DNA of 64,000 nucleotides from Desulfomonile tiedjei DSM 6799 (lineage in GTDB: Bacteria > Desulfobacterota > Desulfomonilia > Desulfomonilales > Desulfomonilaceae), in the NCBI RefSeq assembly GCF_000266945.1, contig NC_018025.1:5212001-5276000 (forward strand), given 5' to 3'. The translations under genes and the position numbers were made by a program. A model generated the notes under the pieces. That model saw only the letters and a program-made list of their open reading frames with translations, made no database searches and was not told the origin of the DNA. Shown piece after piece: positions 1 to 64,000 of this stretch (position 1 is the first letter of the stretch; every line of letters starts with the position of its first letter).

Positions 1-1798
1 TCGATAGAGGTCCCATTTCCATCATCTTCACTTTTGTCTTGCCTTCGCCCAGTTCTCGAGCCAGTTCGATTGCGCGGACAAGCACGTCGCCTTCAACAAG
101 CTCAGTTACAAGGCCGTATTCCAGAGCCTGCTCGGAAGAGATGGGACCTGCTGTCCTTATCATCTCCGCAGCCTTTTCAAACCCTATGAGCCTCGGCAAT
201 CGCTGCGTACCACCCATTCCGGGAATGAGACCCAGGTTCACTTCAGGTTGGCCTGCGAACATTCTCAAGCCTTTGGGAGCGATTCGTGCCGTGCAACACA
301 TGGCTATTTCGCATCCGCCTCCCAGGCCTAGACCGTTCATCGCTGCTACGACCGGTTTTCCAATCTTCTCCAGGTTGGCTGACGAAATTTGACCTTTGCG
401 GGCGAAAGCTTCTCCCTGTGCCGGGTCGGTGAGTCCCGCCATTTCTTTGATATCTGCTCCCGCGACAAATGCTTTGTTTCCGAAACCCGTCAGCACGGCA
501 GCTTTTATTTCCGGGTCATTCTTGATGATCTCGCAGTACGCATCCAATTCCTTGAAGACTTTACTATTCAAAGCGTTCAGAGCTTTCGGTCTGCGAATAG
601 TGATGAGTCCGACGTTTCCTTTTTTCTCGAAAAGGACGTCCAGCACTTCCCATGGTTTTCCGGAAGCAGCCTGTTCCTTCAATGTTTTCGACACAGGCAT
701 GTCGGGGTACTTTTTCGCAAAATCCTCCACAAGCTGCAGCGCTTTATCTATACCAAGGGAATTCATGAATGTGAACGGAGGCTTCATATCGAGCGCAACA
801 CTGATGAGAAGATCGAAATCGCTGGTGGTGATGATTCCCGCGTCCAGCATGTCGCATACGATAGCGAAGTATGCGCCTTCCAGTTCTTCAGCGATTGCTT
901 TTTCCTTCTCTGGAGCGATGTCGATTTTTTCCCCTCTGCCAGGCACTTCCCAGTTACCTTTGGATGCTACAATCTGTTTAAGGCTTTCCGGAACCCTGAA
1001 CCAGGGATTGAGTCTTTCGTGCATGTCTCCGAGACCGTGAGCGGTAATCGGATTGCCGCCGGTCAGATTGTGCGCGGTGAAGGGGCCTACGGTCAGGCCG
1101 AGACATTTCGAAGCGACGGCATCCACCTCTTTCGTGGAACCCAACCCTGCATCCACACACTGAACGCACGCGAGAAGCAGCCCTTCGAACACGGGGTCCA
1201 CGGCATAGCCGTATCTCGAACCAACGTGGATAGGGAATTTGCCGATTGCCTCGTAGAAACGCATCATAAGCTCGGTAATCTCTGGGTCCGTATCCTTTCC
1301 GGGAATGATCTCCAGGGCTGGATTTCTTTCAGCCGGGAAGAAATAATGGGTACACAAGGAGCGGCCTTTGTGCTTCAATTCTTCGAATATGCGTTCCGGT
1401 TCCAGATGTGAGGAATTGCTGGTGAGAATGGCATCTGCGCTGACCAGTTCTTCAATCTGATGGAAAATTCGGCGTTTCAAGGGCAAGTCTTCAGTTGCCG
1501 CTTCCACGACAAGGTCTGCTCCTTTGAGCTGACCGTAATCGGAAGTAAACACCACGTGGCTTTTCATGCCATCGACTTCCTTGGGCTTGAAAGCGCCGGT
1601 CTCAGCACCCTTGTCGATCTTCTTGAACAGCTTCGCCTTGCCTTTTTCCAAGGCTTGCTCTGCCACATCCACCACAATGACCTGGACATCATAGGCGTGT
1701 AGAACCTTAACAAAATGAAGAGCTATATCCGGGCCGATTTGGCCGGAGCCGATTACGCCCACTTTGCTGATCGTTCGTCCGCGGAACGAAAAAGCCAT
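1..1798 (-). CDS. 3-hydroxyacyl-CoA dehydrogenase / enoyl-CoA hydratase fusion (C-terminus cut by window edge)
   Basis: Bifunctional beta-oxidation enzyme, expected to hydrate enoyl-CoA and oxidise 3-hydroxyacyl-CoA with NAD in the cytoplasm. The frame stays open from the ATG at 1798 to the window edge, about 599 codons. The N-terminal half is the dehydrogenase: NAD motif GSGQIG near residues 17-22, then TSNSS and the catalytic His in CTHYFFPAERNP. The Asn expected in the next motif (usually VNR) reads as Asp in YGYAVDPVF. The C-terminal half is a crotonase with AGADIKEM, GGGCEIAM and QPEVNLGLIPG, so both usual glutamates are present. Dehydrogenase-first order is the reverse of E. coli FadB and is known from archaea and some anaerobes. 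AAGGAGG lies just upstream of the ATG. A perfect palindrome in the leader suggests repressor control. Confidence 0.93.
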   Translation of the reverse strand, partial: MAFSFRGRTISKVGVIGSGQIGPDIALHFVKVLHAYDVQVIVVDVAEQALEKGKAKLFKKIDKGAETGAFKPKEVDGMKSHVVFTSDYGQLKGADLVVEAATEDLPLKRRIFHQIEELVSADAILTSNSSHLEPERIFEELKHKGRSLCTHYFFPAERNPALEIIPGKDTDPEITELMMRFYEAIGKFPIHVGSRYGYAVDPVFEGLLLACVQCVDAGLGSTKEVDAVASKCLGLTVGPFTAHNLTGGNPITAHGLGDMHERLNPWFRVPESLKQIVASKGNWEVPGRGEKIDIAPEKEKAIAEELEGAYFAIVCDMLDAGIITTSDFDLLISVALDMKPPFTFMNSLGIDKALQLVEDFAKKYPDMPVSKTLKEQAASGKPWEVLDVLFEKKGNVGLITIRRPKALNALNSKVFKELDAYCEIIKNDPEIKAAVLTGFGNKAFVAGADIKEMAGLTDPAQGEAFARKGQISSANLEKIGKPVVAAMNGLGLGGGCEIAMCCTARIAPKGLRMFAGQPEVNLGLIPGMGGTQRLPRLIGFEKAAEMIRTAGPISSEQALEYGLVTELVEGDVLVRAIELARELGEGKTKVKMMEMGPLS

Positions 1799-2280
1799 GT
1801 TCCATCCTCCTTGGGGGGAATAATTCAGTGAATGAAAGACACACGTAGATCAGTCTACTGATCTACCTTATTCACGAAATGTTGTAAATCGAAAAGAATT
1901 GTTTATCTCAGTTCAGCAGAGTGAACTTGCTCAAAATGGGTTCACCTCCTTGGACTGTCGAACTTCAGTCTTCAAGTGTAACCCTTCAAGCCTGGTGGCT
2001 CAATCAATGAATCATCAATCGTCGTTCATCACAAGATCAAGATAATAACGAAGGCGCAGCTATTTTCCTGAAAAAATCTTCACGCGCAGGATTTCCGTTG
2101 ATGCTATTTTTAGCGGGTGCTACAACGAATAATCCTGGAGAAGTTTTTCCTTCAGGTTGGCAATCTCTTTCTCCAGTAATCTCGGCCGGCAACATCGAAG
2201 GAAGAACGTTCCGGATCGTGGACCGAAATTCGTCGTTGCGCATTGTATCCAATTACTCAAACATGATGGAGGAATATGGT
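1799..2280. other. Divergent intergenic region with leader of the beta-oxidation gene
   Basis: No convincing gene. The part next to the minus-strand beta-oxidation gene carries its ribosome binding site and a perfect 22-bp palindrome (listed separately). On the minus strand a consensus-like AAGGAGGTGAA at about 1939-1949 precedes only an eight-codon TTG reading frame (MSKFTLLN), which could be a leader peptide or chance. Open frames between 2037 and 2280 on both strands lack ribosome binding sites and look like noise. Confidence 0.5.
1845..1866. promoter_or_regulatory. Perfect 22-bp palindrome, candidate operator
   Basis: GTAGATCAGT-CT-ACTGATCTAC has 10-bp arms with no mismatch. It sits 47-68 nt upstream of the ATG of the beta-oxidation fusion gene, between the putative promoter region and the ribosome binding site. 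A TetR/FadR-type acyl-CoA-responsive repressor site is the natural guess from size and position, but no regulator gene is in the window to pair it with. Confidence 0.5.
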
Positions 2281-2943
2281 ATGGAACTCACAAAAGCGGT
2301 TCTAGAGCGGAAAAGCATTCGCGCTTTTCTTCCAACTCCCGTGTCGCGGGAGGCGATCGTCAGGGCAACTGAACTCTGCCGATGGGCACCATCGTGGGGC
2401 AACACCCAGCCATGGGAAATCGTTATAGCGGACGGAGACAAATGCCGAACACTCGCGGACCGGTTTTATGAAGAAGGACGCAGAGGGGCTCCTCCACGGC
2501 CTAATATAGAAATGCCCATAGAGTTCTCCGATGTATACAAGAGAAGATACATGGACCTGGGAAGAGCCCTTCTCACGCATATGGGAATTGAACGAGACGA
2601 CAAGGATGCTCGGATTCAGCATTATCTCAATATGTACCGGTTCTTTGGCGCACCGTGCGTTGCGTATTTTATTATCGACGGCAAGTTGAATGAGCCGTAT
2701 TCCTGCCTGGATATCGGCTCCATAGCTACGACCTTTTGCTATGCCGCTCTCCAGGAGGGGCTTGGAACGATCTATCTGGCCGCGTCCATGCACTTTCCGG
2801 ATATCGTCAAGAGTGTCCTTGAAATTCCAGCGGACAAGAAGGTCGTCATCGGAATAGCAGTGGGGTATCCGGATGATTCCAAACCTGCTGCCACGTTCCG
2901 AAGCGATCGGGATTCCGTGGATCAGATCTTGCGTTTCGCCTGA
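2281..2943 (+). CDS. Nitroreductase family protein
   Basis: FMN-dependent oxidoreductase of the nitroreductase fold, 220 residues, a usual family length. The N-terminal stretch KAVLERKSIRAFLPTPVSREAI, with RxSxRxF, is the classic FMN-phosphate binding start. ELCRWAPSWGNTQPWE follows as the second FMN/dimer motif, and LGTIYLAA with VVIGIAVGYPDD near the C-terminus is also typical. The frame is open upstream to about 2098. The ATG at 2281 is chosen because GGAGGA lies 8 nt before it and the protein then begins directly at the family start. The substrate cannot be told from sequence; members reduce nitroaromatics, quinones, enones or flavins. It is monocistronic and transcribed away from the beta-oxidation gene. 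Confidence 0.88.
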   Translation: MELTKAVLERKSIRAFLPTPVSREAIVRATELCRWAPSWGNTQPWEIVIADGDKCRTLADRFYEEGRRGAPPRPNIEMPIEFSDVYKRRYMDLGRALLTHMGIERDDKDARIQHYLNMYRFFGAPCVAYFIIDGKLNEPYSCLDIGSIATTFCYAALQEGLGTIYLAASMHFPDIVKSVLEIPADKKVVIGIAVGYPDDSKPAATFRSDRDSVDQILRFA

Positions 2944-2949
2944 GATGCA

Positions 2950-3133
2950 TGAAACGATTGTCAAGAATTCTGACGTTTAGCCCGCGCGTAAACATAACTT
3001 GTTGGTGGGGAATCGACGTCTCTGCCGGTCCATTCTGTCGATATCGTTAATCATATCGTAGACGTGCCGTACGGAGGCCGCCACCCACCAATGCTCTTAT
3101 TTCGATCGGACGCCAACTTAGGAGTTGCTATGA
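2950..3133 (-). repeat. Degenerate reverse copy of the 190-bp MITE
   Basis: Read on the minus strand, this stretch follows the MITE copies at 17096, 22767 and 33400 along its length. It keeps the ctctgccggtccattct block, the gatatcgttaatcatat block, the gtgccg-acggaggc hairpin half and a decayed GCCAA end. The open frame that crosses it at 3064-3258 is therefore not a gene. Confidence 0.65.
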
Positions 3134-3342
3134 CCGATTCCGGAACTGACGAGAAAGAGGCCTATTTGCCAACTGACTCGAAGTTTCCGGAAAGATCCGG
3201 TTTCGGCTTGACGCGGAGGGTTGCCGCTCCTATAATTGTTTCCATTCCCATCGCTTAGCTTACACTCCATGTGAAGGCTTTCCGAAAAGGGTGATTTTTC
3301 GAAAGCCGGATCGTTGAGCCGACTGTAACGGAGCCATGCGCC

Positions 3343-4254
3343 ATGAGGCGGCGTGAATTCATCAAATCTGTCGGTATGGTGGGTGTTTTTTCCCTGCTCT
3401 CCACCATTCCCTTACATGCCGCAGGATACGGATCAAAGTCAGGGTCGAAATCCCCCGATCTGATGGGACCCTTCGATCTCGCTCAGATGCCGGACGGAAA
3501 CCTTCTTGTGAGCGATCCTGCCCATTATCGCGTGATCGGACTGGACCGCGATTTGAAGCAAGTTGCGTCGTTTGGCGACCCGGGCTCTCATGCAGGTTTC
3601 TTGAATTTCCCCAAAGGGCTTAGCATCGATTCAGCCGGGTCCGTGTACGTGGCTGACTCCAACAATTGCAGAGTTCAGGTGTTCGATTCCACAGGAAAAC
3701 TCAAGTCCGTAATAGGTTCTATCGGTTCCATCGGAGGGTCTTTTGCAACTCCGCAAGGAGTATTCGTTGCACCTGACGGACGCCTCTTTGTTGCGGATAC
3801 GAGAAATCACAGAGTGCAGATCTTCCGGAACGGCGAGGTCGAGGCAATAATCGGAGAACTTGGCGACGCGAACGATCAGTTTCGTTTGCCGACTGCTGTT
3901 GGAGTCAACAGTCAAGGTGAAATACTGATTCTGGACAGCAAACACGGCATGGTCAAAATCTTCGACAAGAACCTGCAGTTTGTAAAGTCGATCGGCAAAG
4001 ATGGCACTGCGCCGGGTTCGTTGAGAATGCCTCAAGGTATGAAAATCGACGCTTCAGACGATATTTGGGTCGCGGACACGGGAAATCACCGAATTCAAAA
4101 ATTCGGAACAGATGGGACTGTTCGGGCACTTTATGGAAAACAGGGTTCCGGACCGGATGAATTCAAAAGCCCCACAGGACTGGCAGTGACAACTGACAAA
4201 CTGTTCGTCGCAGATAATGGAAACAGCCGAATTCAGGTGTTTGCGAAAAATTGA
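3343..4254 (+). CDS. Exported NHL-repeat beta-propeller protein
   Basis: A 303-residue protein starting with a twin-arginine-like signal (MRRREFIKSVGMVG, hydrophobic stretch, LHAAG cleavage region), so probably folded before export to the periplasm. The rest is a series of about six NHL repeats of roughly 45 residues, with recurring motifs such as GSVYVADSNNCRVQVFD, GRLFVADTRNHRVQIF, DIWVADTGNHRIQKF and KLFVADNGNSRIQVF. These build a beta-propeller. NHL propellers usually bind proteins or ligands; a few are lyases. No catalytic motif is seen. The start at 3343 is fixed by the signal peptide. It is flanked on both sides by decayed repeats and is probably transcribed alone. Confidence 0.85.
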   Translation: MRRREFIKSVGMVGVFSLLSTIPLHAAGYGSKSGSKSPDLMGPFDLAQMPDGNLLVSDPAHYRVIGLDRDLKQVASFGDPGSHAGFLNFPKGLSIDSAGSVYVADSNNCRVQVFDSTGKLKSVIGSIGSIGGSFATPQGVFVAPDGRLFVADTRNHRVQIFRNGEVEAIIGELGDANDQFRLPTAVGVNSQGEILILDSKHGMVKIFDKNLQFVKSIGKDGTAPGSLRMPQGMKIDASDDIWVADTGNHRIQKFGTDGTVRALYGKQGSGPDEFKSPTGLAVTTDKLFVADNGNSRIQVFAKN

Positions 4255-4300
4255 TTCACGATGTCATGCCATTTCGCGAATAGATAGACAAACCCCGTTG

Positions 4301-4358
4301 GTCCGACAGGGACGCCGGGCCCCACTTAACCGGTGGCGGCCGGCCTCCGTGCCGGCCA
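4301..4358. repeat. REP-like GCCGGC hairpin
   Basis: Two GC-rich halves (acagggacgccgggcc and ggccggcctccgtgccggcc) have the same hairpin words as the interior of the MITE copies and the 63188-63265 repeat. It lies between two plus-strand genes and could also act as a transcript-end hairpin. Confidence 0.55.
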
Positions 4359-4411
4359 AATTGGGTTAGCAAAAGCGAATGCTTATCAAACAGTTTGATG
4401 AACGGTAAAAG

Positions 4412-4762
4412 ATGGATATCGAACAGATAACAATTCTTTTCCTCGTCATGGTATTTGTGGCTGCGGAGATTTATCGTGCTCTTCGAAGCACGCGAGGGAC
4501 TATTGTCGCCTTGGACAATACCGGACTTGGTGAACTGGCGCCCATGTTTGCCGTAAGGGTGCGTCTGGAAGAAGGTCGTGAAATAGACGCGAACCTCAAT
4601 TTCTGCACCGCATGCATCGGCCGGCTAAAAATAGGAGATGACGTGCGGGTCTGTGCGTCCCGAAACGGATATGTCGCGGATCTTCCGTGGTTCCGAAGAA
4701 AACGATGCAGCACGAATTCCGCGGAGAACAACCGTCTGTGCAGAAGCCGCACTATCAGTTGA
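4412..4762 (+). CDS. Small membrane-anchored protein of unknown function
   Basis: 116 residues. The N-terminus (MDIEQITILFLVMVFVAAEIYRAL) is one membrane helix. The rest is a small soluble domain with beta-strand pattern (GTIVALDNTGLGELAPMF, VRVRLEEGREIDANLNF, KIGDDVRVCASRNGY), resembling the short beta-barrel domains of DUF3592/NfeD-like proteins, but I do not recognise a family. The last 25 residues are basic and serine-rich. It ends 25 nt before the start of the transporter gene, and is the first gene of the long plus-strand redox cluster. The ribosome binding site (GGTAAAAG) is weak. Confidence 0.6.
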   Translation: MDIEQITILFLVMVFVAAEIYRALRSTRGTIVALDNTGLGELAPMFAVRVRLEEGREIDANLNFCTACIGRLKIGDDVRVCASRNGYVADLPWFRRKRCSTNSAENNRLCRSRTIS

Positions 4763-4787
4763 ACTTAATCCGAACGGAGAGCATTTC

Positions 4788-6497
4788 TTGGAGATTCTCG
4801 GTTACCTCACGCTGATCATATTTCTTGGGCTCATGCTGCTCACACTGTTCGGGTATATACGGACTCCCGTTCAGACAGTACTGGTGCTTTCCACGGTGCT
4901 GTGCCTGATCGTAGGCGGTATCTTTCGCTATGCCTATTGGGGTTGGGACTCGGTCATGCTGTTGCCGAACGAGTTCCTGGGTGGGATAATCTTGCACCCC
5001 ATTACGGCATTGCTCACCGGACTATTTCTTGCGGGTGGCTTGAAGGCATCCGGCGGTTTCGAGGCTCTCAAGGTTCTGCTCGGATATTTACGGAGAAGCC
5101 CTATTGGACTGGTTGGCACGCTGGTAGTCCTTATAAACTTACCAGTGATTTCTTCTCTGCCCTGCGGTCGCATTCTCGCTGCAGCATTGTTGCCGTTGCT
5201 CTTTACCTTCGGGTTCGAAGGCGGGCTGGGGCTTCTCACGAAGTCCCAACTGATCGTTCTCATTGGAGCATTCACCAGGAACGCTATGGGATCGTGCGGA
5301 CCGTCCCCTATCGGCGGTGTCGGCCAGATCGGAGAAGGATTCCTGGGCAGCCATTTCGCGACCGCTTCGGACGGAATTCTTCGTGCCCCGCAAGCGTTTG
5401 CGCTTATGATGGGCACCGCAATCGTCGCTCTATTCTTGAAGTTTGTCAGCCAGAGACTTTACCCGAATGACGTATCCCTCAGAGATTCACCACTTCGAAT
5501 AGCAGCAGAAACTGAACCCGAGATAATTGCTCCTACCGCGGGGTATCTTGCGCTCGTGATATTTGTCCTGTCGCTTCTTGTTGCCATTTTTCAGCCTTTC
5601 GGGAAAATGCCCGTCCAGACGGTGCTTGTGGTGGGCGCTCTCGTGATGATCGTGGTGTGCAGAATACGGCTGCAGGATCTCATGGAAGGAATTATTCTCC
5701 TGCCCGTGACAGCTATGGCTGCAGGATTTCTCGCTGCTGGAGCATTGGCTGCAACGGGCGGATTCGACGCTCTGGGAGTCATCCTGAACAGTCTCGTGAA
5801 TGTTCCTTTCCTCGGAATAGCGGGCATGCTGGCCATCTTCGTGCAGTTCCAGACAATTCTGCCGCTTTCGTGCGCTCGAATTCTCGTTGCTGCCCTGGTC
5901 CCTGTGCTGTATCTGTTCGGACCGGCAAAATTCGCCTTTCTCGATTGGTCCCAGCTCGCCATTATGATGGCTGCATTCATCATCAATGCTACCACGTCGT
6001 GCGGTCCGTCTCCCTTGGGCGGTGGCGGAATGATGGGTGAAGGAACCATGCGGGCTGAAACAGGCTTCATCAAAGGCGCTTACACCTTCGCTTCCATGGC
6101 GATTATGGCTCCTTTGGCAGCCATTTACATGAAGTTTCTCAATCTGGCGGTATTCGAGCCCGGGAATCCGGCCTTCATGAAAGATATCATTGTCATAGGA
6201 GAGTTTACGCTCGCAATTGTAGGCGTGAACGTCCTGTTCATCTTCCTGGGAAGCAAACTGTTCAACTCGGATTCATCGCATAACTTCTTCCTGCAACTGG
6301 GTGGCTTCATATTAAGCGGAGCCATAACAGGCGGAATAATCGCATTTTCGCTCTTCGAGCTGGATAGCCGAGCTATTCTCCAGGGAATCGCCGGCGGCAC
6401 TACCGCCGCGGCATTAATCGCACTTATGGTGCCCGCCCGCCTGTCAGCCCGTATGAGCGCAACACTGACCGGCGAAGCTATACAGGGCGTCCGGTAA
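4788..6497 (+). CDS. Polytopic membrane protein with internal duplication, probable transporter
   Basis: 569 residues with about 14 hydrophobic segments. Two halves carry the same pair of signatures: LPCGRILAAALLPLLF plus NAMGSCGPSPIGGVGQIGEG in the first, LSCARILVAALVPVLY plus NATTSCGPSPLGGGGMMGEG in the second. Such inverted or tandem repeats with a conserved Gly/Pro hairpin are typical of ion-transporter-superfamily carriers, but I cannot name the family. A TTG start at 4788 (protein starts LEILGYLTLIIF) is preferred because CGGAGAG lies upstream and the frame before it has no sensible membrane topology. Being first among the large genes of a redox cluster, it may import or exchange the organic acid used by the downstream reductase; this is inference. 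Confidence 0.7.
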   Translation: MEILGYLTLIIFLGLMLLTLFGYIRTPVQTVLVLSTVLCLIVGGIFRYAYWGWDSVMLLPNEFLGGIILHPITALLTGLFLAGGLKASGGFEALKVLLGYLRRSPIGLVGTLVVLINLPVISSLPCGRILAAALLPLLFTFGFEGGLGLLTKSQLIVLIGAFTRNAMGSCGPSPIGGVGQIGEGFLGSHFATASDGILRAPQAFALMMGTAIVALFLKFVSQRLYPNDVSLRDSPLRIAAETEPEIIAPTAGYLALVIFVLSLLVAIFQPFGKMPVQTVLVVGALVMIVVCRIRLQDLMEGIILLPVTAMAAGFLAAGALAATGGFDALGVILNSLVNVPFLGIAGMLAIFVQFQTILPLSCARILVAALVPVLYLFGPAKFAFLDWSQLAIMMAAFIINATTSCGPSPLGGGGMMGEGTMRAETGFIKGAYTFASMAIMAPLAAIYMKFLNLAVFEPGNPAFMKDIIVIGEFTLAIVGVNVLFIFLGSKLFNSDSSHNFFLQLGGFILSGAITGGIIAFSLFELDSRAILQGIAGGTTAAALIALMVPARLSARMSATLTGEAIQGVR

Positions 6498-6522
6498 ACG
6501 ATGCAAATGCATCAAAGCAGAA

Positions 6523-6690
6523 AGATCTGGGGAACCTTTTTTGTAAAAAAGGTTCCCCAAACCCTTCCAAAAAACTTTTAACACTCGCCTGAATGCTGGT
6601 TTTGGAAAAACCAGCGTTCAGGCGAATGCTAGAAGTTCTTGGGAAGGGGCTTGGGGAAACACTTCTTACAAGAAGGGTTTCCCCGGTCTT
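6523..6690. repeat. Fold-back (long palindromic) element, intact copy
   Basis: Almost the whole 168 bp is one imperfect palindrome. The outer arm contains a perfect 14-bp hairpin, GGGGAACCTTTTTT-GT-complement, at 6529-6558. The mirrored right arm carries its relative with CCCTTCTTGTAAGAAG. The centre is a second strong hairpin (CGCCTGAATGCTGGTTTT and its complement). A second copy at 17000-17360 is split by a MITE. It may also stop or process transcripts between the transporter and the 50-residue gene. Confidence 0.8.
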
Positions 6691-6721
6691 ACTTCTTTGA
6701 TCGCTTTCAGCGAGGTTAACT

Positions 6722-6874
6722 GTGCTGACGTGGGTTATGTTTTTATTTGTGGGAGCTTTATCTGGCGTCATCATCGCGTGGGCGTTGGACATGAGTTCCC
6801 CGAAAGAGTTGCTGCAGGGCGCTGCAGGTGGCTTAATTGCGGGGCTCTTGATGGCTGCAATGTTGCCTCACTGA
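6722..6874 (+). CDS. 50-residue membrane protein, copy of the transporter C-terminus
   Basis: GTG start at 6722, with GAGG placed 6 nt upstream; stop at 6874, just before the next cluster gene. The product has two hydrophobic helices: MFLFVGALSGVIIAWALDM, a short SSPKE loop, then LLQGAAGGLIAGLLMAAML. Its sequence lines up with the C-terminal end of the preceding transporter (GAITGGIIAFSLFELDSRAILQGIAGGTTAAALIALMVP), sharing the G-GI/VIIA, LLQG/ILQG-AAGG and A-LMVP/AMLP positions. It is either a partial tandem duplication or a genuine small subunit. The fold-back element lies between the two. It is easily missed because of its length and GTG start. Confidence 0.7.
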   Translation: MLTWVMFLFVGALSGVIIAWALDMSSPKELLQGAAGGLIAGLLMAAMLPH

Positions 6875-6888
6875 CCGAAAGCTGAGAA

Positions 6889-7428
6889 ATGGCCGAAGAC
6901 AAACAACAATCAGTACAACGTAAGCGGGAAGATCCCGATCAGCCGATGGTGTTACCGGGCATACACCGGTACCAGTTTTTTACGAATCTGAAGGACCGGG
7001 GTTGGACTCAAAATCTGGATCGTATCTCGCTCTTCGGTATTGTGGGAGCACTTCTTGCGACGATTGTGAAACCGCTTTTGCGGGGTAACCCGGCCACTAT
7101 TTATTGTTACGAGTGCCGGGCTTGTTACGCGACTCAGGATCGATGTCCCGTAGGCATAGCATTTCAGGCCGAACTCGTGGTTGCCGGAAGAGTCGGCGAT
7201 TACGACCGGTTCATCAGGAACGGCGGGCTCAAGTGCATCAGATGTGGCAATTGTCAGAGCTATTGCGTGCAGTATCTTCCTTTACCGCAGATGTTTGCGA
7301 CCATGCAGGAGGACACACGCTTGGCCATGTCCAAGGGGATTGTGCCCAATCACTCGTTGCAGAACGCGTTGGCGCAGGGATTGGTCGGAAAGGAATTCAT
7401 AGATGATGTTGTCAAAGCTATGGGATAA
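6889..7428 (+). CDS. HdrC/GlpC-like two-cluster Fe-S protein
   Basis: 179 residues. One hydrophobic segment (SLFGIVGALLATIVKPLL) precedes two cysteine clusters: CYECRACYATQDRCP and CIRCGNCQSYCVQ. The spacing is near, but not identical to, the classical CxxCxxCxxxCP ferredoxin pattern. The first group has a longer gap before its last Cys and the second lacks the following Pro, so cluster type is uncertain. The helical tail (MFATMQEDTRLAMSKGIVPNHSLQNALAQGLVGKEFID) resembles HdrC/GlpC-type electron-transfer subunits. It overlaps the next gene by 26 nt, showing translational coupling. It probably passes electrons between membrane partner and soluble flavoprotein of the same cluster. Confidence 0.75.
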   Translation: MAEDKQQSVQRKREDPDQPMVLPGIHRYQFFTNLKDRGWTQNLDRISLFGIVGALLATIVKPLLRGNPATIYCYECRACYATQDRCPVGIAFQAELVVAGRVGDYDRFIRNGGLKCIRCGNCQSYCVQYLPLPQMFATMQEDTRLAMSKGIVPNHSLQNALAQGLVGKEFIDDVVKAMG

Positions 7429-8446
7429 TCCGGCCGGTTTCCTCTGGCAGTTGGTACGCTCGAGAGATGCTCGTCTGGTATTCTACATGGCATTGGTAGC
7501 CGTTCTTTTTCCGAGCGCCCGGTTCATCCTGTTTTTGGTGTTTTTTCTGATTTTGGGAATCATGTGGGGAAGGGATTATCAGCGTACCGGAAGCCGTAAG
7601 CTGGCGGGACTCGCTGCAGTTTTGGTGTGCATCCTCATCGGATACGGAATCACCAGAGTGAACGTGGAACATATCGATATATTGCGCCAATCGACCAGCC
7701 CGTGGGGTAATGGCATTGAACTCGTTGCAGACGGAAGCTACACCGGGTCCAGTGAAGGCTTCAGAGGTCTTATGACCGTGCGGGTAGATGTGAAAGATCA
7801 TCGGATTATCGACGTGAGAACTCTGACGTATCCCGATGCCATCTCCGTTGAAGATAACGATATAGAGGCATTCCGAAAGGAACTCTTAGAAAAGGGAAAA
7901 CTGGAAGCTCCGGCTCAGCCGAGTTTGTACCGAGGAGCTACAGTAAGCCTCACCGGATACGCTGACGCTGTGGAAGACGCATTGTCAAAGGGCATACCGA
8001 ATTACCCGGAATATAATCTGTTTTCAAGGCTCTTCCTTGCAACATTCATCGGCAAGGCTCCGAGCCGGGTGACGCTCAATGCGTTGGCCATTTTGTTCGC
8101 GGGTTTCATTGTCTTTGAATATGCGCTCCAGTCCATGCTGACACCCGGTACGGGCCGCAGCATCAACTGTTACAACTGTGCCACCTGTGTCGGCGCATGC
8201 CCGGTCAAGGAAGCGGAAGGCGTTCAGATGCCCATGGGATTGGTTCTGCTGACCAGGTTGGGAGATTACGACCGAGTCATGGAGCTTTCCAAGTATTGCG
8301 TAGGCTGTGGGAGATGCGCTGCAAAATGTCCTATCGGGAATTCAGGGCCAATGGTCATTTCCGCTGCTTACATGGCTTCACGGGAGCAAAAAAAGTTGCT
8401 CGGTGAAAGCGGTGGTCAGCTCAAAGAAAAAACGGAGTCCGCTTGA
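7403..8446 (+). CDS. FMN-binding / 4Fe-4S membrane electron-transfer protein (NosR/RnfG-like)
   Basis: 347 residues. The N-terminal part has two or three membrane helices (about residues 25-53 and 68-83), then an FMN_bind domain (about 105-195) ending in the motif YRGATVS. In RnfG/NqrC/NosR proteins this carries FMN covalently on the last Ser/Thr (here Ser182). A further helix near 205-235 is followed by two ferredoxin clusters, CYNCATCVGACP and CVGCGRCAAKCP. The layout (membrane, extracytoplasmic flavin domain, membrane, cytoplasmic Fe-S) matches proteins that move electrons across the membrane through a flavin. The upstream gene overlaps by 26 nt; the downstream gene starts on this gene's stop codon. 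Confidence 0.82.
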   Translation: MMLSKLWDNPAGFLWQLVRSRDARLVFYMALVAVLFPSARFILFLVFFLILGIMWGRDYQRTGSRKLAGLAAVLVCILIGYGITRVNVEHIDILRQSTSPWGNGIELVADGSYTGSSEGFRGLMTVRVDVKDHRIIDVRTLTYPDAISVEDNDIEAFRKELLEKGKLEAPAQPSLYRGATVSLTGYADAVEDALSKGIPNYPEYNLFSRLFLATFIGKAPSRVTLNALAILFAGFIVFEYALQSMLTPGTGRSINCYNCATCVGACPVKEAEGVQMPMGLVLLTRLGDYDRVMELSKYCVGCGRCAAKCPIGNSGPMVISAAYMASREQKKLLGESGGQLKEKTESA

Positions 8447-9390
8447 TGGGCAGAATTTCCTGGTACTGGTACGTATTGGCTGTCGTGGCTCTCGTAGTCG
8501 TGGTGGCCGGCCTTGGGGAATTCTCGGTCCAAAGCTCCACCTGTATGATGTGTCACACGCAGGAAGCGGCATACAGCGATTTCATGAAAGCGAGATTGAG
8601 CAAGGAGAAAAAAGGCTTCTCGCACGAGCTGATAGCGTGCGCATCATGCCATATGAAGGGCGGAGCCGCCCGGACGGTTGGCTCCAGGTTGGATGGTCTA
8701 CTCCATACCGTCAGCTATATCGTGCCCCAGTTGGACCCGCGGAGTTCTCAGACTTCCGGTTTGTTCAACCGTACGAGGATTCCCAGTGAGAATTGCCAGT
8801 ATTGTCATCTTGCGGCAATCAACAGAAAAGCCGTTCAGGTGAAGGACCTGCCGCCGGAATTGCAGAAGATCGGCCTCGTTATGGATCACAGAAAACACGT
8901 GATTGCCAGAGACGATACGTGCGCCCGGTGCCACGAACGATACAAAGACCAAAAAGTAGCTGATAAATCCGTTGCGTACACAGAAGTAAACCATCTTGCG
9001 TGCGATTCCTGTCACACGGGTGCTGCACACGCGTATCGCAGCGGTCAGATGCTTCCCATGACGAACCAGCGCTTTGCCGCTGCAAAAGAGAACGCCTGGG
9101 AAAGATTGTCAAGCAATCCCCGTTGGATGGTGGCTTTCCCGTCGGAATTAAGCTGCCGACGATGCCACAATGGAAAGATTCATTATAAGACGAAGATATT
9201 CCTGGCAGACTGCCGGAACGGAAAGGTATACGAAGATTGCCTGAAATGCCATCCGAGCATGACGCGGGAATATTTCGAGCAACACAGAAAAAAAGCTCAA
9301 GACCAGTCTTTGGCCTCAGTTCGTGAGCAGGGACTTTGGAGTGCCCACGACGGACTCACGACAGTGGGAGGCAAAGCAGGAGCACAATAA
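8446..9390 (+). CDS. Membrane-anchored seven-haem cytochrome c (NapC/NrfH-like N-terminus)
   Basis: About 314 residues. An uncleaved N-terminal helix (ISWYWYVLAVVALVVVVAGLG) anchors a periplasmic domain with seven CxxCH sites: CMMCH, CASCH, CQYCH, CARCH, CDSCH, CRRCH and CLKCH. The first site shortly after the anchor and the HMKGG segment resemble NapC/NrfH quinol-oxidising cytochromes. The start is ATG 8446, overlapping the stop of the previous gene as TGATG; a TTG three bases earlier is the alternative. It likely passes electrons between the quinone pool or the flavin protein and periplasmic partners of the same operon. Confidence 0.88.
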   Translation: MGRISWYWYVLAVVALVVVVAGLGEFSVQSSTCMMCHTQEAAYSDFMKARLSKEKKGFSHELIACASCHMKGGAARTVGSRLDGLLHTVSYIVPQLDPRSSQTSGLFNRTRIPSENCQYCHLAAINRKAVQVKDLPPELQKIGLVMDHRKHVIARDDTCARCHERYKDQKVADKSVAYTEVNHLACDSCHTGAAHAYRSGQMLPMTNQRFAAAKENAWERLSSNPRWMVAFPSELSCRRCHNGKIHYKTKIFLADCRNGKVYEDCLKCHPSMTREYFEQHRKKAQDQSLASVREQGLWSAHDGLTTVGGKAGAQ

Positions 9391-9391
9391 T

Positions 9392-9871
9392 ATGCCAACT
9401 GTGAGAGACGAATCTAAAGACAAGATTAACCGAGAAGTCGCAGATATAATACTCGACAAAAAAGAGCCGCCCGTAGCCCGTTTCAGGCTGCTCTCCAAAG
9501 GAATGGAACCGTATCATCGGCTCTATCTGACCGATGTGGAATGCGATATCACAGGTGACAAGGGTTGCCTTGCATGCGGCAACTGTATCGATTCCTGTCC
9601 GGTGTTGCGCAAAGATCCCAGCCGTTTCGAAAAAACGGAGCAGCGTACCTCCTTCGCACTTGAAGCATGCGTGGGAGAAGATTGCGAGCAGTGTTATTCA
9701 TGCGTGCTTGCATGTCCGCAAGTGGATACCGCTTACAAAGATTACATCGTAGATGAAGTGATTCCCGAGACGATTCAGCCTGCACCTCGCATTACGGCGC
9801 TGGATAACTATTTTATGGCGATTATCGCGCTGATTCTGGGATTGGTCATAGGCGTGTTCATTGCACGATAA
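9392..9871 (+). CDS. Ferredoxin-like protein with C-terminal membrane helix
   Basis: 159 residues. Two cysteine clusters, CLACGNCIDSCP and CVGEDCEQCYSCVLACP, form a HdrC-type 2x[4Fe-4S] domain, followed by a C-terminal helix (YFMAIIALILGLVIGVFIA) that tail-anchors it with the clusters in the cytoplasm. ATG 9392 is preferred, with AGGAG about 8 nt upstream, over in-frame codons that would overlap the cytochrome gene. Its place between the cytochrome and the fumarate-reductase-like pair suggests a wire from membrane to flavoprotein. Confidence 0.78.
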   Translation: MPTVRDESKDKINREVADIILDKKEPPVARFRLLSKGMEPYHRLYLTDVECDITGDKGCLACGNCIDSCPVLRKDPSRFEKTEQRTSFALEACVGEDCEQCYSCVLACPQVDTAYKDYIVDEVIPETIQPAPRITALDNYFMAIIALILGLVIGVFIAR

Positions 9872-9903
9872 GCGACGAGTCGGATTGAGAAAGGATTGAA
9901 GAA

Positions 9904-10680
9904 ATGTCAACGGCTGTGCAAACGGAAACCGTCCAGGATACTCAGGCAGTACAGACTGAAAGAACAGATCTGGTACCGATCTTTATCATGGGAAAACGGT
10001 ACAATGTCCCCAGCACGCTAACTATTCAAAAAGCTTTTGAATACGCCGGATATCAGCTCATCCGAAGTTGTGGATGCAGAGGCGGAATTTGCGGAGCATG
10101 TGCGACGGTTTACAGGCTTCCCGATAGTCCGAAGATTTACGTGGGACTCGCATGTCAGACGGTGGTTCAGCCGAACATGTACATCGCCATGGTGCCCTTT
10201 TTCCCGGCAAACAGGGCCATCTATGACATTGAAGAGATTACTCCCGATACGAAAACATTACTGAAGCTCTATCCGGAATTGGCCAAATGCATGGGATGCA
10301 ACACCTGCACGAAATCCTGTCCCATGGACGTTCCGGTAATGGAATACATTTCCGCTGCGCTTCGCGGGGACGTTGCCAAGGCTGCCGATCTCTCATTTTC
10401 ATGTGTTATGTGTGGCATTTGCACATCCCGATGTCCGGCTGAGCTGGCCCAATACCATATTGCGATGCTGTGCCGCAGAATGACAGGGAAATACCTTACA
10501 CCGCAGGCGCCGCATCTGCCGGAAATGCTCCGTCGGATCGAATCGGGTCGCTACGAAGAGCCGCTTCGTCAGCTCATGACTACAGACCTCGAAACGCTTC
10601 GGAAGCTTTACGTGGAACGTCAAATGGAGCCGCATACCGCGGACGAAATGTGGGAACCTGACGACAAGCGTTTTCTCTGA
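9904..10680 (+). CDS. SdhB/FrdB-like iron-sulfur subunit
   Basis: 258 residues. The N-terminal domain holds a 2Fe-2S loop, SCGCRGGICGACATV plus a later Cys in GLACQT. The C-terminal domain holds CMGCNTCTKSCP and CVMCGICTSRCP. This is the succinate dehydrogenase/fumarate reductase Fe-S subunit plan, with 4Fe-4S-type spacing in both C-terminal motifs. A variable acidic N-terminus of about 25 residues precedes it. The flavoprotein that it should serve follows 102 nt downstream. No SdhC/D-type cytochrome b is present; the tail-anchored ferredoxin and FMN protein upstream may take that role. The direction of electron flow cannot be read from sequence. Confidence 0.85.
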   Translation: MSTAVQTETVQDTQAVQTERTDLVPIFIMGKRYNVPSTLTIQKAFEYAGYQLIRSCGCRGGICGACATVYRLPDSPKIYVGLACQTVVQPNMYIAMVPFFPANRAIYDIEEITPDTKTLLKLYPELAKCMGCNTCTKSCPMDVPVMEYISAALRGDVAKAADLSFSCVMCGICTSRCPAELAQYHIAMLCRRMTGKYLTPQAPHLPEMLRRIESGRYEEPLRQLMTTDLETLRKLYVERQMEPHTADEMWEPDDKRFL

Positions 10681-10691
10681 GATAGAGAACG

Positions 10692-10720
10692 GGCCGGCGA
10701 TGAGGCATTTCGATCCGGCC
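10692..10720. other. GGCCGG/CCGGCC hairpin between cluster genes
   Basis: A six-base GC stem with a 17-nt loop lies between the Fe-S and flavoprotein genes. No T-run follows, so it is more likely an mRNA-stability or processing hairpin than a terminator. Confidence 0.35.
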
Positions 10721-10782
10721 GGTGGAACTCTTCACATATTACGGCTTATCGGGCTTATAAGTCCGAAAACCGGAGGCGAAAC

Positions 10783-12462
10783 ATGGGATATCCCCAGGAA
10801 TTGATGGAACTGATCAAGAACGTTGACAGAACGCGGCCTGAACGAGTTGCTCGTAAGAAAGCCGGCCAGGAATTTCGAGCTCTCACTTTGGACGAGCGTA
10901 AAGACAGGTTGGAAAAATACCACCCTGACTTTAGAACCGGTGCTCTTCGTGAACTGAAAATAGGTCCGAGCAAAGGCTATGCAATCGCACCGGAAATCGC
11001 TGATGTATTCGAGGCCCGAAGCCGCGTGGATCCCGATAAGATCAATTTGAACGAAGTACATTACGAAACCGACGTGCTCGTGATAGGCGGCGGAGGAGCC
11101 GGTACTGCTGCTGCTCTCATTGCTCAGGAACAAGGCGCTCAGGTCATTATCGCGACGAAACTCAGGCATGGTGACGCAAACACTATCATGGCCGAGGGTG
11201 GTATCCAGGCAGCAACGAAAGCATGGAAGGATTCTCCTTATTATCATTACCTCGACGTCATGGGCGGCGGCCATTTTGAGAACGATCCGGAACTCGTCAA
11301 GACCATGGTGACTGAAGCGCCGAAAGTCATTGCGTGGCTGGAAAAACTCGGCTGCATGTTCAACAAATGGGAAGACGGCAAAATGTTTACCTTGCATGGT
11401 GCAGGTACGTGCCGCAAACGCATGCATTATGCCGGAGATATGACCGGGGCCGAAATTATGAGGGTGCTCCGGGACGAATGCCGGAACAGGATCAAGCACA
11501 TCGGGGTGCTGGAATTTTCCCCGGCAGTCGAATTGCTCCTGGATGAGAAAGGCCAGTGCTCCGGGGCGGTTTTATACAACCTCGAAACCGAAGAGTACTT
11601 CCTGGTGAAGGCAAAAGCCGTGGTCATGGCTACCGGCGGTTCCGGTCGTTTGCACATGCAGGGTTTTATGACCACCAATCACTACGGAGCGACCGGCGAC
11701 GGGCTCGTCATGGGCTATCGAGCGGGTGTCGGAGTACGATTCCTTCACGCTACGCAGTATCATCCCACCGGAGCAGTATTTCCCGAGCAGGCGGAAGGTC
11801 TTCTCATAACGGAAAAAGTCAGGGGCGCAGGCGCTAACCTGGTAAATATAGACGGTGAGCAGTTCGTTTTCGAGCGCGAGCCTCGCGACATAGAATCTGC
11901 AAGCATCATTCGTGAATGCACGAAGGTCGGTAAAGGCGTTCGAGTTCCCGGGCCGCTGGAGAAGTACGGCGTATGGCTGGATTCTCCTATGATCGATCTC
12001 CTGGAAGGCGAAGGCACGGTCGAACGCGAATTCCCTGCAAAATTTATCCTTTACAAGCGCTACGACATCGATATTTCCAAACTGCCCATGCTCATCTATC
12101 CCACGCTCCATTATCAGAATGGCGGTCTTGCGTATTCCCCGGATGGCGCTACGAATCTTAAGGGTTTCTATGTGGCCGGAGAAGTCGGCGGAGGTGTGCA
12201 TGGAGCGAACCGGCTCATGGGTAATTCCTTGCTGGACATCACCGTATTCGGACGTCTTGCAGGAAAATCAGCCGGAACCTTTGCCAAGGCAAGAACGGAA
12301 GTAGGCAAACTCAGCGTTCAGCACGTGAGAGACTACCACAAAGAACTCGAAGCCTCAGGCATCGAAACGGATCGTGTGTCACCTATGGTGCTTCCGGATT
12401 ACGGGAACCCTGAAGTCAAGAGTCGTCAGTGGACTACCACGTACGTGGGAACAGTGCGCTAG
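10783..12462 (+). CDS. Fumarate reductase/succinate dehydrogenase-type flavoprotein
   Basis: 559 residues. About 90 unusual N-terminal residues precede the FAD Rossmann motif DVLVIGGGGAGTAAAL (about 97-112). Family motifs follow: MAEGGIQAA, ATGGSGR, QYHPTG, EKVRGAGANLVN and HGANRLMGNSLLD, so the substrate-carboxylate His and Arg elements look present. The His that binds FAD covalently in SdhA/FrdA (HTVAAEGG) aligns here with Asn133 (NTIMAEGG), so FAD should be non-covalent, as in soluble relatives. No signal peptide: cytoplasmic. The C-terminal helical domain is short. Strong ribosome binding site CGGAGGCGAAAC. The substrate may be fumarate or another unsaturated acid; this is open. Confidence 0.87.
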   Translation: MGYPQELMELIKNVDRTRPERVARKKAGQEFRALTLDERKDRLEKYHPDFRTGALRELKIGPSKGYAIAPEIADVFEARSRVDPDKINLNEVHYETDVLVIGGGGAGTAAALIAQEQGAQVIIATKLRHGDANTIMAEGGIQAATKAWKDSPYYHYLDVMGGGHFENDPELVKTMVTEAPKVIAWLEKLGCMFNKWEDGKMFTLHGAGTCRKRMHYAGDMTGAEIMRVLRDECRNRIKHIGVLEFSPAVELLLDEKGQCSGAVLYNLETEEYFLVKAKAVVMATGGSGRLHMQGFMTTNHYGATGDGLVMGYRAGVGVRFLHATQYHPTGAVFPEQAEGLLITEKVRGAGANLVNIDGEQFVFEREPRDIESASIIRECTKVGKGVRVPGPLEKYGVWLDSPMIDLLEGEGTVEREFPAKFILYKRYDIDISKLPMLIYPTLHYQNGGLAYSPDGATNLKGFYVAGEVGGGVHGANRLMGNSLLDITVFGRLAGKSAGTFAKARTEVGKLSVQHVRDYHKELEASGIETDRVSPMVLPDYGNPEVKSRQWTTTYVGTVR

Positions 12463-12510
12463 GAATACTTCCGAATACGGAAGCTTGAACATGAGGAAAC
12501 AGTCTTTTCT

Positions 12511-13050
12511 ATGAAGCCATTGCCGGAAAATAAAAGCACATCCAGCGCTATCTTTGACTATGTGCGCAAACTCCCGGACCAGTCGCCGTACTGGAGAGTG
12601 CAATCGACTGCATGGGGATTGGTGCTTATCCTGGTAGTCGCAGGAGGAGTTCTCTTTGCCGTGCTCGGGTTGTACGGCGTGTACGGAGGCGGGAATCTTG
12701 CTTATTCCGGTATTGGATCGCCCGGACCGGTGAAGTTTCGGCATTATACGCACATGACGTTTCAGAACGGAAAGTACAAAGACTGCAAAACATGCCACGA
12801 CAAGCTGTTTGCGAGTCAGCAATACGGTACGTTCGCGCTGCGGGCTCTTAAGGACTCGCCGGAAAGAAAGGTCCGCATCGGGAAAGATTCCTCTACGTTG
12901 TACGTTCCGCTCACGGGAATGACCGATGAAAACGCCTTGATCACGTATGAGGTGCCCAGAGCCTGCGCCACCTGCGCAACAGGAAACTGCCACGACGGCA
13001 AGGAATCCTTTAGCAGATTCGAATGCCTGAAATGCCACAAGAGTTACTAA
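12511..13050 (+). CDS. Membrane-anchored cytochrome c with three haem sites (Qrc-like module)
   Basis: 179 residues. An N-terminal anchor helix (GLVLILVVAGGVLFAVLGLYGVYG) is followed by a periplasmic domain with a class III-like HYTHMTF segment, haem sites CKTCH and CLKCH, and a CX4CH site (CATGNCH) of the kind seen in cytochrome c3. The operon continues 22 nt downstream with Fe-S, NrfD and MopB proteins, the same set as the Qrc complex of sulfate reducers, which feeds electrons from periplasmic cytochromes into menaquinone. Known QrcA has more haems, so this is an analogue or a reduced version. The start ATG 12511 gives the anchor close to the N-terminus. Confidence 0.8.
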   Translation: MKPLPENKSTSSAIFDYVRKLPDQSPYWRVQSTAWGLVLILVVAGGVLFAVLGLYGVYGGGNLAYSGIGSPGPVKFRHYTHMTFQNGKYKDCKTCHDKLFASQQYGTFALRALKDSPERKVRIGKDSSTLYVPLTGMTDENALITYEVPRACATCATGNCHDGKESFSRFECLKCHKSY

Positions 13051-13072
13051 CGCGATATTTGAAGGCAAAAGC

Positions 13073-13810
13073 ATGAGCAGCAACTCGCAACCACAGTATG
13101 GAATCGATCGCACGGGCGATGCGGTCCAAAAGACCGCCCCGGAGAAGCCCAAGCGCTGGGCGATGATTGTAGATCAGCGCCGGTGCATCGGTTGTCATAG
13201 CTGCACCATAGCGTGCAAGAGCGAGAATAATGTTCCTCTCGGATATTGGCGCTCCTGGGTGAAGGGGATCCAGAAAGGCTCCTTCCCTGAAGTGAGCAAT
13301 ATGTTTCTGCGCCGTTTATGCAATCAGTGCGAAGTTGCTCCCTGTGTCCAGGTATGTCCGGTTCAGGCAACTGTACGGAGAGACGAGGACGGCGTAGTCA
13401 TCATGTACTACGGAAAATGCATCGGCTGCGGCATGTGCATATCAGCGTGTCCGTACGATGCGAGATTCTTCAACCCGGTTCGCCACACTGCCGATAAATG
13501 CGATTTCTGCGCTACCCGCGTGGATAACGGTCTACAGCCTGCCTGCGTGGAGGCGTGTGTTTCCCGGGCGCTGACCTTCGGAGACATGAACGATCCTCAA
13601 TCCGATCTCTCGAAAAAGCTGGCAACCATTCCTACGGGAGTGTTGAAACCGGAGCTTGGGACACATCCCAAAGTGTTTTACGTTCAAGCCGACAATGATT
13701 TGATCGGCAGAATCAAATTTTCGGACAATTTCACAGAGCAGGTCATTGAGTATAATCGCAGCATACCGAGCCCGGATGCTTCTTATTGGAAGAACGGAAA
13801 AGATAAGTAA
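13073..13810 (+). CDS. DmsB/NrfC/QrcC-type four-cluster Fe-S protein
   Basis: 245 residues with the standard DmsB-family layout of four cysteine groups: CIGCHSCTIACK, CNQCEVAPCVQVCP, CIGCGMCISACP and CDFCATRVDNGLQPACVEACV. It should carry up to four Fe-S clusters linking a MopB subunit to the NrfD membrane quinone site. There is no signal peptide. If the complex faces the periplasm, as the Tat-lipoprotein MopB partner implies, it must be exported by hitch-hiking with that subunit, as known for this family. The stop codon abuts the next gene's start. Confidence 0.9.
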   Translation: MSSNSQPQYGIDRTGDAVQKTAPEKPKRWAMIVDQRRCIGCHSCTIACKSENNVPLGYWRSWVKGIQKGSFPEVSNMFLRRLCNQCEVAPCVQVCPVQATVRRDEDGVVIMYYGKCIGCGMCISACPYDARFFNPVRHTADKCDFCATRVDNGLQPACVEACVSRALTFGDMNDPQSDLSKKLATIPTGVLKPELGTHPKVFYVQADNDLIGRIKFSDNFTEQVIEYNRSIPSPDASYWKNGKDK

Positions 13811-14701
13811 ATGGAAACCGCGGTTCTGTACAACGTTCCTCACGAAATTCCCTGGAAGATCTACATCCCGTTATATTTCTACTTCACAGGTCTTTCTGCA
13901 GGGTCGTTCATCCTTTCCACGTTGTCCACGGTTTTCGGAGTCAAACGGTTCAAGCCTATGGCTCTCCCTGCGGCAATCATTTCCTTCTTCTTGTTGTTGC
14001 TCGCGCCGGCTTGCCTGATCCTGGATCTGCATCAGCCCACACGATTCTGGCACACGCTGGTACCCGAGTTTTTCAACAACACCTCCGCGCTTTCATACGG
14101 TTCCTGGCTGCTGACACTCTACCCCATTGCGAACCTGGTTTATATCTACTTCATTTTTGTGAAGAACGATCGCATCACGAAGATCCTGGGAACCTTTACC
14201 GTTCCTCTGGCCATATTCGTGCATGCGTATACGGGTTTTGCATTCGCCCTTGTACGGGCAAGAGCATGGTGGCATTCCGCTCTGATGCCGGGGTACTTTC
14301 TTACTTCCGCTCTACTTTCCGGGATTGCACTGCTCTTTGTCGTGGCTCTGGCCATGGATCGGTTCAGAAAGGAGCCGCTGGAGCTGGAGCTGTACACCAG
14401 TCTTCGGTGGATGATGGTCGGGATTCTCCTTACGGATCTTTTCTGGAATGGCAGCTTCTGGTTGACTCTGCTGGTATCCAATGCAGACGGGCATGCCTCG
14501 ATCCTTTATGCGCTCCACGAGAAGCTCTATCTCTGGGGTGAAGTGATTATGGGAATGCTGGTTCCCCTCGGCATTCTGGTGGTTCCCTGGACCAGAGAAA
14601 ATAAAGTGTGGGTCTGTCTGGCGTCGATTCTGATCATCTGCGGCGTGTTTCTCATGCGCTATTCCGTAGTGTTCATAGGGTTCGATATTCCGCTGAGCTG
14701 A
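13811..14701 (+). CDS. NrfD/QrcD/PsrC-family quinone-interacting membrane protein
   Basis: 296 residues, eight or nine membrane helices, starting IPWKIYIPLYFYFTGLSAGSF, the typical NrfD/PsrC first helix with a Gly-Ala-Gly face. LDLHQPTRFWHTLVP corresponds to the conserved Asp-Leu-x-Arg-Pro-x-Arg/His-like loop near the quinone site, and HAYTGFAFALVRARAWWHSALMP to the later signature. It should exchange electrons and protons between menaquinone and the neighbouring Fe-S subunit. It starts directly after the Fe-S gene stop (no gap) and ends 11 nt before the MopB gene. Confidence 0.88.
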   Translation: METAVLYNVPHEIPWKIYIPLYFYFTGLSAGSFILSTLSTVFGVKRFKPMALPAAIISFFLLLLAPACLILDLHQPTRFWHTLVPEFFNNTSALSYGSWLLTLYPIANLVYIYFIFVKNDRITKILGTFTVPLAIFVHAYTGFAFALVRARAWWHSALMPGYFLTSALLSGIALLFVVALAMDRFRKEPLELELYTSLRWMMVGILLTDLFWNGSFWLTLLVSNADGHASILYALHEKLYLWGEVIMGMLVPLGILVVPWTRENKVWVCLASILIICGVFLMRYSVVFIGFDIPLS

Positions 14702-14712
14702 CGAAAAAAACT

Positions 14713-16998
14713 ATGAAGGACTATACAAGAAGAGAATTCATCCGATTGGCAACCCTCATGGGAGGTGTATCGCTATTTGCGGGATGCACACTCCTTGGGT
14801 CGTCCGAATCGGTCCCGAAATACAGCGAAGGCGCTCCGGGTGTGGATCCTCTGGAAAACACCATCGGAGTGCGCAACGTTTACACGGTCTGCGGAGCATG
14901 CCTCGGAAACTGCGGCATATGCTGCAGGGTGGCAGAAGGAACGCTCGTCAAGATTGGCGGTAATCCTTACAATCCTGTTGCCGTTTCATCTCCTTTACCG
15001 TTCGATACATCTCTCCAGGAGGCAGCCATCCGATCGGGGGCAGTCTGCGCCATCGGGGGCAGCGGAATCCAAACCCTGTACAATCCCTTCAGAGTAGCAA
15101 AACCGCTCAAGAGAGTCGGGCCCCGCGGTTCGGCAAAATGGGCTGGCATTTCCTGGGATCAGGCCATCCAGGAAATCCTGGATGGCGGCGATCTGTTTGG
15201 AGAAGGAAAAGTATTAGGGCTCAGAGAGATAAAGCAATCCGGTCAGAATGTGGGATTTCTCGCAGGACGTGCGGACTGGGGTTCTCTGCATTTCATCCGT
15301 TCTTTTGTGGATGCTTTTCCCGGAGCAGTTCTCCTTCGCAATCGCGATCAGATGACGGAAGACATCGATAAAGCCGCAATTCAAGCGGTGTTCGGCGGGG
15401 GAACAGGTCTTGTGGCACCGGATTACGCATCGGTCAAGTTTCTCCTGAGTTTTGGCGATGCTCCGCTGGATTCGGGAATACCGCTGGTGTCGATAGCCCG
15501 CCAGATTGCAGATGCCAGGGTTGGCGAATCGAGCATGAAATGGGCTGTTGCGGACCCGCGACTCTCTACGTCCGGCTCGAAAGCCGATGTATGGCTTCCC
15601 GTAATACCCGGAAAAGACCTGGAGCTTGCTTGCGGCATAATGAGATCCCTTGTGGATCGCTATCCGTCCGTGAAGCAGATTCAGGATCTGAAGCTCAAGA
15701 GCATGGTGGAAAGCCGAACGGTTGCCGAGTTCGCGGGGGAATGCGGAATCTCTCACCAGTTGATCGATCGCGTTGCAGATCTCTTGGTTCAGGCAGGACC
15801 AAAATCCGCGGCAGTGCCGGGGAGAGGTATTCTTTCTGGGAAAGATGGCATAACAGCTGCCAAAGCAGTTTACACTTTGAATACCATGGTTGGATCGGAA
15901 CCGGGTACTGGTGGACTCATCGCTCGAACAGACGGATTCCTCGAAGAGATTGCGACAGTCAAGCGTGCGATAAAGGAAATTTCCGGGTCGGATAAGACGA
16001 AAACCATGAAAGCTCTCCTGAGCTGGCAAGCGGACCCTGCGTACCATGACCCGTATGTGACGGAATTACTTGCCGAAAGAGGCAATCCTGCGCTGTTTGT
16101 GGCGATCGACACCGAAATAACCGAAACCACGGCATGTGCGGATTATATCCTTCCGGATACTACCTATCTTGAACGCTATGATATTTGCACCCTGCCTGCT
16201 TCAGTCAGCGCGAACGGTATTGGCGTGCGAAAACCGGTTGTCGGAGGATTCGATCCGGAAAAGGGCCGGTATATTCCTATTCTTCCGGAGACCCGGCTCA
16301 TGGAAGAAATCGTACACCAGATCGGTACCAGTCTGGAGTTGCCGGGATTCGAGGCTCCGAAGAACGAATCCGGAAAGACCTGGTCTGTTCAAGCGTATTA
16401 CCGGGGAATGCTTGCGATCATATTGGAAAACATGAAGAGTTCCGGATTCCGCATTTCCGGCGATTCCGATGAGGTCGAGAAGGTGCTGGAACGAGGGGGA
16501 ATTTTCCCTTCACGATCCGCAGTTTCCAGACGGGCCTCCAGCTCCGTGCCTGAATCCCATGTATACTGGCCGGAAGTCCCTCCGCAGCAACCATTGGAGA
16601 CGGATATTTCGGATGGATTTCTGCTCATTTCTTACACTCTGCCGTTTCACAGACAGCCGGACAGCAGCTTGAACAGTTGGCTCCTGGAAGTTCTACCCGA
16701 GAACAAATTGGCTGTGAGTTCGCAAGACGCCGCCAGGCTGAAAATTCGGCAAAACGATACCGTGACGGTTTCGAGCCCGGACGGAAAGATCAAAACAACC
16801 TGCAAGGCCCAAGTCTTACCAGGGATGCGACCCGGCGTAGTCGCGTTGGCTCGAGGATTCGGTTACCGGCAATCCGGCGCTGCACGGCAAGTCATAGACG
16901 GGATCACGCAAACCGCAGACAGAACCCGAGGTGCAGGAGTGAACCCGGCAGTGCTCCTATCCAAAGGCATACGAAAAGTCAAAATCACCGCCGCGTAA
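14713..16998 (+). CDS. Molybdopterin oxidoreductase-family protein (QrcB/PsrA-like), Mo ligand not evident
   Basis: 761 residues. The start ATG 14713 gives a Tat-type signal (TRREFIRLATLMGG) ending in a lipobox LFAGC at Cys25, so a lipid-anchored periplasmic subunit. The 4Fe-4S site is CGACLGNC with a later Cys112 (GAVCAIGG). Typical MopB segments follow (YNPFRVAKPLKRVG, PRLSTSGSKADVWLPVIPG, CADYILPDTTYLERYD, C-terminal MopB-binding domain). Where PsrA/PhsA-type enzymes have the Cys (or Ser) Mo ligand, about residues 209-216, this one reads NRDQMTED with no Cys or Ser. QrcB of sulfate reducers is likewise a MopB protein reported without molybdenum. The role is probably electron relay to menaquinone rather than substrate catalysis. 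Confidence 0.82.
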   Translation: MKDYTRREFIRLATLMGGVSLFAGCTLLGSSESVPKYSEGAPGVDPLENTIGVRNVYTVCGACLGNCGICCRVAEGTLVKIGGNPYNPVAVSSPLPFDTSLQEAAIRSGAVCAIGGSGIQTLYNPFRVAKPLKRVGPRGSAKWAGISWDQAIQEILDGGDLFGEGKVLGLREIKQSGQNVGFLAGRADWGSLHFIRSFVDAFPGAVLLRNRDQMTEDIDKAAIQAVFGGGTGLVAPDYASVKFLLSFGDAPLDSGIPLVSIARQIADARVGESSMKWAVADPRLSTSGSKADVWLPVIPGKDLELACGIMRSLVDRYPSVKQIQDLKLKSMVESRTVAEFAGECGISHQLIDRVADLLVQAGPKSAAVPGRGILSGKDGITAAKAVYTLNTMVGSEPGTGGLIARTDGFLEEIATVKRAIKEISGSDKTKTMKALLSWQADPAYHDPYVTELLAERGNPALFVAIDTEITETTACADYILPDTTYLERYDICTLPASVSANGIGVRKPVVGGFDPEKGRYIPILPETRLMEEIVHQIGTSLELPGFEAPKNESGKTWSVQAYYRGMLAIILENMKSSGFRISGDSDEVEKVLERGGIFPSRSAVSRRASSSVPESHVYWPEVPPQQPLETDISDGFLLISYTLPFHRQPDSSLNSWLLEVLPENKLAVSSQDAARLKIRQNDTVTVSSPDGKIKTTCKAQVLPGMRPGVVALARGFGYRQSGAARQVIDGITQTADRTRGAGVNPAVLLSKGIRKVKITAA

Positions 16999-16999
16999 G

Positions 17000-17360
17000 A
17001 TTTGGGGAACCTTTGTGTAAAAAGGTTCCCAAAACCCTTCCAAAAACTTTTAACACTGTTTAATTCATCGCTTTTTCTCTCGAAAAAACGATGAATTATA
17101 GCAGTTGCCAAAATTGGTGACCTACTGAAGATTAGGAATATTGGTGGGTGCCGTGCCTCCGTGCCGGCACATCTTCAATATGATCAATGATATCGATAGA
17201 ATGGACCGGCAGGGACGCCGGCCCCTACCAATATCCTGTAATTCGCACGAGGGATAAACGACAGAAGTTTTGGCACTGACTATAAACAAATGCTAGAAGT
17301 CCTTGCGAATGGGGTTCGGGCTCCGAGAGACGCGGGGTTTACACGAACGATTTTCCCAGA
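17000..17360. repeat. Fold-back element copy split by MITE insertion
   Basis: The left arm, 17000-17095, carries ggggaacctttgtgtaaaa and aacccttccaaaaactttt; the right arm, 17286-17360, carries aatgctagaagtccttg and tggggttcggg. Together these match the intact element at 6523-6690. The 190-bp MITE sits between the arms, so the fold-back element was there first. It follows the last gene of the redox cluster, as the first copy follows the transporter. Confidence 0.7.
17096..17285 (+). repeat. 190-bp MITE, copy A
   Basis: It begins TTATAGCAGTTGCCAAAA and ends TTTTGGCACTGACTATAA, near-perfect terminal inverted repeats with TA at the edges as in IS630/Tc1-mariner-type elements. The interior contains two GC hairpin halves (gtgcctccgtgccggcac and ccggcagggacgccgg) separated by an AT-rich gatatcgatagaatgg block. 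It has no coding capacity. It has inserted into the fold-back element. Confidence 0.85.
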
Positions 17361-17371
17361 TCTTGCTGCTT

Positions 17372-17701
17372 CTAGTCCGATAAGGAGAGCATTTCGATTA
17401 TCTTGAGGAGTTCTTCACGGTCGTGGTCTGAAATTGTAATAATTTCGAATCCGCAGGCGCAGGGTTCATCGTCGGTGGCCGGCCGGCACCATTTGCATTC
17501 TGCGTCAAAAGAAAAAGGACGCACATTGTCGAATTGATCTGCTTGAATCATAAAGGTTTTTTTCTGCTGGGGTTTAATACTGATTCCGCTGATTTGGATA
17601 CCTCTATCGGTTATATCCTGTATGCAGCCTTCGTTCGTGGGGTCGTCCACATCGAAAATGGCAATGTTGAAGACCGGGTATTTTCTGGGCGTTTCCCTCA
17701 T
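17372..17701 (-). CDS. PilZ-domain protein
   Basis: 109 residues. RKYPVFNIAIFD followed by CIQDITDRGIQISGI matches the PilZ core, (R)xxxR then (D/N)xSxxG. The second motif reads DITDRG, and the first Arg pair is weak, so c-di-GMP binding is uncertain. Four Cys in the C-terminal half (CKWC and CAC) could bind a metal. ATG 17701 overlaps the stop of a 29-codon frame starting at 17788 (MKEAFQLDDCVLLF...) as CTATGA. That short frame may be a translationally coupled leader or the remnant of a longer N-terminus lost by frameshift. The same PilZ type recurs in two larger proteins of the window. Confidence 0.68.
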   Translation of the reverse strand: MRETPRKYPVFNIAIFDVDDPTNEGCIQDITDRGIQISGISIKPQQKKTFMIQADQFDNVRPFSFDAECKWCRPATDDEPCACGFEIITISDHDREELLKIIEMLSLSD

Positions 17702-17906
17702 AGTGCCGAGTCCGCCTCAGGACCGATTCTCCTGGAAGTTCGAGAAAATAGAAGGACACAATCGTCCAGTTGAAATGCTTCTTTCATGAGAGCCTTTCAA
17801 GAAAAGAAAAGTCCGGGATGCTTTAGGAACTCGGGTGTCAGTGTTACCTGGCTTACAATCTTTTGCAAACACAACTACTGCTTAGATCCGTTGAGCTCGA
17901 ATGATC

Positions 17907-18443
17907 TTACTTGGGCACGCTTTCCGGCAAAACAATCTTGGGACAGATCATTTTCATCACGTTCAAATACGGTCTGATAAGTTCGCCCACCTTGTCCAGG
18001 TTGTGACGAGTATCGTCCTGCACAGTTCCATCAGGCTTGACTGATTGGAGCGCTTGTCCAAGCATCCCGGCAATCGGACCGGTAATATCTGTTGATTGCT
18101 TCACAGTGTCCGGATCTTTTCCGGCAAACTGCATGATTGCCATGAGAGAGTCCGACCATGATTTGGATAATCGGGATATTTTCTCCTGATCGCTCAAGTT
18201 GGGGTCTCTCGACACGGCAATGAGACTATCGATCTGTTTCTGGATATTTTCACAAACTATAGTTTGGCCGGGCTCAGGTTGCATCTGGGCCTGGCAAACC
18301 GAAACATGCACCGACAGGATTGCAATGAGCGGCACCAGAAAGAACAGCACGGATTTCACGGAATCGAAGCTTTGAAATTGTTGCGCATAATAATGCGTAC
18401 GACCTTGTCGCACGGCACGTATTGAGTGAGTATATCGTTTCAC
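17907..18443 (-). CDS. Exported protein of unknown function
   Basis: 178 residues from a GTG at 18443, chosen because GGGAG lies 7 nt upstream. A long basic n-region precedes the hydrophobic signal core (SVLFFLVPLIAILSVHVSVCQAQ). The mature part is mostly helical, charged and proline-poor (PNLSDQEKISRLSKSWSDSLMAIMQFAG), with two Cys (TIVCENIQ, KMICPKI) that could form a disulfide. No family recognised. A later GTG at 18359 would give a more compact signal peptide but has no ribosome binding site. It faces away from the QueG-like gene, whose start region lies about 150 nt away. Confidence 0.6.
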   Translation of the reverse strand: MKRYTHSIRAVRQGRTHYYAQQFQSFDSVKSVLFFLVPLIAILSVHVSVCQAQMQPEPGQTIVCENIQKQIDSLIAVSRDPNLSDQEKISRLSKSWSDSLMAIMQFAGKDPDTVKQSTDITGPIAGMLGQALQSVKPDGTVQDDTRHNLDKVGELIRPYLNVMKMICPKIVLPESVPK

Positions 18444-18595
18444 TGCAGTAGCTCCCTGTGATGTTGTTCCCACTGTGCCATACGATGAGATACACCGTCA
18501 ATTTTTTTTGCTCTTTTGCATCGGGTGCAGAATCGGTCGGCTTTACTTTTAGCAGGTATTTGTTAAGACTGTGTCAACTGGATCGGAGGCCTGAA

Positions 18596-19339
18596 TTGAA
18601 AACAACTCAACTCAGAAAATTAACCCAGGATTGGGGAGCAGATTTTACCGGAATAGCCGATCTTCAATTGCTCCGTGGCATAAAAACGGAACCCGCGAAT
18701 CTTCTGGATGGCTATTCTCGCGCGGTAAGCATTGCCGTACGGCTTTCTGACGGAGTTTTCGACGGGATAGTCGATGCACCCACTCCGCTGTACCAGCAGC
18801 ACTATCTCAAAGTAAACAGTTTTCTCGACGATTTGGCTGTGCGCGTCACGCAATATCTTCAGAAACATGGTGCGAAAGCATTGCCGATTCCTGCATCTCA
18901 AGTGCTGGATCGGGTTAACTGGAACTCTTATATTTCTCACAAAGCGGTTGCTCTCGCTGCTGGAATAGGATGGCAAGGCAAGAGCTTGTTGATCGTAAAT
19001 CCGCAGTGCGGACCCCGCATCAGACTTGTCACCGTCCTTACCGACGCGCTTTTGGAAACTGACGAGCCGCTCAAGAATCGATGCGGAAAATGCACTTCCT
19101 GCACGGAAGCATGCCCGGCTCAGGCCATAAAGAACGTCAACACAGAGTACCATTTCCGGGACAGAGATGAAGCATTGCATTTCGAGCGCTGTGTGGAAAA
19201 AGTGGTAGATGATTTTGCCAAACGCCCGTTTATAGAGCATCCTATTTGTGGCATATGCATAAAAGCCTGTCCATGGGGAAAAGAAAAGAAGAAGCGTTCA
19301 AGAAACCCCAAAACGGAGTCTCTTCTGCCTGCCACGTGA
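18596..19339 (+). CDS. QueG-like double-cluster Fe-S protein (epoxyqueuosine reductase relative)
   Basis: 247 residues. The N-terminal domain of the epoxyqueuosine reductase type (DWGADFTGIADLQLLRG, SRAVSIAVRLSDGVFDGI, HKAVALAAGIGWQGKSLLIVNP) is followed by two 4Fe-4S motifs, CGKCTSCTEACP and CGICIKACP. The Asp and HEAT-repeat C-terminus of true QueG are missing, so the cobalamin-dependent tRNA reaction is not assured; many anaerobes carry such shortened paralogues. TTG 18596 is chosen because GGAGG lies 6 nt before it; the frame extends further up without a good start. The Nudix gene follows 33 nt downstream, likely one transcript. Confidence 0.78.
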   Translation: MKTTQLRKLTQDWGADFTGIADLQLLRGIKTEPANLLDGYSRAVSIAVRLSDGVFDGIVDAPTPLYQQHYLKVNSFLDDLAVRVTQYLQKHGAKALPIPASQVLDRVNWNSYISHKAVALAAGIGWQGKSLLIVNPQCGPRIRLVTVLTDALLETDEPLKNRCGKCTSCTEACPAQAIKNVNTEYHFRDRDEALHFERCVEKVVDDFAKRPFIEHPICGICIKACPWGKEKKKRSRNPKTESLLPAT

Positions 19340-19372
19340 TCTATGCTAAAACCGACCATACCTGGAGAATGT

Positions 19373-19930
19373 ATGACCCCACCGGATCGCGAACTCACTT
19401 GGAAAGTATTAGATAAAAAAGAAGATAGAAATTATCGCTTGTTTTCCGTGCACATTCATAAAAGTAAGTCACCTCGGACGGGTGATGTTCACGATTTTCA
19501 AGTGCTTAACTCGCCGGACTGGGTAACTGTTATCCCGGTTACGGCAGACAATAATCTTGTATTCGTGAACCAATATCGTCACGGCAGTGGAACACTTTCT
19601 CTGGAACCTCCCGGAGGACTGGTGAAAGAAGGTCAGACTCCTGAACAGAGCGCACGAGAAGAACTGGAAGAGGAGACAGGATATCTTGCGGATAGATTTG
19701 AGCTTCTCGGATGGATGCACCCGCTGCCGGCACTTTTTAATAATAAAATGTACGTGTACTACGCAAAGAATGTCGAGCTTACCGGTCGGATCAATCCCGA
19801 TGAAACTGAAGAAATACAAACAGTTCTAATCCCGGTTCACGATCTTCCACGTTACATTCAGACAGGCAGAATCAGCTGCGGAATCATGATTGCCGCACTG
19901 CATCTGTTCTTAAACAAGCAATTAGTGTAA
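19373..19930 (+). CDS. Nudix hydrolase, ADP-ribose pyrophosphatase-like
   Basis: 185 residues, typical for the ADPRase branch. TWKVLDKKEDRNYRLFSVHIHKSKSP and the NQYRHG segment are the usual N-terminal domain and substrate loop. The Nudix box reads GLVKEGQTPEQSAREELEEE and continues TGY. Compared with Gx5Ex7REUxEExGU, the first Glu is Gln and the Arg is Glu, while the metal-binding EExxEE core is kept. Hydrolysis of ADP-ribose or another nucleoside diphosphate derivative is the expected reaction; the substitutions leave activity open. ATG 19373 has GGAG 5 nt upstream; an in-frame ATG at 19343 overlaps nothing but lacks one. Confidence 0.82.
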   Translation: MTPPDRELTWKVLDKKEDRNYRLFSVHIHKSKSPRTGDVHDFQVLNSPDWVTVIPVTADNNLVFVNQYRHGSGTLSLEPPGGLVKEGQTPEQSAREELEEETGYLADRFELLGWMHPLPALFNNKMYVYYAKNVELTGRINPDETEEIQTVLIPVHDLPRYIQTGRISCGIMIAALHLFLNKQLV

Positions 19931-20089
19931 ATCGACGCTGCTTGAACGCTGAACGATTTCACGCAATCAGAAAAGAATGTCTCGCGAAGGAGTCCCTTAC
20001 CGGAGCCCGTCACCGGTGTTTCCGGTTTTACCCGGCAGTGTAAGAATTGTCTGCACATCAGTCCGATCGTCGCAGACTGCCGGATTTAA

Positions 20090-20118
20090 TTGACAATGTA
20101 CATATGACCGTCTAAGAT
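20090..20118 (+). promoter_or_regulatory. Sigma-70-type promoter of the kinase gene
   Basis: TTGACA, 17 nt, TAAGAT. The transcript would have a leader of about 175 nt containing a TGTGTCC/GGACACA hairpin (about 20124-20158). I could not match that leader to a known riboswitch. Confidence 0.5.
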
Positions 20119-20300
20119 GGCTCTGTGTCCTCATGAAACGCGAGTCAGGGGGGACACATTATGATAATTGCTGCCGGCTATGGCGATCTCGGGTAAGAAT
20201 TAGGCGCGACAAGCTTGTGATATACGTTAATTGCTTTACGTAAATTGTCGAGTCCCATCATTGGCAATATCGTATTAAATTGAATGACAGAGGCTCTTGC

Positions 20301-22187
20301 ATGAACAAGCCGGGAATTCGAGCACCAGGTCATATGCCGCATTCCGACGATTCCTTGGTAAGTTTCCGAAAAGGATCGACATACAAGGAAATGGGATTGC
20401 TGAACGAGGCAATTTCAGAATACGAAAAGTGCCTCATAGATCCGGCGTTTAGAATCCGGGCCCTGCGCGAAATCGGCGCGTGCTATTTTGCCCAAAATTC
20501 TCCGGAAAAAGCTGAGCGAATTTTCTTACGCGCATTGCTCTATCCTCAAATAACTCCACACGAAAAAGCAAAAATATACGCCGAACTTGCTGAAATCTAT
20601 GTGAACCAGGGCAAATTCGAGGCCGCGCTGGAAAGATTTCTTCATTTAAGGGATGCAGATCCGGACTATCTGCCCGATCTCGAATCCAAAATTAAAGATC
20701 TGTACGAATCTCTTGAATCCACTTTCTGGGAAGAGAGAGAAGATATCGAACCTGTCGACCCGGACAATCCTCCTCAAGCCGGAAATACATTTGAGGACGC
20801 AAGAAGAAGTTCGCCCCGGGTGAGGTTTTCCAGCAGGATTTTTTACTCGTTTGACGAAACCAACTGGAGCACGGGATATTCAACCGATATCAGCAAATCG
20901 GGCATATTCATACTCACCTACAAGCCCGTTCCCGTGGGAAGTCTGGTTTTCATGAAATTCGAATTGCCGGAGTCCTTTGGGCCGACGCCGCTCAAAATCC
21001 TGGGCCAGACTGTGAGGCAGGAATCAAAGAGGCACTCTAAAAACGGCGTTCTCGGCATGGGCATCCAATTTATTTCCGTAGACACCAAATTATCCGAGAA
21101 ACTTAAAGTCCTGATTCGGGAACTCCAGGAACGTGAGAACCAGGATTTAGCATCCCACAAGGAAATACGGTTCCAATGTGAACAGTGCGGTAGAGTGGTG
21201 GGCGCTGAAAAATCCTTTGCCGGACAGTCCATCACGTGTTTTTGCGGAACAGAGCTTTCCGTCCCCTTTGTAGTCCATACTCCCACTGAAAAGAATCCTT
21301 TTCAAGGGTATCTTCTTGCAGGTTGCCGAATGGACGGGGTGATTGGTTCAGGTAGTGCAGCTACCGTGTACAAAGGACACCACCTCGCCTTGGATATCCC
21401 CGTTGCTATCAAAATACTCAGCTCGATGCAGAAGCGGATCGGCAGCCAAATAGCCAAACGATTTCTCAAAGAAGCGCGGATTATTGCGAGAATCAAGCAC
21501 GAGAACATTGTTGCAGTAATGAACGCGGGAGTGGAAAACGGGCACAGTTTCATTGTCATGCAGTACGTTGCCGGTCGCAGCCTGGCGCAATTGCTGCAAA
21601 GTAAAGAACAGATCGATCTGAATCAGTTTATTCGGCTTTTCCTTGATGTAAGTGCCGCATTGCAGGCTGCTCATGAACACGACGTCGTGCACGGCGACAT
21701 TAAGCCTGCCAATATACTGATTACTCCTGCAGGAACAGCGATGCTCGTTGACTTCGGTCTGGTAAAGGATCTTAAGTCCTTTCAAGAAGAAAAGACGAAA
21801 GGCCTGGCATTGGGAACTCCGCTTTACATGTCCCCGGAACAGGCAAAGGGCGAATACGCTACGGAATTTCGATCTGACATCTATTCACTGGGAGCTACCA
21901 TGTATCACGCATTGGCGGGTAGGCCTCCCTTCTATGGAATGACGAGCCTGGAAGTGATCAGGAGACAAATCTCCGAGACTCCCACACATATTTCGGAACT
22001 CCTCCCTGATGCTCCTCACAGATTGGCCGATCTCATTATGAAAGCCTTGGAAAAAGATCCTGCATGGCGATTTCAGTCGGCTGAAGCTCTGAGACACGAA
22101 TTACTGAAAATATCGAGGGACGTGGCAATCGATCGATTCAAACCACTTCTGAAGAAGAGGATGAAATCTCCGTCTGAAATAGAATGA
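20301..22187 (+). CDS. TPR-PilZ-zinc ribbon-serine/threonine kinase fusion
   Basis: 628 residues. Domains in order: TPR helices (about 25-140, e.g. YKEMGLLNEAISEYEKCL and YAELAEIYVNQGKFEAALERF); PilZ domain (about 170-275, RRSSPRVRFSSRIFYSF then STDISKSGIFI); a small zinc-ribbon-like segment (FQCEQCGRVVGAEKSF then CFCG, about 290-312); and a complete Hanks-type kinase (about 325-600) with GSGSAATVYKG, the AIKIL lysine, HGDIKPANIL, VDFGLV and GTPLYMSPEQAKGE. The catalytic loop is HGD instead of HRD. There is no membrane helix. The order suggests a kinase gated by c-di-GMP and a protein partner. ATG 20301 is chosen for GAGG 7 nt before it. Confidence 0.9.
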   Translation: MNKPGIRAPGHMPHSDDSLVSFRKGSTYKEMGLLNEAISEYEKCLIDPAFRIRALREIGACYFAQNSPEKAERIFLRALLYPQITPHEKAKIYAELAEIYVNQGKFEAALERFLHLRDADPDYLPDLESKIKDLYESLESTFWEEREDIEPVDPDNPPQAGNTFEDARRSSPRVRFSSRIFYSFDETNWSTGYSTDISKSGIFILTYKPVPVGSLVFMKFELPESFGPTPLKILGQTVRQESKRHSKNGVLGMGIQFISVDTKLSEKLKVLIRELQERENQDLASHKEIRFQCEQCGRVVGAEKSFAGQSITCFCGTELSVPFVVHTPTEKNPFQGYLLAGCRMDGVIGSGSAATVYKGHHLALDIPVAIKILSSMQKRIGSQIAKRFLKEARIIARIKHENIVAVMNAGVENGHSFIVMQYVAGRSLAQLLQSKEQIDLNQFIRLFLDVSAALQAAHEHDVVHGDIKPANILITPAGTAMLVDFGLVKDLKSFQEEKTKGLALGTPLYMSPEQAKGEYATEFRSDIYSLGATMYHALAGRPPFYGMTSLEVIRRQISETPTHISELLPDAPHRLADLIMKALEKDPAWRFQSAEALRHELLKISRDVAIDRFKPLLKKRMKSPSEIE

Positions 22188-22344
22188 GACCAGCCACAAT
22201 CGAGGAAAATGGCGCTTAAACTTCACTGTGCGTTTGGCTGATAGGTGGAATACCATTTGGCAGTTATGCTCATAAGACTGATTGCCAAAAATCCTTACGG
22301 TTATCTCACACTCCAGTTCAACTATCAGTGGGGACCGGCTTCCC

Positions 22345-22570
22345 GAGACCGTCTCAAAATTCTCGAATGCACAGAACATCGTGCCACGATTCGCCATCGT
22401 GGTAGGGATCCCGCGAACACGCGGGATGCCTGCCCTCCCGCAATGACCGGCACGGAGGCCGGTCACTACCGGGCACCCACGAGGGGCGCCCCTCCAGTCA
22501 GTCCGGGAAGATGATGAGAATTTCGTGGCACGATCTGGAGTTGATTTTGACTTTTGAGACACTTTCTCTC
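22345..22570. repeat. MITE with IS1182-type ends
   Basis: The left end GAGACCGTCTCAAAATTCTC and the right end (reverse strand) GAGAGAAAGTGTCTCAAAAG share GTCTCAAAA with the ends of the full IS1182-like element at 35249-36937. A second inverted word, ATCGTGCCACGA, lies further in on both sides. The interior holds only hairpins, so it would depend on that transposase. Confidence 0.6.
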
Positions 22571-22766
22571 TGCCGGTCCATTCCATTGACATGATTGAGA
22601 ATTTTTGAAGATACCGCGGCACGGAGGCCAGTGATACGGACTTGCGATCAAGATAGTTCTCATTGAGGAGAGCACGGACCTACAGGGCAGGTCCGTGGCA
22701 CCCAAAACCGCCATCGATCCCGCATACATGGGGGTGCCACTGACCTGCGCAGCCAGGTCAGTGCAG

Positions 22767-22957
22767 TTATATCAGTTGCCAAAATTGGTGACCGATTGAA
22801 GATTTAGGAATATTGGTGGGTGCCGTGCCTCCGTGCCGGCACATCTTCAATATGATTAATGATATCGATAGAATGGACCGGCAGGGAGGCCAGTCCCTAC
22901 CAATATCCTGTAATTTACACGAGGGATAAACGACAGAATTTTTGGCACTGACTATAG
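22767..22957 (+). repeat. 190-bp MITE, copy B
   Basis: It starts TTATATCAGTTGCCAAAA and ends TTTTTGGCACTGACTATAG, with an interior close to identical with copies A and C. No open frame. Confidence 0.85.
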
Positions 22958-23219
22958 CATCTTGAATGCAAAATCGTATGACTACCAATTCCGATGAATC
23001 GCTCTTCACTATCCGCGATTACTCTTAGAATCACAAATATTGCAGGGAACGGCTGAAAGCGGAATATCAAGATTTGTGAGCGGGAATTTGAGAAAAACTT
23101 CCTGCAGCGATTGTCACGGATGGCGGGGAAACTTTCTTGTGCAGAAAAGGGTACCCGGGGAACTCTTTCAGATAATCGCTCGAATCAGGTTACAAAAAGA
23201 TTTCCCCGATCTTACCGGG

Positions 23220-24794
23220 TTAGCGGGCAAACTCCACAGCCCGCGCTTCACGAATGACCACTATCTTAATCTGTCCGGGATAGGACAGTTCTTTTTCGAT
23301 TTTCTTACGAATGTCGCGTGCAAGGAGAGACAACCCCTCGTCTCCGATATTCGAGTTCTCTACAATGATTCTGATTTCACGACCTGCCTGGATTGCAAAA
23401 GATTTGCTGACACCTTTGAAGGAATCGGCAATCCGTTCGAGATCTTCGAGCCGTTTCACATAATTTTCCAGCATTTCTCGCCGTGCACCCGGTCTGGCCG
23501 CAGACAGCGTATCCGCAGCCTGCACGAGGACTGCGATCATGCTGGTCGGTTCTTCATCGCCATGATGAGCCGCGATGGCATTCACTATCAGACCCGATTC
23601 CCCGTAGCGTCTGGCAATATCGGCTCCGATTACTGCATGAGCACCTTCCACCTCGTGGTCGATGGCCTTTCCGATATCGTGGAGCAGTCCCGCCCTTTTC
23701 GCCTTCTTGGGATTCAGTCCGAGTTCAGCGGCCATAATGCCGCTGAGAAAAGCCACCTCAACGGAATGCTGATAGACGTTCTGTGCAAAGGATGTCCTGT
23801 ATTTCAGCTTTCCCAATAGCTTGATCAACTCCGGGTTGATTCCGTGAACTCCAACGTCAAAGCTCGCCTGTTCGCCCGCTTCGACTATGGCTTCCTCCAT
23901 TTCCAGAGTGACTTTCTTGACTACTTCTTCAATACGCGCCGGATGAATCCGGCCGTCATTGATGAGCCGTTCCAAAGCCATACGGGCAACTTCGCGACGT
24001 ATGGAATTGTAACCCGACAAGATGACTGCTTCAGGGGTATCGTCAATTATCAGATCGATTCCTGTGGCGGCTTCTATGGCCCTGATATTCCTGCCTTCCC
24101 GGCCGATAATCCTTCCCTTCATTTCTTCGTTGGGAAGATTAACCACTGAAACCGTACGTTCGGCAATGTAATCTGCCGCGTATCTCCCCACAGCCGTAGC
24201 GATAATTTCTTTTGCTTTTTTGTCGGATTGAGCGTGGGTTTCTTCTTCTATCTGGCGGATGATACGAGCGCTTTCAATACGCGTCTCATCTTCGACATTC
24301 TTCAGGAGGATCTCTTTTGCTTCCTGAGCAGAGAGACCTGCGAGTTGTTCGAGTTTTTCAGCCTGTTTTTTGAAAAGCGCATCCGCGTCTTTCTCTTTAT
24401 CTTTGGCGCGCTTGAATCCCTGTTCGATATCTTTCTCGTGTTTTGCAATTAAGGCTTCTTTGCTTTCGAGTTGTGAAGCCTTTCGCTCGAGATTCTCTTC
24501 CTTCTTTACAAGGCGAACTTCGCGTGCGGATAATTCCGATCGTCGTTCTCTGATTTCATTTTCCAAGTCCGTCCTGGCCTGGAATAGTTTATCCTTGGCC
24601 TGGAGAAGGGCCTCTTTCTTGATTGTTTCCGCCTCCTTAGACGCGGTTTTTACAATCTCCTCGGCTTCTGTTTTAGCTGATTGGACCCAACTCTTGTCAA
24701 GGAATCTCGCGAGAGCATAACCACCCCCAACCCCGAGGATGACCGCGATAAGGGCTGGAATCAAATAGGGAATCGATTCCACAACCCCCTCCAT
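23220..24794 (-). CDS. rny: Ribonuclease Y
   Basis: 524 residues, the family's usual length. An N-terminal membrane helix ([21 protein letters not shown]) is followed by a long charged coiled coil (about 35-210), a KH domain ([21 protein letters not shown]) and an HD domain with [20 protein letters not shown]. The C-terminus is HD-associated. RNase Y is a membrane-bound endoribonuclease that starts mRNA decay and acts on 5'-monophosphate transcripts. Downstream on the same strand is the repeat-rich gap; upstream lie the 6S RNA and zapA. All landmarks are present. Confidence 0.96.
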
Positions 24795-24950
24795 CTCTAT
24801 TTATTGCGGGACGGTCAAACAAGAAACCAGTATGGTAGCTCAAAAATCGGAAGACTTGTCAAGGATAAACAGGTGGGCCGTAACCTTTGATGCCCAAATT
24901 ACGTATATATAGTCCCCAAATCGTCATCCAGAGGTTTCTGTTTATTGTCC

Positions 24951-24977
24951 CGGTTGTGGTCAAAAGCAGCAACCGGC
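24951..24977 (-). terminator. Hairpin after the 6S RNA
   Basis: On the minus strand CCGGTTGCTG...CACAACCGG forms a stem just past the mature 3' end of the 6S RNA. Only a weak A/T stretch follows, so termination is probable but not certain. Confidence 0.45.
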
Positions 24978-24987
24978 AAACGTGTGA

Positions 24988-25173
24988 ATAGTCCCCCGCT
25001 ATCGGCCGTTACAGCGGAACTTTTGAACCTGGTTTCCCAGGTGGGACCCAGACGACTGCTTCAGGCTTCCTGCTTCAATGGCAGGCATGCTCACCACAGC
25101 CGGGGGTGGCTCCCATTTTTTGAGTGTTGGCTCAAAAAATTGCCGCCAATCACGAACCAAGCAGGGGACTTAG
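24988..25173 (-). ncRNA. ssrS: 6S RNA
   Basis: 6S RNA binds sigma-70 RNA polymerase and dampens transcription in stationary phase. On the minus strand the conserved 3' half is plain: CTGTGGTGAGCATGCCTGCC, GCAGGAAGCCTGAAGC, a GGTTCAAAAGTTCCGCTG segment and CCGATAGCGGG, the same order of words as in the E. coli RNA. The ends pair as AGTCCCCTGC with GCGGGGGACT, giving a closing stem and about 186 nt. It lies directly after the zapA stop, the same zapA-ssrS neighbourhood as in many proteobacteria. The exact ends are set from the closing stem only. Confidence 0.85.
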
Positions 25174-25178
25174 CGTAT

Positions 25179-25505
25179 TCAAATGACACGATCAATCGAT
25201 TCGAGAAGCTTTTCGGTTTTTTCCTCCAACTCTCGTATTGTCTGCTCTTTAACCCGTTTATATTGATATAACTCGTCAGTAACGTTTAAGAGGGTCAGTA
25301 TGACCAGATCTAAGGTTGAGACGACCGCAGCCTGTTTCTCAATCGCTTCGGCCCTCTGTTGAATGAACTCAGCAAGCCTTTGAACGTAACGCCTGTCACC
25401 ATGCCCTTTTACACTATATTCACGACCAAACAATCGTACTTTGACGGCTTCGGCACTGTCAGACCGATTCTCGGAAGAGACAGAACCATCAACTTCCTGG
25501 CTCAG
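25179..25505 (-). CDS. zapA: Cell division protein ZapA, possible CTG start
   Basis: ZapA bundles FtsZ filaments. VRLFGREYSVKGHGDRRYVQRLAEFI followed by a long C-terminal coiled coil is the family pattern. The conserved VKVRLFG lies upstream of the first standard start (TTG 25433), and no ATG/GTG/TTG exists in that frame further up. A CTG at 25505 has GGAGG 7 nt before it and overlaps the stop of the ZapB-like gene as CTGA, like the common ATGA junction. It would give 108 residues. I chose it, with TTG 25433 (84 residues) as the alternative. The 6S RNA follows within 10 nt. Confidence 0.8.
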   Translation of the reverse strand: MSQEVDGSVSSENRSDSAEAVKVRLFGREYSVKGHGDRRYVQRLAEFIQQRAEAIEKQAAVVSTLDLVILTLLNVTDELYQYKRVKEQTIRELEEKTEKLLESIDRVI

Positions 25506-25723
25506 GTGAACGCCTCCAACTTCTCGATAATTCTATCCAGCTTGCCTTTCGCTGCTTTATGGTCCTTTTGGAGTTTCTTGATGGTTCGGTCCAATTCCCC
25601 GATTCTCTTATCTCTCTTCTCAAGTTCTCGACCGAACCGTTCCTGTTCTTTCTTGGATTGATCGTTCTGCTCTATTAAATGCATGATCTTCTCTTCGAGA
25701 AGAGCAAGCTTATCGGAATCCAT
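25502..25723 (-). CDS. Small coiled-coil protein, ZapB-like
   Basis: 73 residues, almost entirely heptad-patterned charged coiled coil (LEEKIMHLIEQNDQSKKEQERFGRELEKRDK...). Its size, coil and position directly before zapA, with a 4-nt stop/start overlap, suggest the ZapB-type partner found next to ZapA in deltaproteobacteria. Sequence alone cannot prove homology for such low-complexity coils. It is preceded by an AGGAGA-type ribosome binding site and an AT-rich promoter region. Confidence 0.7.
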   Translation of the reverse strand: MDSDKLALLEEKIMHLIEQNDQSKKEQERFGRELEKRDKRIGELDRTIKKLQKDHKAAKGKLDRIIEKLEAFT

Positions 25724-25865
25724 CTGAATCTCCTATTGGCTTTTTGAGATCCGCTTTAATTATATTTCTTTAGCATAATGTGTCAAGAAATATCTTGAAC
25801 CACTCGCTAAAGTTCAACAACGACCGCGGACTTTCGCGAAAAATAGCACATCTAATTCCTGAGAA

Positions 25866-26186
25866 TTAGGCTTCCGTTTCAGTCTTCGGGTATTCTTCGG
25901 AATCCACCAATCGCTGAATCTTCCGAGAGAACGTGTTTCGACTCATGCCCAGCAATCGTGCAGCTTGTAACTTGTTGCCGCGACTGCGCTCGAGAACTTT
26001 AATGATAAGGCGTTTTTCCACTTCGCCCATAATCAACGGGTGGATTCCTCGAATCTTGTTGTCGACTAAATATTCCACCAGCAAATCAATAGAGTCCGCA
26101 ATATTCGCATCGAGAACCGTGCGAGGCTTTGGTTCCGCACGAGCCTTTATCGATTTTGGACTCGCATCACTGTTGTCTGGCTTCAT
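25866..26186 (-). CDS. Fis-family DNA-binding protein
   Basis: 106 residues. The C-terminus (LIIKVLERSRGNKLQAARLLGMSRNTFSRKIQRL) is the Fis/NtrC helix-turn-helix. The N-terminal half carries a charged linker and a helix pair (SIDLLVEYLVDNKIRGIHPLIMGEVE). Its ATG overlaps the dusB stop by 4 nt. E. coli also has a dusB-fis operon, so the pairing is old and supports a nucleoid-type Fis rather than an orphan regulator fragment. It is co-transcribed after glmU and dusB. Confidence 0.85.
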   Translation of the reverse strand: MKPDNSDASPKSIKARAEPKPRTVLDANIADSIDLLVEYLVDNKIRGIHPLIMGEVEKRLIIKVLERSRGNKLQAARLLGMSRNTFSRKIQRLVDSEEYPKTETEA

Positions 26187-27148
26187 GAAATCCCGACCTT
26201 CCCAAAAAAATGTTCAGTGCATTGCATAATCGAAGATGGATCGTCCATCTGAAATACCGTTTTGCGATACTCTGCACCCCCGATCAATCCACGAGAGTAC
26301 CATGCTAAATGTTTGCGCATTCTCAGAACGGCACGGGCTGCGCCCCACCAATTCAGCTCCATTTCGAAGTGATGTCGGATCACCTCAAATATTGTGGTGA
26401 ACCGGGCAGGTAATCCGCTTGCGAATCCGAACCGTTCCAGAATCTGACCGGGCAGCCATGGCTTCCCCAATGCGCCTCTTCCGATCATGATCCCGTCACA
26501 TTCGGATTCATTCATCATCGTGACCGCATCCTGGACTTCCATGATCCCGCCGTTGCCGATGACTGGAATATTGACAGCCTCCTTCACTTCACGAATTACC
26601 GACAGGGACGGGGGTCCGGAATGCCTGTGAGATCGGCTCCTGCTATGGACAATAATGGCATCGGCACCTTCAGATTCCAGTATCTTCGCCATGTGAGCAG
26701 CATTTTGATTCGTGTTGTCCCAACCCGACCTGATTTTCGCCGTGACAGGAATTTTCAGGCATTTGCGAATTGCAGCGACAAGCCGACCTGCAAGGGACGC
26801 GTCTTTCATCAGAGCCGCACCTTCACCTCTTCCCACGATCTTTCGGGCAGGACATCCCATGTTCACGTCTACCGCGGCTGCTCCCATGTCCTGGAGCCGT
26901 TCCGCAGCGGCAGCCATGAGACTCGGGTCTTTTCCGGAAATCTGGAATATCGTCGGTACCACGTGCCCTTCGAGATCTACGGTGCGAAACTCATTTCTAT
27001 TTCCAGCGATTGCTGCTGCGCTCAACATTTCAGTCCAGACAGCAGAAACCCCAAAAGATTGTACGAGCGTTCTGAACGGAGTGTCCGTAATTCCCGCCAT
27101 AGGAGCGAGAAAGACGTTTCCGTACGTTTCAAGATTCCCTATTCTCAT
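26183..27148 (-). CDS. dusB: tRNA-dihydrouridine synthase B
   Basis: 321 residues. An FMN TIM barrel starting MRIGNLETYGNVFLAPMAGITDTPFR, with the catalytic Cys in VDVNMGCPARKIVGRGEGAALMKD and the NGGIMEVQDA and CDGIMIGRGALGKPW phosphate-binding segments. It reduces uridines in the tRNA D-loop. ATG 27148 begins at the family's normal N-terminus and overlaps the end of glmU by 20 nt. The frame upstream lies inside glmU and is ignored. It is followed by the Fis-like gene with a 4-nt overlap. Confidence 0.94.
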   Translation of the reverse strand: MRIGNLETYGNVFLAPMAGITDTPFRTLVQSFGVSAVWTEMLSAAAIAGNRNEFRTVDLEGHVVPTIFQISGKDPSLMAAAAERLQDMGAAAVDVNMGCPARKIVGRGEGAALMKDASLAGRLVAAIRKCLKIPVTAKIRSGWDNTNQNAAHMAKILESEGADAIIVHSRSRSHRHSGPPSLSVIREVKEAVNIPVIGNGGIMEVQDAVTMMNESECDGIMIGRGALGKPWLPGQILERFGFASGLPARFTTIFEVIRHHFEMELNWWGAARAVLRMRKHLAWYSRGLIGGAEYRKTVFQMDDPSSIMQCTEHFFGKVGIS

Positions 27149-28526
27149 CAGGTTCCGTCGATCCTTGGCCTTTTCGCAAGGGATAGATTTTCTGTTTGGT
27201 CCTGGATACAGCCAGACTCTTTTCGGGAACATCTCGCGTGATGGTGCTTCCGGCGCCGATCACGCTACCCGGACCGACTTCCACAGGAGCAACGAATTGC
27301 ACGTCCGAGCCGACGAAACATCGGTCATGGATTACGGTACGGTGTTTTTTCTTTCCGTCGTAGTTGCAGGTAATCGTTCCGCATCCAATGTTGACATTCT
27401 TTCCTATACTGCTGTCGCCCAGGTACGTAAGGTGGGAAGCCTTGCTTCCATCTCCGATGACCGACTTCTTCACTTCAACGAAATTGCCGATTTTTGCATT
27501 CCTGCCGATCGTGGCTTCGGGCCTTAAGTGCGCCATCGGCCCGACGGAAGTCCCGTCATGCACTTCAGCCCTATCGAGTCTGGACCCCTGCAGTACACGA
27601 ACTCCATCACCCAACCTGCTATCCAGAATATACACACCTGATTCGATCACGCAATCATCGCCTATTTCCGATAGGCCGCTGATTGTCACATTGGGATGAA
27701 TAATCGTATCCTGCCCGATTTTGACGCGACTGTCCACATACGCAGTGGTCGGATCGAGGAGAGTCACACCTGATCTCATCAGAGATTCGCGTACGGAGTC
27801 CCAGATGATAGTGGAAACTTTGGCTAATTCGGAGCGGGTATTGATTCCTATTACTTCCCGAGAATCTTCCACGAGAAAACCGTGAACGGGCATGCCGTCG
27901 CACACAGCTTCCCGTACGATATCGGTCAGGTAGTACTCGTGCTGTGCATTGTCGGAACCGATCCGATCCAGGAGAGAAAACAGCAGTTCTGCACGTACCA
28001 GGTAGATTCCGCTATTTATTTCACACACCAGTCTTTGATCGGGTGTGGCGTCTTTTTCCTCAACAATGGCCCGAATCAGGCCGTAGTCATCACGAATAAT
28101 TCTGCCATAACCCAGCGGATCGTCCATGATCGTGGTCATGACCGTAATCCCCGAGTTGTTGGCTGCATGACACTCTACGAAACGGGACAGGGTTTCCGAT
28201 CGAATGAGAGGAATATCGCCACAGAGAATCAAGATATGGCCGGTACTTCCCTGGAGCAGATCCCGTGCGGCCATGACGGCATGGCCCGTCCCCAATTGCG
28301 GTTCCTGAATGGCATATTCTACGCCGGCGAGTTCGATGGCAGTGATGACTTCCTGAGATTGGTGTCCTACGACAAGAACGATTTTAGCAGCTCCCAAAGC
28401 CTGTACGGAATCAAGGACATAGTCGATCAGAGATCTCCCTGCTGCCGTATGAAGCACTTTGCACAGCTTCGATTTCATGCGAGTGCCTTTGCCCGCAGCG
28501 AGTATGAGAGCAGTAATGTCATTCAT
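27129..28526 (-). CDS. glmU: Bifunctional GlcNAc-1-P uridyltransferase / GlcN-1-P acetyltransferase
   Basis: 465 residues. The N-terminal pyrophosphorylase (LILAAGKGTRMKSKLCKVLH, LILCGDIPLI, EINSGIYLV) and the C-terminal left-handed beta-helix with hexapeptide repeats (LRPEATIGRNAKIGNFVEVKKS, IGCGTITCNYDG, FVGSDVQFVAPVEVG) are complete. It makes UDP-GlcNAc for peptidoglycan and LPS. It is the first gene of the glmU-dusB-fis operon. Confidence 0.96.
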   Translation of the reverse strand: MNDITALILAAGKGTRMKSKLCKVLHTAAGRSLIDYVLDSVQALGAAKIVLVVGHQSQEVITAIELAGVEYAIQEPQLGTGHAVMAARDLLQGSTGHILILCGDIPLIRSETLSRFVECHAANNSGITVMTTIMDDPLGYGRIIRDDYGLIRAIVEEKDATPDQRLVCEINSGIYLVRAELLFSLLDRIGSDNAQHEYYLTDIVREAVCDGMPVHGFLVEDSREVIGINTRSELAKVSTIIWDSVRESLMRSGVTLLDPTTAYVDSRVKIGQDTIIHPNVTISGLSEIGDDCVIESGVYILDSRLGDGVRVLQGSRLDRAEVHDGTSVGPMAHLRPEATIGRNAKIGNFVEVKKSVIGDGSKASHLTYLGDSSIGKNVNIGCGTITCNYDGKKKHRTVIHDRCFVGSDVQFVAPVEVGPGSVIGAGSTITRDVPEKSLAVSRTKQKIYPLRKGQGSTEPDENRES

Positions 28527-29005
28527 AGGGTAGATAGCTCGTTCAGTTAGATAACAACTTTACAAACTTATCTCTTTTGTCCTTTTGCTGTCAAGCACTG
28601 TCTCCTTATACCAGGATGCGGAGCCGTGTTCCAGTGAAGAGCAGGTCCCAGGGTAAAGCTTCAGTTTCGGGCGGTAGCTTGAGAAGTATTTCGTTTTGTT
28701 AGCAACCGTTTGCCATGGGAAGAGACTTATGGAGCATGTCATGGCGAGCGTAGCGAAGCAATCCCCCAAATGTGGGCAAGGGAACTTCTGGGTCAGGGGA
28801 TTGCCACGTCGCTTCGCTCCTCGCAATGACAACCTGGAAAGGTTGCTTCCCCAAATGACTAAAGATTTATACCCCAAAGAGTTTACACCCAGTATGACTG
28901 AATATAGTTCTTGGCAATCATTCAAGAATGGTGGTACTGAAGTACGATCTTGTCCGATATGATCCCATGGACTAATTTTGAAAGGCCATATCTGGAGTTG
29001 TTGTC
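28527..29005. other. Intergenic region with palindromic repeat
   Basis: Between the divergent glmU and LOG-like genes. It contains the 95-bp palindromic repeat listed separately; open frames across it on both strands are by-products of that repeat. No other signal is clear. Confidence 0.6.
28737..28831. repeat. 95-bp palindromic repeat
   Basis: Outer arms TGTCATGGCGAGCGTAGCGA and its inverted partner (tcgctcctcgcaatgaca) extend inward to AGCAATCCCC/GGGGATTGCC. This GCGAAGCAATCCCC type of short palindromic repeat is common in intergenic regions of many bacteria. Only one copy is in the window. Confidence 0.75.
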
Positions 29006-29572
29006 ATGAGGATACGGCGAAAGTTGAAATATGCAGTACTGGGATCGGCTTCCGTTCCGGACGACTCGCCGGAAATCGCAAAAGCGTATGCCGTCGGCCG
29101 GGCAATTGCCGGATTCGGTGCAGTCCTGCTGACAGGAGCCTGTCCGGGATTACCTCAAGCCGCAACCCGAGGAGCCAAATCCTCAGGCGGTATCACCATG
29201 GGCATTTCCCCGGCTCAGTCTCTCCACGAGCACAGGACAGTCTATTCATACCCCGAAGAAAGTGATGTAACGCTATTTACGGGAATGGGCAAGAAGGGCC
29301 GAAATGTCATTCTTGTGAGGAGCGCAGACGCATGTATTTTTATCGGTGGGGGAATGGGCACCCTAAATGAGTTCACCATAGCATTCGATGACCTCGATAC
29401 ACACTGCGCCATTGGAATTCTATCGGGGACAGGCGGATATTCCGACGAATTCGGCAGGCTTGTTCAAATCGTGGGGAGAACATCGCGAGCGGCTCTGTTC
29501 GAACATGCCGATCCTGCAACACTGGTACAAAGCATCTTTCGTCATGTTGATTCGGCTGACGACATATATTGA
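29006..29572 (+). CDS. LOG/SLOG-family Rossmann protein
   Basis: 188 residues. KLKYAVLGSASVPDD, GRAIAGFGAVLLTGACPGLPQAATRGAKSSGG and the IFIGGGMGTLNEFTIAFDD loop match the SLOG/LOG fold, with GGGMGTLNE standing for the PGGxGTxxE nucleotide-monophosphate site. Members cleave nucleotide monophosphates (cytokinin LOG) or act as nucleotide sensors. Here the Pro is replaced and the usual Arg pair is not obvious, so a carrier or sensor role is as likely as catalysis. Monocistronic. Confidence 0.78.
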   Translation: MRIRRKLKYAVLGSASVPDDSPEIAKAYAVGRAIAGFGAVLLTGACPGLPQAATRGAKSSGGITMGISPAQSLHEHRTVYSYPEESDVTLFTGMGKKGRNVILVRSADACIFIGGGMGTLNEFTIAFDDLDTHCAIGILSGTGGYSDEFGRLVQIVGRTSRAALFEHADPATLVQSIFRHVDSADDIY

Positions 29573-29674
29573 TTCTTGCATTTTCGGCTAGGTCAGCGTT
29601 CTAAACTTCGTTTAATCCACATTGTCTTTAAAGGAAATTCCTTCATTTTTCAAGGGCCTGCATTCCGATTAACC

Positions 29675-29703
29675 TTGACCCGGAAACGAAAACCTGATAT
29701 ATA
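29675..29703 (+). promoter_or_regulatory. Sigma-70-type promoter
   Basis: TTGACC, 17 nt, TATATA, in front of the TPR membrane protein gene. Confidence 0.5.
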
Positions 29704-29841
29704 CATATAAGCTGCCTTGAGTAAACATTTTTTTATATACGAGGATGGGCAATGACTTGTGTGAAATGTCCCTGCCTTTCTCGTCCGTGCTCCCAAAGAG
29801 ACGCGGGCGCCTTTAGGAAATTTGTTTCAGGAGAAGATTTG

Positions 29842-31026
29842 GTGTCAAAACATCTATGTGCTTCGCTGTTCTTCAGGGTAACACTTCGCACACTTGTAAT
29901 CATCCTCATTACAGCCGGTTTTTTCATGCTCTCTGCCAGTTCTGCTTCAGCGCAGCTACCGGCGGATTTACGTGATGCTTTGGAGGCTCATAGGGCTGGC
30001 AAACTTCAGGAAGCAGTTGAAATTTATACCGAATATCTTGTCAAAAACCCGAAATCAGCGGAAGCCTATAACTGGCGCGGTATGGCGTACGAAGATCTGG
30101 GACAGTTGAACAAAGCCCTCGCCGATCTGAATAGAGCCCTGGAACTAAGCCCTAATTACTCCGATGCATACAATAATCGCGGGGAAGTTTACAGAAGACA
30201 AAACAAATTTGTTGAGGCGATGAACGATTATCGCAAAGCTACGGAGCTTGAGAAAGATTTTGCCGAGCCTCACTATAATATGGGTTTGATTCTTGAAGCG
30301 CAAAAAAAGAATGAACTGGCCATACGAGAATTTGACACCTATTTGAAATTCAAACCGAATGCACCTGATAAACAGGAAATCACTGCTCGCATTGAAGCGC
30401 TGAAGAAAACGGCTGCGGCAACACCGGCTCCTCCAGGTACGGCACCGGCACCCAAGGCTCCCGATCAAAAGGCACCTGGAGTGGCACCGAGCCCGCCTGG
30501 CGCTCCGAAACCCGCCGGTCCCAGACCTGGACAGGTGCAGATTCCACCCCCGCCACCACCAGGTATCGATCTGGGGATTCCGGGTGTTCCTCCCATTCCT
30601 GTGGATATTCTGGCAAGCCTCGATATAGTATCCGCCATTATCTCACTCGTTTTTTATCTTTTTTCCGCTGGAATGCTTTTTTTAATTGCCGTCAAAACGA
30701 ATACAAGCCTGCCGTGGCTGGCATTCATCCCTATTGCAAACATTATCCTTTGCATCAAAATTGCCGGAAAACCTTTGTGGTGGTTGGCTCTGTTCCTGCT
30801 GCCGATCCTGGCGCTCCCGCTTGCCATGCTGATCCCAATGGATCCGACGGAGGGCATCATTGTCGGAGTGCTCACGTTGTTAGTAAGCCTCGTGCCTCTG
30901 GTGGTGTGGCTGTTTGTGAGCCTGGGTATTGCATCTGCCAGAGGTAAGTCTGCAGTGTGGGGCGTGCTTCTCTTTATCCCTTGCACCAGTTTTATCGGTC
31001 TGGCTTACCTGGGATTGAGCAAGTAG
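29842..31026 (+). CDS. TPR protein with proline-rich linker and C-terminal membrane domain
   Basis: 394 residues from GTG 29842, chosen because AGGAGA lies 7 nt upstream and a clear signal peptide follows (VTLRTLVIILITAGFFMLSASSASAQ). An in-frame ATG at 29752 would add 30 Cys-rich residues. Three TPR units follow (EAVEIYTEYLVKNPKSAEAYNWRGMAY..., KALADLNRALELSPNYSDAYNNRG..., EAMNDYRKATELEKDFAEPHYNMG...). Next come about 75 Pro/Ala-rich residues and a four-helix membrane domain (SLPWLAFIPIANIILCIKIAGKPLWW, FIPCTSFIGLAYLGLSK) of the DUF5684-like kind. It probably holds a periplasmic scaffold near the inner membrane. Confidence 0.75.
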   Translation: MSKHLCASLFFRVTLRTLVIILITAGFFMLSASSASAQLPADLRDALEAHRAGKLQEAVEIYTEYLVKNPKSAEAYNWRGMAYEDLGQLNKALADLNRALELSPNYSDAYNNRGEVYRRQNKFVEAMNDYRKATELEKDFAEPHYNMGLILEAQKKNELAIREFDTYLKFKPNAPDKQEITARIEALKKTAAATPAPPGTAPAPKAPDQKAPGVAPSPPGAPKPAGPRPGQVQIPPPPPPGIDLGIPGVPPIPVDILASLDIVSAIISLVFYLFSAGMLFLIAVKTNTSLPWLAFIPIANIILCIKIAGKPLWWLALFLLPILALPLAMLIPMDPTEGIIVGVLTLLVSLVPLVVWLFVSLGIASARGKSAVWGVLLFIPCTSFIGLAYLGLSK

Positions 31027-31036
31027 TCGGAACCCC

Positions 31037-33397
31037 ATGCGGGACCCTGATTTGCCGGATGCACACTTTCGCAGAGATCGAATTCTCTCCCGAACGTGCA
31101 TCGATTTTGAGATCATCGATTCTCCAGCAAAAGGCGCCTCATCAGCAGGCGCTTTTTCCGTTTCAGCCACAGGAATTTTGTCTTTCACCATTGAGCCCGC
31201 GTCGACCGATTTCTCGGGTTTCGACACCCTGTCAGTCAACCTACAGAATACTTCACAGGATACCGTTCTTGTAGGCCTGAGGCTTTTTCACGGAACACAA
31301 ACTCTTTCAGAAAGCGTTTCGTTTTCGGGAGGACGAGAGGAACTGCTTCCGGGAATTCCTGCTTTCTTGAAATTTCCCATCGAGAGCTTCGGAACGTACG
31401 GCGAAGCAACTGATTGGAAAGATGTCCGGCGAATTACATTCGTCTTCTGTCGTGAAAAACAATATGCAGGATCTGAACCGGTCAGTATTGTTTTCCGAGG
31501 CTTGGAGGGTGAATCCCGTGAGCGCTACTCGGGTCCTCGATTGACTTCCGAAGGATTGCGGCATCTGCGGCAAGATTGCTCCATAGAGAATGCATGTGAT
31601 GCCAAGGTATTATCGCTGTATCGACAATCAAACCCAGCAATGTGGATTCCTCCTCCTCACAGGTATCCGAAAGAAAACGCCGACCAGGTGCTTCGTGGTG
31701 AAATCATGGGATTTCACCTTGGTTACCCTGTAGATTGGGCCTCCAACCCTGAAGGGTCCCTTGAATGGGCTCATTTTCTGCACCGCCATCATTTTTTGCG
31801 GTCGCTGGTCATCGGCTGCGCTGAAACGGGAAATCCCGCGTACTCTCGCGCTTTGGAAAATATCGTGAAGGATTGGATCGCTGCCAATCCTGTTCCCATC
31901 GGCTCCAATGGGGGAGCCAGTCCTGCGTGGGAGACGCTTTCCGTCGCGTGGAGACTACGAGAATGGCTCTGGGTGGCAGGAGCTACTGATGCGTTTCATG
32001 GGTTCCGCCCTGAATCCCAAGAATTGATATTGAGATCGGTCTGGGAACATGCCCGAAGTCTTGTCGATCATCAGGGCCACTCTAACAATTGGATCGTTGT
32101 GGAAAGCGCAGCCCTGGCGCTCGCGGGATTGTGTTTTCCCGGTTTCAGGGACGCACGTTCCTGGTGGAAGTCAGGCATCCGGAGATTAGCTATTGAATTT
32201 GTGCGGCAGTTTTTCCGGGATGGCGTGCATTTTGAGATTTCTCCCATGTACCACGCTATTTGCTTCCATGCATTGCTCGAGGTTCGGGAGGCTGCCCAAA
32301 AAGCGGGAGAACAATTGCCGGAGATCTTCTTCGATCCTCTGGAACGTTGCGGGGAATATCTTGCAGGTCTGTGCAGGCCTGATTTCACATGGCCGTCGCT
32401 CAACGATTCGGGATCGATGGACAAAGACTATACTGCCCTATTGCGCAAAGCCGGAGACATGTTCTCCAGACCCGATCTTCAGTGGATCGGAACCAGGGGG
32501 ACTGAAGGTAGAACTCCGGAATCAGGGTTACGAGTGTTTCCGGATGCGGGTATTGCAGTCATGAGATCCGCTTATGAACCGGATGCTCATTTTGCGGTGT
32601 TCCGGGCCGGTCCTGCGGGAGCATCGCATGTGCACGAGGATGTCCTCTCTCTGGAAATAACTGCATGGGGACGTCCAATACTCGTGGATCCCGGAATAAC
32701 CTCATACGGACCGGAGGCTTTAACCGAGCATTACCGAAGCGGACCGGCTCATAATGCAATTCTTCCGAAAAAAGGATTTCTCCGGTCGAAAGCGCCTTTT
32801 GAAACACGGGTAAGACCTGCGGGAAGGAATCTCTCTACGGAAGCAGGAAAGAACTGGCGTTCCGTGACGGGAATCTGTCGCTTCGGAGAGTCAGGAGATC
32901 GACAATCCACGATAACCCGCACCATTCTGTTCATTGATTCGACATTCTGGCTCGTGAAGGATACTGTTCGGTGTTCACTACCTGAAGATATTATTGTCTG
33001 TTGGCAGTTCGCTCCCGGACGTCTGGAAATATCGGGTCAGTCTCTTGAATTCAGGTGTCCGGAACCTGAGGAGCGTCTTTTCAAGCTGATCCCACTTTTG
33101 GGAAAGATGTCCGCAAACCTCCGCTGTCTTACCGGTTCCTTGAATCCACCTGGAGGTTGGGTCTCGACCCACGGCGGTGACGTCCCGGCTCCCTCTTGCG
33201 AGTACAGCATGCAGTTTGCGGCCGGTGAATCCAGCGTCTATTGGGCGCTGATTCCGGGACTGGGCGTCATTCAGACAGAAAGGAACGACTGTAACGAAGG
33301 AGACACAATTCGTATCAGTCTATTGGATTTTCGATATGAGCTCCGGTTCAGCAGGGATGGTAGGTTATATTGTTGTCGCGTTAGTGGTTATTCTTAA
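31037..33397 (+). CDS. Heparinase II/III-like polysaccharide lyase
   Basis: 786 residues. About 150 N-terminal residues form a beta-rich carbohydrate-binding-like region. An all-helical toroid follows (SPAWETLSVAWRLREWLWVAG, DHQGHSNNWIVVESAALALAG, EFVRQFFRDGVHFEISPMYHAICFHAL), then the beta-sandwich domain (AGASHVHEDVLSLEITAWGRPILVDPG, RSGPAHNAI). NNW, Tyr in SPMYH and His in SHVHED are the catalytic-type residues of PL12/15/17 lyases. No signal peptide is seen, unusual for a lyase that acts on external glycans; it may degrade internal or precursor polymer. It starts 10 nt after the TPR gene, so they may be co-transcribed. Confidence 0.82.
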   Translation: MRDPDLPDAHFRRDRILSRTCIDFEIIDSPAKGASSAGAFSVSATGILSFTIEPASTDFSGFDTLSVNLQNTSQDTVLVGLRLFHGTQTLSESVSFSGGREELLPGIPAFLKFPIESFGTYGEATDWKDVRRITFVFCREKQYAGSEPVSIVFRGLEGESRERYSGPRLTSEGLRHLRQDCSIENACDAKVLSLYRQSNPAMWIPPPHRYPKENADQVLRGEIMGFHLGYPVDWASNPEGSLEWAHFLHRHHFLRSLVIGCAETGNPAYSRALENIVKDWIAANPVPIGSNGGASPAWETLSVAWRLREWLWVAGATDAFHGFRPESQELILRSVWEHARSLVDHQGHSNNWIVVESAALALAGLCFPGFRDARSWWKSGIRRLAIEFVRQFFRDGVHFEISPMYHAICFHALLEVREAAQKAGEQLPEIFFDPLERCGEYLAGLCRPDFTWPSLNDSGSMDKDYTALLRKAGDMFSRPDLQWIGTRGTEGRTPESGLRVFPDAGIAVMRSAYEPDAHFAVFRAGPAGASHVHEDVLSLEITAWGRPILVDPGITSYGPEALTEHYRSGPAHNAILPKKGFLRSKAPFETRVRPAGRNLSTEAGKNWRSVTGICRFGESGDRQSTITRTILFIDSTFWLVKDTVRCSLPEDIIVCWQFAPGRLEISGQSLEFRCPEPEERLFKLIPLLGKMSANLRCLTGSLNPPGGWVSTHGGDVPAPSCEYSMQFAAGESSVYWALIPGLGVIQTERNDCNEGDTIRISLLDFRYELRFSRDGRLYCCRVSGYS

Positions 33398-33399
33398 TC

Positions 33400-33589
33400 T
33401 TATATCAGTTGCCAAAATTAGTGACCGATTGAAGATTAGGAAGATTGGTAGGTGCCGTGCCTCCGTGCCGGCACATCTTAAATATGATCAATGATATCGA
33501 TAGAATGGACCGGCAGGGACGCCGGTCCCTACCAATATCCTGTAATTCACACGAGGGATAAACGACAGAATTTTTGGCACTGACTATAA
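33400..33589 (+). repeat. 190-bp MITE, copy C
   Basis: It starts TTATATCAGTTGCCAAAA three bases after the lyase stop codon and ends TTTTTGGCACTGACTATAA. Same length and interior as copies A and B. Confidence 0.87.
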
Positions 33590-33679
33590 ATAATGTAACG
33601 ATTCAATTACTCGGGGCAGAAAGAGATCTTCTCCTGTGATCGTGATACCACTGACTTTCAAAATCCCCCCTAAACCCCT

Positions 33680-34503
33680 ATAGGCGCTAACTTTGTGGTA
33701 ATTCTTTGTCCCGTAGGGACTAAAGAAAATAGCGGGGAATTTGTGTATCAGCCGTCCCCTCCGGGACTCGAAAATCATTAGGTTTTTCCTTAACCGGCGA
33801 TGAATCGCCGGCCTATTGTCAGACTGTTCTTCCGGAACAAACGACCAAAAACACGATAAGTTAAATGACCCCCGGCAAAGCCGGGGGCATATTCCTGTTA
33901 GCCCCTCAAAGGGGCATGTTCATGAGCCCCCTGAAGGGGGCGTCTCCGCATGGAGCATATTGAGTTGCTCCAGCCGGGCATCTTCCGCCTCCTGCTCACG
34001 GATATACTTTTTGACGGACTCTTCGTCCAATCCCACAGTCGAGACATAGTACCCTCTTGCCCAGAAGCTCTCTCCCGTGAAATTCCTCTTTCTCGACGTG
34101 AAGTTCCTTGCGATTGAGATCGCACTTTTTCCCTTGATGTATCCGATCACACTGGATACGGCAAACTTCGGGGGAATACTGACGCACATGTGGACGTGAT
34201 CCGAACACAGGTGCCCTTCGATTATCCTCGACTCTTTCCGTCGAGCCAAATCATGAAACATCTCTCCAAGGTGCTTCCGAAGTGCCCCATAGATCTGCTT
34301 CCGGCGCCGCTTCGGAATGAAAACCACATGATACTTGCAATCCCATTTCGTGTGGTTTAGGCTTTGATAATCTTTCATCATAACCTCCCAGAATTGAAAC
34401 TTGGTGTGTTCTGGGAGGTTGCTCTCTACTGCCTCGCACGGTCAAACCTTAAAGGGTTCACCCCGGCAAAGCCGGGGGCTTATTTATTTTTGTTAGCGCC
34501 TAT
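33680..34503. mobile_element. IS200/IS605-type element with flanking inverted repeat
   Basis: The Y1 transposase gene is bracketed by subterminal hairpins, CCCCCGGCAAAGCCGGGGGC near 33868 and CCCCGGCAAAGCCGGGGGC near 34461, as expected for single-strand transposons. Outside them ATAGGCGCTAAC (33680-33691) and GTTAGCGCCTAT (34492-34503) form a 12-bp inverted pair. IS200 elements have no terminal inverted repeats themselves, so this pair may belong to the target. The exact ends of the element are not fixed. Confidence 0.65.
33920..34381 (-). CDS. tnpA: IS200-family Y1 transposase
   Basis: 153 residues, full length. KWDCKYHVVFIPKRRRKQIYG, the HUH motif in HLCSDHVHMCVSIPP and the region FWARGYYVSTVGLDEESVKKYIREQE with candidate catalytic Tyr are all intact. 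It cuts and joins single-stranded DNA at hairpins. It looks functional: no frameshift, ribosome binding site (GGGAGGTTATG) in place. Confidence 0.92.
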   Translation of the reverse strand: MMKDYQSLNHTKWDCKYHVVFIPKRRRKQIYGALRKHLGEMFHDLARRKESRIIEGHLCSDHVHMCVSIPPKFAVSSVIGYIKGKSAISIARNFTSRKRNFTGESFWARGYYVSTVGLDEESVKKYIREQEAEDARLEQLNMLHAETPPSGGS

Positions 34504-34627
34504 GCCCCTAACCCCCCTTTATTAAGGGTGGATTGTCACGTACCTTCTTTCCCCCCTTTTATAAAGGGGAGAAAGGGGGATTTTCCCCGCGCATAACTGA
34601 ATAGATACTAAATAATCGTGAAATTAC

Positions 34628-34656
34628 TTGATTGATGAGCAACAACTTGCTATAAT
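34628..34656 (+). promoter_or_regulatory. Strong sigma-70-type promoter
   Basis: TTGATT, 17 nt, TATAAT (perfect -10), with GGAGG further down in front of the 163-residue exported protein. Confidence 0.7.
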
Positions 34657-34680
34657 AAAAGCGCTTATTGGAGGTTTTAA

Positions 34681-35172
34681 ATGGTAAAGTATTTTATTAT
34701 AGTGCTGTCGGCTATCGTGACTGTGGGTATGACCGCTTCTACGGCTCTAAGTTTTGGAGAAAACGTCCTCGCGGCTACCGGGCAGTACACTTTCTTCATA
34801 AAACCCGATCCTTGTGCGCCTGTTACCTATTATCAGAAGATGGTCCCCTGCGTAGCAAGAGAGGTTGTGCCGGTGCCAAGAAGAGTGTCCCAGACCTATC
34901 CTGTGCCCGTGCCGGTCATACGGGGGATGCGGACGCGTATAACGCAGACTCCGGTCGGCTGCGCGTGCGGACAGGACCATTGCATCGAATGCTTTCCCAA
35001 GCCCTCTACAACCATGATGACCAAAGATATGGTGATGCCCAGGATGGTCCCGGTCCGGGTTCCTGGGGTTGAATTTGTCCCGAAAGAGGTTACTCGAAGA
35101 GTTATGCTTCCTCAGTGGTTTGAGGTAGTTGAAGAGCAGCTTCCGCCCAGGGAAGTACGAAAAATACGATAG
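34681..35172 (+). CDS. Exported Val/Pro-rich protein of unknown function
   Basis: 163 residues. Signal peptide MVKYFIIVLSAIVTVGMTASTALS; the mature part is basic and rich in Val, Pro, Arg and Met with repeated V-P-V/R-x-V units (REVVPVPRRVSQTYPVPVPVIRG, VMPRMVPVRVPGVEFVPKEVTRRV). A Cys cluster lies in the middle (CACGQDHCIECFP). No family recognised. Strong ribosome binding site (TTGGAGG) and near-consensus promoter predict high expression. Such short periodic, basic secreted proteins are often envelope-associated. It lies alone between two insertion sequences. Confidence 0.65.
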   Translation: MVKYFIIVLSAIVTVGMTASTALSFGENVLAATGQYTFFIKPDPCAPVTYYQKMVPCVAREVVPVPRRVSQTYPVPVPVIRGMRTRITQTPVGCACGQDHCIECFPKPSTTMMTKDMVMPRMVPVRVPGVEFVPKEVTRRVMLPQWFEVVEEQLPPREVRKIR

Positions 35173-35248
35173 CTTCGTAATCGTTCAGTCACGAGCGGGT
35201 ACTGGGAATTCTGCGCCCTGGAAGGGCGGCCCAATAGTAGCCACGGGT

Positions 35249-36937
35249 GTCAGAAAGCGTCTCAAAACCTGCGCACTGCGGCGAATCACGCAAGCCGGAC
35301 GGGAGGACCTGCTTCTGGGAAAAAAGCAGTCCCGTCAAGTGAAGATCAGGCGAGGTTCGATCCGAGTGTACTGTCCGTTATAAGGTCATGGTCTCCCTCC
35401 GGCTGCTTACGTGAATGCCACCTCGCCGGATACCCAATGGTGGTAGAGCTTCCTGAGATTTATGGTCGTGCAAATAAGGTCCCACTGGGCCTTTACGTTG
35501 TCGATTCCGGCCACGGTCCATCGCCGAAAGCTTAATGCGCTCTTGATCCAGGCAAACGGTGGCTCGATAATCTTCTTTCGAGTCTTCAGGCGCTCTTTGT
35601 TCTCTGGTTTTTCCCTCTTGCTGCGGTGTCGTTCTAGGGCCGCCTCGTAAACGCTGAGGTCTATGAGGCGTCCGTTCTTGCTCTTGGAGCATTTCCAGCG
35701 ATTGGGACACGTTAGAAAATCCTTGCAGTGATACCTGCGAACCTCATTGTGGTTCTTGCCGTTAATTTTCCGCTGATGAAAAGGCAACAAGCGCCCTTCA
35801 GGGCATATGAAGCAATCACGCTCCTGATCAAAGACGAACCGGGATCGGTGATAGAGATCCTCATCCGCACCTCTCTCGGAAACAATTTCCCCTGACGATT
35901 TCCCGATAAGAATGCCGTATTCTCGCTCATGGGCCAGACCTATCTGCCCTGAGGAAAAATATCCCCCGTCCGCCACATTTTCCTCTGCCACAGCGCCCAG
36001 ATTCTCTTTCACCTTGTCGAGCATGGGGACCAATTGCCCGTTGTCGGCCCCATCCGTGACCACATCTGCGGCCACGATAAGGCCGCTCTTTTGGTCGGCA
36101 ACCGCCTGAGCGTTGTACGACAAGTCTTTGGTCCGGCGATTCTTCATAAAGCGAGCTTCCGGTTCCGAAGGGTGAACTGACTTCTTGTCCGATTCATCCA
36201 ACTCCTTCAGAGCCTCTTGTATCCGCTGTTTCCGTTTCAATCCGTCTTGCATGGACTGCGGAAGGCGATACTCACCGGTCTCTTCCCGCTCGGCTCTCTC
36301 TATCTCAGTCATCGCATCGGCAATCGTGCGGTCCAATCTCTCCGAAACACTTTCCAGAAACCTCTCCAGGTGCTCACGACCCCGAGCCTTGTCGTTGGAT
36401 GAGACGGCTTGGATCTTGGTCCCGTCCACGGCATGAAGAGCTAGACCGATCAGATCGGCCTTCAGAGCAACACGAATCGACTGTCTGAACAGATGCCTCA
36501 ATGATTTCTTGTTCGCCTTGAAGAATCGCCATAAGGAATTATGATCCGGAGCATTCATCCCCGTCAGCCAAATCAGCCCCATATTCTCAAGGCAACCCTT
36601 CTCAAGCTTACGGGTACTCCTGATCCGATTGAAGTATCCGAAAAGCCACACCTTCAACAGAAGATCTGGCGCATACGGAGGACGTCCTGTATCGCTGTCG
36701 GGAACCTCGATTCCCAACTCGGACAGATCCAAGGAATCCACGAAATCTCGGATAAAGCGCGCCGGGTGATCCTTAGCCACCCAGTCTTCCACTGACGGCG
36801 GAAACATCAAGATCTGTTCGTAATCGGCCCGGATCTGTTTGCCCATGACAGCCTCGTGGTTGTTGAATTCCTCTCCTTTCTAGTACATCTCTTGGCAAAT
36901 CGCGAGCCCAAAATGGAGTTTTGAGACAGTTTCGTCA
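35249..36937 (-). mobile_element. IS1182-family insertion sequence
   Basis: About 1.69 kb. The ends GAAAGCGTCTCAAAACCTGC (left) and GACGAAACTGTCTCAAAACT (right, reverse strand) are imperfect inverted repeats around GTCTCAAAAC. One full transposase gene fills it. The same end sequence occurs on the short element at 22345-22570. Confidence 0.75.
35407..36846 (-). CDS. IS1182-family DDE transposase
   Basis: 479 residues, uninterrupted. The N-terminal IS1182/IS5 domain (FIRDFVDSLDLSELGIEVPDSDTGRPPYAPDLLLKVWLFGYFNRIRSTRKLE), the DDE catalytic region with HAVDGTKIQAVSSNDKARG, LIVAADVVTDGADNGQLVPML and VADGGYFSSGQIG, and the C-terminal FAWIKSALSFRRWTVAGIDNVKAQW tail are present. Probably active. 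Confidence 0.93.
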   Translation of the reverse strand: MGKQIRADYEQILMFPPSVEDWVAKDHPARFIRDFVDSLDLSELGIEVPDSDTGRPPYAPDLLLKVWLFGYFNRIRSTRKLEKGCLENMGLIWLTGMNAPDHNSLWRFFKANKKSLRHLFRQSIRVALKADLIGLALHAVDGTKIQAVSSNDKARGREHLERFLESVSERLDRTIADAMTEIERAEREETGEYRLPQSMQDGLKRKQRIQEALKELDESDKKSVHPSEPEARFMKNRRTKDLSYNAQAVADQKSGLIVAADVVTDGADNGQLVPMLDKVKENLGAVAEENVADGGYFSSGQIGLAHEREYGILIGKSSGEIVSERGADEDLYHRSRFVFDQERDCFICPEGRLLPFHQRKINGKNHNEVRRYHCKDFLTCPNRWKCSKSKNGRLIDLSVYEAALERHRSKREKPENKERLKTRKKIIEPPFAWIKSALSFRRWTVAGIDNVKAQWDLICTTINLRKLYHHWVSGEVAFT

Positions 36938-37361
36938 ACCCGTGGACAGCTCCACAAGCATAGTTGAGCGACCCTGAAGGGGTCGACCAATAGGCGATAA
37001 TGCTTAAATGTTGTTGGGCGACCCCTTCAGGGTCTTGAAGACAAAAGACTTCCCCTATCGCTTCCGTGGGTTTGCACCCACGGCTACAGTTGGGTAGCCC
37101 CTATGGGGCTGTAGAAACCTCTTCCACGCGTAACTGAATGGATATCCCCTGAGAGCGACAACCGTAGACCAGGAAAAAGAGCGCATTGCACATCCCTCTT
37201 GCGTTCAATGCGAGTCATGAAGTACATTCTCTACTCCACTTTTCAATCTTGATTGGAAGAGGCTGTATCAAATCATTACCTTCCTCGCACGCGAAAGAGA
37301 AAGACGGAGGTTGATTTGTAAGAGCTTGAATGATTTATAGTAAGAGGAAGGGTTTGGATGA
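36938..37361. other. Intergenic region with small hairpins
   Basis: GACCCTGAAGGGGTC-type words occur twice in opposite orientation (about 36969-36986 and 37020-37036). No gene seen. An AT-rich stretch before 37362 probably contains the next promoter. Confidence 0.5.
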
Positions 37362-38126
37362 ATGGCTGTATTGAAAATGTACAGAGGCATTTCGGTTGCG
37401 AGTAAGAATGTCGAGCTGGTGAAGAGAAAAATCAACTCAGATGGCCTTATGCAGTCCCACGAACTGCCCTGGAGCTCTTATATACTCGATCTCAGGTTGA
37501 ATTTAGCCGAGTTACTGAACAGGCCCGATCTCTCTACGTCACATACTCGATTTTATAAACCGGGACAGTGCATTACTTCCGAGAGTGTTCGTCAGAGGAA
37601 TCTCCCCTTTCCGTTCATCTTCGCTTGCGGCGATAAGACAGGTGCCGCCTATTTTGCGAACACCCACAACCGAACCGAGGAAAAAGACTTTCCTCTGGTG
37701 ATAGAGTTTTTAGCTCCTGTGGAGGATGTATTTGTGGATGGCAAGGATTTTCTCTATTCCGTATTTGAAGGCGGACCCCGCCAAGGGTTGAGAGAAAAGA
37801 TCCTGAAATGCTTTGGAGTCGAAATCTCGAAATATCTGGATAAAGCTTGGAACTCTAGGAAAACAGAGCATAGAATAGCCATGTGTGACCTGGCGGTTCA
37901 AGATCCGGAAATTGTTTTCTCTCATTATCAAAATCGTATGACCATTGGAGGCCGGCGCGGGACTGTGTTTCGATCCGCATTCATGGTGAGATCTCCAATC
38001 GATTTCGATCGTATATTATCAGTTCACAGGGCTAATCCATGTTATGAGGCACCGAGTTTTTCCATCCATGATTTCAAAAACAAGCCGTCAATGACAATGC
38101 CGGAGGTTTTCCGAAAATTCGGGTAA
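37362..38126 (+). CDS. Hypothetical soluble protein
   Basis: 254 residues, no signal peptide or membrane segment. It begins MAVLKMYRGISVASKNVELVKRKI. YRGIS followed by helices, and later GGRRGTVFRSAFMVRSPI, is loosely reminiscent of small ADP-ribosyltransferase-like folds, but the key residues cannot be assigned, so no function is given. Charged and Phe/Tyr-rich (PFPFIFACGDKTGAAYFANTHNR, PLVIEFLAPVEDVFVDGKDF). It is monocistronic, between an IS1182 element and a response regulator gene, so a horizontally acquired orphan is possible. Confidence 0.55.
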   Translation: MAVLKMYRGISVASKNVELVKRKINSDGLMQSHELPWSSYILDLRLNLAELLNRPDLSTSHTRFYKPGQCITSESVRQRNLPFPFIFACGDKTGAAYFANTHNRTEEKDFPLVIEFLAPVEDVFVDGKDFLYSVFEGGPRQGLREKILKCFGVEISKYLDKAWNSRKTEHRIAMCDLAVQDPEIVFSHYQNRMTIGGRRGTVFRSAFMVRSPIDFDRILSVHRANPCYEAPSFSIHDFKNKPSMTMPEVFRKFG

Positions 38127-38165
38127 TTCCACCGCCTGATTGAACCAACACCCGTCAATGGATGT

Positions 38166-38648
38166 TCAATAATATCCGGGATATTGTGGTTTCTCCAAAT
38201 TCTTCCAAGTAATCCCGAGCTTGTTCTTGAAGTAGGAACCGAACCGTTCGAATAATTTGGCCCAATGGGTCCTGCCTTGTTCCAGTTCCGTCAGAATTTC
38301 AGCCACAAGCTCAGGTAATCTGCCCAGTTCTTCTTTCGGCAGAAATGAGACGGCGCCTTCCCTGATAGCCTCGTTAATGCTCTCGACATTGATAGCTCGC
38401 GCGGTGAGCATTGCTGCAGGTAAATGTCGTGCTCGGCATGACTTCAGTAATTCAAAACCATTTACACCCATGATGTCGAGAATCGCTAGATCGAAATTCT
38501 CGTTTTCGATCAGTTCGAGCGCAGTCTCAAATGTCTGTCCGGTAATCACAATGGTGTTTGGAAATTGTTCTTTGATAATGTCAAGAACATCGGCTTCGTC
38601 GTCCACAACCAGCAGCCTCTTGTGCTCTAAAATAGATTGATCGTCCAT
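38166..38648 (-). CDS. Response regulator receiver protein with C-terminal extension
   Basis: 160 residues. CheY-like receiver domain: LLVVDDEADVLDII (acidic pair), phosphoacceptor Asp in NFDLAILDIMG, Thr in AAMLTARA and Lys in VSFLPKEEL. An extra 45-residue helical tail (LTELEQGRTHWAKLFERFGSYFKNKLGITWKNL) has no DNA-binding motif. It should signal through protein contacts. No histidine kinase is adjacent, so the partner is elsewhere. Confidence 0.85.
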   Translation of the reverse strand: MDDQSILEHKRLLVVDDEADVLDIIKEQFPNTIVITGQTFETALELIENENFDLAILDIMGVNGFELLKSCRARHLPAAMLTARAINVESINEAIREGAVSFLPKEELGRLPELVAEILTELEQGRTHWAKLFERFGSYFKNKLGITWKNLEKPQYPGYY

Positions 38649-38712
38649 CGTGAATTCTCCCTCGGACAGAAACGACTTCGGTCATATGGATATATTGGGA
38701 GTGAAGTTTATC

Positions 38713-38833
38713 TAATACCGATTCGCCTTTCTTTTTTATAATCAGGAAGGCGGGGGGTATCCTTCGCTCCGGACTACGCAAAGCCGTCTAATCGCTCCGC
38801 TCAGAACACCCTAACCTTCGCTATCTTATATGC
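38713..38833. repeat. 120-bp dispersed repeat, copy 1
   Basis: It pairs with 61747-61866 along its length: TAATACCGATTCGC, TATCCTTCG-TCCGGAC-ACGCA, GCCGTCTAATC, CCGCTCAGAACACC and ATCTTATATG are shared. The ends contain an inverted AGGC/GCCT-type hairpin half. Here it lies upstream of the response regulator. Confidence 0.7.
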
Positions 38834-38882
38834 ATAACTGCGAAATGGTATAACTTACCCCCAAGTCCGATTGATGTTGCCT

Positions 38883-39050
38883 CTATGCTTCCTCTATGTT
38901 GATTCTCAGCATCTCCAGTGAAGCAAGGACCCGTTTACTGTTGCGGTTCACCGCGGGGAAGTCTTCTGAGGCTTCGTAGAGCTGTCGAGCAATAGCAGTT
39001 AGAGTCTCAACTGATTTGCGCATTTCTTCGAGAGAAACTATCCTTTCCAT
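38883..39050 (-). CDS. 55-residue helical protein behind the CoA ligase
   Basis: ATG 39050 is 3 nt after the ligase stop, so co-translated. The product begins MERIVSLEEMRKSVETLTAI and ends with SKRVLASLEMLRINIEEA: two amphipathic helices around a short FPAVNRN turn. It is clean and short enough to be skipped by gene finders. No family recognised; it could be an accessory or stability partner of the ligase or transporter. Confidence 0.65.
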   Translation of the reverse strand: MERIVSLEEMRKSVETLTAIARQLYEASEDFPAVNRNSKRVLASLEMLRINIEEA

Positions 39051-39053
39051 TCT

Positions 39054-40394
39054 CTAAATCCCCTTTTTCCTCAAATCCTTGAATCTTCGGGCCTTTACTT
39101 CGTAGCGAGGCAAGCTGTTAGGTGGTAAGATCTCCAGATTGTAGCCAAGGTTAGTCTTCAAACGAAGTTGGGTCGTAAGCTCGCCCTGAAGTTCTTTAGT
39201 CGAAGAATTCGCAGCTTCTTCCGTTAACTCGACTTTCAAAGTAATCGTGTCGGTATCGCCTTTTTTGTCTACAATGACTTCATACTCATTTCCCAGTCCT
39301 TGAATGGAACGAACTACATCCTCGATTGCAGACGGAGCCAAGAGCACGCCTTTGACCTTGGTTATGTCGTCAGCCCGTCCGATTACACCTCCCTTGAACA
39401 GCTTGTAAGTGCGTCCGCACTCACATTGCTCATCACCGATCTCTACGATGTCTTTGGCATCGAACCTGACGCACGGCTGAGCGAATCTGTCCAGCGCCGT
39501 AATCACGAGCTTGCCTTTTTGTCCGGTTTCGGTGAGGAGTTCCCCGGTTTCCAAATCTTCCACCTCAGCCAGGAACATGGCTTCATTGACGTGGAGAGCG
39601 CCCGGCTGGCATGAGCATTCGAATCCCCAGGCTCCTATTTCTGTGGCACCGGCGTGATCGAAGACTTTAGATCCCCATATTTCTTCGATCCGCTGCTTTG
39701 TCGAAGGAATCAGAGCCCCTGGCTCTCCAGCGCAAGTAATCTTGGTAATGGGCAATGTAGCAGGATCGATATGAAGCTGATTGCGTGCGGTATCGGCCAT
39801 TCCGAGGACATACGTAGGCGTAGCCATCATTGCCGTAGCCTGCAGCTCCTGAATCTTGAGAATACGAGATTTTGTGTCCAGCACCCCTCCCGGGACCGTT
39901 TCGCACCCTATCTTCTCGGAAGCATAATGCGCAGCCCAAAAAGCTACGAATACATTGTACCCGAAAGGTAGGAAGACACGATCGTGGGGCCGATAGCCCT
40001 GGGCCCAAAGCAGGGTGGCCCAGCACTCCGTCCACCATTCCCAATCTTGCCAGGTATCAGCCTGGTAGATTGGTTGCCCTGTCGTCCCACTGGTTTGTCG
40101 AAACACACATACATCGTCCAAGTCGACACACAGCGCATCGCCATATGGGAAGGGGTCTTTTCGCTGAATAGGCTTCATCATAGCCTTTTCCACTTTCGGA
40201 ACCCGGCGGATGTCTTCCCAGGAGTTGATATCTTCAGGATGCATCCCGGCTTGCTGATAGAGAGCGCGGTGAAATCGTGAGTTAGAGTACGCCCACGTTA
40301 GAATGCGCTTGAATTTCTTGAGCTGCAATGCCTCCAGCCGCTCGCGCGGGAGTACTTCCAAATACGGATTCCAATATGACACCTGTTTGTTCAT
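39054..40394 (-). CDS. Phenylacetate-CoA ligase-like AMP-forming ligase
   Basis: 446 residues. The PaaK-type adenylate-forming domain includes SRFHRALYQQAG, the phosphate loop CVFRQTSGTTGQP, FDHAGATEIGAWG, the Asp in RFDAKDIVEIGD and the C-terminal GRADDITKVKGVLLAPSAIEDVV. It activates an aryl or other carboxylic acid to its CoA thioester with ATP. ATG 40394 has GAGGA 5 nt upstream and a normal N-terminus. It follows the TRAP operon on the same strand 200 nt downstream, so the likely substrate is what the transporter imports. A four-Cys segment (CSCQPG and CECGRTYKLFKGG) is typical for this branch. Confidence 0.86.
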   Translation of the reverse strand: MNKQVSYWNPYLEVLPRERLEALQLKKFKRILTWAYSNSRFHRALYQQAGMHPEDINSWEDIRRVPKVEKAMMKPIQRKDPFPYGDALCVDLDDVCVFRQTSGTTGQPIYQADTWQDWEWWTECWATLLWAQGYRPHDRVFLPFGYNVFVAFWAAHYASEKIGCETVPGGVLDTKSRILKIQELQATAMMATPTYVLGMADTARNQLHIDPATLPITKITCAGEPGALIPSTKQRIEEIWGSKVFDHAGATEIGAWGFECSCQPGALHVNEAMFLAEVEDLETGELLTETGQKGKLVITALDRFAQPCVRFDAKDIVEIGDEQCECGRTYKLFKGGVIGRADDITKVKGVLLAPSAIEDVVRSIQGLGNEYEVIVDKKGDTDTITLKVELTEEAANSSTKELQGELTTQLRLKTNLGYNLEILPPNSLPRYEVKARRFKDLRKKGI

Positions 40395-40601
40395 GATTCC
40401 TCGCCAAGAATGTTCCAAACTCAATGGTTTTTTCTATCGTGAGACCAAGCAATTATGGCCTGATTTCCTCGGTAATGGCCAAGTCTCAGTATTTTTGCCG
40501 TTCTTCTCTCCCTGGTATTGACAGCCACGATCGGCGAAACACCGCATAATGACTTGGCACGTCTCTAAGATGACTCAGGAGCTGTCCGTTAGAGATAACT
40601 C

Positions 40602-41903
40602 CTATTCCATCATCATGTTGGGCAACCACATGGAAATTTGGGGAAAGAACAGAAGCAGAAGAAGACACAGCCCCATCCCCACAATAAACGGATAGATACC
40701 TTTGTATACAGTTCCAACAGGTTCTTTGCAGACCCCCGAGACAACAAAGGCATTGATCGCCATAGGGGGAAGAATCACTCCTATCATGGTTACCACGCTG
40801 ATAATGACTCCGAACCAGATAGGGTCGTATCCCATCTTGAGCACTACGGGGAGAAAGATAGGAGTCGCCAGAATGAGAAAGGCCAAGTCTTCAATGAAAG
40901 AACCACCTATAAGATACACCGCAATAATGATCAACATGACGACCGTGCGATCTACTTGAAGGCCTTCAAGCCAGCCGGCAACAATATATGGCGTTCGGGT
41001 TACTGCAAAGAAATGCCCCAGGATGGTTGCTCCGGCAATGAGCATGATAACCATGCACGCGATGCGCAAAGTCTCGGAGACTGCTTGCACAAAGCGCTTC
41101 AGGTCCATGTCTTTCTTGCACAGAGTGAGAATCAAAACGGCAAACGTTCCGACGCTTCCGGCTTCGGTCGGGGTAAAAAACCCCATCATCAGGCCGCCTA
41201 CCACAATGAGGAAAATTGAGAGCACTACCAGGACCGGCGGCAAGGATGCGAATCGATCTTTCCACGGTGACTTTTCACCCTTCGGGCCTAGCTTGGGATT
41301 CATCGCGCTCCACCCGAAAAGCGTAATCACGAAAGAAAAAGCCACGATCAGGCCGGGAATAATACCTGCCAGAAACAGCTTGCCGATAGAAGTCTCTGTA
41401 AGTATCCCGTATACGATGAGCACTACACTCGGAGGAATCAGTATTCCCAGAGTTCCCACGGTAGCAACTGTCCCGCAGGAGAGCCGTCTGTCGTAATTGT
41501 ACCGATCCATCTCGGGGACCGCTATCGTTGCAAACGTTGCGGCAGTTGCAGGTGAGGAGCCGCAGATTGCCTTGAAAACCGTAGCCGCGGCAACGGTTCC
41601 GATGGCGAGACCGCCAGGCACATGTCCGATGAACTTATATGCCGAATCGTACAGATTGCGAGCCACGCCGCCACTTGCACCGACTTGCCCCATGAGAACA
41701 AACATCGGTATGACCGTAAAACCGTATGAGGACAGTACGGAAAAAACGTCTTTTGCCACGAGGTTGAATGCGGCATCCACGTTAACGATGGCAGCAAACC
41801 CGATGAACCCGGCAAGAGCCATTGAGAAACCAATCTCAAGACCCATGAGAAAGAAAACGAAGAGCAAGAGAATAACCAAAAGACCGATTGTGGCAAAGCT
41901 CAT
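40602..41903 (-). CDS. dctM: TRAP transporter large permease subunit
   Basis: 433 residues, about 12 helices. FATIGLLVILLLFVFFLMGLEIGFSMAL, GGVARNLYDSAYKFIGHVPGGLAIGTV, GSSPATAATFATIAVPEMDR, GILIPPSVVLIVYGILTETSIGKLFLAGIIPG and FFTPTEAGSVG are classic DctM signatures. With DctP and DctQ it drives sodium-linked uptake of an organic acid. ATG 41903 shares ATGA with the dctQ stop. In-frame codons upstream lie within dctQ and are ignored. Confidence 0.95.
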   Translation of the reverse strand: MSFATIGLLVILLLFVFFLMGLEIGFSMALAGFIGFAAIVNVDAAFNLVAKDVFSVLSSYGFTVIPMFVLMGQVGASGGVARNLYDSAYKFIGHVPGGLAIGTVAAATVFKAICGSSPATAATFATIAVPEMDRYNYDRRLSCGTVATVGTLGILIPPSVVLIVYGILTETSIGKLFLAGIIPGLIVAFSFVITLFGWSAMNPKLGPKGEKSPWKDRFASLPPVLVVLSIFLIVVGGLMMGFFTPTEAGSVGTFAVLILTLCKKDMDLKRFVQAVSETLRIACMVIMLIAGATILGHFFAVTRTPYIVAGWLEGLQVDRTVVMLIIIAVYLIGGSFIEDLAFLILATPIFLPVVLKMGYDPIWFGVIISVVTMIGVILPPMAINAFVVSGVCKEPVGTVYKGIYPFIVGMGLCLLLLLFFPQISMWLPNMMME

Positions 41904-42385
41904 GGTTCCAACTCTCTCTTTGTCAACATGTCTACAAACAGTACGAGACACTCAATAAAGCAACACAAAGCCATCAAATAGGTAACGGGATAAAGAGGAA
42001 GTTGCAGAGTAGGAGTGACTTCTCCCACACGATAAAAATCATTCCCCATGATCCATGTGTTCCATCCCAGGACTGCAAACAAGCCGATAGCGAGCAGCCG
42101 CGTCAGAATGTGCAGTACGGTTTGCAGCGCATCGGGCAGTTTTCCGGTGAGGAAGTCCATCATCACGTGGCCCTTCAGGCGAGACGTCTGAGGCAGAGCG
42201 AATCCGATTACAACTGCCCCGAGTAGCCCTACCAACTCGTACGTGCCGAGGATCGGTCGCTTAAACGCCCGGAGAATCACATCCGCAACAGTTAACAGCA
42301 TGGTTCCGCTCAACGCGAAACCGGCTATGACGAAAAGAAATCGGGAAAATGTTCGATTTAATCCGGCGAGATAACTTTTTGTCAT
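41900..42385 (-). CDS. dctQ: TRAP transporter small permease subunit
   Basis: 161 residues, four helices. FLFVIAGFALSGTMLLTVADVILRAFKRPILGTYELVGLLGAVVIGFALP and GHVMMDFLTGKLP are the DctQ pattern. ATG 42385 (GGAAAG 7 nt upstream) puts the first helix near the N-terminus as usual; ATG 42442 would add 19 residues without a ribosome binding site. Confidence 0.9.
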   Translation of the reverse strand: MTKSYLAGLNRTFSRFLFVIAGFALSGTMLLTVADVILRAFKRPILGTYELVGLLGAVVIGFALPQTSRLKGHVMMDFLTGKLPDALQTVLHILTRLLAIGLFAVLGWNTWIMGNDFYRVGEVTPTLQLPLYPVTYLMALCCFIECLVLFVDMLTKRELEP

Positions 42386-42447
42386 CACTGTACTTTCCGC
42401 GAAGCCGGACTCGCCTGCTCGGGAGAGTCCGGCAGACTTCATGTAAA

Positions 42448-43470
42448 TCAGGGATTATTTTTGAGCCATTCCCTGCAGAAACTCAGCGCTTCTTCACCGG
42501 GAAGACCCTTTGCCTTCATAGCCGCGACGTATTCATCCAAAACGGGGCTAACCGTCTTGGCCCATCGTGCATCTTCCTCTTTTGAAAGCGGGATTATCTT
42601 ATTCCCTTTGGATAAGGTGAATTCCGTGCCGATCTCATCGAAGGAGTCCCACCCATTGCCTGTCTTGTCGATCCATTCTTTATTTATCTGTTCGATTGTC
42701 TGCTGAACTTCCTTGGGGAGAGATTCCCACTTCTTCTTGTTCATAACGACAAAAAATCCCAGTGTGTACGCGGAACCGAAATTCTGTGTAGTTGACTTGA
42801 TTACCTCAGCGAATTTCCATCCCTTGAGCGTTTCAATGGGAGAAACAACGCCATCTACGACGCCTTTCTGTAAAGCGTCATAACATTCATTCTGGGGCAT
42901 GGCCACAGGAGTAGCCCCGAGAGCCGCTACAACTTTCGCACTGGTCCCCGAACACCTGATTTTCATCCCTTTGAGATCTTCCATTTTTTCAACGGGCTTT
43001 TTGGTGTGGAAAATACCGGGGCCATGGCCGTGGAGATACATGACCTTCACATCATCGAATTCTTTGGGCTTGAATTTGTCATAAAACGCGTTGCACAGCC
43101 TCGTTACCTGAATCCCTTTGGTGTAGCCGAGAGGAAGGTCTATGACTTCACTGAGCGGGAATCTCCCCTTGGTATAGCTAAGGACGGACATTCCGATATC
43201 GGAAATACCTTTCACGACCCCGTCATAGCACTGATCTGCAGGGGTAAGGGTTGCACCGGGAAACATGTTGATCTTGACTGCACCATTGGTCCTCTTTTCA
43301 ACTTCTTTTGCCCACTCGGTGGCAAGAAGCGAGTGACCGTGAGTAGCCGGGAAGAAAATGGAGTAAGTAAGTTCAAATGTCTTACTGTGGCCGGGACTGT
43401 GGCCTCCCAGCACCGTGAGTGCTGTCGTAAGAAGCACCATCAGCAACAAGAAAGTCCTAGTGGTAGACAT
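42448..43470 (-). CDS. dctP: TRAP transporter substrate-binding protein
   Basis: 340 residues with signal peptide MSTTRTFLLLMVLLTTALTVLG. The mature part has DctP motifs: LTYSIFFPATHGHSLLATEWAKEVEKRTNGAVKINMFPG, MKIRCSGTSAKVVAALGATPVAMPQNECYDALQKGVVDGVVSP. The conserved carboxylate-binding Arg is in KIRC. ATG 43470 has GAGGTGAGC directly upstream. First gene of the operon under the sigma-54 promoter. The ligand is unknown; the downstream CoA ligase suggests an aromatic or fatty acid. Confidence 0.94.
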   Translation of the reverse strand: MSTTRTFLLLMVLLTTALTVLGGHSPGHSKTFELTYSIFFPATHGHSLLATEWAKEVEKRTNGAVKINMFPGATLTPADQCYDGVVKGISDIGMSVLSYTKGRFPLSEVIDLPLGYTKGIQVTRLCNAFYDKFKPKEFDDVKVMYLHGHGPGIFHTKKPVEKMEDLKGMKIRCSGTSAKVVAALGATPVAMPQNECYDALQKGVVDGVVSPIETLKGWKFAEVIKSTTQNFGSAYTLGFFVVMNKKKWESLPKEVQQTIEQINKEWIDKTGNGWDSFDEIGTEFTLSKGNKIIPLSKEEDARWAKTVSPVLDEYVAAMKAKGLPGEEALSFCREWLKNNP

Positions 43471-43728
43471 GCTCACCTCAATCATAAGAGTGATGAAGAC
43501 TCCAGAAACCAATCGGACTAGGTCTTGGTGCTATCGACGGAATTACATACTGGAGAGGGCGTTGTCAGAAAGCTCTGCTTGTTAGCGATTTCGTAGGCAG
43601 TGTCGCTTCGGTCGACAGACAAAGGCATCTGACGAAAACGGATTCCGCTATACCAGTTGAAATCCGGCGATATGCACAATCGTTGTTTCGGCGTGAGCAG
43701 GCGATCGATCGGCCGTGTCGTAGTTACT

Positions 43729-43745
43729 ATGCATTGGTTGTGCCA
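43729..43745 (-). promoter_or_regulatory. Sigma-54 (-24/-12) promoter of the TRAP operon
   Basis: Minus strand TGGCACAACCAATGCAT: a perfect -24 TGGCAC, five bases, then ATGC at the -12 position with GC 10 bp from the upstream GG. It points at dctP with a leader of about 250 nt. Confidence 0.72.
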
Positions 43746-43857
43746 CAGCTAACATCTTCGGTCGCTATCCGAGTAAGCATAAGCTTTATCAATGTCTTGA
43801 GAGGATTCGGCGAGAAGTAAGGAGGAGGTCTCTTCGAGTGGCCATCGATGGCGAAAT

Positions 43858-43871
43858 GGGCGATATCGCCC
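43858..43871. promoter_or_regulatory. Activator site 1 (palindrome)
   Basis: GGGCGATATCGCCC, a perfect 14-bp palindrome about 115 bp upstream of the -24 element. A second identical copy lies at 43925. Repeated identical palindromes at this distance are what an enhancer-binding regulator needs. Confidence 0.75.
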
Positions 43872-43924
43872 TATAATTGGAGATAATCAAGGTAACATTC
43901 AAATATTGTATGAGATTTTAATTT

Positions 43925-43938
43925 GGGCGATATCGCCC
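43925..43938. promoter_or_regulatory. Activator site 2 (palindrome)
   Basis: Second identical GGGCGATATCGCCC, 67 bp from the first, just downstream of the regulator gene's stop codon. Confidence 0.75.
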
Positions 43939-43949
43939 AGATCTGTCCA

Positions 43950-43972
43950 AAGTGGGCTACTTCAGCCCACCC
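43950..43972 (-). terminator. Hairpin overlapping the regulator stop codon
   Basis: Minus strand GTGGGCT-GAAGT-AGCCCAC followed by TTT; the stop codon TAG lies in the stem-loop. Short T-run, so a weak terminator. Confidence 0.4.
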
Positions 43973-46083
43973 ATCTTCAGCGCTTTCATCTGACGCTTCA
44001 GCGTATATCGGGATATGCCCAGAATACGGGCAGCAGCACATTTGTTGCCGCCAGTCCGTTGCAAGGCCATTTCTATAAACTGGCGTCTCAATTCCTCCAT
44101 AGCTTGGGTCATGGACGGAGATGGGGGAAATTGAACAACCCAAGGTGACTCACAGTCATTGGTATCTGCCAAGTCCAGAAAATCTAGTCTCAGATCCGGT
44201 CCCTCGGAAAGAATGACTGAGCGCTCCAAAACGTTCTTCAACTCCCTTACGTTTCCCGGCCAGGAGTATTGAATCAATTTTTCCATATCCTCCGGACGAA
44301 TGCTCAACCCCGCAGTGAGCCGCAGTTCCTGGGCTAATTGACCGACGATTTGGCGTGTCAACACTGGTATATCCGCCAACCTTTCACGTAATGGCGGGAC
44401 CCGGATCCCATACACATTCAGACGGAAAAATAAGTCTCGTCGAAACTCGCCTCTGGAAACAGCCTGACTCAAGTCTCTGTTCGTGGCGGCCATTATCCGA
44501 ACATTGACCGTCACGTTCTTTTCACCTCCAACGCGTGTGAATGAGAATGTATCGAGGAATGTAAGTAACTTGGCCTGCATCGGTAAGGACAGCTCTCCGA
44601 TTTCGTTTAACAGCAGGGTTCCGCCTTCAGCCAGCTCGACGAGACCTCGCTTGCGCCTTATGGCCCCTGTGTATGCTCCGGCTTCATGTCCGAAGAGTTC
44701 GGATTCGGCCAAATCCTGAGCAATAGCAGCACAGTTTATGGCGTAAAAAGGGCCTCCATTTCGATTCGAATTATCGTGAATGAAGCGAGCGAGATAATCC
44801 TTGCCACTGCCGCTTTCTCCTTCGATGAGGACTATGAGATCGGAATTAGCTGCTATGCTGGCTCTGGCCAGCGTGACTCGCATGGCAGGGGAAAGATATT
44901 CCTCTGCCGTACTCTGGTCGCGGGAGAAGATCCTGCGTCGATCCGTTATGTTTCTCGATATTGCGCATATACCAATGATCTGCCCCTTACTGTTTCGGAT
45001 GGGTGAACGCACGTCCAAAAAGGTTGTGGGCAACCCCTTCACCGGCCGGGTATGTTCTTCTTCTATGGTCTCCCCTGCCAGCACTCGCTGATCGACCTGT
45101 CGAAGATGCTGTCCAGCTTCCTGTCCGAAGATCTCTTCATCATCCCGTTCAACGATGTCGTTTGCAGGCAGTTCCAACAGATTTGCCATATATGGGTTCA
45201 CCAAAGTATACTTTAGTGAACGATTCTTGATGGATATGCATTCTGTGGCCGCCTCGAAGATGGCTCTCATTCGCTCTTCGCTCAGGATCAAAGCCTCTTG
45301 GGCACGAGCTCTCTCAGCAATTTCAGATTTGAGGCGAGCATTTGCTTCCGCGAGTTCGGCAGTACGTTCTCGGACTCGTATCTGGAGTTCGTCTCGAGCT
45401 TCCTGCAGCGCTTTTTGGGCAATTTTTCTTTCCGTAATGTCTCTCATAATTCCTTGATATCCGCTGATTCGGCCTTCTCCGTCCAAGCGAACATCAATGG
45501 TGTGCAAGGTGTCGATTTCAGTGCCGTCAATGCGACGAAACTTGATCTCGAAATCCATTGCGACACCGGTTCGGTCGACCTTTCTTCGCATTTGGATGCG
45601 TTGACGAGGATCAGAGTAAAAATCTTGAACTCTTCTCGCGAAAACCTCCTCTTTAGTCTTGCAGCCCACCAGGCGCACGAAGCCTTGATTTACATCCAGG
45701 AAATCTCCTCCCCTGGTGGTTATGACTATTCCGTCATTTGAATTCTCAAATACTGCCTGGTGGAGTGCACCTTTTGCTCGCAGAGTCTCGTTTGCCAGTC
45801 TAAGATCCCGAATCTCTGCGCCAAAGCTTTCGATCACGTTAGTGGCTGTTCGTTCGCATGCTTTCCCAAGACGACGGAGTTCAGCAACGATCTCGCGGAC
45901 GTACTCGTCAGTTTGACTGTAAGTCGTGGCGGCTCGAAGCTCATCCAATTTTTCCTGAAGGTCTTTTAGTTTCAAAGCGATGCGTGAATCATTAGTGTTG
46001 TGCATAGGAACCCACCCGATCTTGCGGACAAAGTCGATCACCGTGTCCACACAATGGTGCAACGAGTACAAGCTATTGTGCAT
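43957..46083 (-). CDS. Sigma-54-dependent activator with two PAS domains
   Basis: 708 residues. An N-terminal helical segment is followed by a PAS (about 110-220, HQAVFENSNDGIVITTRGG, ending YQGIMRDITERK), a coiled coil, a second PAS (about 270-385, MRAIFEAATECISIKNRSL), an AAA+ domain (about 400-620) and a Fis-type HTH (GNKCAAARILGISRYTLKRQM). Walker A is GESGSGKDYLA (Lys kept, Thr replaced by Asp) and the sigma-54 loop reads GAYTGA. PAS domains, not a receiver, sense the signal. It lies directly upstream of the TRAP operon with twin palindromes between, so it most likely activates that operon. Start 46083; ATG 46005 is an alternative. Confidence 0.9.
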   Translation of the reverse strand: MHNSLYSLHHCVDTVIDFVRKIGWVPMHNTNDSRIALKLKDLQEKLDELRAATTYSQTDEYVREIVAELRRLGKACERTATNVIESFGAEIRDLRLANETLRAKGALHQAVFENSNDGIVITTRGGDFLDVNQGFVRLVGCKTKEEVFARRVQDFYSDPRQRIQMRRKVDRTGVAMDFEIKFRRIDGTEIDTLHTIDVRLDGEGRISGYQGIMRDITERKIAQKALQEARDELQIRVRERTAELAEANARLKSEIAERARAQEALILSEERMRAIFEAATECISIKNRSLKYTLVNPYMANLLELPANDIVERDDEEIFGQEAGQHLRQVDQRVLAGETIEEEHTRPVKGLPTTFLDVRSPIRNSKGQIIGICAISRNITDRRRIFSRDQSTAEEYLSPAMRVTLARASIAANSDLIVLIEGESGSGKDYLARFIHDNSNRNGGPFYAINCAAIAQDLAESELFGHEAGAYTGAIRRKRGLVELAEGGTLLLNEIGELSLPMQAKLLTFLDTFSFTRVGGEKNVTVNVRIMAATNRDLSQAVSRGEFRRDLFFRLNVYGIRVPPLRERLADIPVLTRQIVGQLAQELRLTAGLSIRPEDMEKLIQYSWPGNVRELKNVLERSVILSEGPDLRLDFLDLADTNDCESPWVVQFPPSPSMTQAMEELRRQFIEMALQRTGGNKCAAARILGISRYTLKRQMKALKMGGLK

Positions 46084-46640
46084 GCGTGATTCTTACCTAT
46101 TTTCATTCGCAACGAAGAAAACATCGAACCATGTATTCATGAGTGCAACCGGAACAACGGCGGCTGTTCATCAATTTCCAGGTTGTGTCACACTTTGGGC
46201 GGGCTGTCACTGCTGTGTCGGAATGCATTGAAAATAGAGACTATGACAAATCCCATCGGCCAGACAGAGTTTATCACCCATTTCGGGCAATGCCAAGTTC
46301 CAAGTCTTTTCGGCGGTTCGGATCTGCCGCAACTACACTCAGGTGTTCCGATCGGGACGATCGGAAAGAAATAGTAATAATCAAGATAGTTGGTCGACTG
46401 ACAAAGGAATACGTGTAAGCCATGTGCAACATGGAGGAAATCTCGCTTGCCTCACGTAATCTTCACAGAGAAGGAGTTGACCGTTGAAGGGGCATATGAT
46501 GAAATCTCAATATCTTGCATGCGACGGATCGGCCTAGGGATGGAATCCACCTGAGACGGCCGAGACATGGATTCTCACGTTATTGAGTGAAGTGGGTCGC
46601 TCCGTTACCGACCTGGAGCACATTTTTTGCGAGAACAGGC
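46084..46640. other. Gene-free stretch before the cas control region
   Basis: 557 bp with no supported gene on either strand. It presumably holds the promoter of the sigma-54 activator gene, which reads away on the minus strand. Short open frames (46143-46418, 46183-46374) lack ribosome binding sites. Confidence 0.5.
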
Positions 46641-46669
46641 TTGACAGATCCCAAGACGGAGATTATCTA
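46641..46669 (+). promoter_or_regulatory. Sigma-70-type promoter upstream of mini-ORF and cas operon
   Basis: TTGACA at 46641-46646, exactly 17 nt, TATCTA at 46664-46669. Transcription should start near 46676. No better promoter is seen between here and cas3, so it may drive the mini-ORF, the pseudo-repeat RNA and cas genes together. Confidence 0.6.
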
Positions 46670-46671
46670 AA

Positions 46672-46685
46672 TAAGAAATTTCTTT
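46672..46685 (+). promoter_or_regulatory. Candidate Cascade target matching the pseudo-spacer seed
   Basis: TAAGAAATTTCTTT matches the first 14 nt of the pseudo-spacer at 46962 (TAAGAGATTTCGTT) except at positions 6 and 12. Those are the bases flipped out of the crRNA-DNA hybrid in type I-E Cascade. AAA stands at the PAM position (46669-46671). The site covers the predicted transcription start. Confidence 0.6.
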
Positions 46686-46771
46686 TACAAAGATAACAAA
46701 GTGTTCCAGCAACCTGAATTGTACTCACTCTCGGTCATTCTTTTTGATCCGGTACTCTAAAGGAGGTAATT

Positions 46772-46912
46772 ATGCAACGTGACTCTTTCCTTCCAACTAA
46801 GCGGGGATTCTTCAATGCCATTTTGCTCCGCCTGCAAATAAGAATTCCCCAATCCCGGCTGTTCCCCAGAGGCGTCGAGACCGGGTTCCAATGGTACATC
46901 GACTTCTCGTAA
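46772..46912 (+). CDS. 46-codon mini-ORF (candidate CreT-like element or leader peptide)
   Basis: ATG 46772 stands behind AAAGGAGGT, one of the best ribosome binding sites of the window. The frame runs 46 codons to TAA 46912: basic and hydrophobic (begins MQRDSFLPTKRGFFNAILLR, ends GFQWYIDFS), no known domain. Codons 23-24 are ATA AGA, the kind of rare pair through which some CreT RNA toxins act; whether they are rare in this genome is unknown. Within it, 46859-46884 resembles the first third of the CRISPR repeat (CTGTTCCCCA), perhaps a third, more decayed repeat. It lies between the targeted promoter and the pseudo-repeats, the position of creT in known CreTA loci. Confidence 0.55.
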   Translation: MQRDSFLPTKRGFFNAILLRLQIRIPQSRLFPRGVETGFQWYIDFS

Positions 46913-46931
46913 CATCGCTCTCTACTCCCCT

Positions 46932-47020
46932 TTGTTCCCCACAATACGTGGGGCTGAACCGTAAGAGATTTCGTTGCGAGCCACATGAAAGCTCAGTTCC
47001 CCACAGTGTGGGGATATGGG
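46932..47020 (+). ncRNA. Degenerate repeat - pseudo-spacer - degenerate repeat (CreR/CreA-like guide RNA)
   Basis: Pseudo-repeat 1 (46932-46961) differs from the array repeat by a first-base change, a few loop changes with one extra base, and CTGAACCG for ATGAACCG as 5' handle. Pseudo-repeat 2 (46994-47020) keeps TTCCCCACA and GTGGGGAT but loses the end. In both, the Cas6e stem CCCCAC/GTGGGG is intact while only the loop changes (ATGC to AATAC and AGT). Between them are exactly 32 nt (46962-46993), the spacer length of the array. Cas6e could therefore process a crRNA-like guide from the cas leader transcript. Its seed matches the promoter at 46672. Confidence 0.7.
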
Positions 47021-47128
47021 ATGCCTTTAGCAGGCCTCTGTTTCAGAGGGATCCCTCATGATCACTGTGGTATCTCGGTGGCCCCCGATCATCTTGGAGG
47101 CGACCGCACCGAGTTTCGGGAGGAAAGC

Positions 47129-49864
47129 ATGGGGTCTGAACAATCCGCAAGCTACTTCAGATACTGGTCTAAGGTTGCCAGAGATGCCGATGGCAACCTG
47201 AAATCCTTTCATCTCTTGCCTTATCATTGCCTCGATGTCGCGGCTGTCGGGTATGTGCTAATGCAGAGGCAAATATCATGGATGAATGCTATCACTCGTG
47301 CCTCACCTCTGAGTTTTACAGAGCTTCAGCGTGTTCTTTTGTTGTTTCTCATTGTGCACGACTTTGGCAAGTTCAGTAGTCGCTCGTTTCAGAGTCATGT
47401 ATGGGAAGTGTTCGGCTTATTGCAGAAATGCTCAAGTGTTGTCCCCCATAACGCGCACAGGCACGACGCATTGGGCATGGCACTTTGGGAAGATGAACTG
47501 TTCAGTCGGATCTGGGAAAGGGATTGGTTTACTTCTGGTGTGGAATTCTTGGACGCTTTGAGCTACCTCCAACCTATCTCTCAGGCGTCTTTCGGCCATC
47601 ATGGTCATGCTGTCGATATAGACAAGATCTCTATAGAGGAGGAATTTACTCGCGACGATATTGAGGCTGCTGCTGACTTCTTGGAGTCTTGTGCTGCATT
47701 GCTCGTTCGTCAACCGAGTGTCCTGCCGGAGGACTTGGGCGAGATGTACGACGCATTGAAGGTCCAGTCATGGTTGCTTTCGGGTTTCATAATCTTGTGC
47801 GATTGGATCGGGTCGAATGAGAGCCTGTTCCCTCATTGTTCGCAGCCAATGGCACTTGACGATTATTGGCAGCAGGCATGCAAACTAGCCGAGCACGCAA
47901 TTAAGGCAGCAGGGATTCTTTCTGTTCCACAGTCAGAGTTCAACGGCATGGGGCAGCTTTTTCATAATCTTGCAGATGTGACTCCGAGCCCCCTCCAAGC
48001 ATATGTAAGTGAATGTGACCTTCCTGCCGGCCCTCAGTTGTGGATCATTGAGGACATCACCGGATCGGGAAAAACAGAAGCTGCGATAATGCTCGCCCAT
48101 CGCCTTATGCAGCAGGGATCGGAAGGAATTTTTGTGGCACTCCCGACTATGGCCACGGCGAATGCCATGTACGATCGGATGGCCAAAGCGTACAGAAGCC
48201 TCTTTTCTGCTGATGGACGGCCGTCTCTAGCTCTTGCACACGGCCGACGCAATCTCATGGACGGCTTCACCTCTACGATCCTTGATTTTGAGGGCTCCCT
48301 GCCGACAATGATCCCTGATGAAGGTAGCGAGGAACCGACCGAAGCTTCCGCTGCATGTGCTCGGTGGATAGCTGACAACAAGAAAAAGGCATTTCTGGCT
48401 CATGTGGGGGTGGGGACAATCGATCAGGCGCTGATTGCGGTTCTGCCGGCCAAACATCATACCCTCCGCTTGCTCGGGCTTTCAAATAAGGTGCTTATTG
48501 TGGATGAGGTGCACGCTTGTGATGCCTACATGGCGGAATTACTCAAGGCCTTGCTGCAATTCCACGCGGCCATGGGCGGAAGCGCGATTCTACTCTCCGC
48601 AACTATCCCGAAGGCAATGCGCAAGGCCTTTGCAAATGCTTTTCTCAAGGGATTGAACTCTGAGAAAAGAGCAACTGAGTTTTCTGGCTCTTTCCCCTCA
48701 GTGACACGGATTGGCGCTGACGAGCCCTCGGAGACTGCAGTGGCGCCAAGGTCCGATCTCCGCCGGTCGGTGGTTGTCAAGCTTGTTCACAATGAGGCCT
48801 CAATTCTCAAAGAGATTGTAGACGCTGCCGTTTCCGGTGCTTGCGTTTGCTGGGTTCGCAATACTGTGGCTGACGCAATTAAGGCTTACGAACTGCTTAA
48901 GGGAGAAGCATCCGTGGACAAGGACCGCCTTATGCTATTCCACGCCAGGTACGCAATGGGCCACAGATTGGATAGAGAAAAGGTCGTGCTGAGCAATTTC
49001 GGCAAAGAGTCGAGTCCTGATCAACGACAAGGAGCGATTCTCATTGCCACGCAGGTGGTGGAGCAATCCTTGGATCTCGATTTCGATTTCATGGTTTCTG
49101 ACCTCGCGCCAATCGATTTGCTCATTCAGCGAGCCGGGAGAATCCACCGACACCATCGCGAGTTTCGCGGAAATCTAACACGTGCAGTCTTATGGGTATT
49201 CAGCCCTCCGCTGGTGGAATCTCCTGCTTCCGGCTGGTTTGCCGATTTTTTTCAAGACGCGGCCCATGTGTATGAGGCTCACGGGCATCTCTGGCGTACG
49301 GCTCGTCTGCTCCAAAGCAAAGGTGGATGGACTATGCCGGATGATGCCCGAGACCTTATCGAGGGGGTGTACGGCGAAGAAGGAGAGGAAATTCCAGGCG
49401 GCCTCATGAAGAAGCAAAACGATGCGGAGGGCAGGCGAAGGGCAGAAGGGGCTCAGGGACGATTCAATGCTCTGCAAGTTACGGCCGGATACGAACGTCA
49501 GTTCGGCTCTCTCTTTGCTGACGCTGCAGCTCCCACGCGGTTGGGCGAGCCAAGCGTGACTTTGCGTCTGGCAATACGTTCTGGGGAACGAATTCTACCG
49601 CTCTATGAGCACCATCTGCACGCGTGGATGTTGAGCGAAGTGCAGGTGCGAGAATCACTCGTCGCCAAGTCGAGAGCTACAGAGAAGGAGAAACAACAAG
49701 CCGCGGCCACTATGAGGGACCGGGGCAAGTGGAGTGAGCTCATCATTCTAGAGCAAGCGAGAGACTGTCTGTGGACGGGCAAGGCTAGCGACATAAACGG
49801 CAACCCCATCGAACTTGTCTACAGCATCGATTCGGGCTTGAAAGTTGAGAAAGGGGGAAAGTGA
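47129..49864 (+). CDS. cas3: CRISPR-associated nuclease-helicase Cas3 (type I-E)
   Basis: 911 residues. N-terminal HD nuclease (HLLPYHCLDVAAVGYVL, the HD pair in FLIVHDFGKFSSRSFQSH, later NAHRHDALGM), then a superfamily 2 helicase: GSGKTEAAI (motif I), VDEVHACDAYM (II), LLSATIP (III), TQVVEQSLDLDFD (V) and QRAGRIHRH (VI). It is recruited by Cascade to unwind and degrade target DNA. ATG 47129 is chosen because GGGAGGAAAGC precedes it; the frame upstream runs through the pseudo-repeats and is not credible as protein. The cse1 gene follows after 1 nt. Confidence 0.95.
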   Translation: MGSEQSASYFRYWSKVARDADGNLKSFHLLPYHCLDVAAVGYVLMQRQISWMNAITRASPLSFTELQRVLLLFLIVHDFGKFSSRSFQSHVWEVFGLLQKCSSVVPHNAHRHDALGMALWEDELFSRIWERDWFTSGVEFLDALSYLQPISQASFGHHGHAVDIDKISIEEEFTRDDIEAAADFLESCAALLVRQPSVLPEDLGEMYDALKVQSWLLSGFIILCDWIGSNESLFPHCSQPMALDDYWQQACKLAEHAIKAAGILSVPQSEFNGMGQLFHNLADVTPSPLQAYVSECDLPAGPQLWIIEDITGSGKTEAAIMLAHRLMQQGSEGIFVALPTMATANAMYDRMAKAYRSLFSADGRPSLALAHGRRNLMDGFTSTILDFEGSLPTMIPDEGSEEPTEASAACARWIADNKKKAFLAHVGVGTIDQALIAVLPAKHHTLRLLGLSNKVLIVDEVHACDAYMAELLKALLQFHAAMGGSAILLSATIPKAMRKAFANAFLKGLNSEKRATEFSGSFPSVTRIGADEPSETAVAPRSDLRRSVVVKLVHNEASILKEIVDAAVSGACVCWVRNTVADAIKAYELLKGEASVDKDRLMLFHARYAMGHRLDREKVVLSNFGKESSPDQRQGAILIATQVVEQSLDLDFDFMVSDLAPIDLLIQRAGRIHRHHREFRGNLTRAVLWVFSPPLVESPASGWFADFFQDAAHVYEAHGHLWRTARLLQSKGGWTMPDDARDLIEGVYGEEGEEIPGGLMKKQNDAEGRRRAEGAQGRFNALQVTAGYERQFGSLFADAAAPTRLGEPSVTLRLAIRSGERILPLYEHHLHAWMLSEVQVRESLVAKSRATEKEKQQAAATMRDRGKWSELIILEQARDCLWTGKASDINGNPIELVYSIDSGLKVEKGGK

Positions 49865-49865
49865 T

Positions 49866-51503
49866 ATGGCCTACAATCTTCTCGAAGAAAAATGGATACC
49901 AGTCAGGACTGCAGATGGTTCTAGGCGGAAGGTGGCGCCTTGGGAAATCACTTCCATTGACCATGGCGGTCCTATAGTGGCAATAGACTCGCCCAGAGCC
50001 GATTTCAATGGAGCATTGATGCAGTTCCTCATCGGGTTGGTGCAGACCAGCGAGCTCATTCCAAAAAGGGAACCGGAATGGAGCCGCGGATATCGCTCTC
50101 CGCCAACCGATGCAGCCCTTCGAGATGCATTTCTCGTCCACAAAGATGTTTTCTTCCTGGACGGGGATGGCCCCAGGTTCCTCCAGGATTTAAAGCTGGA
50201 GAACGGGACACCGTGGCCTATCTCAGACCTGCTCATCGAGCTGTCGGGAAACGGGCATTTCACAAAATCCAAAAAGGGCAACGGCTTCTGCTTCTGCTGC
50301 GCTGCAATCGCTCTGTTCTGTCTGCAAACGAATGCTCCGGAAGGAGGCCGCGGTCATCTGACAGGACTCAGGGGCGGTGGACCACTCACCACTTTAGTGC
50401 TTCCACCTGAGCAGGATCTCTGGAAGACGATTTGGCTAAATATAATTCCAGAAGAAGTTTTGATCTCAATGGGGGCGGGAGATGATTCCCCCGACATAAA
50501 AGATATTTTTCCTTGGATGGCACCGACCAGGACAGGCGAGAAGAACACGGGGACAGCAACATTACCCGGGGATGCTCATCCTCTGCAGATGTACTGGTCT
50601 ATGCCGCGGAGGATTCGTATCGATTTCAACGAGCTCGCGACGGGTGCATGCGATGTATGCGGAGAAGAATCAGAATCGCTGGTTCAAGGCTATTTCGCTC
50701 GTCCGCACGGTGTAAAGTACGAGGGTCCCTGGGTCCACCCACTCACGCCTTACCGTTTTGATTCCAATAATGTGCCGATATCACAAAAGGCACGGGCAGG
50801 ATCCCTCAATTATCGGAGCTGGGTTGGGCTGGTCATACGAAGCACGGATGCTGACGAGAAATCCAAGGTACAGTCCCAGCCTGCTCGAGTGGTGGAAAAA
50901 TTCACAAAAAGGTCCAGAGAGGTGGCCGGCAAGCGGACCGGAGCACACTTATGGGGATTCGGATACGATATGGAGCACATGCGTGCAAGATGCTGGTTTG
51001 AGGGCCGGATGCCCATGCATGCCATTTCCGATGAACGAACGGCCGAAAAGTATACGCTGAACTCCGAACGCATGGTAAGAGCGGCAATCACTATCGGCGG
51101 CTTTCTAAGCCTTTGTCTTAGACAGGCATGGTTCGGGGAGCGCGACAAAGTCCGCGGGGACACCGGCTTCGTAGGCGAGGCATTCTGGTCGAGATCGGAA
51201 CATCTCTTCTTCCTGCACCTTGACAAGCTCATTCGGGAACTCGAAACCTCTGACCGGGACCGGTCACTACCGACAGAGACACTGAAATCATGGCATAGGG
51301 TCTTGTGTAAGCTGTCATTGGAACTCTTCGATGTATATGTCACGTCAGGCCCAATTGAGAACAGCAACCCGGCTCGCATAGCACGTGCCAGAAACAGGCT
51401 CAGGTTCTGGCCCCATGGAAAGAAAGTGAAGCGGGACATCCTCGCTCTACCCGATGAGCCAAAGAAATCGAGCGTCTCACAAGTGGAAATTACAAGGAGC
51501 TGA
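49866..51503 (+). CDS. casA: Cascade large subunit Cse1/CasA (Cas8e)
   Basis: 545 residues. It starts MAYNLLEEKWIPVRTADGSRRKVAPWEI, the family hallmark, and contains CFCC and CDVCGEES cysteine pairs seen in many Cse1 proteins. Cse1 reads the PAM and recruits Cas3. ATG 49866 has AAAGGGGGAAAG before it and begins one base after the cas3 stop. Confidence 0.94.
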   Translation: MAYNLLEEKWIPVRTADGSRRKVAPWEITSIDHGGPIVAIDSPRADFNGALMQFLIGLVQTSELIPKREPEWSRGYRSPPTDAALRDAFLVHKDVFFLDGDGPRFLQDLKLENGTPWPISDLLIELSGNGHFTKSKKGNGFCFCCAAIALFCLQTNAPEGGRGHLTGLRGGGPLTTLVLPPEQDLWKTIWLNIIPEEVLISMGAGDDSPDIKDIFPWMAPTRTGEKNTGTATLPGDAHPLQMYWSMPRRIRIDFNELATGACDVCGEESESLVQGYFARPHGVKYEGPWVHPLTPYRFDSNNVPISQKARAGSLNYRSWVGLVIRSTDADEKSKVQSQPARVVEKFTKRSREVAGKRTGAHLWGFGYDMEHMRARCWFEGRMPMHAISDERTAEKYTLNSERMVRAAITIGGFLSLCLRQAWFGERDKVRGDTGFVGEAFWSRSEHLFFLHLDKLIRELETSDRDRSLPTETLKSWHRVLCKLSLELFDVYVTSGPIENSNPARIARARNRLRFWPHGKKVKRDILALPDEPKKSSVSQVEITRS

Positions 51504-51505
51504 GC

Positions 51506-52108
51506 ATGGCTGAAAAGAGATTCATCAACTTTACCCGTAAAACCGAGTGGGGAGAGGCGCTCCAGAAGTGGCATCGCAGGCTCGCCGACAATCGCGGCGA
51601 CCGCGCTGCGCTCAAGAAGTGCAAATCTCTCACGCAGGTAGTGTTTGTACCCGCATATCACGAACTTTACCAAGAGATTACTACTGTCGGGAGAGCAGCC
51701 GCAAAAGCGAAAGCCATCACGTGGTCCTGGGCAAGGCTGGAAGGCCGCGTACGGGATCGCCTCCCTATCATAGCTTCTCTAACCGCTTTGATAGAATCCC
51801 CGAAAGAATCTGATAGAAAGAATGATCCTGAAGACAAGGTAGTAAGCTTGCCTAGCCAAATGGGAGCCATTCGTTCTTCCGGAGGCGGTCCGCTGGTGAG
51901 CGACTTGCGCTTTCGACGCCTGCTCAAATGCCGGACGCCTGAAGAGCTCTACCCCATGCTCAGGCGGGTTATCGGATTGCTCAACAACCAGACCGACATC
52001 ATGAGCCTCGCGCAGAGCATGTTCTACTGGGACGAAGAGATGCGCAAAGAATGGGCCTATGACTACTACACAACCGAAGAGATCGCCAAGGAAGGGAGCG
52101 AATCATGA
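51506..52108 (+). CDS. casB: Cascade small subunit Cse2/CasB
   Basis: 200 residues, helical: RFINFTRKTEWGEALQKWHRRLADNRGDRAALKKCKSL, typical of Cse2, which lines the Cascade belly and holds the non-target strand. It starts 2 nt after the cse1 stop; its stop overlaps the cas7 ATG by 4 nt. Confidence 0.92.
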   Translation: MAEKRFINFTRKTEWGEALQKWHRRLADNRGDRAALKKCKSLTQVVFVPAYHELYQEITTVGRAAAKAKAITWSWARLEGRVRDRLPIIASLTALIESPKESDRKNDPEDKVVSLPSQMGAIRSSGGGPLVSDLRFRRLLKCRTPEELYPMLRRVIGLLNNQTDIMSLAQSMFYWDEEMRKEWAYDYYTTEEIAKEGSES

Positions 52109-53175
52109 CCACATTTCTGCAATTGCATATGTTGACTTCTTATCCACCGTCCAATCTGAATAGAGACGATCTGGGCCGCCCCAAGACTGCTGTCATGGGA
52201 GGTAGCACTCGGCTGCGGATTTCGTCTCAAAGTCTGAAACGGGCGTGGCGCAAGTCGGAAGTCTTCGCATTTCATGTTGCGCCGAGTAATGTCGGCACGC
52301 GTACCAAAGAGAAGGGCAAGGAGATTTTTCGAGACCTTTGTGCCAGTGGGATTGAGGAGGCTCAAGCCAAGGAGTGGGCCAGGACAATAGCCGGGAAATT
52401 CGGCAAACTCAAGTCCAAATCCTCCAAAAAGGATCCTCACGAGGATCTCGATATCGAGCAGCTTGCCCATTTCACTCCGTTCGAGCTCGAGTCTATTGCA
52501 GAGCTTGTGAAAAAGCTGGCTGCCACCAGGCAGGCGCCTTCAGGCGAAGATTTGAATCTCTTGAGGAAAGAGCACACCGCAGTGGACGTAGCCCTCTTCG
52601 GGAGAATGCTGGCCGCAAATCCAGCTTTCAATACCGAAGCAGCAGCCCAGGTTGCCCATGCGATCACGGTTCATGCGGCTGCTGTGGAAGACGACTTCTT
52701 CACCGCTGTCGATGACTTGAACATGGGCGACGAGGACCGGGGATCTGCTCATATGGGTGAGACTGAATTCGGAGCGGGCGTTTTCTATGTCTATATGTGC
52801 GTGGACTGCGAGAGTCTTGTGAAGAATCTTTCTGGACATTCGGACCTGGCCGGAAATGGCATAGCAGGTCTGGTGGAAGCTGGCGCCAAAGTTTCGCCCA
52901 CGGGAAAGCAGAACAGCTTCGCGTCCAGGGCGTACGCGTCCTATATCCTGGCAGAGAGGGGAATACAGCAACCCCGGTCGTTGGCCGTGTCGTTTCTGAA
53001 ACCTGTGACCGGTGATGATTTCCTCGAGAAGGCAATTCAGCGCTTGGAACAGACGCGGAACAGAATCGACACTGCGTACGGGCAATGTTGGGATGATTGC
53101 GCCATAATGAATGCTCACGAAGGCGCAGGCTCGTTGGCCGAGATCCTGCAGTTCGCAAGAGGGTGCGTGTCATGA
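52105..53175 (+). CDS. casC: Cascade backbone subunit Cas7e/CasC
   Basis: 356 residues. It starts [49 protein letters not shown], the Cas7e signature, with a glycine-rich [16 protein letters not shown] segment. Six copies form the crRNA-binding backbone; their thumbs cause the base flip every sixth position. Overlaps the genes on both sides by 4 nt. Confidence 0.95.
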   Translation: [356 protein letters not shown]

Positions 53176-53891
53176 GAGACTATGCAGTGATGCAGCTATA
53201 CGGTCCAATGGCCTCATGGGGCGACATAGCCGTGGGAGAGCTCAGGGGAACCTGGACTCGGCCGAGCAGGTCCGCGCTTATCGGTCTTCTGAGCGCTGCC
53301 CTTGGTGTGACTCGAAAGGATCATAGTACGCTGGAGCGTATGGTCGGATCGTATCGCTTCGCTGTGCGAGTGGATCGTCAGGGAACTCTGATCCAGGATT
53401 TTCACACTTGGCAAAGGCCAGAACCCAAGCGAGGTGTGAAGTATGAGACCCGGAAAGAGGAACTCGAAGCGGAGGATATCGCCACAGGCATTTCGAGACG
53501 AGATTACTGCTGTGATGCCAGGTACGAGGTGTGTATGTGGACAGAAGGTGACGCTCCTCCATTCTCTCTTCAGGAGATCAAGGAAGCTATAGCTCACCCG
53601 CGTTTTGTGCTCTACCTGGGACGCAAGTCGTGTCCTCTCGGTCTTCCCATTGCTGTCAAGATAATCCAGGCCGACTCCGTATGCGAAGCTTTTGAAAGGG
53701 CAGACCGGCAACAGCCCAAAGACTTTCTCGCAGCCATCCGCAGGCAGCCGCCTCTGTTCTTTTCGGACGACTGCCTCCACATAGGCCAGATAGAATCACG
53801 TGACACTTTTACTCGTAGAGACGTTCCCCTGAACAGGACCGCTTGGCAGTTCACGGAACGCCAAGAGTGTTTCGGCGGGTCCCCAGAGTAG
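53172..53891 (+). CDS. casD: Cascade subunit Cas5e/CasD
   Basis: 239 residues. Starts MRDYAVMQLYGPMASWGDIAVGELRGTWTRPSRSALIGLLSAALGV, the Cas5e pattern with the Trp loop; it binds the 5' handle of the crRNA. ATG 53172 overlaps the cas7 stop as ATGA; an earlier in-frame start lies within cas7. Confidence 0.94.
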   Translation: MRDYAVMQLYGPMASWGDIAVGELRGTWTRPSRSALIGLLSAALGVTRKDHSTLERMVGSYRFAVRVDRQGTLIQDFHTWQRPEPKRGVKYETRKEELEAEDIATGISRRDYCCDARYEVCMWTEGDAPPFSLQEIKEAIAHPRFVLYLGRKSCPLGLPIAVKIIQADSVCEAFERADRQQPKDFLAAIRRQPPLFFSDDCLHIGQIESRDTFTRRDVPLNRTAWQFTERQECFGGSPE

Positions 53892-53907
53892 GGAAGGAGG
53901 ATAGAGT

Positions 53908-54594
53908 ATGTATTTCAGTCGCATACGTCTGGACGGAGAACGAGCGTCGGCTGCCGAGCTCACGAAAATGATAGGTCAGGATGGGTATGGAGATCATCAG
54001 ATAATTTGGCAGCTCTTCAAATGCGCTGACAAAAGCGAGCGCGATTTTCTGTTCCGCAAGGAGTCACAGCAATCCTTGCCCGTCTTCTTCACCGTTTCTC
54101 GCACGCCACCCGCGCGCGATCACGGGATATTTCGCCTTAAAACGAAATCGTATGACCCCAAGGTGCGGCCAGGGGATCGTTTCGCCTTTTCCCTCAGGGC
54201 GAACCCGGTGGTCACCCGATGGATTGGGGATAATGAAAAACATCACGCGCGACATGACGTGGTGATGGACGCCAAGCGAAAACTGAAGGCCGACAGCGTG
54301 CCCGAGAGTGAGTGGCCCACCACACCGGAGATCGCGCAATCCGCCGGATTCGAATGGTTAGCAGCCAAGGCGGAGCATGCAGGTTTCGGCGTCGACCGGA
54401 GACTTGTGAGTGTCGAGGGGTATCGACAGCATCAGTTGCGGAAAGGCAAGAACCACCTGATCCGGCTAAGTACCATGGATTTCACGGGCATCCTCACCGT
54501 CACCCATCCCGATCTCTTCGTGACGGCGCTCTTTGGAGGCATTGGTCCTGCGAAAGGTTTTGGTTGCGGATTGCTCTTGATAAGGAGGGTGTAG
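53908..54594 (+). CDS. casE: CRISPR RNA endonuclease Cas6e/CasE
   Basis: 228 residues. The N-terminus MYFSRIRLDG... contains YGDHQIIWQLF, aligning Tyr27 and His30 with the catalytic pair of E. coli Cas6e. The glycine-rich loop GGIGPAKGFGCGLLLI near the C-terminus is intact. It cleaves the repeat 3' of the hairpin CCCCAC/GTGGGG; both pseudo-repeats upstream of cas3 keep this stem. GGAAGGAGG precedes the start. Confidence 0.94.
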   Translation: MYFSRIRLDGERASAAELTKMIGQDGYGDHQIIWQLFKCADKSERDFLFRKESQQSLPVFFTVSRTPPARDHGIFRLKTKSYDPKVRPGDRFAFSLRANPVVTRWIGDNEKHHARHDVVMDAKRKLKADSVPESEWPTTPEIAQSAGFEWLAAKAEHAGFGVDRRLVSVEGYRQHQLRKGKNHLIRLSTMDFTGILTVTHPDLFVTALFGGIGPAKGFGCGLLLIRRV

Positions 54595-54596
54595 TT

Positions 54597-55806
<1,210 letters not shown>

Positions 55807-55896
55807 GTCGCTCCAGTAGAGGCGTTTCTCCTGCGATAACTTGGTAACCCTGGCGAGGTGAAAAATCCTCAATGGTTCTCGAGGCCTATCAATAGT
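55807..55896 (+). promoter_or_regulatory. CRISPR leader
   Basis: About 90 bp between the cas2 stop and the first repeat, on the side from which type I-E arrays grow. No run of AT or clear IHF site is visible, so the leader is short and may begin inside cas2. Confidence 0.55.
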
Positions 55897-57938
55897 CTGT
55901 TCCCCACATGCGTGGGGATGAACCGGAAGGAAAAGCGCTCATCCTTGAGCTGCGCGACTGTTCCCCACATGCGTGGGGATGAACCCGTTTTGCAAGTCAA
56001 TAAAACCGCCCCGTTTCTCTGTTCCCCACATGCGTGGGGATGAACCAGTTCACTAGCTATCACAGAATTGCGGGATACCCTGTTCCCCACATGCGTGGGG
56101 ATGAACCTGTTGATGTGGTGCGGGATTCCGGAGGTACGCGCTGTTCCCCACATGCGTGGGGATGAACCGAGATTTTTTCCGTTCACGATATTTCCTCCAC
56201 ACTGTTCCCCACATGCGTGGGGATGAACCGGAATAGCGGTGTGCGATCACCGTGGCGGAATTCTGTTCCCCACATGCGTGGGGATGAACCGGTCTATTTT
56301 GAACTATTTTTTGGACTTCAGACCTGTTCCCCACATGCGTGGGGATGAACCGCCCGCATCCAACACGCTGAGGAACCGCTTGAGCTGTTCCCCACATGCG
56401 TGGGGATGAACCGGTAATGGAGATTCTCTTCCAGATCCGAGGCAACTGTTCCCCACATGCGTGGGGATGAACCGATGTTTCGAGCCTGGTCATACCCCGG
56501 GGGAGGCTGTTCCCCACATGCGTGGGGATGAACCGGTCCCGGTCGATGAATCCATCGTCCGAGGATCCTGTTCCCCACATGCGTGGGGATGAACCGTTAG
56601 GTCTGGAAAAATCACATCGCAACTGGCGCTGTTCCCCACATGCGTGGGGATGAACCGGAGGACAACATGATCGCACAGGAAAACAGCAGCTGTTCCCCAC
56701 ATGCGTGGGGATGAACCGTTCCAGCGTTCGCCGGAATCCGCATTTCCGTGCTGTTCCCCACATGCGTGGGGATGAACCGTTTGGGTGGTCCCGAATCGTG
56801 GGTCATTGGCCCTGTTCCCCACATGCGTGGGGATGAACCGAATGCCTGGATCTGCCAGACAAGCTCTACACACTGTTCCCCACATGCGTGGGGATGAACC
56901 GGTCTTTGAATCCGGACGGCACCCCGGTGATATCTGTTCCCCACATGCGTGGGGATGAACCGAAAAACGTGAGCGCAGCGGTGCACAGAAACCCCTGTTC
57001 CCCACATGCGTGGGGATGAACCGATCGTTATATGACAGGTCCCGAGCTGACCGGACTGTTCCCCACATGCGTGGGGATGAACCGCGAGGCGGAGCTTCGC
57101 AGACCGGCTCATGAAACTGTTCCCCACATGCGTGGGGATGAACCGATCACTCGACCGATGATCTTCAATTCTTTGACCTGTTCCCCACATGCGTGGGGAT
57201 GAACCGAAGGCCAGGAAAGCCGATCCGGATGCGACGATCTGTTCCCCACATGCGTGGGGATGAACCGGAGGGTTAAGAGGTCCGGATTCTATAATGGAGC
57301 TGTTCCCCACATGCGTGGGGATGAACCGAGTATTTAAAAAATGATTACTTAAAAAGAGAACTGTTCCCCACATGCGTGGGGATGAACCGAAACTGGTATT
57401 TCACTAGTAACTGCCCACACCCTGTTCCCCACATGCGTGGGGATGAACCGAATTTCTAATGCAAAGAGATGCTTTTACAGTACTGTTCCCCACATGCGTG
57501 GGGATGAACCGAAAGGGCACTGTCCAAACATTAGACGACTTCCCTGTTCCCCACATGCGTGGGGATGAACCGTTGTAGCATCCGCGCAGCAGCGCCCGGA
57601 ATTTCTGTTCCCCACATGCGTGGGGATGAACCGGCAAGATCCGGCAGGAATACGAGGCCGCTATTCTGTTCCCCACATGCGTGGGGATGAACCGCTCATA
57701 TTCGCCTGCAGGAAATTCAAGCCATTCTGTTCCCCACATGCGTGGGGATGAACCGGTTTCTGACAGGCCCGTGACCGGGCCCGGCAACTGTTCCCCACAT
57801 GCGTGGGGATGAACCGATCCTCGACACGAAAAACAACGCCGAGGTCGACTGTTCCCCACATGCGTGGGGATGAACCGTTATGAGAATGAGAAGGAAAGTG
57901 TTGTTCGATCTGTTCCCCACATGCGTGGGGATGAACCG
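55897..57938 (+). CRISPR. Type I-E CRISPR array, 34 repeats and 33 spacers
   Basis: Period is exactly 61 bp throughout (33 x 61 between first and last repeat start). The repeat begins CTGTTCCCCAC, has a loop ATGC, then GTGGGGATGAACC; these 28 bases are unchanged in all 34 copies, including the last. The 29th base, which in type I-E derives from the PAM, is G before 31 of 34 positions but C, A and T before spacers 2, 3 and 4. Spacers are 32 nt. Repeats run in the cas direction, leader at the cas2 side. Open frames through it are repeat artefacts. Confidence 0.99.
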
Positions 57939-57997
57939 CAGCATGCTGCCTCTGTCGGTTTCCGCTTCCTTTCGCCTTGTTGGTTGTGGGGTGCTGG

Positions 57998-58245
57998 ATG
58001 GACGAAAACAGTTTGACCTGGCTAGACCGTGCTCCCAAAATCAAGCTTCTGCGACAAACTGACGAAAAAGAATTATTTCCTCTTACTCCGTCAGAGCAGT
58101 TCGATTGTTTGCTGAATTACTCGAACATCTGGCGAAAATGGCTCTTTTTAAAGTGAATACGGGGTGTCGAGAGCAAGAGGTTTGTGGGCTGCTCCGGGAA
58201 TGGGAGATTCCTATTCCTGAAATGAACACGAGCGTTTTATTCTGA
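57998..58245 (+). pseudogene. Phage-type tyrosine integrase remnant, frameshifted
   Basis: Frame 1 reads MDENSLTWLDRAPKIKLL...FPLTPSEQ; frame 2 continues VRLFAELLEHLAKMALFKVNTGCREQEVCGLLREWEIPIPEMNTSVLF and stops. Together they match the middle of P2/P4-type integrases (LxxHLxxMALFxVNTGCRDQEVCxL...). A one-base shift lies near 58097-58105, and both the N-terminal arm domain and the catalytic Tyr end are gone. It stands between the CRISPR array and a tRNA gene, the usual attachment site for such integrases. Confidence 0.8.
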
Positions 58246-58302
58246 GGGAAAATTTCCGTCCTGTGCCAGCCAAGCAAGTAGGCGGAATATCTGGTTAATC
58301 AG

Positions 58303-58378
58303 TGGAGCCGGGGATGGGAGTCGAACCCACGACCTGATGATTACGAATCATCTGCTCTGGCCTCTGAGCTACCCCGGC
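58303..58378 (-). tRNA. tRNA-Thr (CGT)
   Basis: Acceptor stem GCCGGGG/CCCCGGC; D arm GTAGCTCAGAGGCCAGAGC; anticodon stem GATGA/TCATC around loop TTCGTAA with anticodon CGT; T arm GTGGGTTCGACTCCCAT; discriminator T and encoded CCA. All helices pair. The 3' end faces the integrase remnant and the CRISPR locus. Confidence 0.95.
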
Positions 58379-58554
58379 GACAGAAACCTCAAAATAGATC
58401 AACTCCGCTGCGAATGTCAACTGGTGCTTTGTTATGGATGAAAGGTGGGGATTCATCTATTCGCACGGGAATGCATTCATTGAACAGTTGTCTCATGCAA
58501 ATCGAGAAGAGGCGTGATGTCTGAAGTTTCTCGGATAAATGCAACTCCTGTTCG

Positions 58555-60069
58555 TCAGCGCGCTCGGAGAGCGTTAAATATGCTTTGTCCCGAAAGTAAG
58601 CCAAGTTTCTTTCTAATGTTCCTCCGATGCGTTGAAACCGTTTCCAGGCTGAGACCGAGCACATCTGTTATCTCTTTCGAGCTTTTTCCAGCCAATATCA
58701 GGTTACAAATTTCGGATTCTCTAGGCGTCAGGCTACTGTACAGTTGAACAGCACGATTATCCGAATTGGAAAGGAGTTGCTCCAGGAACATTTCTAACGA
58801 GATGACAAGCGCTTCTCCACGGGTAGACAGTGTCTCGGATTTTATGCGAGAGACCATTGGCTTCAAATGGGAGATCAACTCGAGAGTTAACTGCTGCCTT
58901 TCCTCTTTTAATCTGGTGCCCAGGGATTCCATAATTAGCTGCATGGCTTTGCTTCTTTTGTGCAAAATCACTTCATTATTTGCCAATTGTGAAAGAAGTT
59001 CCCTGTAAGCGCTGAATAATTCATTGGTTGTCGATTCTGTCGAACCTGTCTTCTGCCGTGAAAGAGCAAAATCTTGGAGTGTTACTGTCGTTAAATTCTC
59101 CATACCGCATCGAATCGGTCTGAAGATCGCTTTCACAAAACGTCTTCTCTCCAAAACCTCCATCCAGGTGGAGATAGTGATAGCATTTTTATCCAATGAG
59201 CTCCGGTCTATACATGATTTCACCCGATCGAAAGAATCAGGAAACAATGACATTATCAATTGACCTTCAAGACGGTTTTTGTTTGGGCCGATTTGGCTAC
59301 AAAATTCATTGACAGAAATTATTCGATAGTATTCGTCGACCAGCAAACAGGGAATGGCGAATGCATTCATTGCAGAACTCAATAAATCGACTCCCATTCC
59401 CATTTCAAGACTCTGACAATCGATGATTTCGTTGTTCAGTCCAGTCCCATGTCCGATGTTACTCTCCAGCCAAAAAGAAGCCTCTACAAAATGCTGACGG
59501 TTCTCGTTTGCAAGAGCAGCCGAAGATGTTTCGTTTTCCTCGAGAGACTCCGCAAAAACTAGCTTTCGCAACTCCGTTCGAGCCCGGTCGGAAAGGATCT
59601 TTATGCGATACCCTGAAGTCGTCCCGCCCGGGTGCGAATCGAGAGTAAACCAGCGGCACTCCGCCTCAAGCGCGAATTTGCCAATCGGCAAGAAATCTTT
59701 CGTTTTCACCACCAGTTTTTTGGTTTCTCCGGTGCAAGCCGGAATACCCTTTACCTGGAAACCTTCCTCTGTAACGTTTTGCATGAGGCCTTCACGAACG
59801 GGGTTGCACACATCGTGGACCAGGACTGTCCCTCGAATCGAGTGTCTGGGCTTTTTCCTTTGTTCCCGTATTTCGACTACCTGCGCTTCCAGAGGTAGTA
59901 ATCTGCCGAGTTCCTCCGATTCCATGGCTTTCGCCCGGAGAATTCCGCTCAAGGCTTTTATCATGCCAAATAAGGATAGATTGTACTTTTCCATAAGTTG
60001 ACAACAATCCCTCTTGGCTCGAATATCATTAACTAAGTCTTTAATATTAATTTCGATTTTACTCCCCAT
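58555..60069 (-). CDS. PilZ-PAS-LuxR transcription regulator
   Basis: 504 residues. PilZ domain about 70-170 (KKPRHSIRGTVLVHDVCNPVREGLMQNVTEEGFQVKG), PAS about 225-335 (AFAIPCLLVDEYYRIISVNEFCSQIG), a helical linker with coiled coil, and a C-terminal LuxR/GerE HTH (SLTPRESEICNLILAGKSSKEITDVLGLSLETVSTHRRNIRKKLGL). Expected to tie c-di-GMP and a PAS signal to transcription, perhaps of the surface-polysaccharide genes that follow. The PilZ first motif (RKKPRHSIRG) is close to RxxxR. Start 60069 has AGGAG upstream. Confidence 0.85.
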   Translation of the reverse strand: MGSKIEINIKDLVNDIRAKRDCCQLMEKYNLSLFGMIKALSGILRAKAMESEELGRLLPLEAQVVEIREQRKKPRHSIRGTVLVHDVCNPVREGLMQNVTEEGFQVKGIPACTGETKKLVVKTKDFLPIGKFALEAECRWFTLDSHPGGTTSGYRIKILSDRARTELRKLVFAESLEENETSSAALANENRQHFVEASFWLESNIGHGTGLNNEIIDCQSLEMGMGVDLLSSAMNAFAIPCLLVDEYYRIISVNEFCSQIGPNKNRLEGQLIMSLFPDSFDRVKSCIDRSSLDKNAITISTWMEVLERRRFVKAIFRPIRCGMENLTTVTLQDFALSRQKTGSTESTTNELFSAYRELLSQLANNEVILHKRSKAMQLIMESLGTRLKEERQQLTLELISHLKPMVSRIKSETLSTRGEALVISLEMFLEQLLSNSDNRAVQLYSSLTPRESEICNLILAGKSSKEITDVLGLSLETVSTHRRNIRKKLGLLSGQSIFNALRAR

Positions 60070-60839
60070 TTCCCTAGTTCTCCTATTGCAGCCGGAGGCG
60101 AGAGGTTCTCCGGGATAGGATACTGGTTACGGGACTGAAGCAGCATTGCCCCCTGTTCGTTTCCCCTACAGTCAGATCTGCTCTCTACCATAATTACGAA
60201 GTGAATTATCAGTTGTTAGTCCATTAGAGCCCGAATTTGAAAATTCGATCCGTAATAATTGAATCTGATTGAAAAAACTACTTTTCCGGCATCGCCTCTT
60301 GACACTTGAAGCATTCTGGGGACGCGAACCAGTATAAAATAGGTAGTTGGGATACCTGATAGTCTACTTACTTTTTGCTGGTTGACGAGAAAGATTTTTT
60401 CGATACCAATAAAGTAAGGTAACATTACTCATCTCATTACTGGTTTGAGAAGGAGAAACCACCTGGATTGCAAAAAACCAGTCAAATTACTTTTGTGGGG
60501 TCACGGGAAGCTTGAAAGTCTTCCAATGGTAAACATAATTAGTGGAATTGAGTAAAAATAACATAACAGTGCAAAAGCAATATATCACGACCATGTTCGG
60601 GGGAGATAGAGGTACGTGCTGTGCTTCAGTACGGGCCTTCGATATTGCCCATTTCATCGTAATTCGCATATGAAAGTAAAAAGAGAGGGAATAGTAGCTA
60701 GTTACAACGACTCGTGAGGGCGAAGCCTGCCCTCATGAAAGAGAGAAAGTAGATCGATCGTCGATCTTTATAGAGAAGTGGCACAGTAAGGCTCAACAAA
60801 TTTCACCTTTGACTTATCTTATTAGAAGGTTAATTAGTT
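60070..60839. other. Long intergenic region without visible gene
   Basis: 770 bp, AT-richer than its neighbours. Open frames 60216-60425 and 60487-60669 on the minus strand lack ribosome binding sites and family features. It probably holds the divergent promoters of the regulator and the glycosyltransferase. Confidence 0.5.
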
Positions 60840-61727
60840 TTGCCACCACTTGTATCCATTATAATTTGTATTTACAATTCCGTTGCCACCCTGAATTGGG
60901 CTTTAGCATCCGTGTTGGCCCAAACGTATGAGGAATGGGAAGCCATCATCGTAGATGACGGCTCGACCGACAGCCCTGACGTTCTTGTCCGGGAAATCAA
61001 GGACGAACGAATCAGATTTTTTCGGCTGCCACGTAATGTGGGTAGAGGGGCTGCTCGGAATTTTGCTCTCACGAAAATCCGAGGTCCGTATATGACCATT
61101 TTGGATGGAGATGATTGGCTGTACCCTTCAAAATTGCAGTCTCAAGTCCAAATCATGGAGAGTGAATATAAATTAATCTTATGCAGTTCCCCTCTTGTTT
61201 TCGTAAAAGTGGACAACTCTCTTTCCGGAATAAGCGGTTCGACCCGAGATTTCTGCGACAAGATTGTTATAGGGGAATCGAGACCTCATTGGATATACGT
61301 GCCTTTTCCCTCTTCCCTGATGCGGTCGTCGGAAGCGAAAAAGATAGGATTCAACGAAGACCTGAGAAGATCGGAAGATTTTGATTTCCTCATAAAACTG
61401 CTCTGGGGCCAGCCCTTCTATCTTATGGCAAGACCTCTTTATTCATACAGAATTGAAGAGGAGTTGACCGCGAATTCGTCGATGATCGCCGCAAAGGAGA
61501 GCCTTCAATCATGCAGGCAAACGCTGAAACAATATGAAACGGAATTCCCGATAACCGCACGTTACATGATGCTTCAGTCCTATGGCCTCTTAGCGAGAAC
61601 ATTTCTACGGAGAAAATTGCGAATTCCGTCGCATCCCCGGCAGGCGAATGAACAGGAAACGAGAGATTTTGAAGACGCGAGGGGACTAGTGGCTTTGCGG
61701 GCGGGTGATTTCTTCAACAGAGTCTAA
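60840..61727 (+). CDS. Family 2 glycosyltransferase
   Basis: 295 residues. GT-A fold: PLVSIIICIYNSVATLNWALASVLAQTYEEWEAIIVDDGSTD, NVGRGAARNFAL and the metal motif in MTILDGDDWLYPSK; the later RSEDFDFLIKLLW carries the catalytic-base ED. It should transfer an NDP-sugar in polysaccharide assembly. TTG 60840 start with AGAAGG 10 nt upstream; no membrane helix. Upstream of a secreted protein and a flippase, so part of a surface-glycan locus. Confidence 0.88.
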   Translation: MPPLVSIIICIYNSVATLNWALASVLAQTYEEWEAIIVDDGSTDSPDVLVREIKDERIRFFRLPRNVGRGAARNFALTKIRGPYMTILDGDDWLYPSKLQSQVQIMESEYKLILCSSPLVFVKVDNSLSGISGSTRDFCDKIVIGESRPHWIYVPFPSSLMRSSEAKKIGFNEDLRRSEDFDFLIKLLWGQPFYLMARPLYSYRIEEELTANSSMIAAKESLQSCRQTLKQYETEFPITARYMMLQSYGLLARTFLRRKLRIPSHPRQANEQETRDFEDARGLVALRAGDFFNRV

Positions 61728-61746
61728 ATTGCGGTAATGTAATACG

Positions 61747-61866
61747 TAATACCGATTCGCTTTTCTTTTCATAATCCGGCAGGCTGGAGGTATCCTTCGG
61801 TCCGGACGACGCAAGGCCGTCTAATCACCCCGCTCAGAACACCTCAGCCTGCGCCATCTTATATGA
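61747..61866. repeat. 120-bp dispersed repeat, copy 2
   Basis: Partner of 38713-38833, same orientation, about 80 to 85 percent alike by eye. It lies directly upstream of the secreted protein gene, ending 22 bp before its ATG. Confidence 0.7.
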
Positions 61867-61888
61867 ATTCGTATAAGGAGCCGAGAGG

Positions 61889-63010
61889 ATGATAAAACCA
61901 GCAACCGGTCTGATCATGATAATCTTAACATTCACATTTTTCGGATACGGAATCTGTGCATCAATGGAAGAGAAGCATATTCCCACGCCCTATTTGATGA
62001 TGCTGACCTTTTTCGGTAATCCAATAACTAAGAACAATCTTGACCATGTCAGAACCAAAATGGCGCCTGTTTTCAATGAATCGGCTTATGACGGTATCGC
62101 CGTATTCCCTATTGATGCTTACTACAGTTGGGATCGTACAAATTTTATGTGGTTAACTCAGACAGGAATCAAGAAACAGATTTGGCCCTGGATTTTCTTT
62201 AACAGAATAGCCGAGGACCCAAAGGCTTCAACCAGAAATAAACCATGGTTCCTGGGCATTAAGGGACTGGACCTCTATAATGAGACAGGTGCACTCCGGG
62301 ATTTTTACGAAATTTTGCACCACTCTCTGGTTGTTTCAAGGAAGATGAATTCTCCAGGAATCGTAATCGATGCAGAGCTTTACAATAATCATGACAATCA
62401 TAAAATAAGTCAAATAGCATCCAAGCAGGGCAAAACCGAGCCTGAAACAATTTCGGCTTTACGAAATATTGGTGCTAAAATGGCTGATATGATCCACGAG
62501 AATCATCCGAACGCGATAATATGGTTTCTTTATGCTCCTTTGCATCAGGAAAAACCATGGAGTACAACGGAAATCGTGTTTGGCATTCTCGATCGGGCAA
62601 AGGAGATGAATTATACATTCAAAGTCGTTGCCGGCGGAGGAGTAGATATCGGATACTGCGTTCGGGACCATGCCGATTTGGAATCCAAAATCAGCTCCCG
62701 AGCACTTAAATTCGCGAGCTATTTAGAAGAATATTCCAACATTCTGAAATTGGGCGGAACTGTAGGGCCCTGGGAATCCCTCTCTTCAAAAAAGGGTTGG
62801 ACAATCCGGGGTGAATGCGGTTCTTCCGTTTTGCAGAACGCAACCGATTTCGAGCCGATCTTCGAAACGCTTATGAGAAATTATCAATATGTGTGGGTCT
62901 ACGGTGATTCGGGAAATAATTACAATCCCTTTGAGAAATCAACTCAGTTCAATGCCATTCTGACGAATGTCCGGCGGGACGTGCAAATCTCGAAAGGGCA
63001 ACAGCCATAG
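61889..63010 (+). CDS. Exported protein, putative glycosidase-like barrel
   Basis: 373 residues with signal peptide (GLIMIILTFTFFGYGICA). The mature part alternates strands and helices like a TIM barrel: YDGIAVFPIDAYYSWDR, KKQIWPWIFFNRIAED, SPGIVIDAELYNNHDNHK, HPNAIIWFLYAPLHQ, YVWVYGDSGNNYNPF. Asp/Glu at strand ends (DAELY) could be catalytic. No family recognised with certainty. AAGGAGCCGAGAGG lies before ATG 61889. Setting next to a glycosyltransferase and a flippase suggests surface-polysaccharide trimming. Confidence 0.65.
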   Translation: MIKPATGLIMIILTFTFFGYGICASMEEKHIPTPYLMMLTFFGNPITKNNLDHVRTKMAPVFNESAYDGIAVFPIDAYYSWDRTNFMWLTQTGIKKQIWPWIFFNRIAEDPKASTRNKPWFLGIKGLDLYNETGALRDFYEILHHSLVVSRKMNSPGIVIDAELYNNHDNHKISQIASKQGKTEPETISALRNIGAKMADMIHENHPNAIIWFLYAPLHQEKPWSTTEIVFGILDRAKEMNYTFKVVAGGGVDIGYCVRDHADLESKISSRALKFASYLEEYSNILKLGGTVGPWESLSSKKGWTIRGECGSSVLQNATDFEPIFETLMRNYQYVWVYGDSGNNYNPFEKSTQFNAILTNVRRDVQISKGQQP

Positions 63011-63187
63011 TGCCGATAACTTGTCTTCTCGTCTACATTTTGAACTATTTCCCACTGAAAGTAATTGCTCCATAGTTGCTGAAATTGATCATACCAATGT
63101 GCTTTCATAAAGGGAATATTGTGAGAAACCTGTTATACCGATTCTCGAAAGTAATCACGGATTGTGAAGAGCAGTTCCCAGCAATTG

Positions 63188-63265
63188 GTAGCGCCGGCCT
63201 CCGTGCCGGCGAACAATTCACCAAACAAATCAATAAGTTCTCGCCGGCAGGGACGCCGGCGCTAC
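63188..63265. repeat. REP-like palindrome
   Basis: Outer arms GTAGCGCCGGC and GCCGGCGCTAC are perfectly inverted. Inner halves cctccgtgccggcg and cgccggcagggacg are the same hairpin words as in the MITE interior and at 4301-4358. Confidence 0.75.
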
Positions 63266-63506
63266 TGATTCTTCTCATTGCAGGCATTGGATTCCGTCAA
63301 GATTTTCGATAACCGCTATATTTGCCGGTCCCGGCAAATCTCCTTCGCTACGAACGGCACTGCCTGACTTCGCTTCGGAGACGTGCCGGTCCCGGATTGT
63401 CAGATGTTCCTTCTTTGAACGCACATTGGTATCATACGTGAAATCGGCATGAATAGTATCCGCACAAAAGTTACGTACAGTCTTACAAATTGGAAATAGC
63501 ATTCGA

Positions 63507-64000
63507 ATGTCTCTTTTGACTACCAACATTCTCGCGAACTATGCCGGACGAGGCTGGGTATCTGCGGTAAGCCTCATAGTCATTCCTTTCTACGTTCGAT
63601 TCATGGGGATCGAATCGTATGGACTCATAGGTTTTATCACCACGCTGCAGCTCGGTGGGAGCCTTCTTCACGATGGCATTGCCACCGTCCTGAATCGTGA
63701 GCTTGCACGATTGTCTGGTCTCAACAACACTGCGCATCAATCGAAAACGGTTCTCCGAACCCTGGAGGTGATTTGCTGGGCATTGGCGATCATGATTGCA
63801 GTTGTATTCCTCTTTCTTGCACCTCTTTTGGCATCACATTGGCTCAAACTTCAAGAGCTGAGTACTAGAACCGTGGTGACATCCATCATAGCTATGAGCC
63901 TGGCTTTGGGATTAAGTCTTCCCTATACCATGTACATTGCCGGGTTAATGGGACTGCAGCGTCAAGCACTTGCAAATGTCATTGGAGCGATAACTACTAC
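63507..64000 (+). CDS. Polysaccharide flippase (Wzx/MATE-like), N-terminal part
   Basis: Open to the window edge, 164 residues seen. MSLLTTNILANYAGRGWVSAVSLIVIPFYVRFMGIESYGLIGFITTLQ is the standard start of Wzx/RfbX flippases, followed by LNRELARLSG and further helices (AIMIAVVFLFLAPLLASHWL, LGLSLPYTMYIAGLMGLQRQ). It moves lipid-linked glycan across the inner membrane. ATG 63507 with weak GGAAA upstream. Confidence 0.85.
   Translation, partial: MSLLTTNILANYAGRGWVSAVSLIVIPFYVRFMGIESYGLIGFITTLQLGGSLLHDGIATVLNRELARLSGLNNTAHQSKTVLRTLEVICWALAIMIAVVFLFLAPLLASHWLKLQELSTRTVVTSIIAMSLALGLSLPYTMYIAGLMGLQRQALANVIGAITT

Follow-up and report, generated by a model that had tools for sequence, protein, structure and literature searches.

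The leader of the type I-E cas operon of Desulfomonile tiedjei DSM 6799 contains a two-repeat mini-CRISPR whose pseudo-spacer matches a site in the predicted promoter region of that leader, and a 46-codon open reading frame that is conserved as a protein lies between this target and the guide. The same parts recur in genome G009, which belongs to the same family and a different genus, and there guide and target have changed together. We consider it very likely that guide and target are a selected pair, and a guide through which Cascade would repress the leader promoter is well supported by the sequence. With moderate confidence we read the locus as a type I-E module of the CreTA kind, whose peptide would most likely be a toxin that creates dependence on Cascade. 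The DNA analyzed here (the window, 64,000 nucleotides) corresponds to positions 5212001-5276000 of a 6,500,104-bp contig; the genome comprises 6,527,027 bp in two contigs. The following features are relevant, numbered from the first nucleotide of the window:

46641-46669, + strand: predicted promoter, with -35 TTGACA (46641-46646), 17 nt and a weak -10 TATCTA (46664-46669)
46669-46671, + strand: PAM position, AAA, adjoining the target (AAG at the orthologous position of G009)
46672-46685, + strand: target (protospacer seed), TAAGAAATTTCTTT, 12/14 match to ψS 1-14
46760-46766, + strand: Shine-Dalgarno sequence AAGGAGG of the small ORF, likewise AAGGAGG in G009
46772-46912, + strand: small ORF, 46 aa, MQRDSFLPTKRGFFNAILLRLQIRIPQSRLFPRGVETGFQWYIDFS, candidate CreT-like product, with a homologous ORF at the equivalent place in G009
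46932-46961, + strand: ψR1, degenerate I-E repeat with a 5-nt loop, TTGTTCCCCACAATACGTGGGGCTGAACCG
46962-46993, + strand: ψS, pseudo-spacer, 32 nt, co-varying with its target in G009
46994-47013, + strand: ψR2, retained hairpin half of a repeat (CAGTTCCCCACAGTGTGGGG), with the 3' handle part degenerate from 47014
47129-49864, + strand: cas3, start taken as the ATG behind GGGAGG, which resembles the start of cas3 in G009
49866-55806, + strand: cse1, cse2, cas7, cas5, cas6e, cas1 and cas2 (Cascade and adaptation), all 7 genes with NCBIfam matches over the cut-off
55897-57938, + strand: canonical I-E CRISPR array, 61-nt period

The mini-CRISPR is thus followed by a complete type I-E locus, running from cas3 to cas2 and then the array, whose repeat is CTGTTCCCCACATGCGTGGGGATGAACCG (34 exact copies counted in 55881-58000). 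The longest cas3 ORF runs from 46985, i.e. it begins within ψS and crosses ψR2; the ATG at 47129 is the likelier start. An automatic gene caller could begin cas3 at 46985 and thereby mask the mini-CRISPR in the interval 46985-47128.

The stems of ψR1 and ψR2 are both identical to the array stem CCCCAC/GTGGGG, and exactly 32 nt lie between the two degenerate repeats, both as given in a preliminary description of this region. In addition to the loops, which that description named as the only difference, one handle base is changed in ψR1 and the handle part of ψR2 is degenerate. The predicted 5' handle given by ψR1 is CUGAACCG; in the comparison of ψR1 with the array the handle reads CTGAACCG versus ATGAACCG, and the ψR1 handle of G009 is canonical. 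What characterizes CreTA guides, a crRNA-like gene with degenerate repeats in which the Cas6 stem and the handle are kept, is found here. The first 14 nt of ψS match 46672-46685 with mismatches at positions 6 and 12 only, and the chance of such a match, previously put near 0.0001, bears out on recalculation: the analytical expectation is 0.00016 matches for the leader of the window and 0.00012 for that of G009. As a control, shuffled seeds were placed against the 848-bp leader on both strands, and 0/3000 attained 12/12 at the read positions (best 11, twice). Nor does any of the 34 stretches located behind the exact array repeats attain 12/12 in the window leader (best 10; the last of the 34 may be flank, not spacer). 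In the entire 6.5-Mb genome the pattern TAAGANATTTCNTT occurs only in ψS and in the target at 46672, and the reversed control pattern four times. The seed positions used to recognize CreTA targets (1-5 and 7-11) are matched 10/10, together with positions 13-14, in both the window and G009.

The target is situated ahead of the cas operon and downstream of the predicted promoter at 46641. This promoter has a perfect -35 box and only three of six -10 positions, which is why a consensus scan did not list it. The PAM AAA is described as active and not the best one for the E. coli I-E system (PMC9427990, PMC3338789); for collateral cleavage by that system, 14/64 PAMs are reported active, with AAA named after AAG, ATG and GAG (PMC9427990).

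A Cas3 search of 148 relatives gave matches in 47 genomes, the D. tiedjei genome among them. One of these is G009, which belongs to the same family and another genus and whose Cas3 is 52% identical over query residues 43-391. Upstream of its cas3 both order and spacing are as in the window: target, AAGGAGG, ORF, 19 nt, ψR1, ψS, ψR2, cas3. The G009 ψS has 33 nt (GATAATACGTCGTTTT...), and its target, GATAAAACGTCTTT, is preceded by the PAM AAG and starts 41 nt upstream of the ORF start. Again, the first 14 nt of ψS and the target of G009 are mismatched just at 6 and 12. Between the window and G009, five of the 12 positions read in the seed (1, 3, 4, 8 and 9) are different in ψS, and the targets have their differences at precisely the same five, so that each guide matches its own target at 12/12 read positions and that of the other genome at 7/12. 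Guide and target therefore co-vary between two genera, as seen in these two genomes. Independent drift of pseudo-spacer and promoter, which the preliminary description had named as grounds for rejecting its proposal, is not what this one relative displays: both elements changed at the same five seed positions and are still matched. Co-variation across genera is evidence that the pairing is selected. In the G009 genome, too, the seed pattern is found only in ψS and the target (reversed control, 1), and in the G009 leader 1/3000 shuffled seeds attains 12/12, the best post-repeat stretch reaching 11/12 and none 12/12. Several oddities are common to the window and G009, namely the 5-nt loop of ψR1, the 19 nt from the ORF stop to ψR1, and a ψR2 starting with CAG; because of these the two mini-CRISPRs look orthologous. 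The consensus scan of G009 gave a single promoter-like site in cas3 direction, at 1561-1532 and well upstream of the target at 1446, and hence the target may not occupy the same place with respect to the transcription start in both genomes. No Cse1, Cas7 or Cas1 was detected in the G009 assembly, in which cas3 is cut by a contig end; a toxin without Cascade in this organism would, if real, be a problem for the CreTA-like reading.

The proposal of a CreR- or CreTA-like guide directed at its own promoter stands insofar as a degenerate mini-CRISPR is aimed at the promoter region, but it overlooked the conserved 46-codon ORF, which shifts the reading from CreR towards CreTA. The ORFs of the window and G009 match each other by tblastn with E 4e-6 (7e-6 in a larger set) and are 41% identical over 49 columns; both contain LP.KR close to the N-terminal end and FP.G.ETG.QW.I.F close to the C-terminal end. 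Compared with a mutation-matched null, the BLOSUM score has a P of 0.0002 for the entire ORF, and that of codons 21-46 was exceeded in 0/20000 simulations. The score in frame is 81 versus 26 and 41 in the other two frames. Differences at codon positions 1, 2 and 3 number 7, 4 and 12 for codons 24-45, and 24, 19 and 26 for all 46 codons, the latter being more evenly spread because the N-terminal half has diverged. This conservation on the level of the protein argues that the ORF is very probably translated.

Relatives of the peptide beyond this pair did not emerge. Neither 46-aa ORF has a family match in Pfam, PHROGs, PADLOC or NCBIfam at E up to 10. Among 42 genomes of the class, two carry the ORF clearly, and the remaining listed matches have E 0.004 or weaker; in a search of 395 genomes of the phylum without G009, in which scoring was limited to 18 first-look candidates or fewer for the genomes listed, it was found at E up to 0.001 only in the D. 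tiedjei genome itself. Viral contigs contained 70 stretches with the pattern, none of them a relative of the peptide, and phage and plasmid collections gave no relative at E up to 1. A match of the G009 peptide to a Methylorubrum plasmid (E 0.8) was discarded as chance; it lies on the strand opposite an ester cyclase gene and a hypothetical one, and the 12 features listed for this 12-kb plasmid stretch include no cas gene. An AlphaFold model based on the two sequences is two-stranded, with a mean pLDDT of 71.9 and a pTM of 0.33 for the best of five models (54-56 for the other four). A fold search of the PDB with this model gave nothing at E up to 0.001, the best candidate having E 2.5, and a PDB sequence search gave no match at E up to 10. 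A half-repeat, CTGTTCCCCA, within the ORF DNA (46859-46868) was considered as a third repeat and rejected, as it looks like codon chance given that the G009 ORF has TTCTTCCCTT there (codons 30-33).

In the mechanism that we infer, the leader promoter would give rise to an mRNA that comprises the 46-aa peptide gene, the two-repeat mini-CRISPR, cas3 and probably the remaining cas operon. Cas6e would cut at both retained hairpins and release a crRNA-like RNA with an 8-nt handle, the 32-nt ψS and a 3' hairpin. Cascade loaded with this guide would bind at 46672 through the first 11-14 nt beside the AAA and block transcription. As pairing ends after about 14 nt, Cas3 should not cut the target; in vitro, no cleavage of double-stranded DNA up to 24 paired bases is reported in PMC9427990. 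If Cascade were lost, blocked by an anti-CRISPR or occupied by other crRNAs, the peptide would rise, together with any cas genes sharing the transcript. The peptide, rather than the cas genes, is favoured as the point of the guide because its gene is the first one behind the target, carries a strong ribosome-binding site and shows conservation at the protein level. The PAM AAA, the weak -10 box of the window, the presence of the module in two genomes only and a peptide without a known relative all speak against the CreTA-like reading. According to PMC9427990, E. coli Cascade does not associate in vitro when 0-12 bases are paired, an argument against strong repression; in vivo, a 10-nt seed match is reported to suffice in a haloarchaeon (PMC8501985). 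A further and more tentative idea, to which we give somewhat less than even weight, is that one promoter and one transcript unite a new peptide-toxin family, a self-silencing guide and the whole Cascade operon, the guide being excised by Cas6e from the leader of the cas mRNA. If true, the amounts of Cascade, guide and toxin would be set by one self-limiting loop, at once an addiction module and a cas autoregulator, and loss of Cascade would free both the toxin and new Cas mRNA.

The main alternative, possible and in our estimate rather doubtful, is that of a CreR, i.e. a guide that merely autorepresses the cas operon promoter, with the 46-aa ORF as a benign leader peptide or accessory passenger. 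Target and guide both lie within the cas operon leader, as this explanation expects, and CreR has been published for type I systems (Liu 2023, as cited in the review PMC12737573). Moreover, the consensus scan listed no promoter-like site on the + strand between ψR2 and cas3, a weak argument, as the same scan missed the leader promoter too. What an autorepressing guide leaves unexplained is why, in both genera, a peptide with a strong Shine-Dalgarno sequence has been maintained as a protein between the target and the guide. The presence of this conserved ORF at that place makes the layout closer to CreTA than to a plain CreR. The peptide could be a leader peptide or a regulator instead of a toxin. 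As CreTA and CreR could both operate from one promoter, this single locus allows a direct test between them.

The two other explanations are far less probable. A toxic transcript of the classical CreT kind, acting for instance by sequestering rare tRNAs and not through a peptide, appears unlikely. The haloarchaeal and Acinetobacter CreTs are described as acting as RNAs despite their mini-ORFs and as requiring strong translation-initiation signals (PMC8501985, PMC10097628), and the window ORF does contain adjacent ATA-AGA codons. However, AGA and ATA reach 11.0 and 14.4 per 1000, respectively, in 15 window genes and are therefore not rare, so that sequestration of their tRNAs was abandoned as the favoured toxin mechanism, and ATA-AGA is replaced by GTC-TCC in G009. 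The conservation of the ORF at the amino-acid level and the unremarkable folding of the leader RNA (z -0.61) likewise argue against a toxic RNA. Degenerate repeats and a window PAM that is not the best one would also suit a decayed CRISPR remnant with an accidental seed match; yet the low chance expectations given above, the equal mismatch positions in both genomes, the five compensated differences and the conserved stems render such a remnant very improbable.

In the literature consulted, the characterized cases are those of haloarchaeal I-B, Acinetobacter I-F and Citrobacter I-E systems, with none of the crenarchaeal ones named in the preliminary description, and CreR is stated to occur in type I and V-A systems (review PMC12737573). 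Two published systems bracket our preferred CreTA-like reading. One is CreTA of Citrobacter rodentium (PMC12055562), which shares with the window a type I-E Cascade, a crRNA-like guide adjoining the cas genes, a partial match to a nearby promoter site beside a PAM (the putative AAA in the window) and a small ORF behind a strong ribosome-binding site for which its authors found no homologues. There, the short toxin ORF is reported to require translation for toxicity (PMC12055562). In C. rodentium the module is inserted between cas3 and casA, and its guide is encoded on the other strand and located upstream of a 96-bp ORF (PMC12055562), whereas in the window all parts are in tandem upstream of cas3 and the 46-aa ORF precedes the guide. 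Furthermore, toxicity was assayed for C. rodentium CreTA (PMC12055562), whereas the window peptide is a candidate toxin from its sequence. The other, creTA of Halobacterium hubeiense, is similar to the window in its order, its place upstream of the cas operon and a seed match at 1-5 and 7-11, and has a self-repressed operon promoter (PMC8501985) as predicted for the window. It differs in being type I-B with the PAM TTC and a six-codon mini-ORF RNA that sequesters a rare isoleucine tRNA (PMC8501985), while the window system is type I-E with a 46-aa ORF conserved as protein. CreR is described as generally lacking a toxin gene (Liu et al. 2023, via PMC12737573 and PMC12948488), in contrast to the conserved peptide gene found here between target and guide. 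A guide-repressed gene with a protein product is also a feature of CrePA, but CreP typically is a KilA-N protein (PMC12737573), a domain absent from both 46-aa ORFs in the Pfam search. In open papers we found no report of CreTA or CreR in Desulfomonile; the bacterial predictions in the supplement of PMC8501985 lay outside the scope of this search. With this locus, type I-E systems would gain an example of guide, target and small peptide gene all facing the same direction ahead of cas3, and its peptide offers a concrete candidate for a new family of CRISPR-guarding toxins.

To see how general the pattern is, we scanned 125 loci, consisting of the best 80 of 86 named GTDB loci with related Cas3 and 45 class or phylum regions; of the 45 phylum genomes in which Cse1 had a match, the latter cover 43, leaving out the D. 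tiedjei genome itself and G194 (under the cut-off). All except L189, which has no Cas3 match, were processed (124/125), with at least 600 nt upstream in 120/124. The scan did not list the G009 module, which had been found by separate searches, most likely because the Cas3 query, starting at 46985 in ψS, aligned into the G009 ψR2 and so put it outside the scan. Of the 39 mini-CRISPR candidates, 24 turned out to be units of genuine arrays (L031, L040, L058, L109). Among the 15 others, 12 have a target within 600 nt matched at 9-10/10 of positions 1-5 and 7-11, i.e. 11 distinct ones, as L071 and L096 are identical sequence in one strain and were counted once. That these 11 repeat the match pattern of the window speaks for our main reading. 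With these filters, a sense non-array mini-CRISPR upstream of cas3 together with the peptide ORF was found only in the window and G009 among the window and the 125 loci.

Ten of the 12 targeted mini-CRISPRs (9/11 distinct) are instead antisense and just downstream of cas3. These nine (L048, L052, L053, L071, L075, L077, L084, L087 and L102) come from Betaproteobacteria, Gammaproteobacteria and, in one case, an acidobacterium; all have a nearby PAM-flanked seed target and are probably CreR or CreTA guides. The mini-CRISPR of L041 is antisense and upstream of cas3. No seed target of at least 9/10 was present within 600 nt of those in L033 (5991), L062 (8850) and L172 (3750); in a wider-range scan using 12 positions, AAG-flanked 10/12 sites were found for L033 and L062.

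Taking the 11 distinct targeted mini-CRISPRs with the window and G009, the PAMs of the 13 guide-target pairs are AAG in ten cases and ATG, GAG and AAA in one each. Position 6 is mismatched in 13/13 and position 12 in 12/13 pairs, although other positions had been used for the selection. These frequencies exceed the three quarters expected if the two positions were free, which hints at a possible preference for mismatches there. In L180, a locus of the same phylum (G308), a sense mini-CRISPR follows cas3 at about 6197, and its target, 166 nt downstream with the PAM GAG, is mismatched only at positions 6 and 12 in the first 15.
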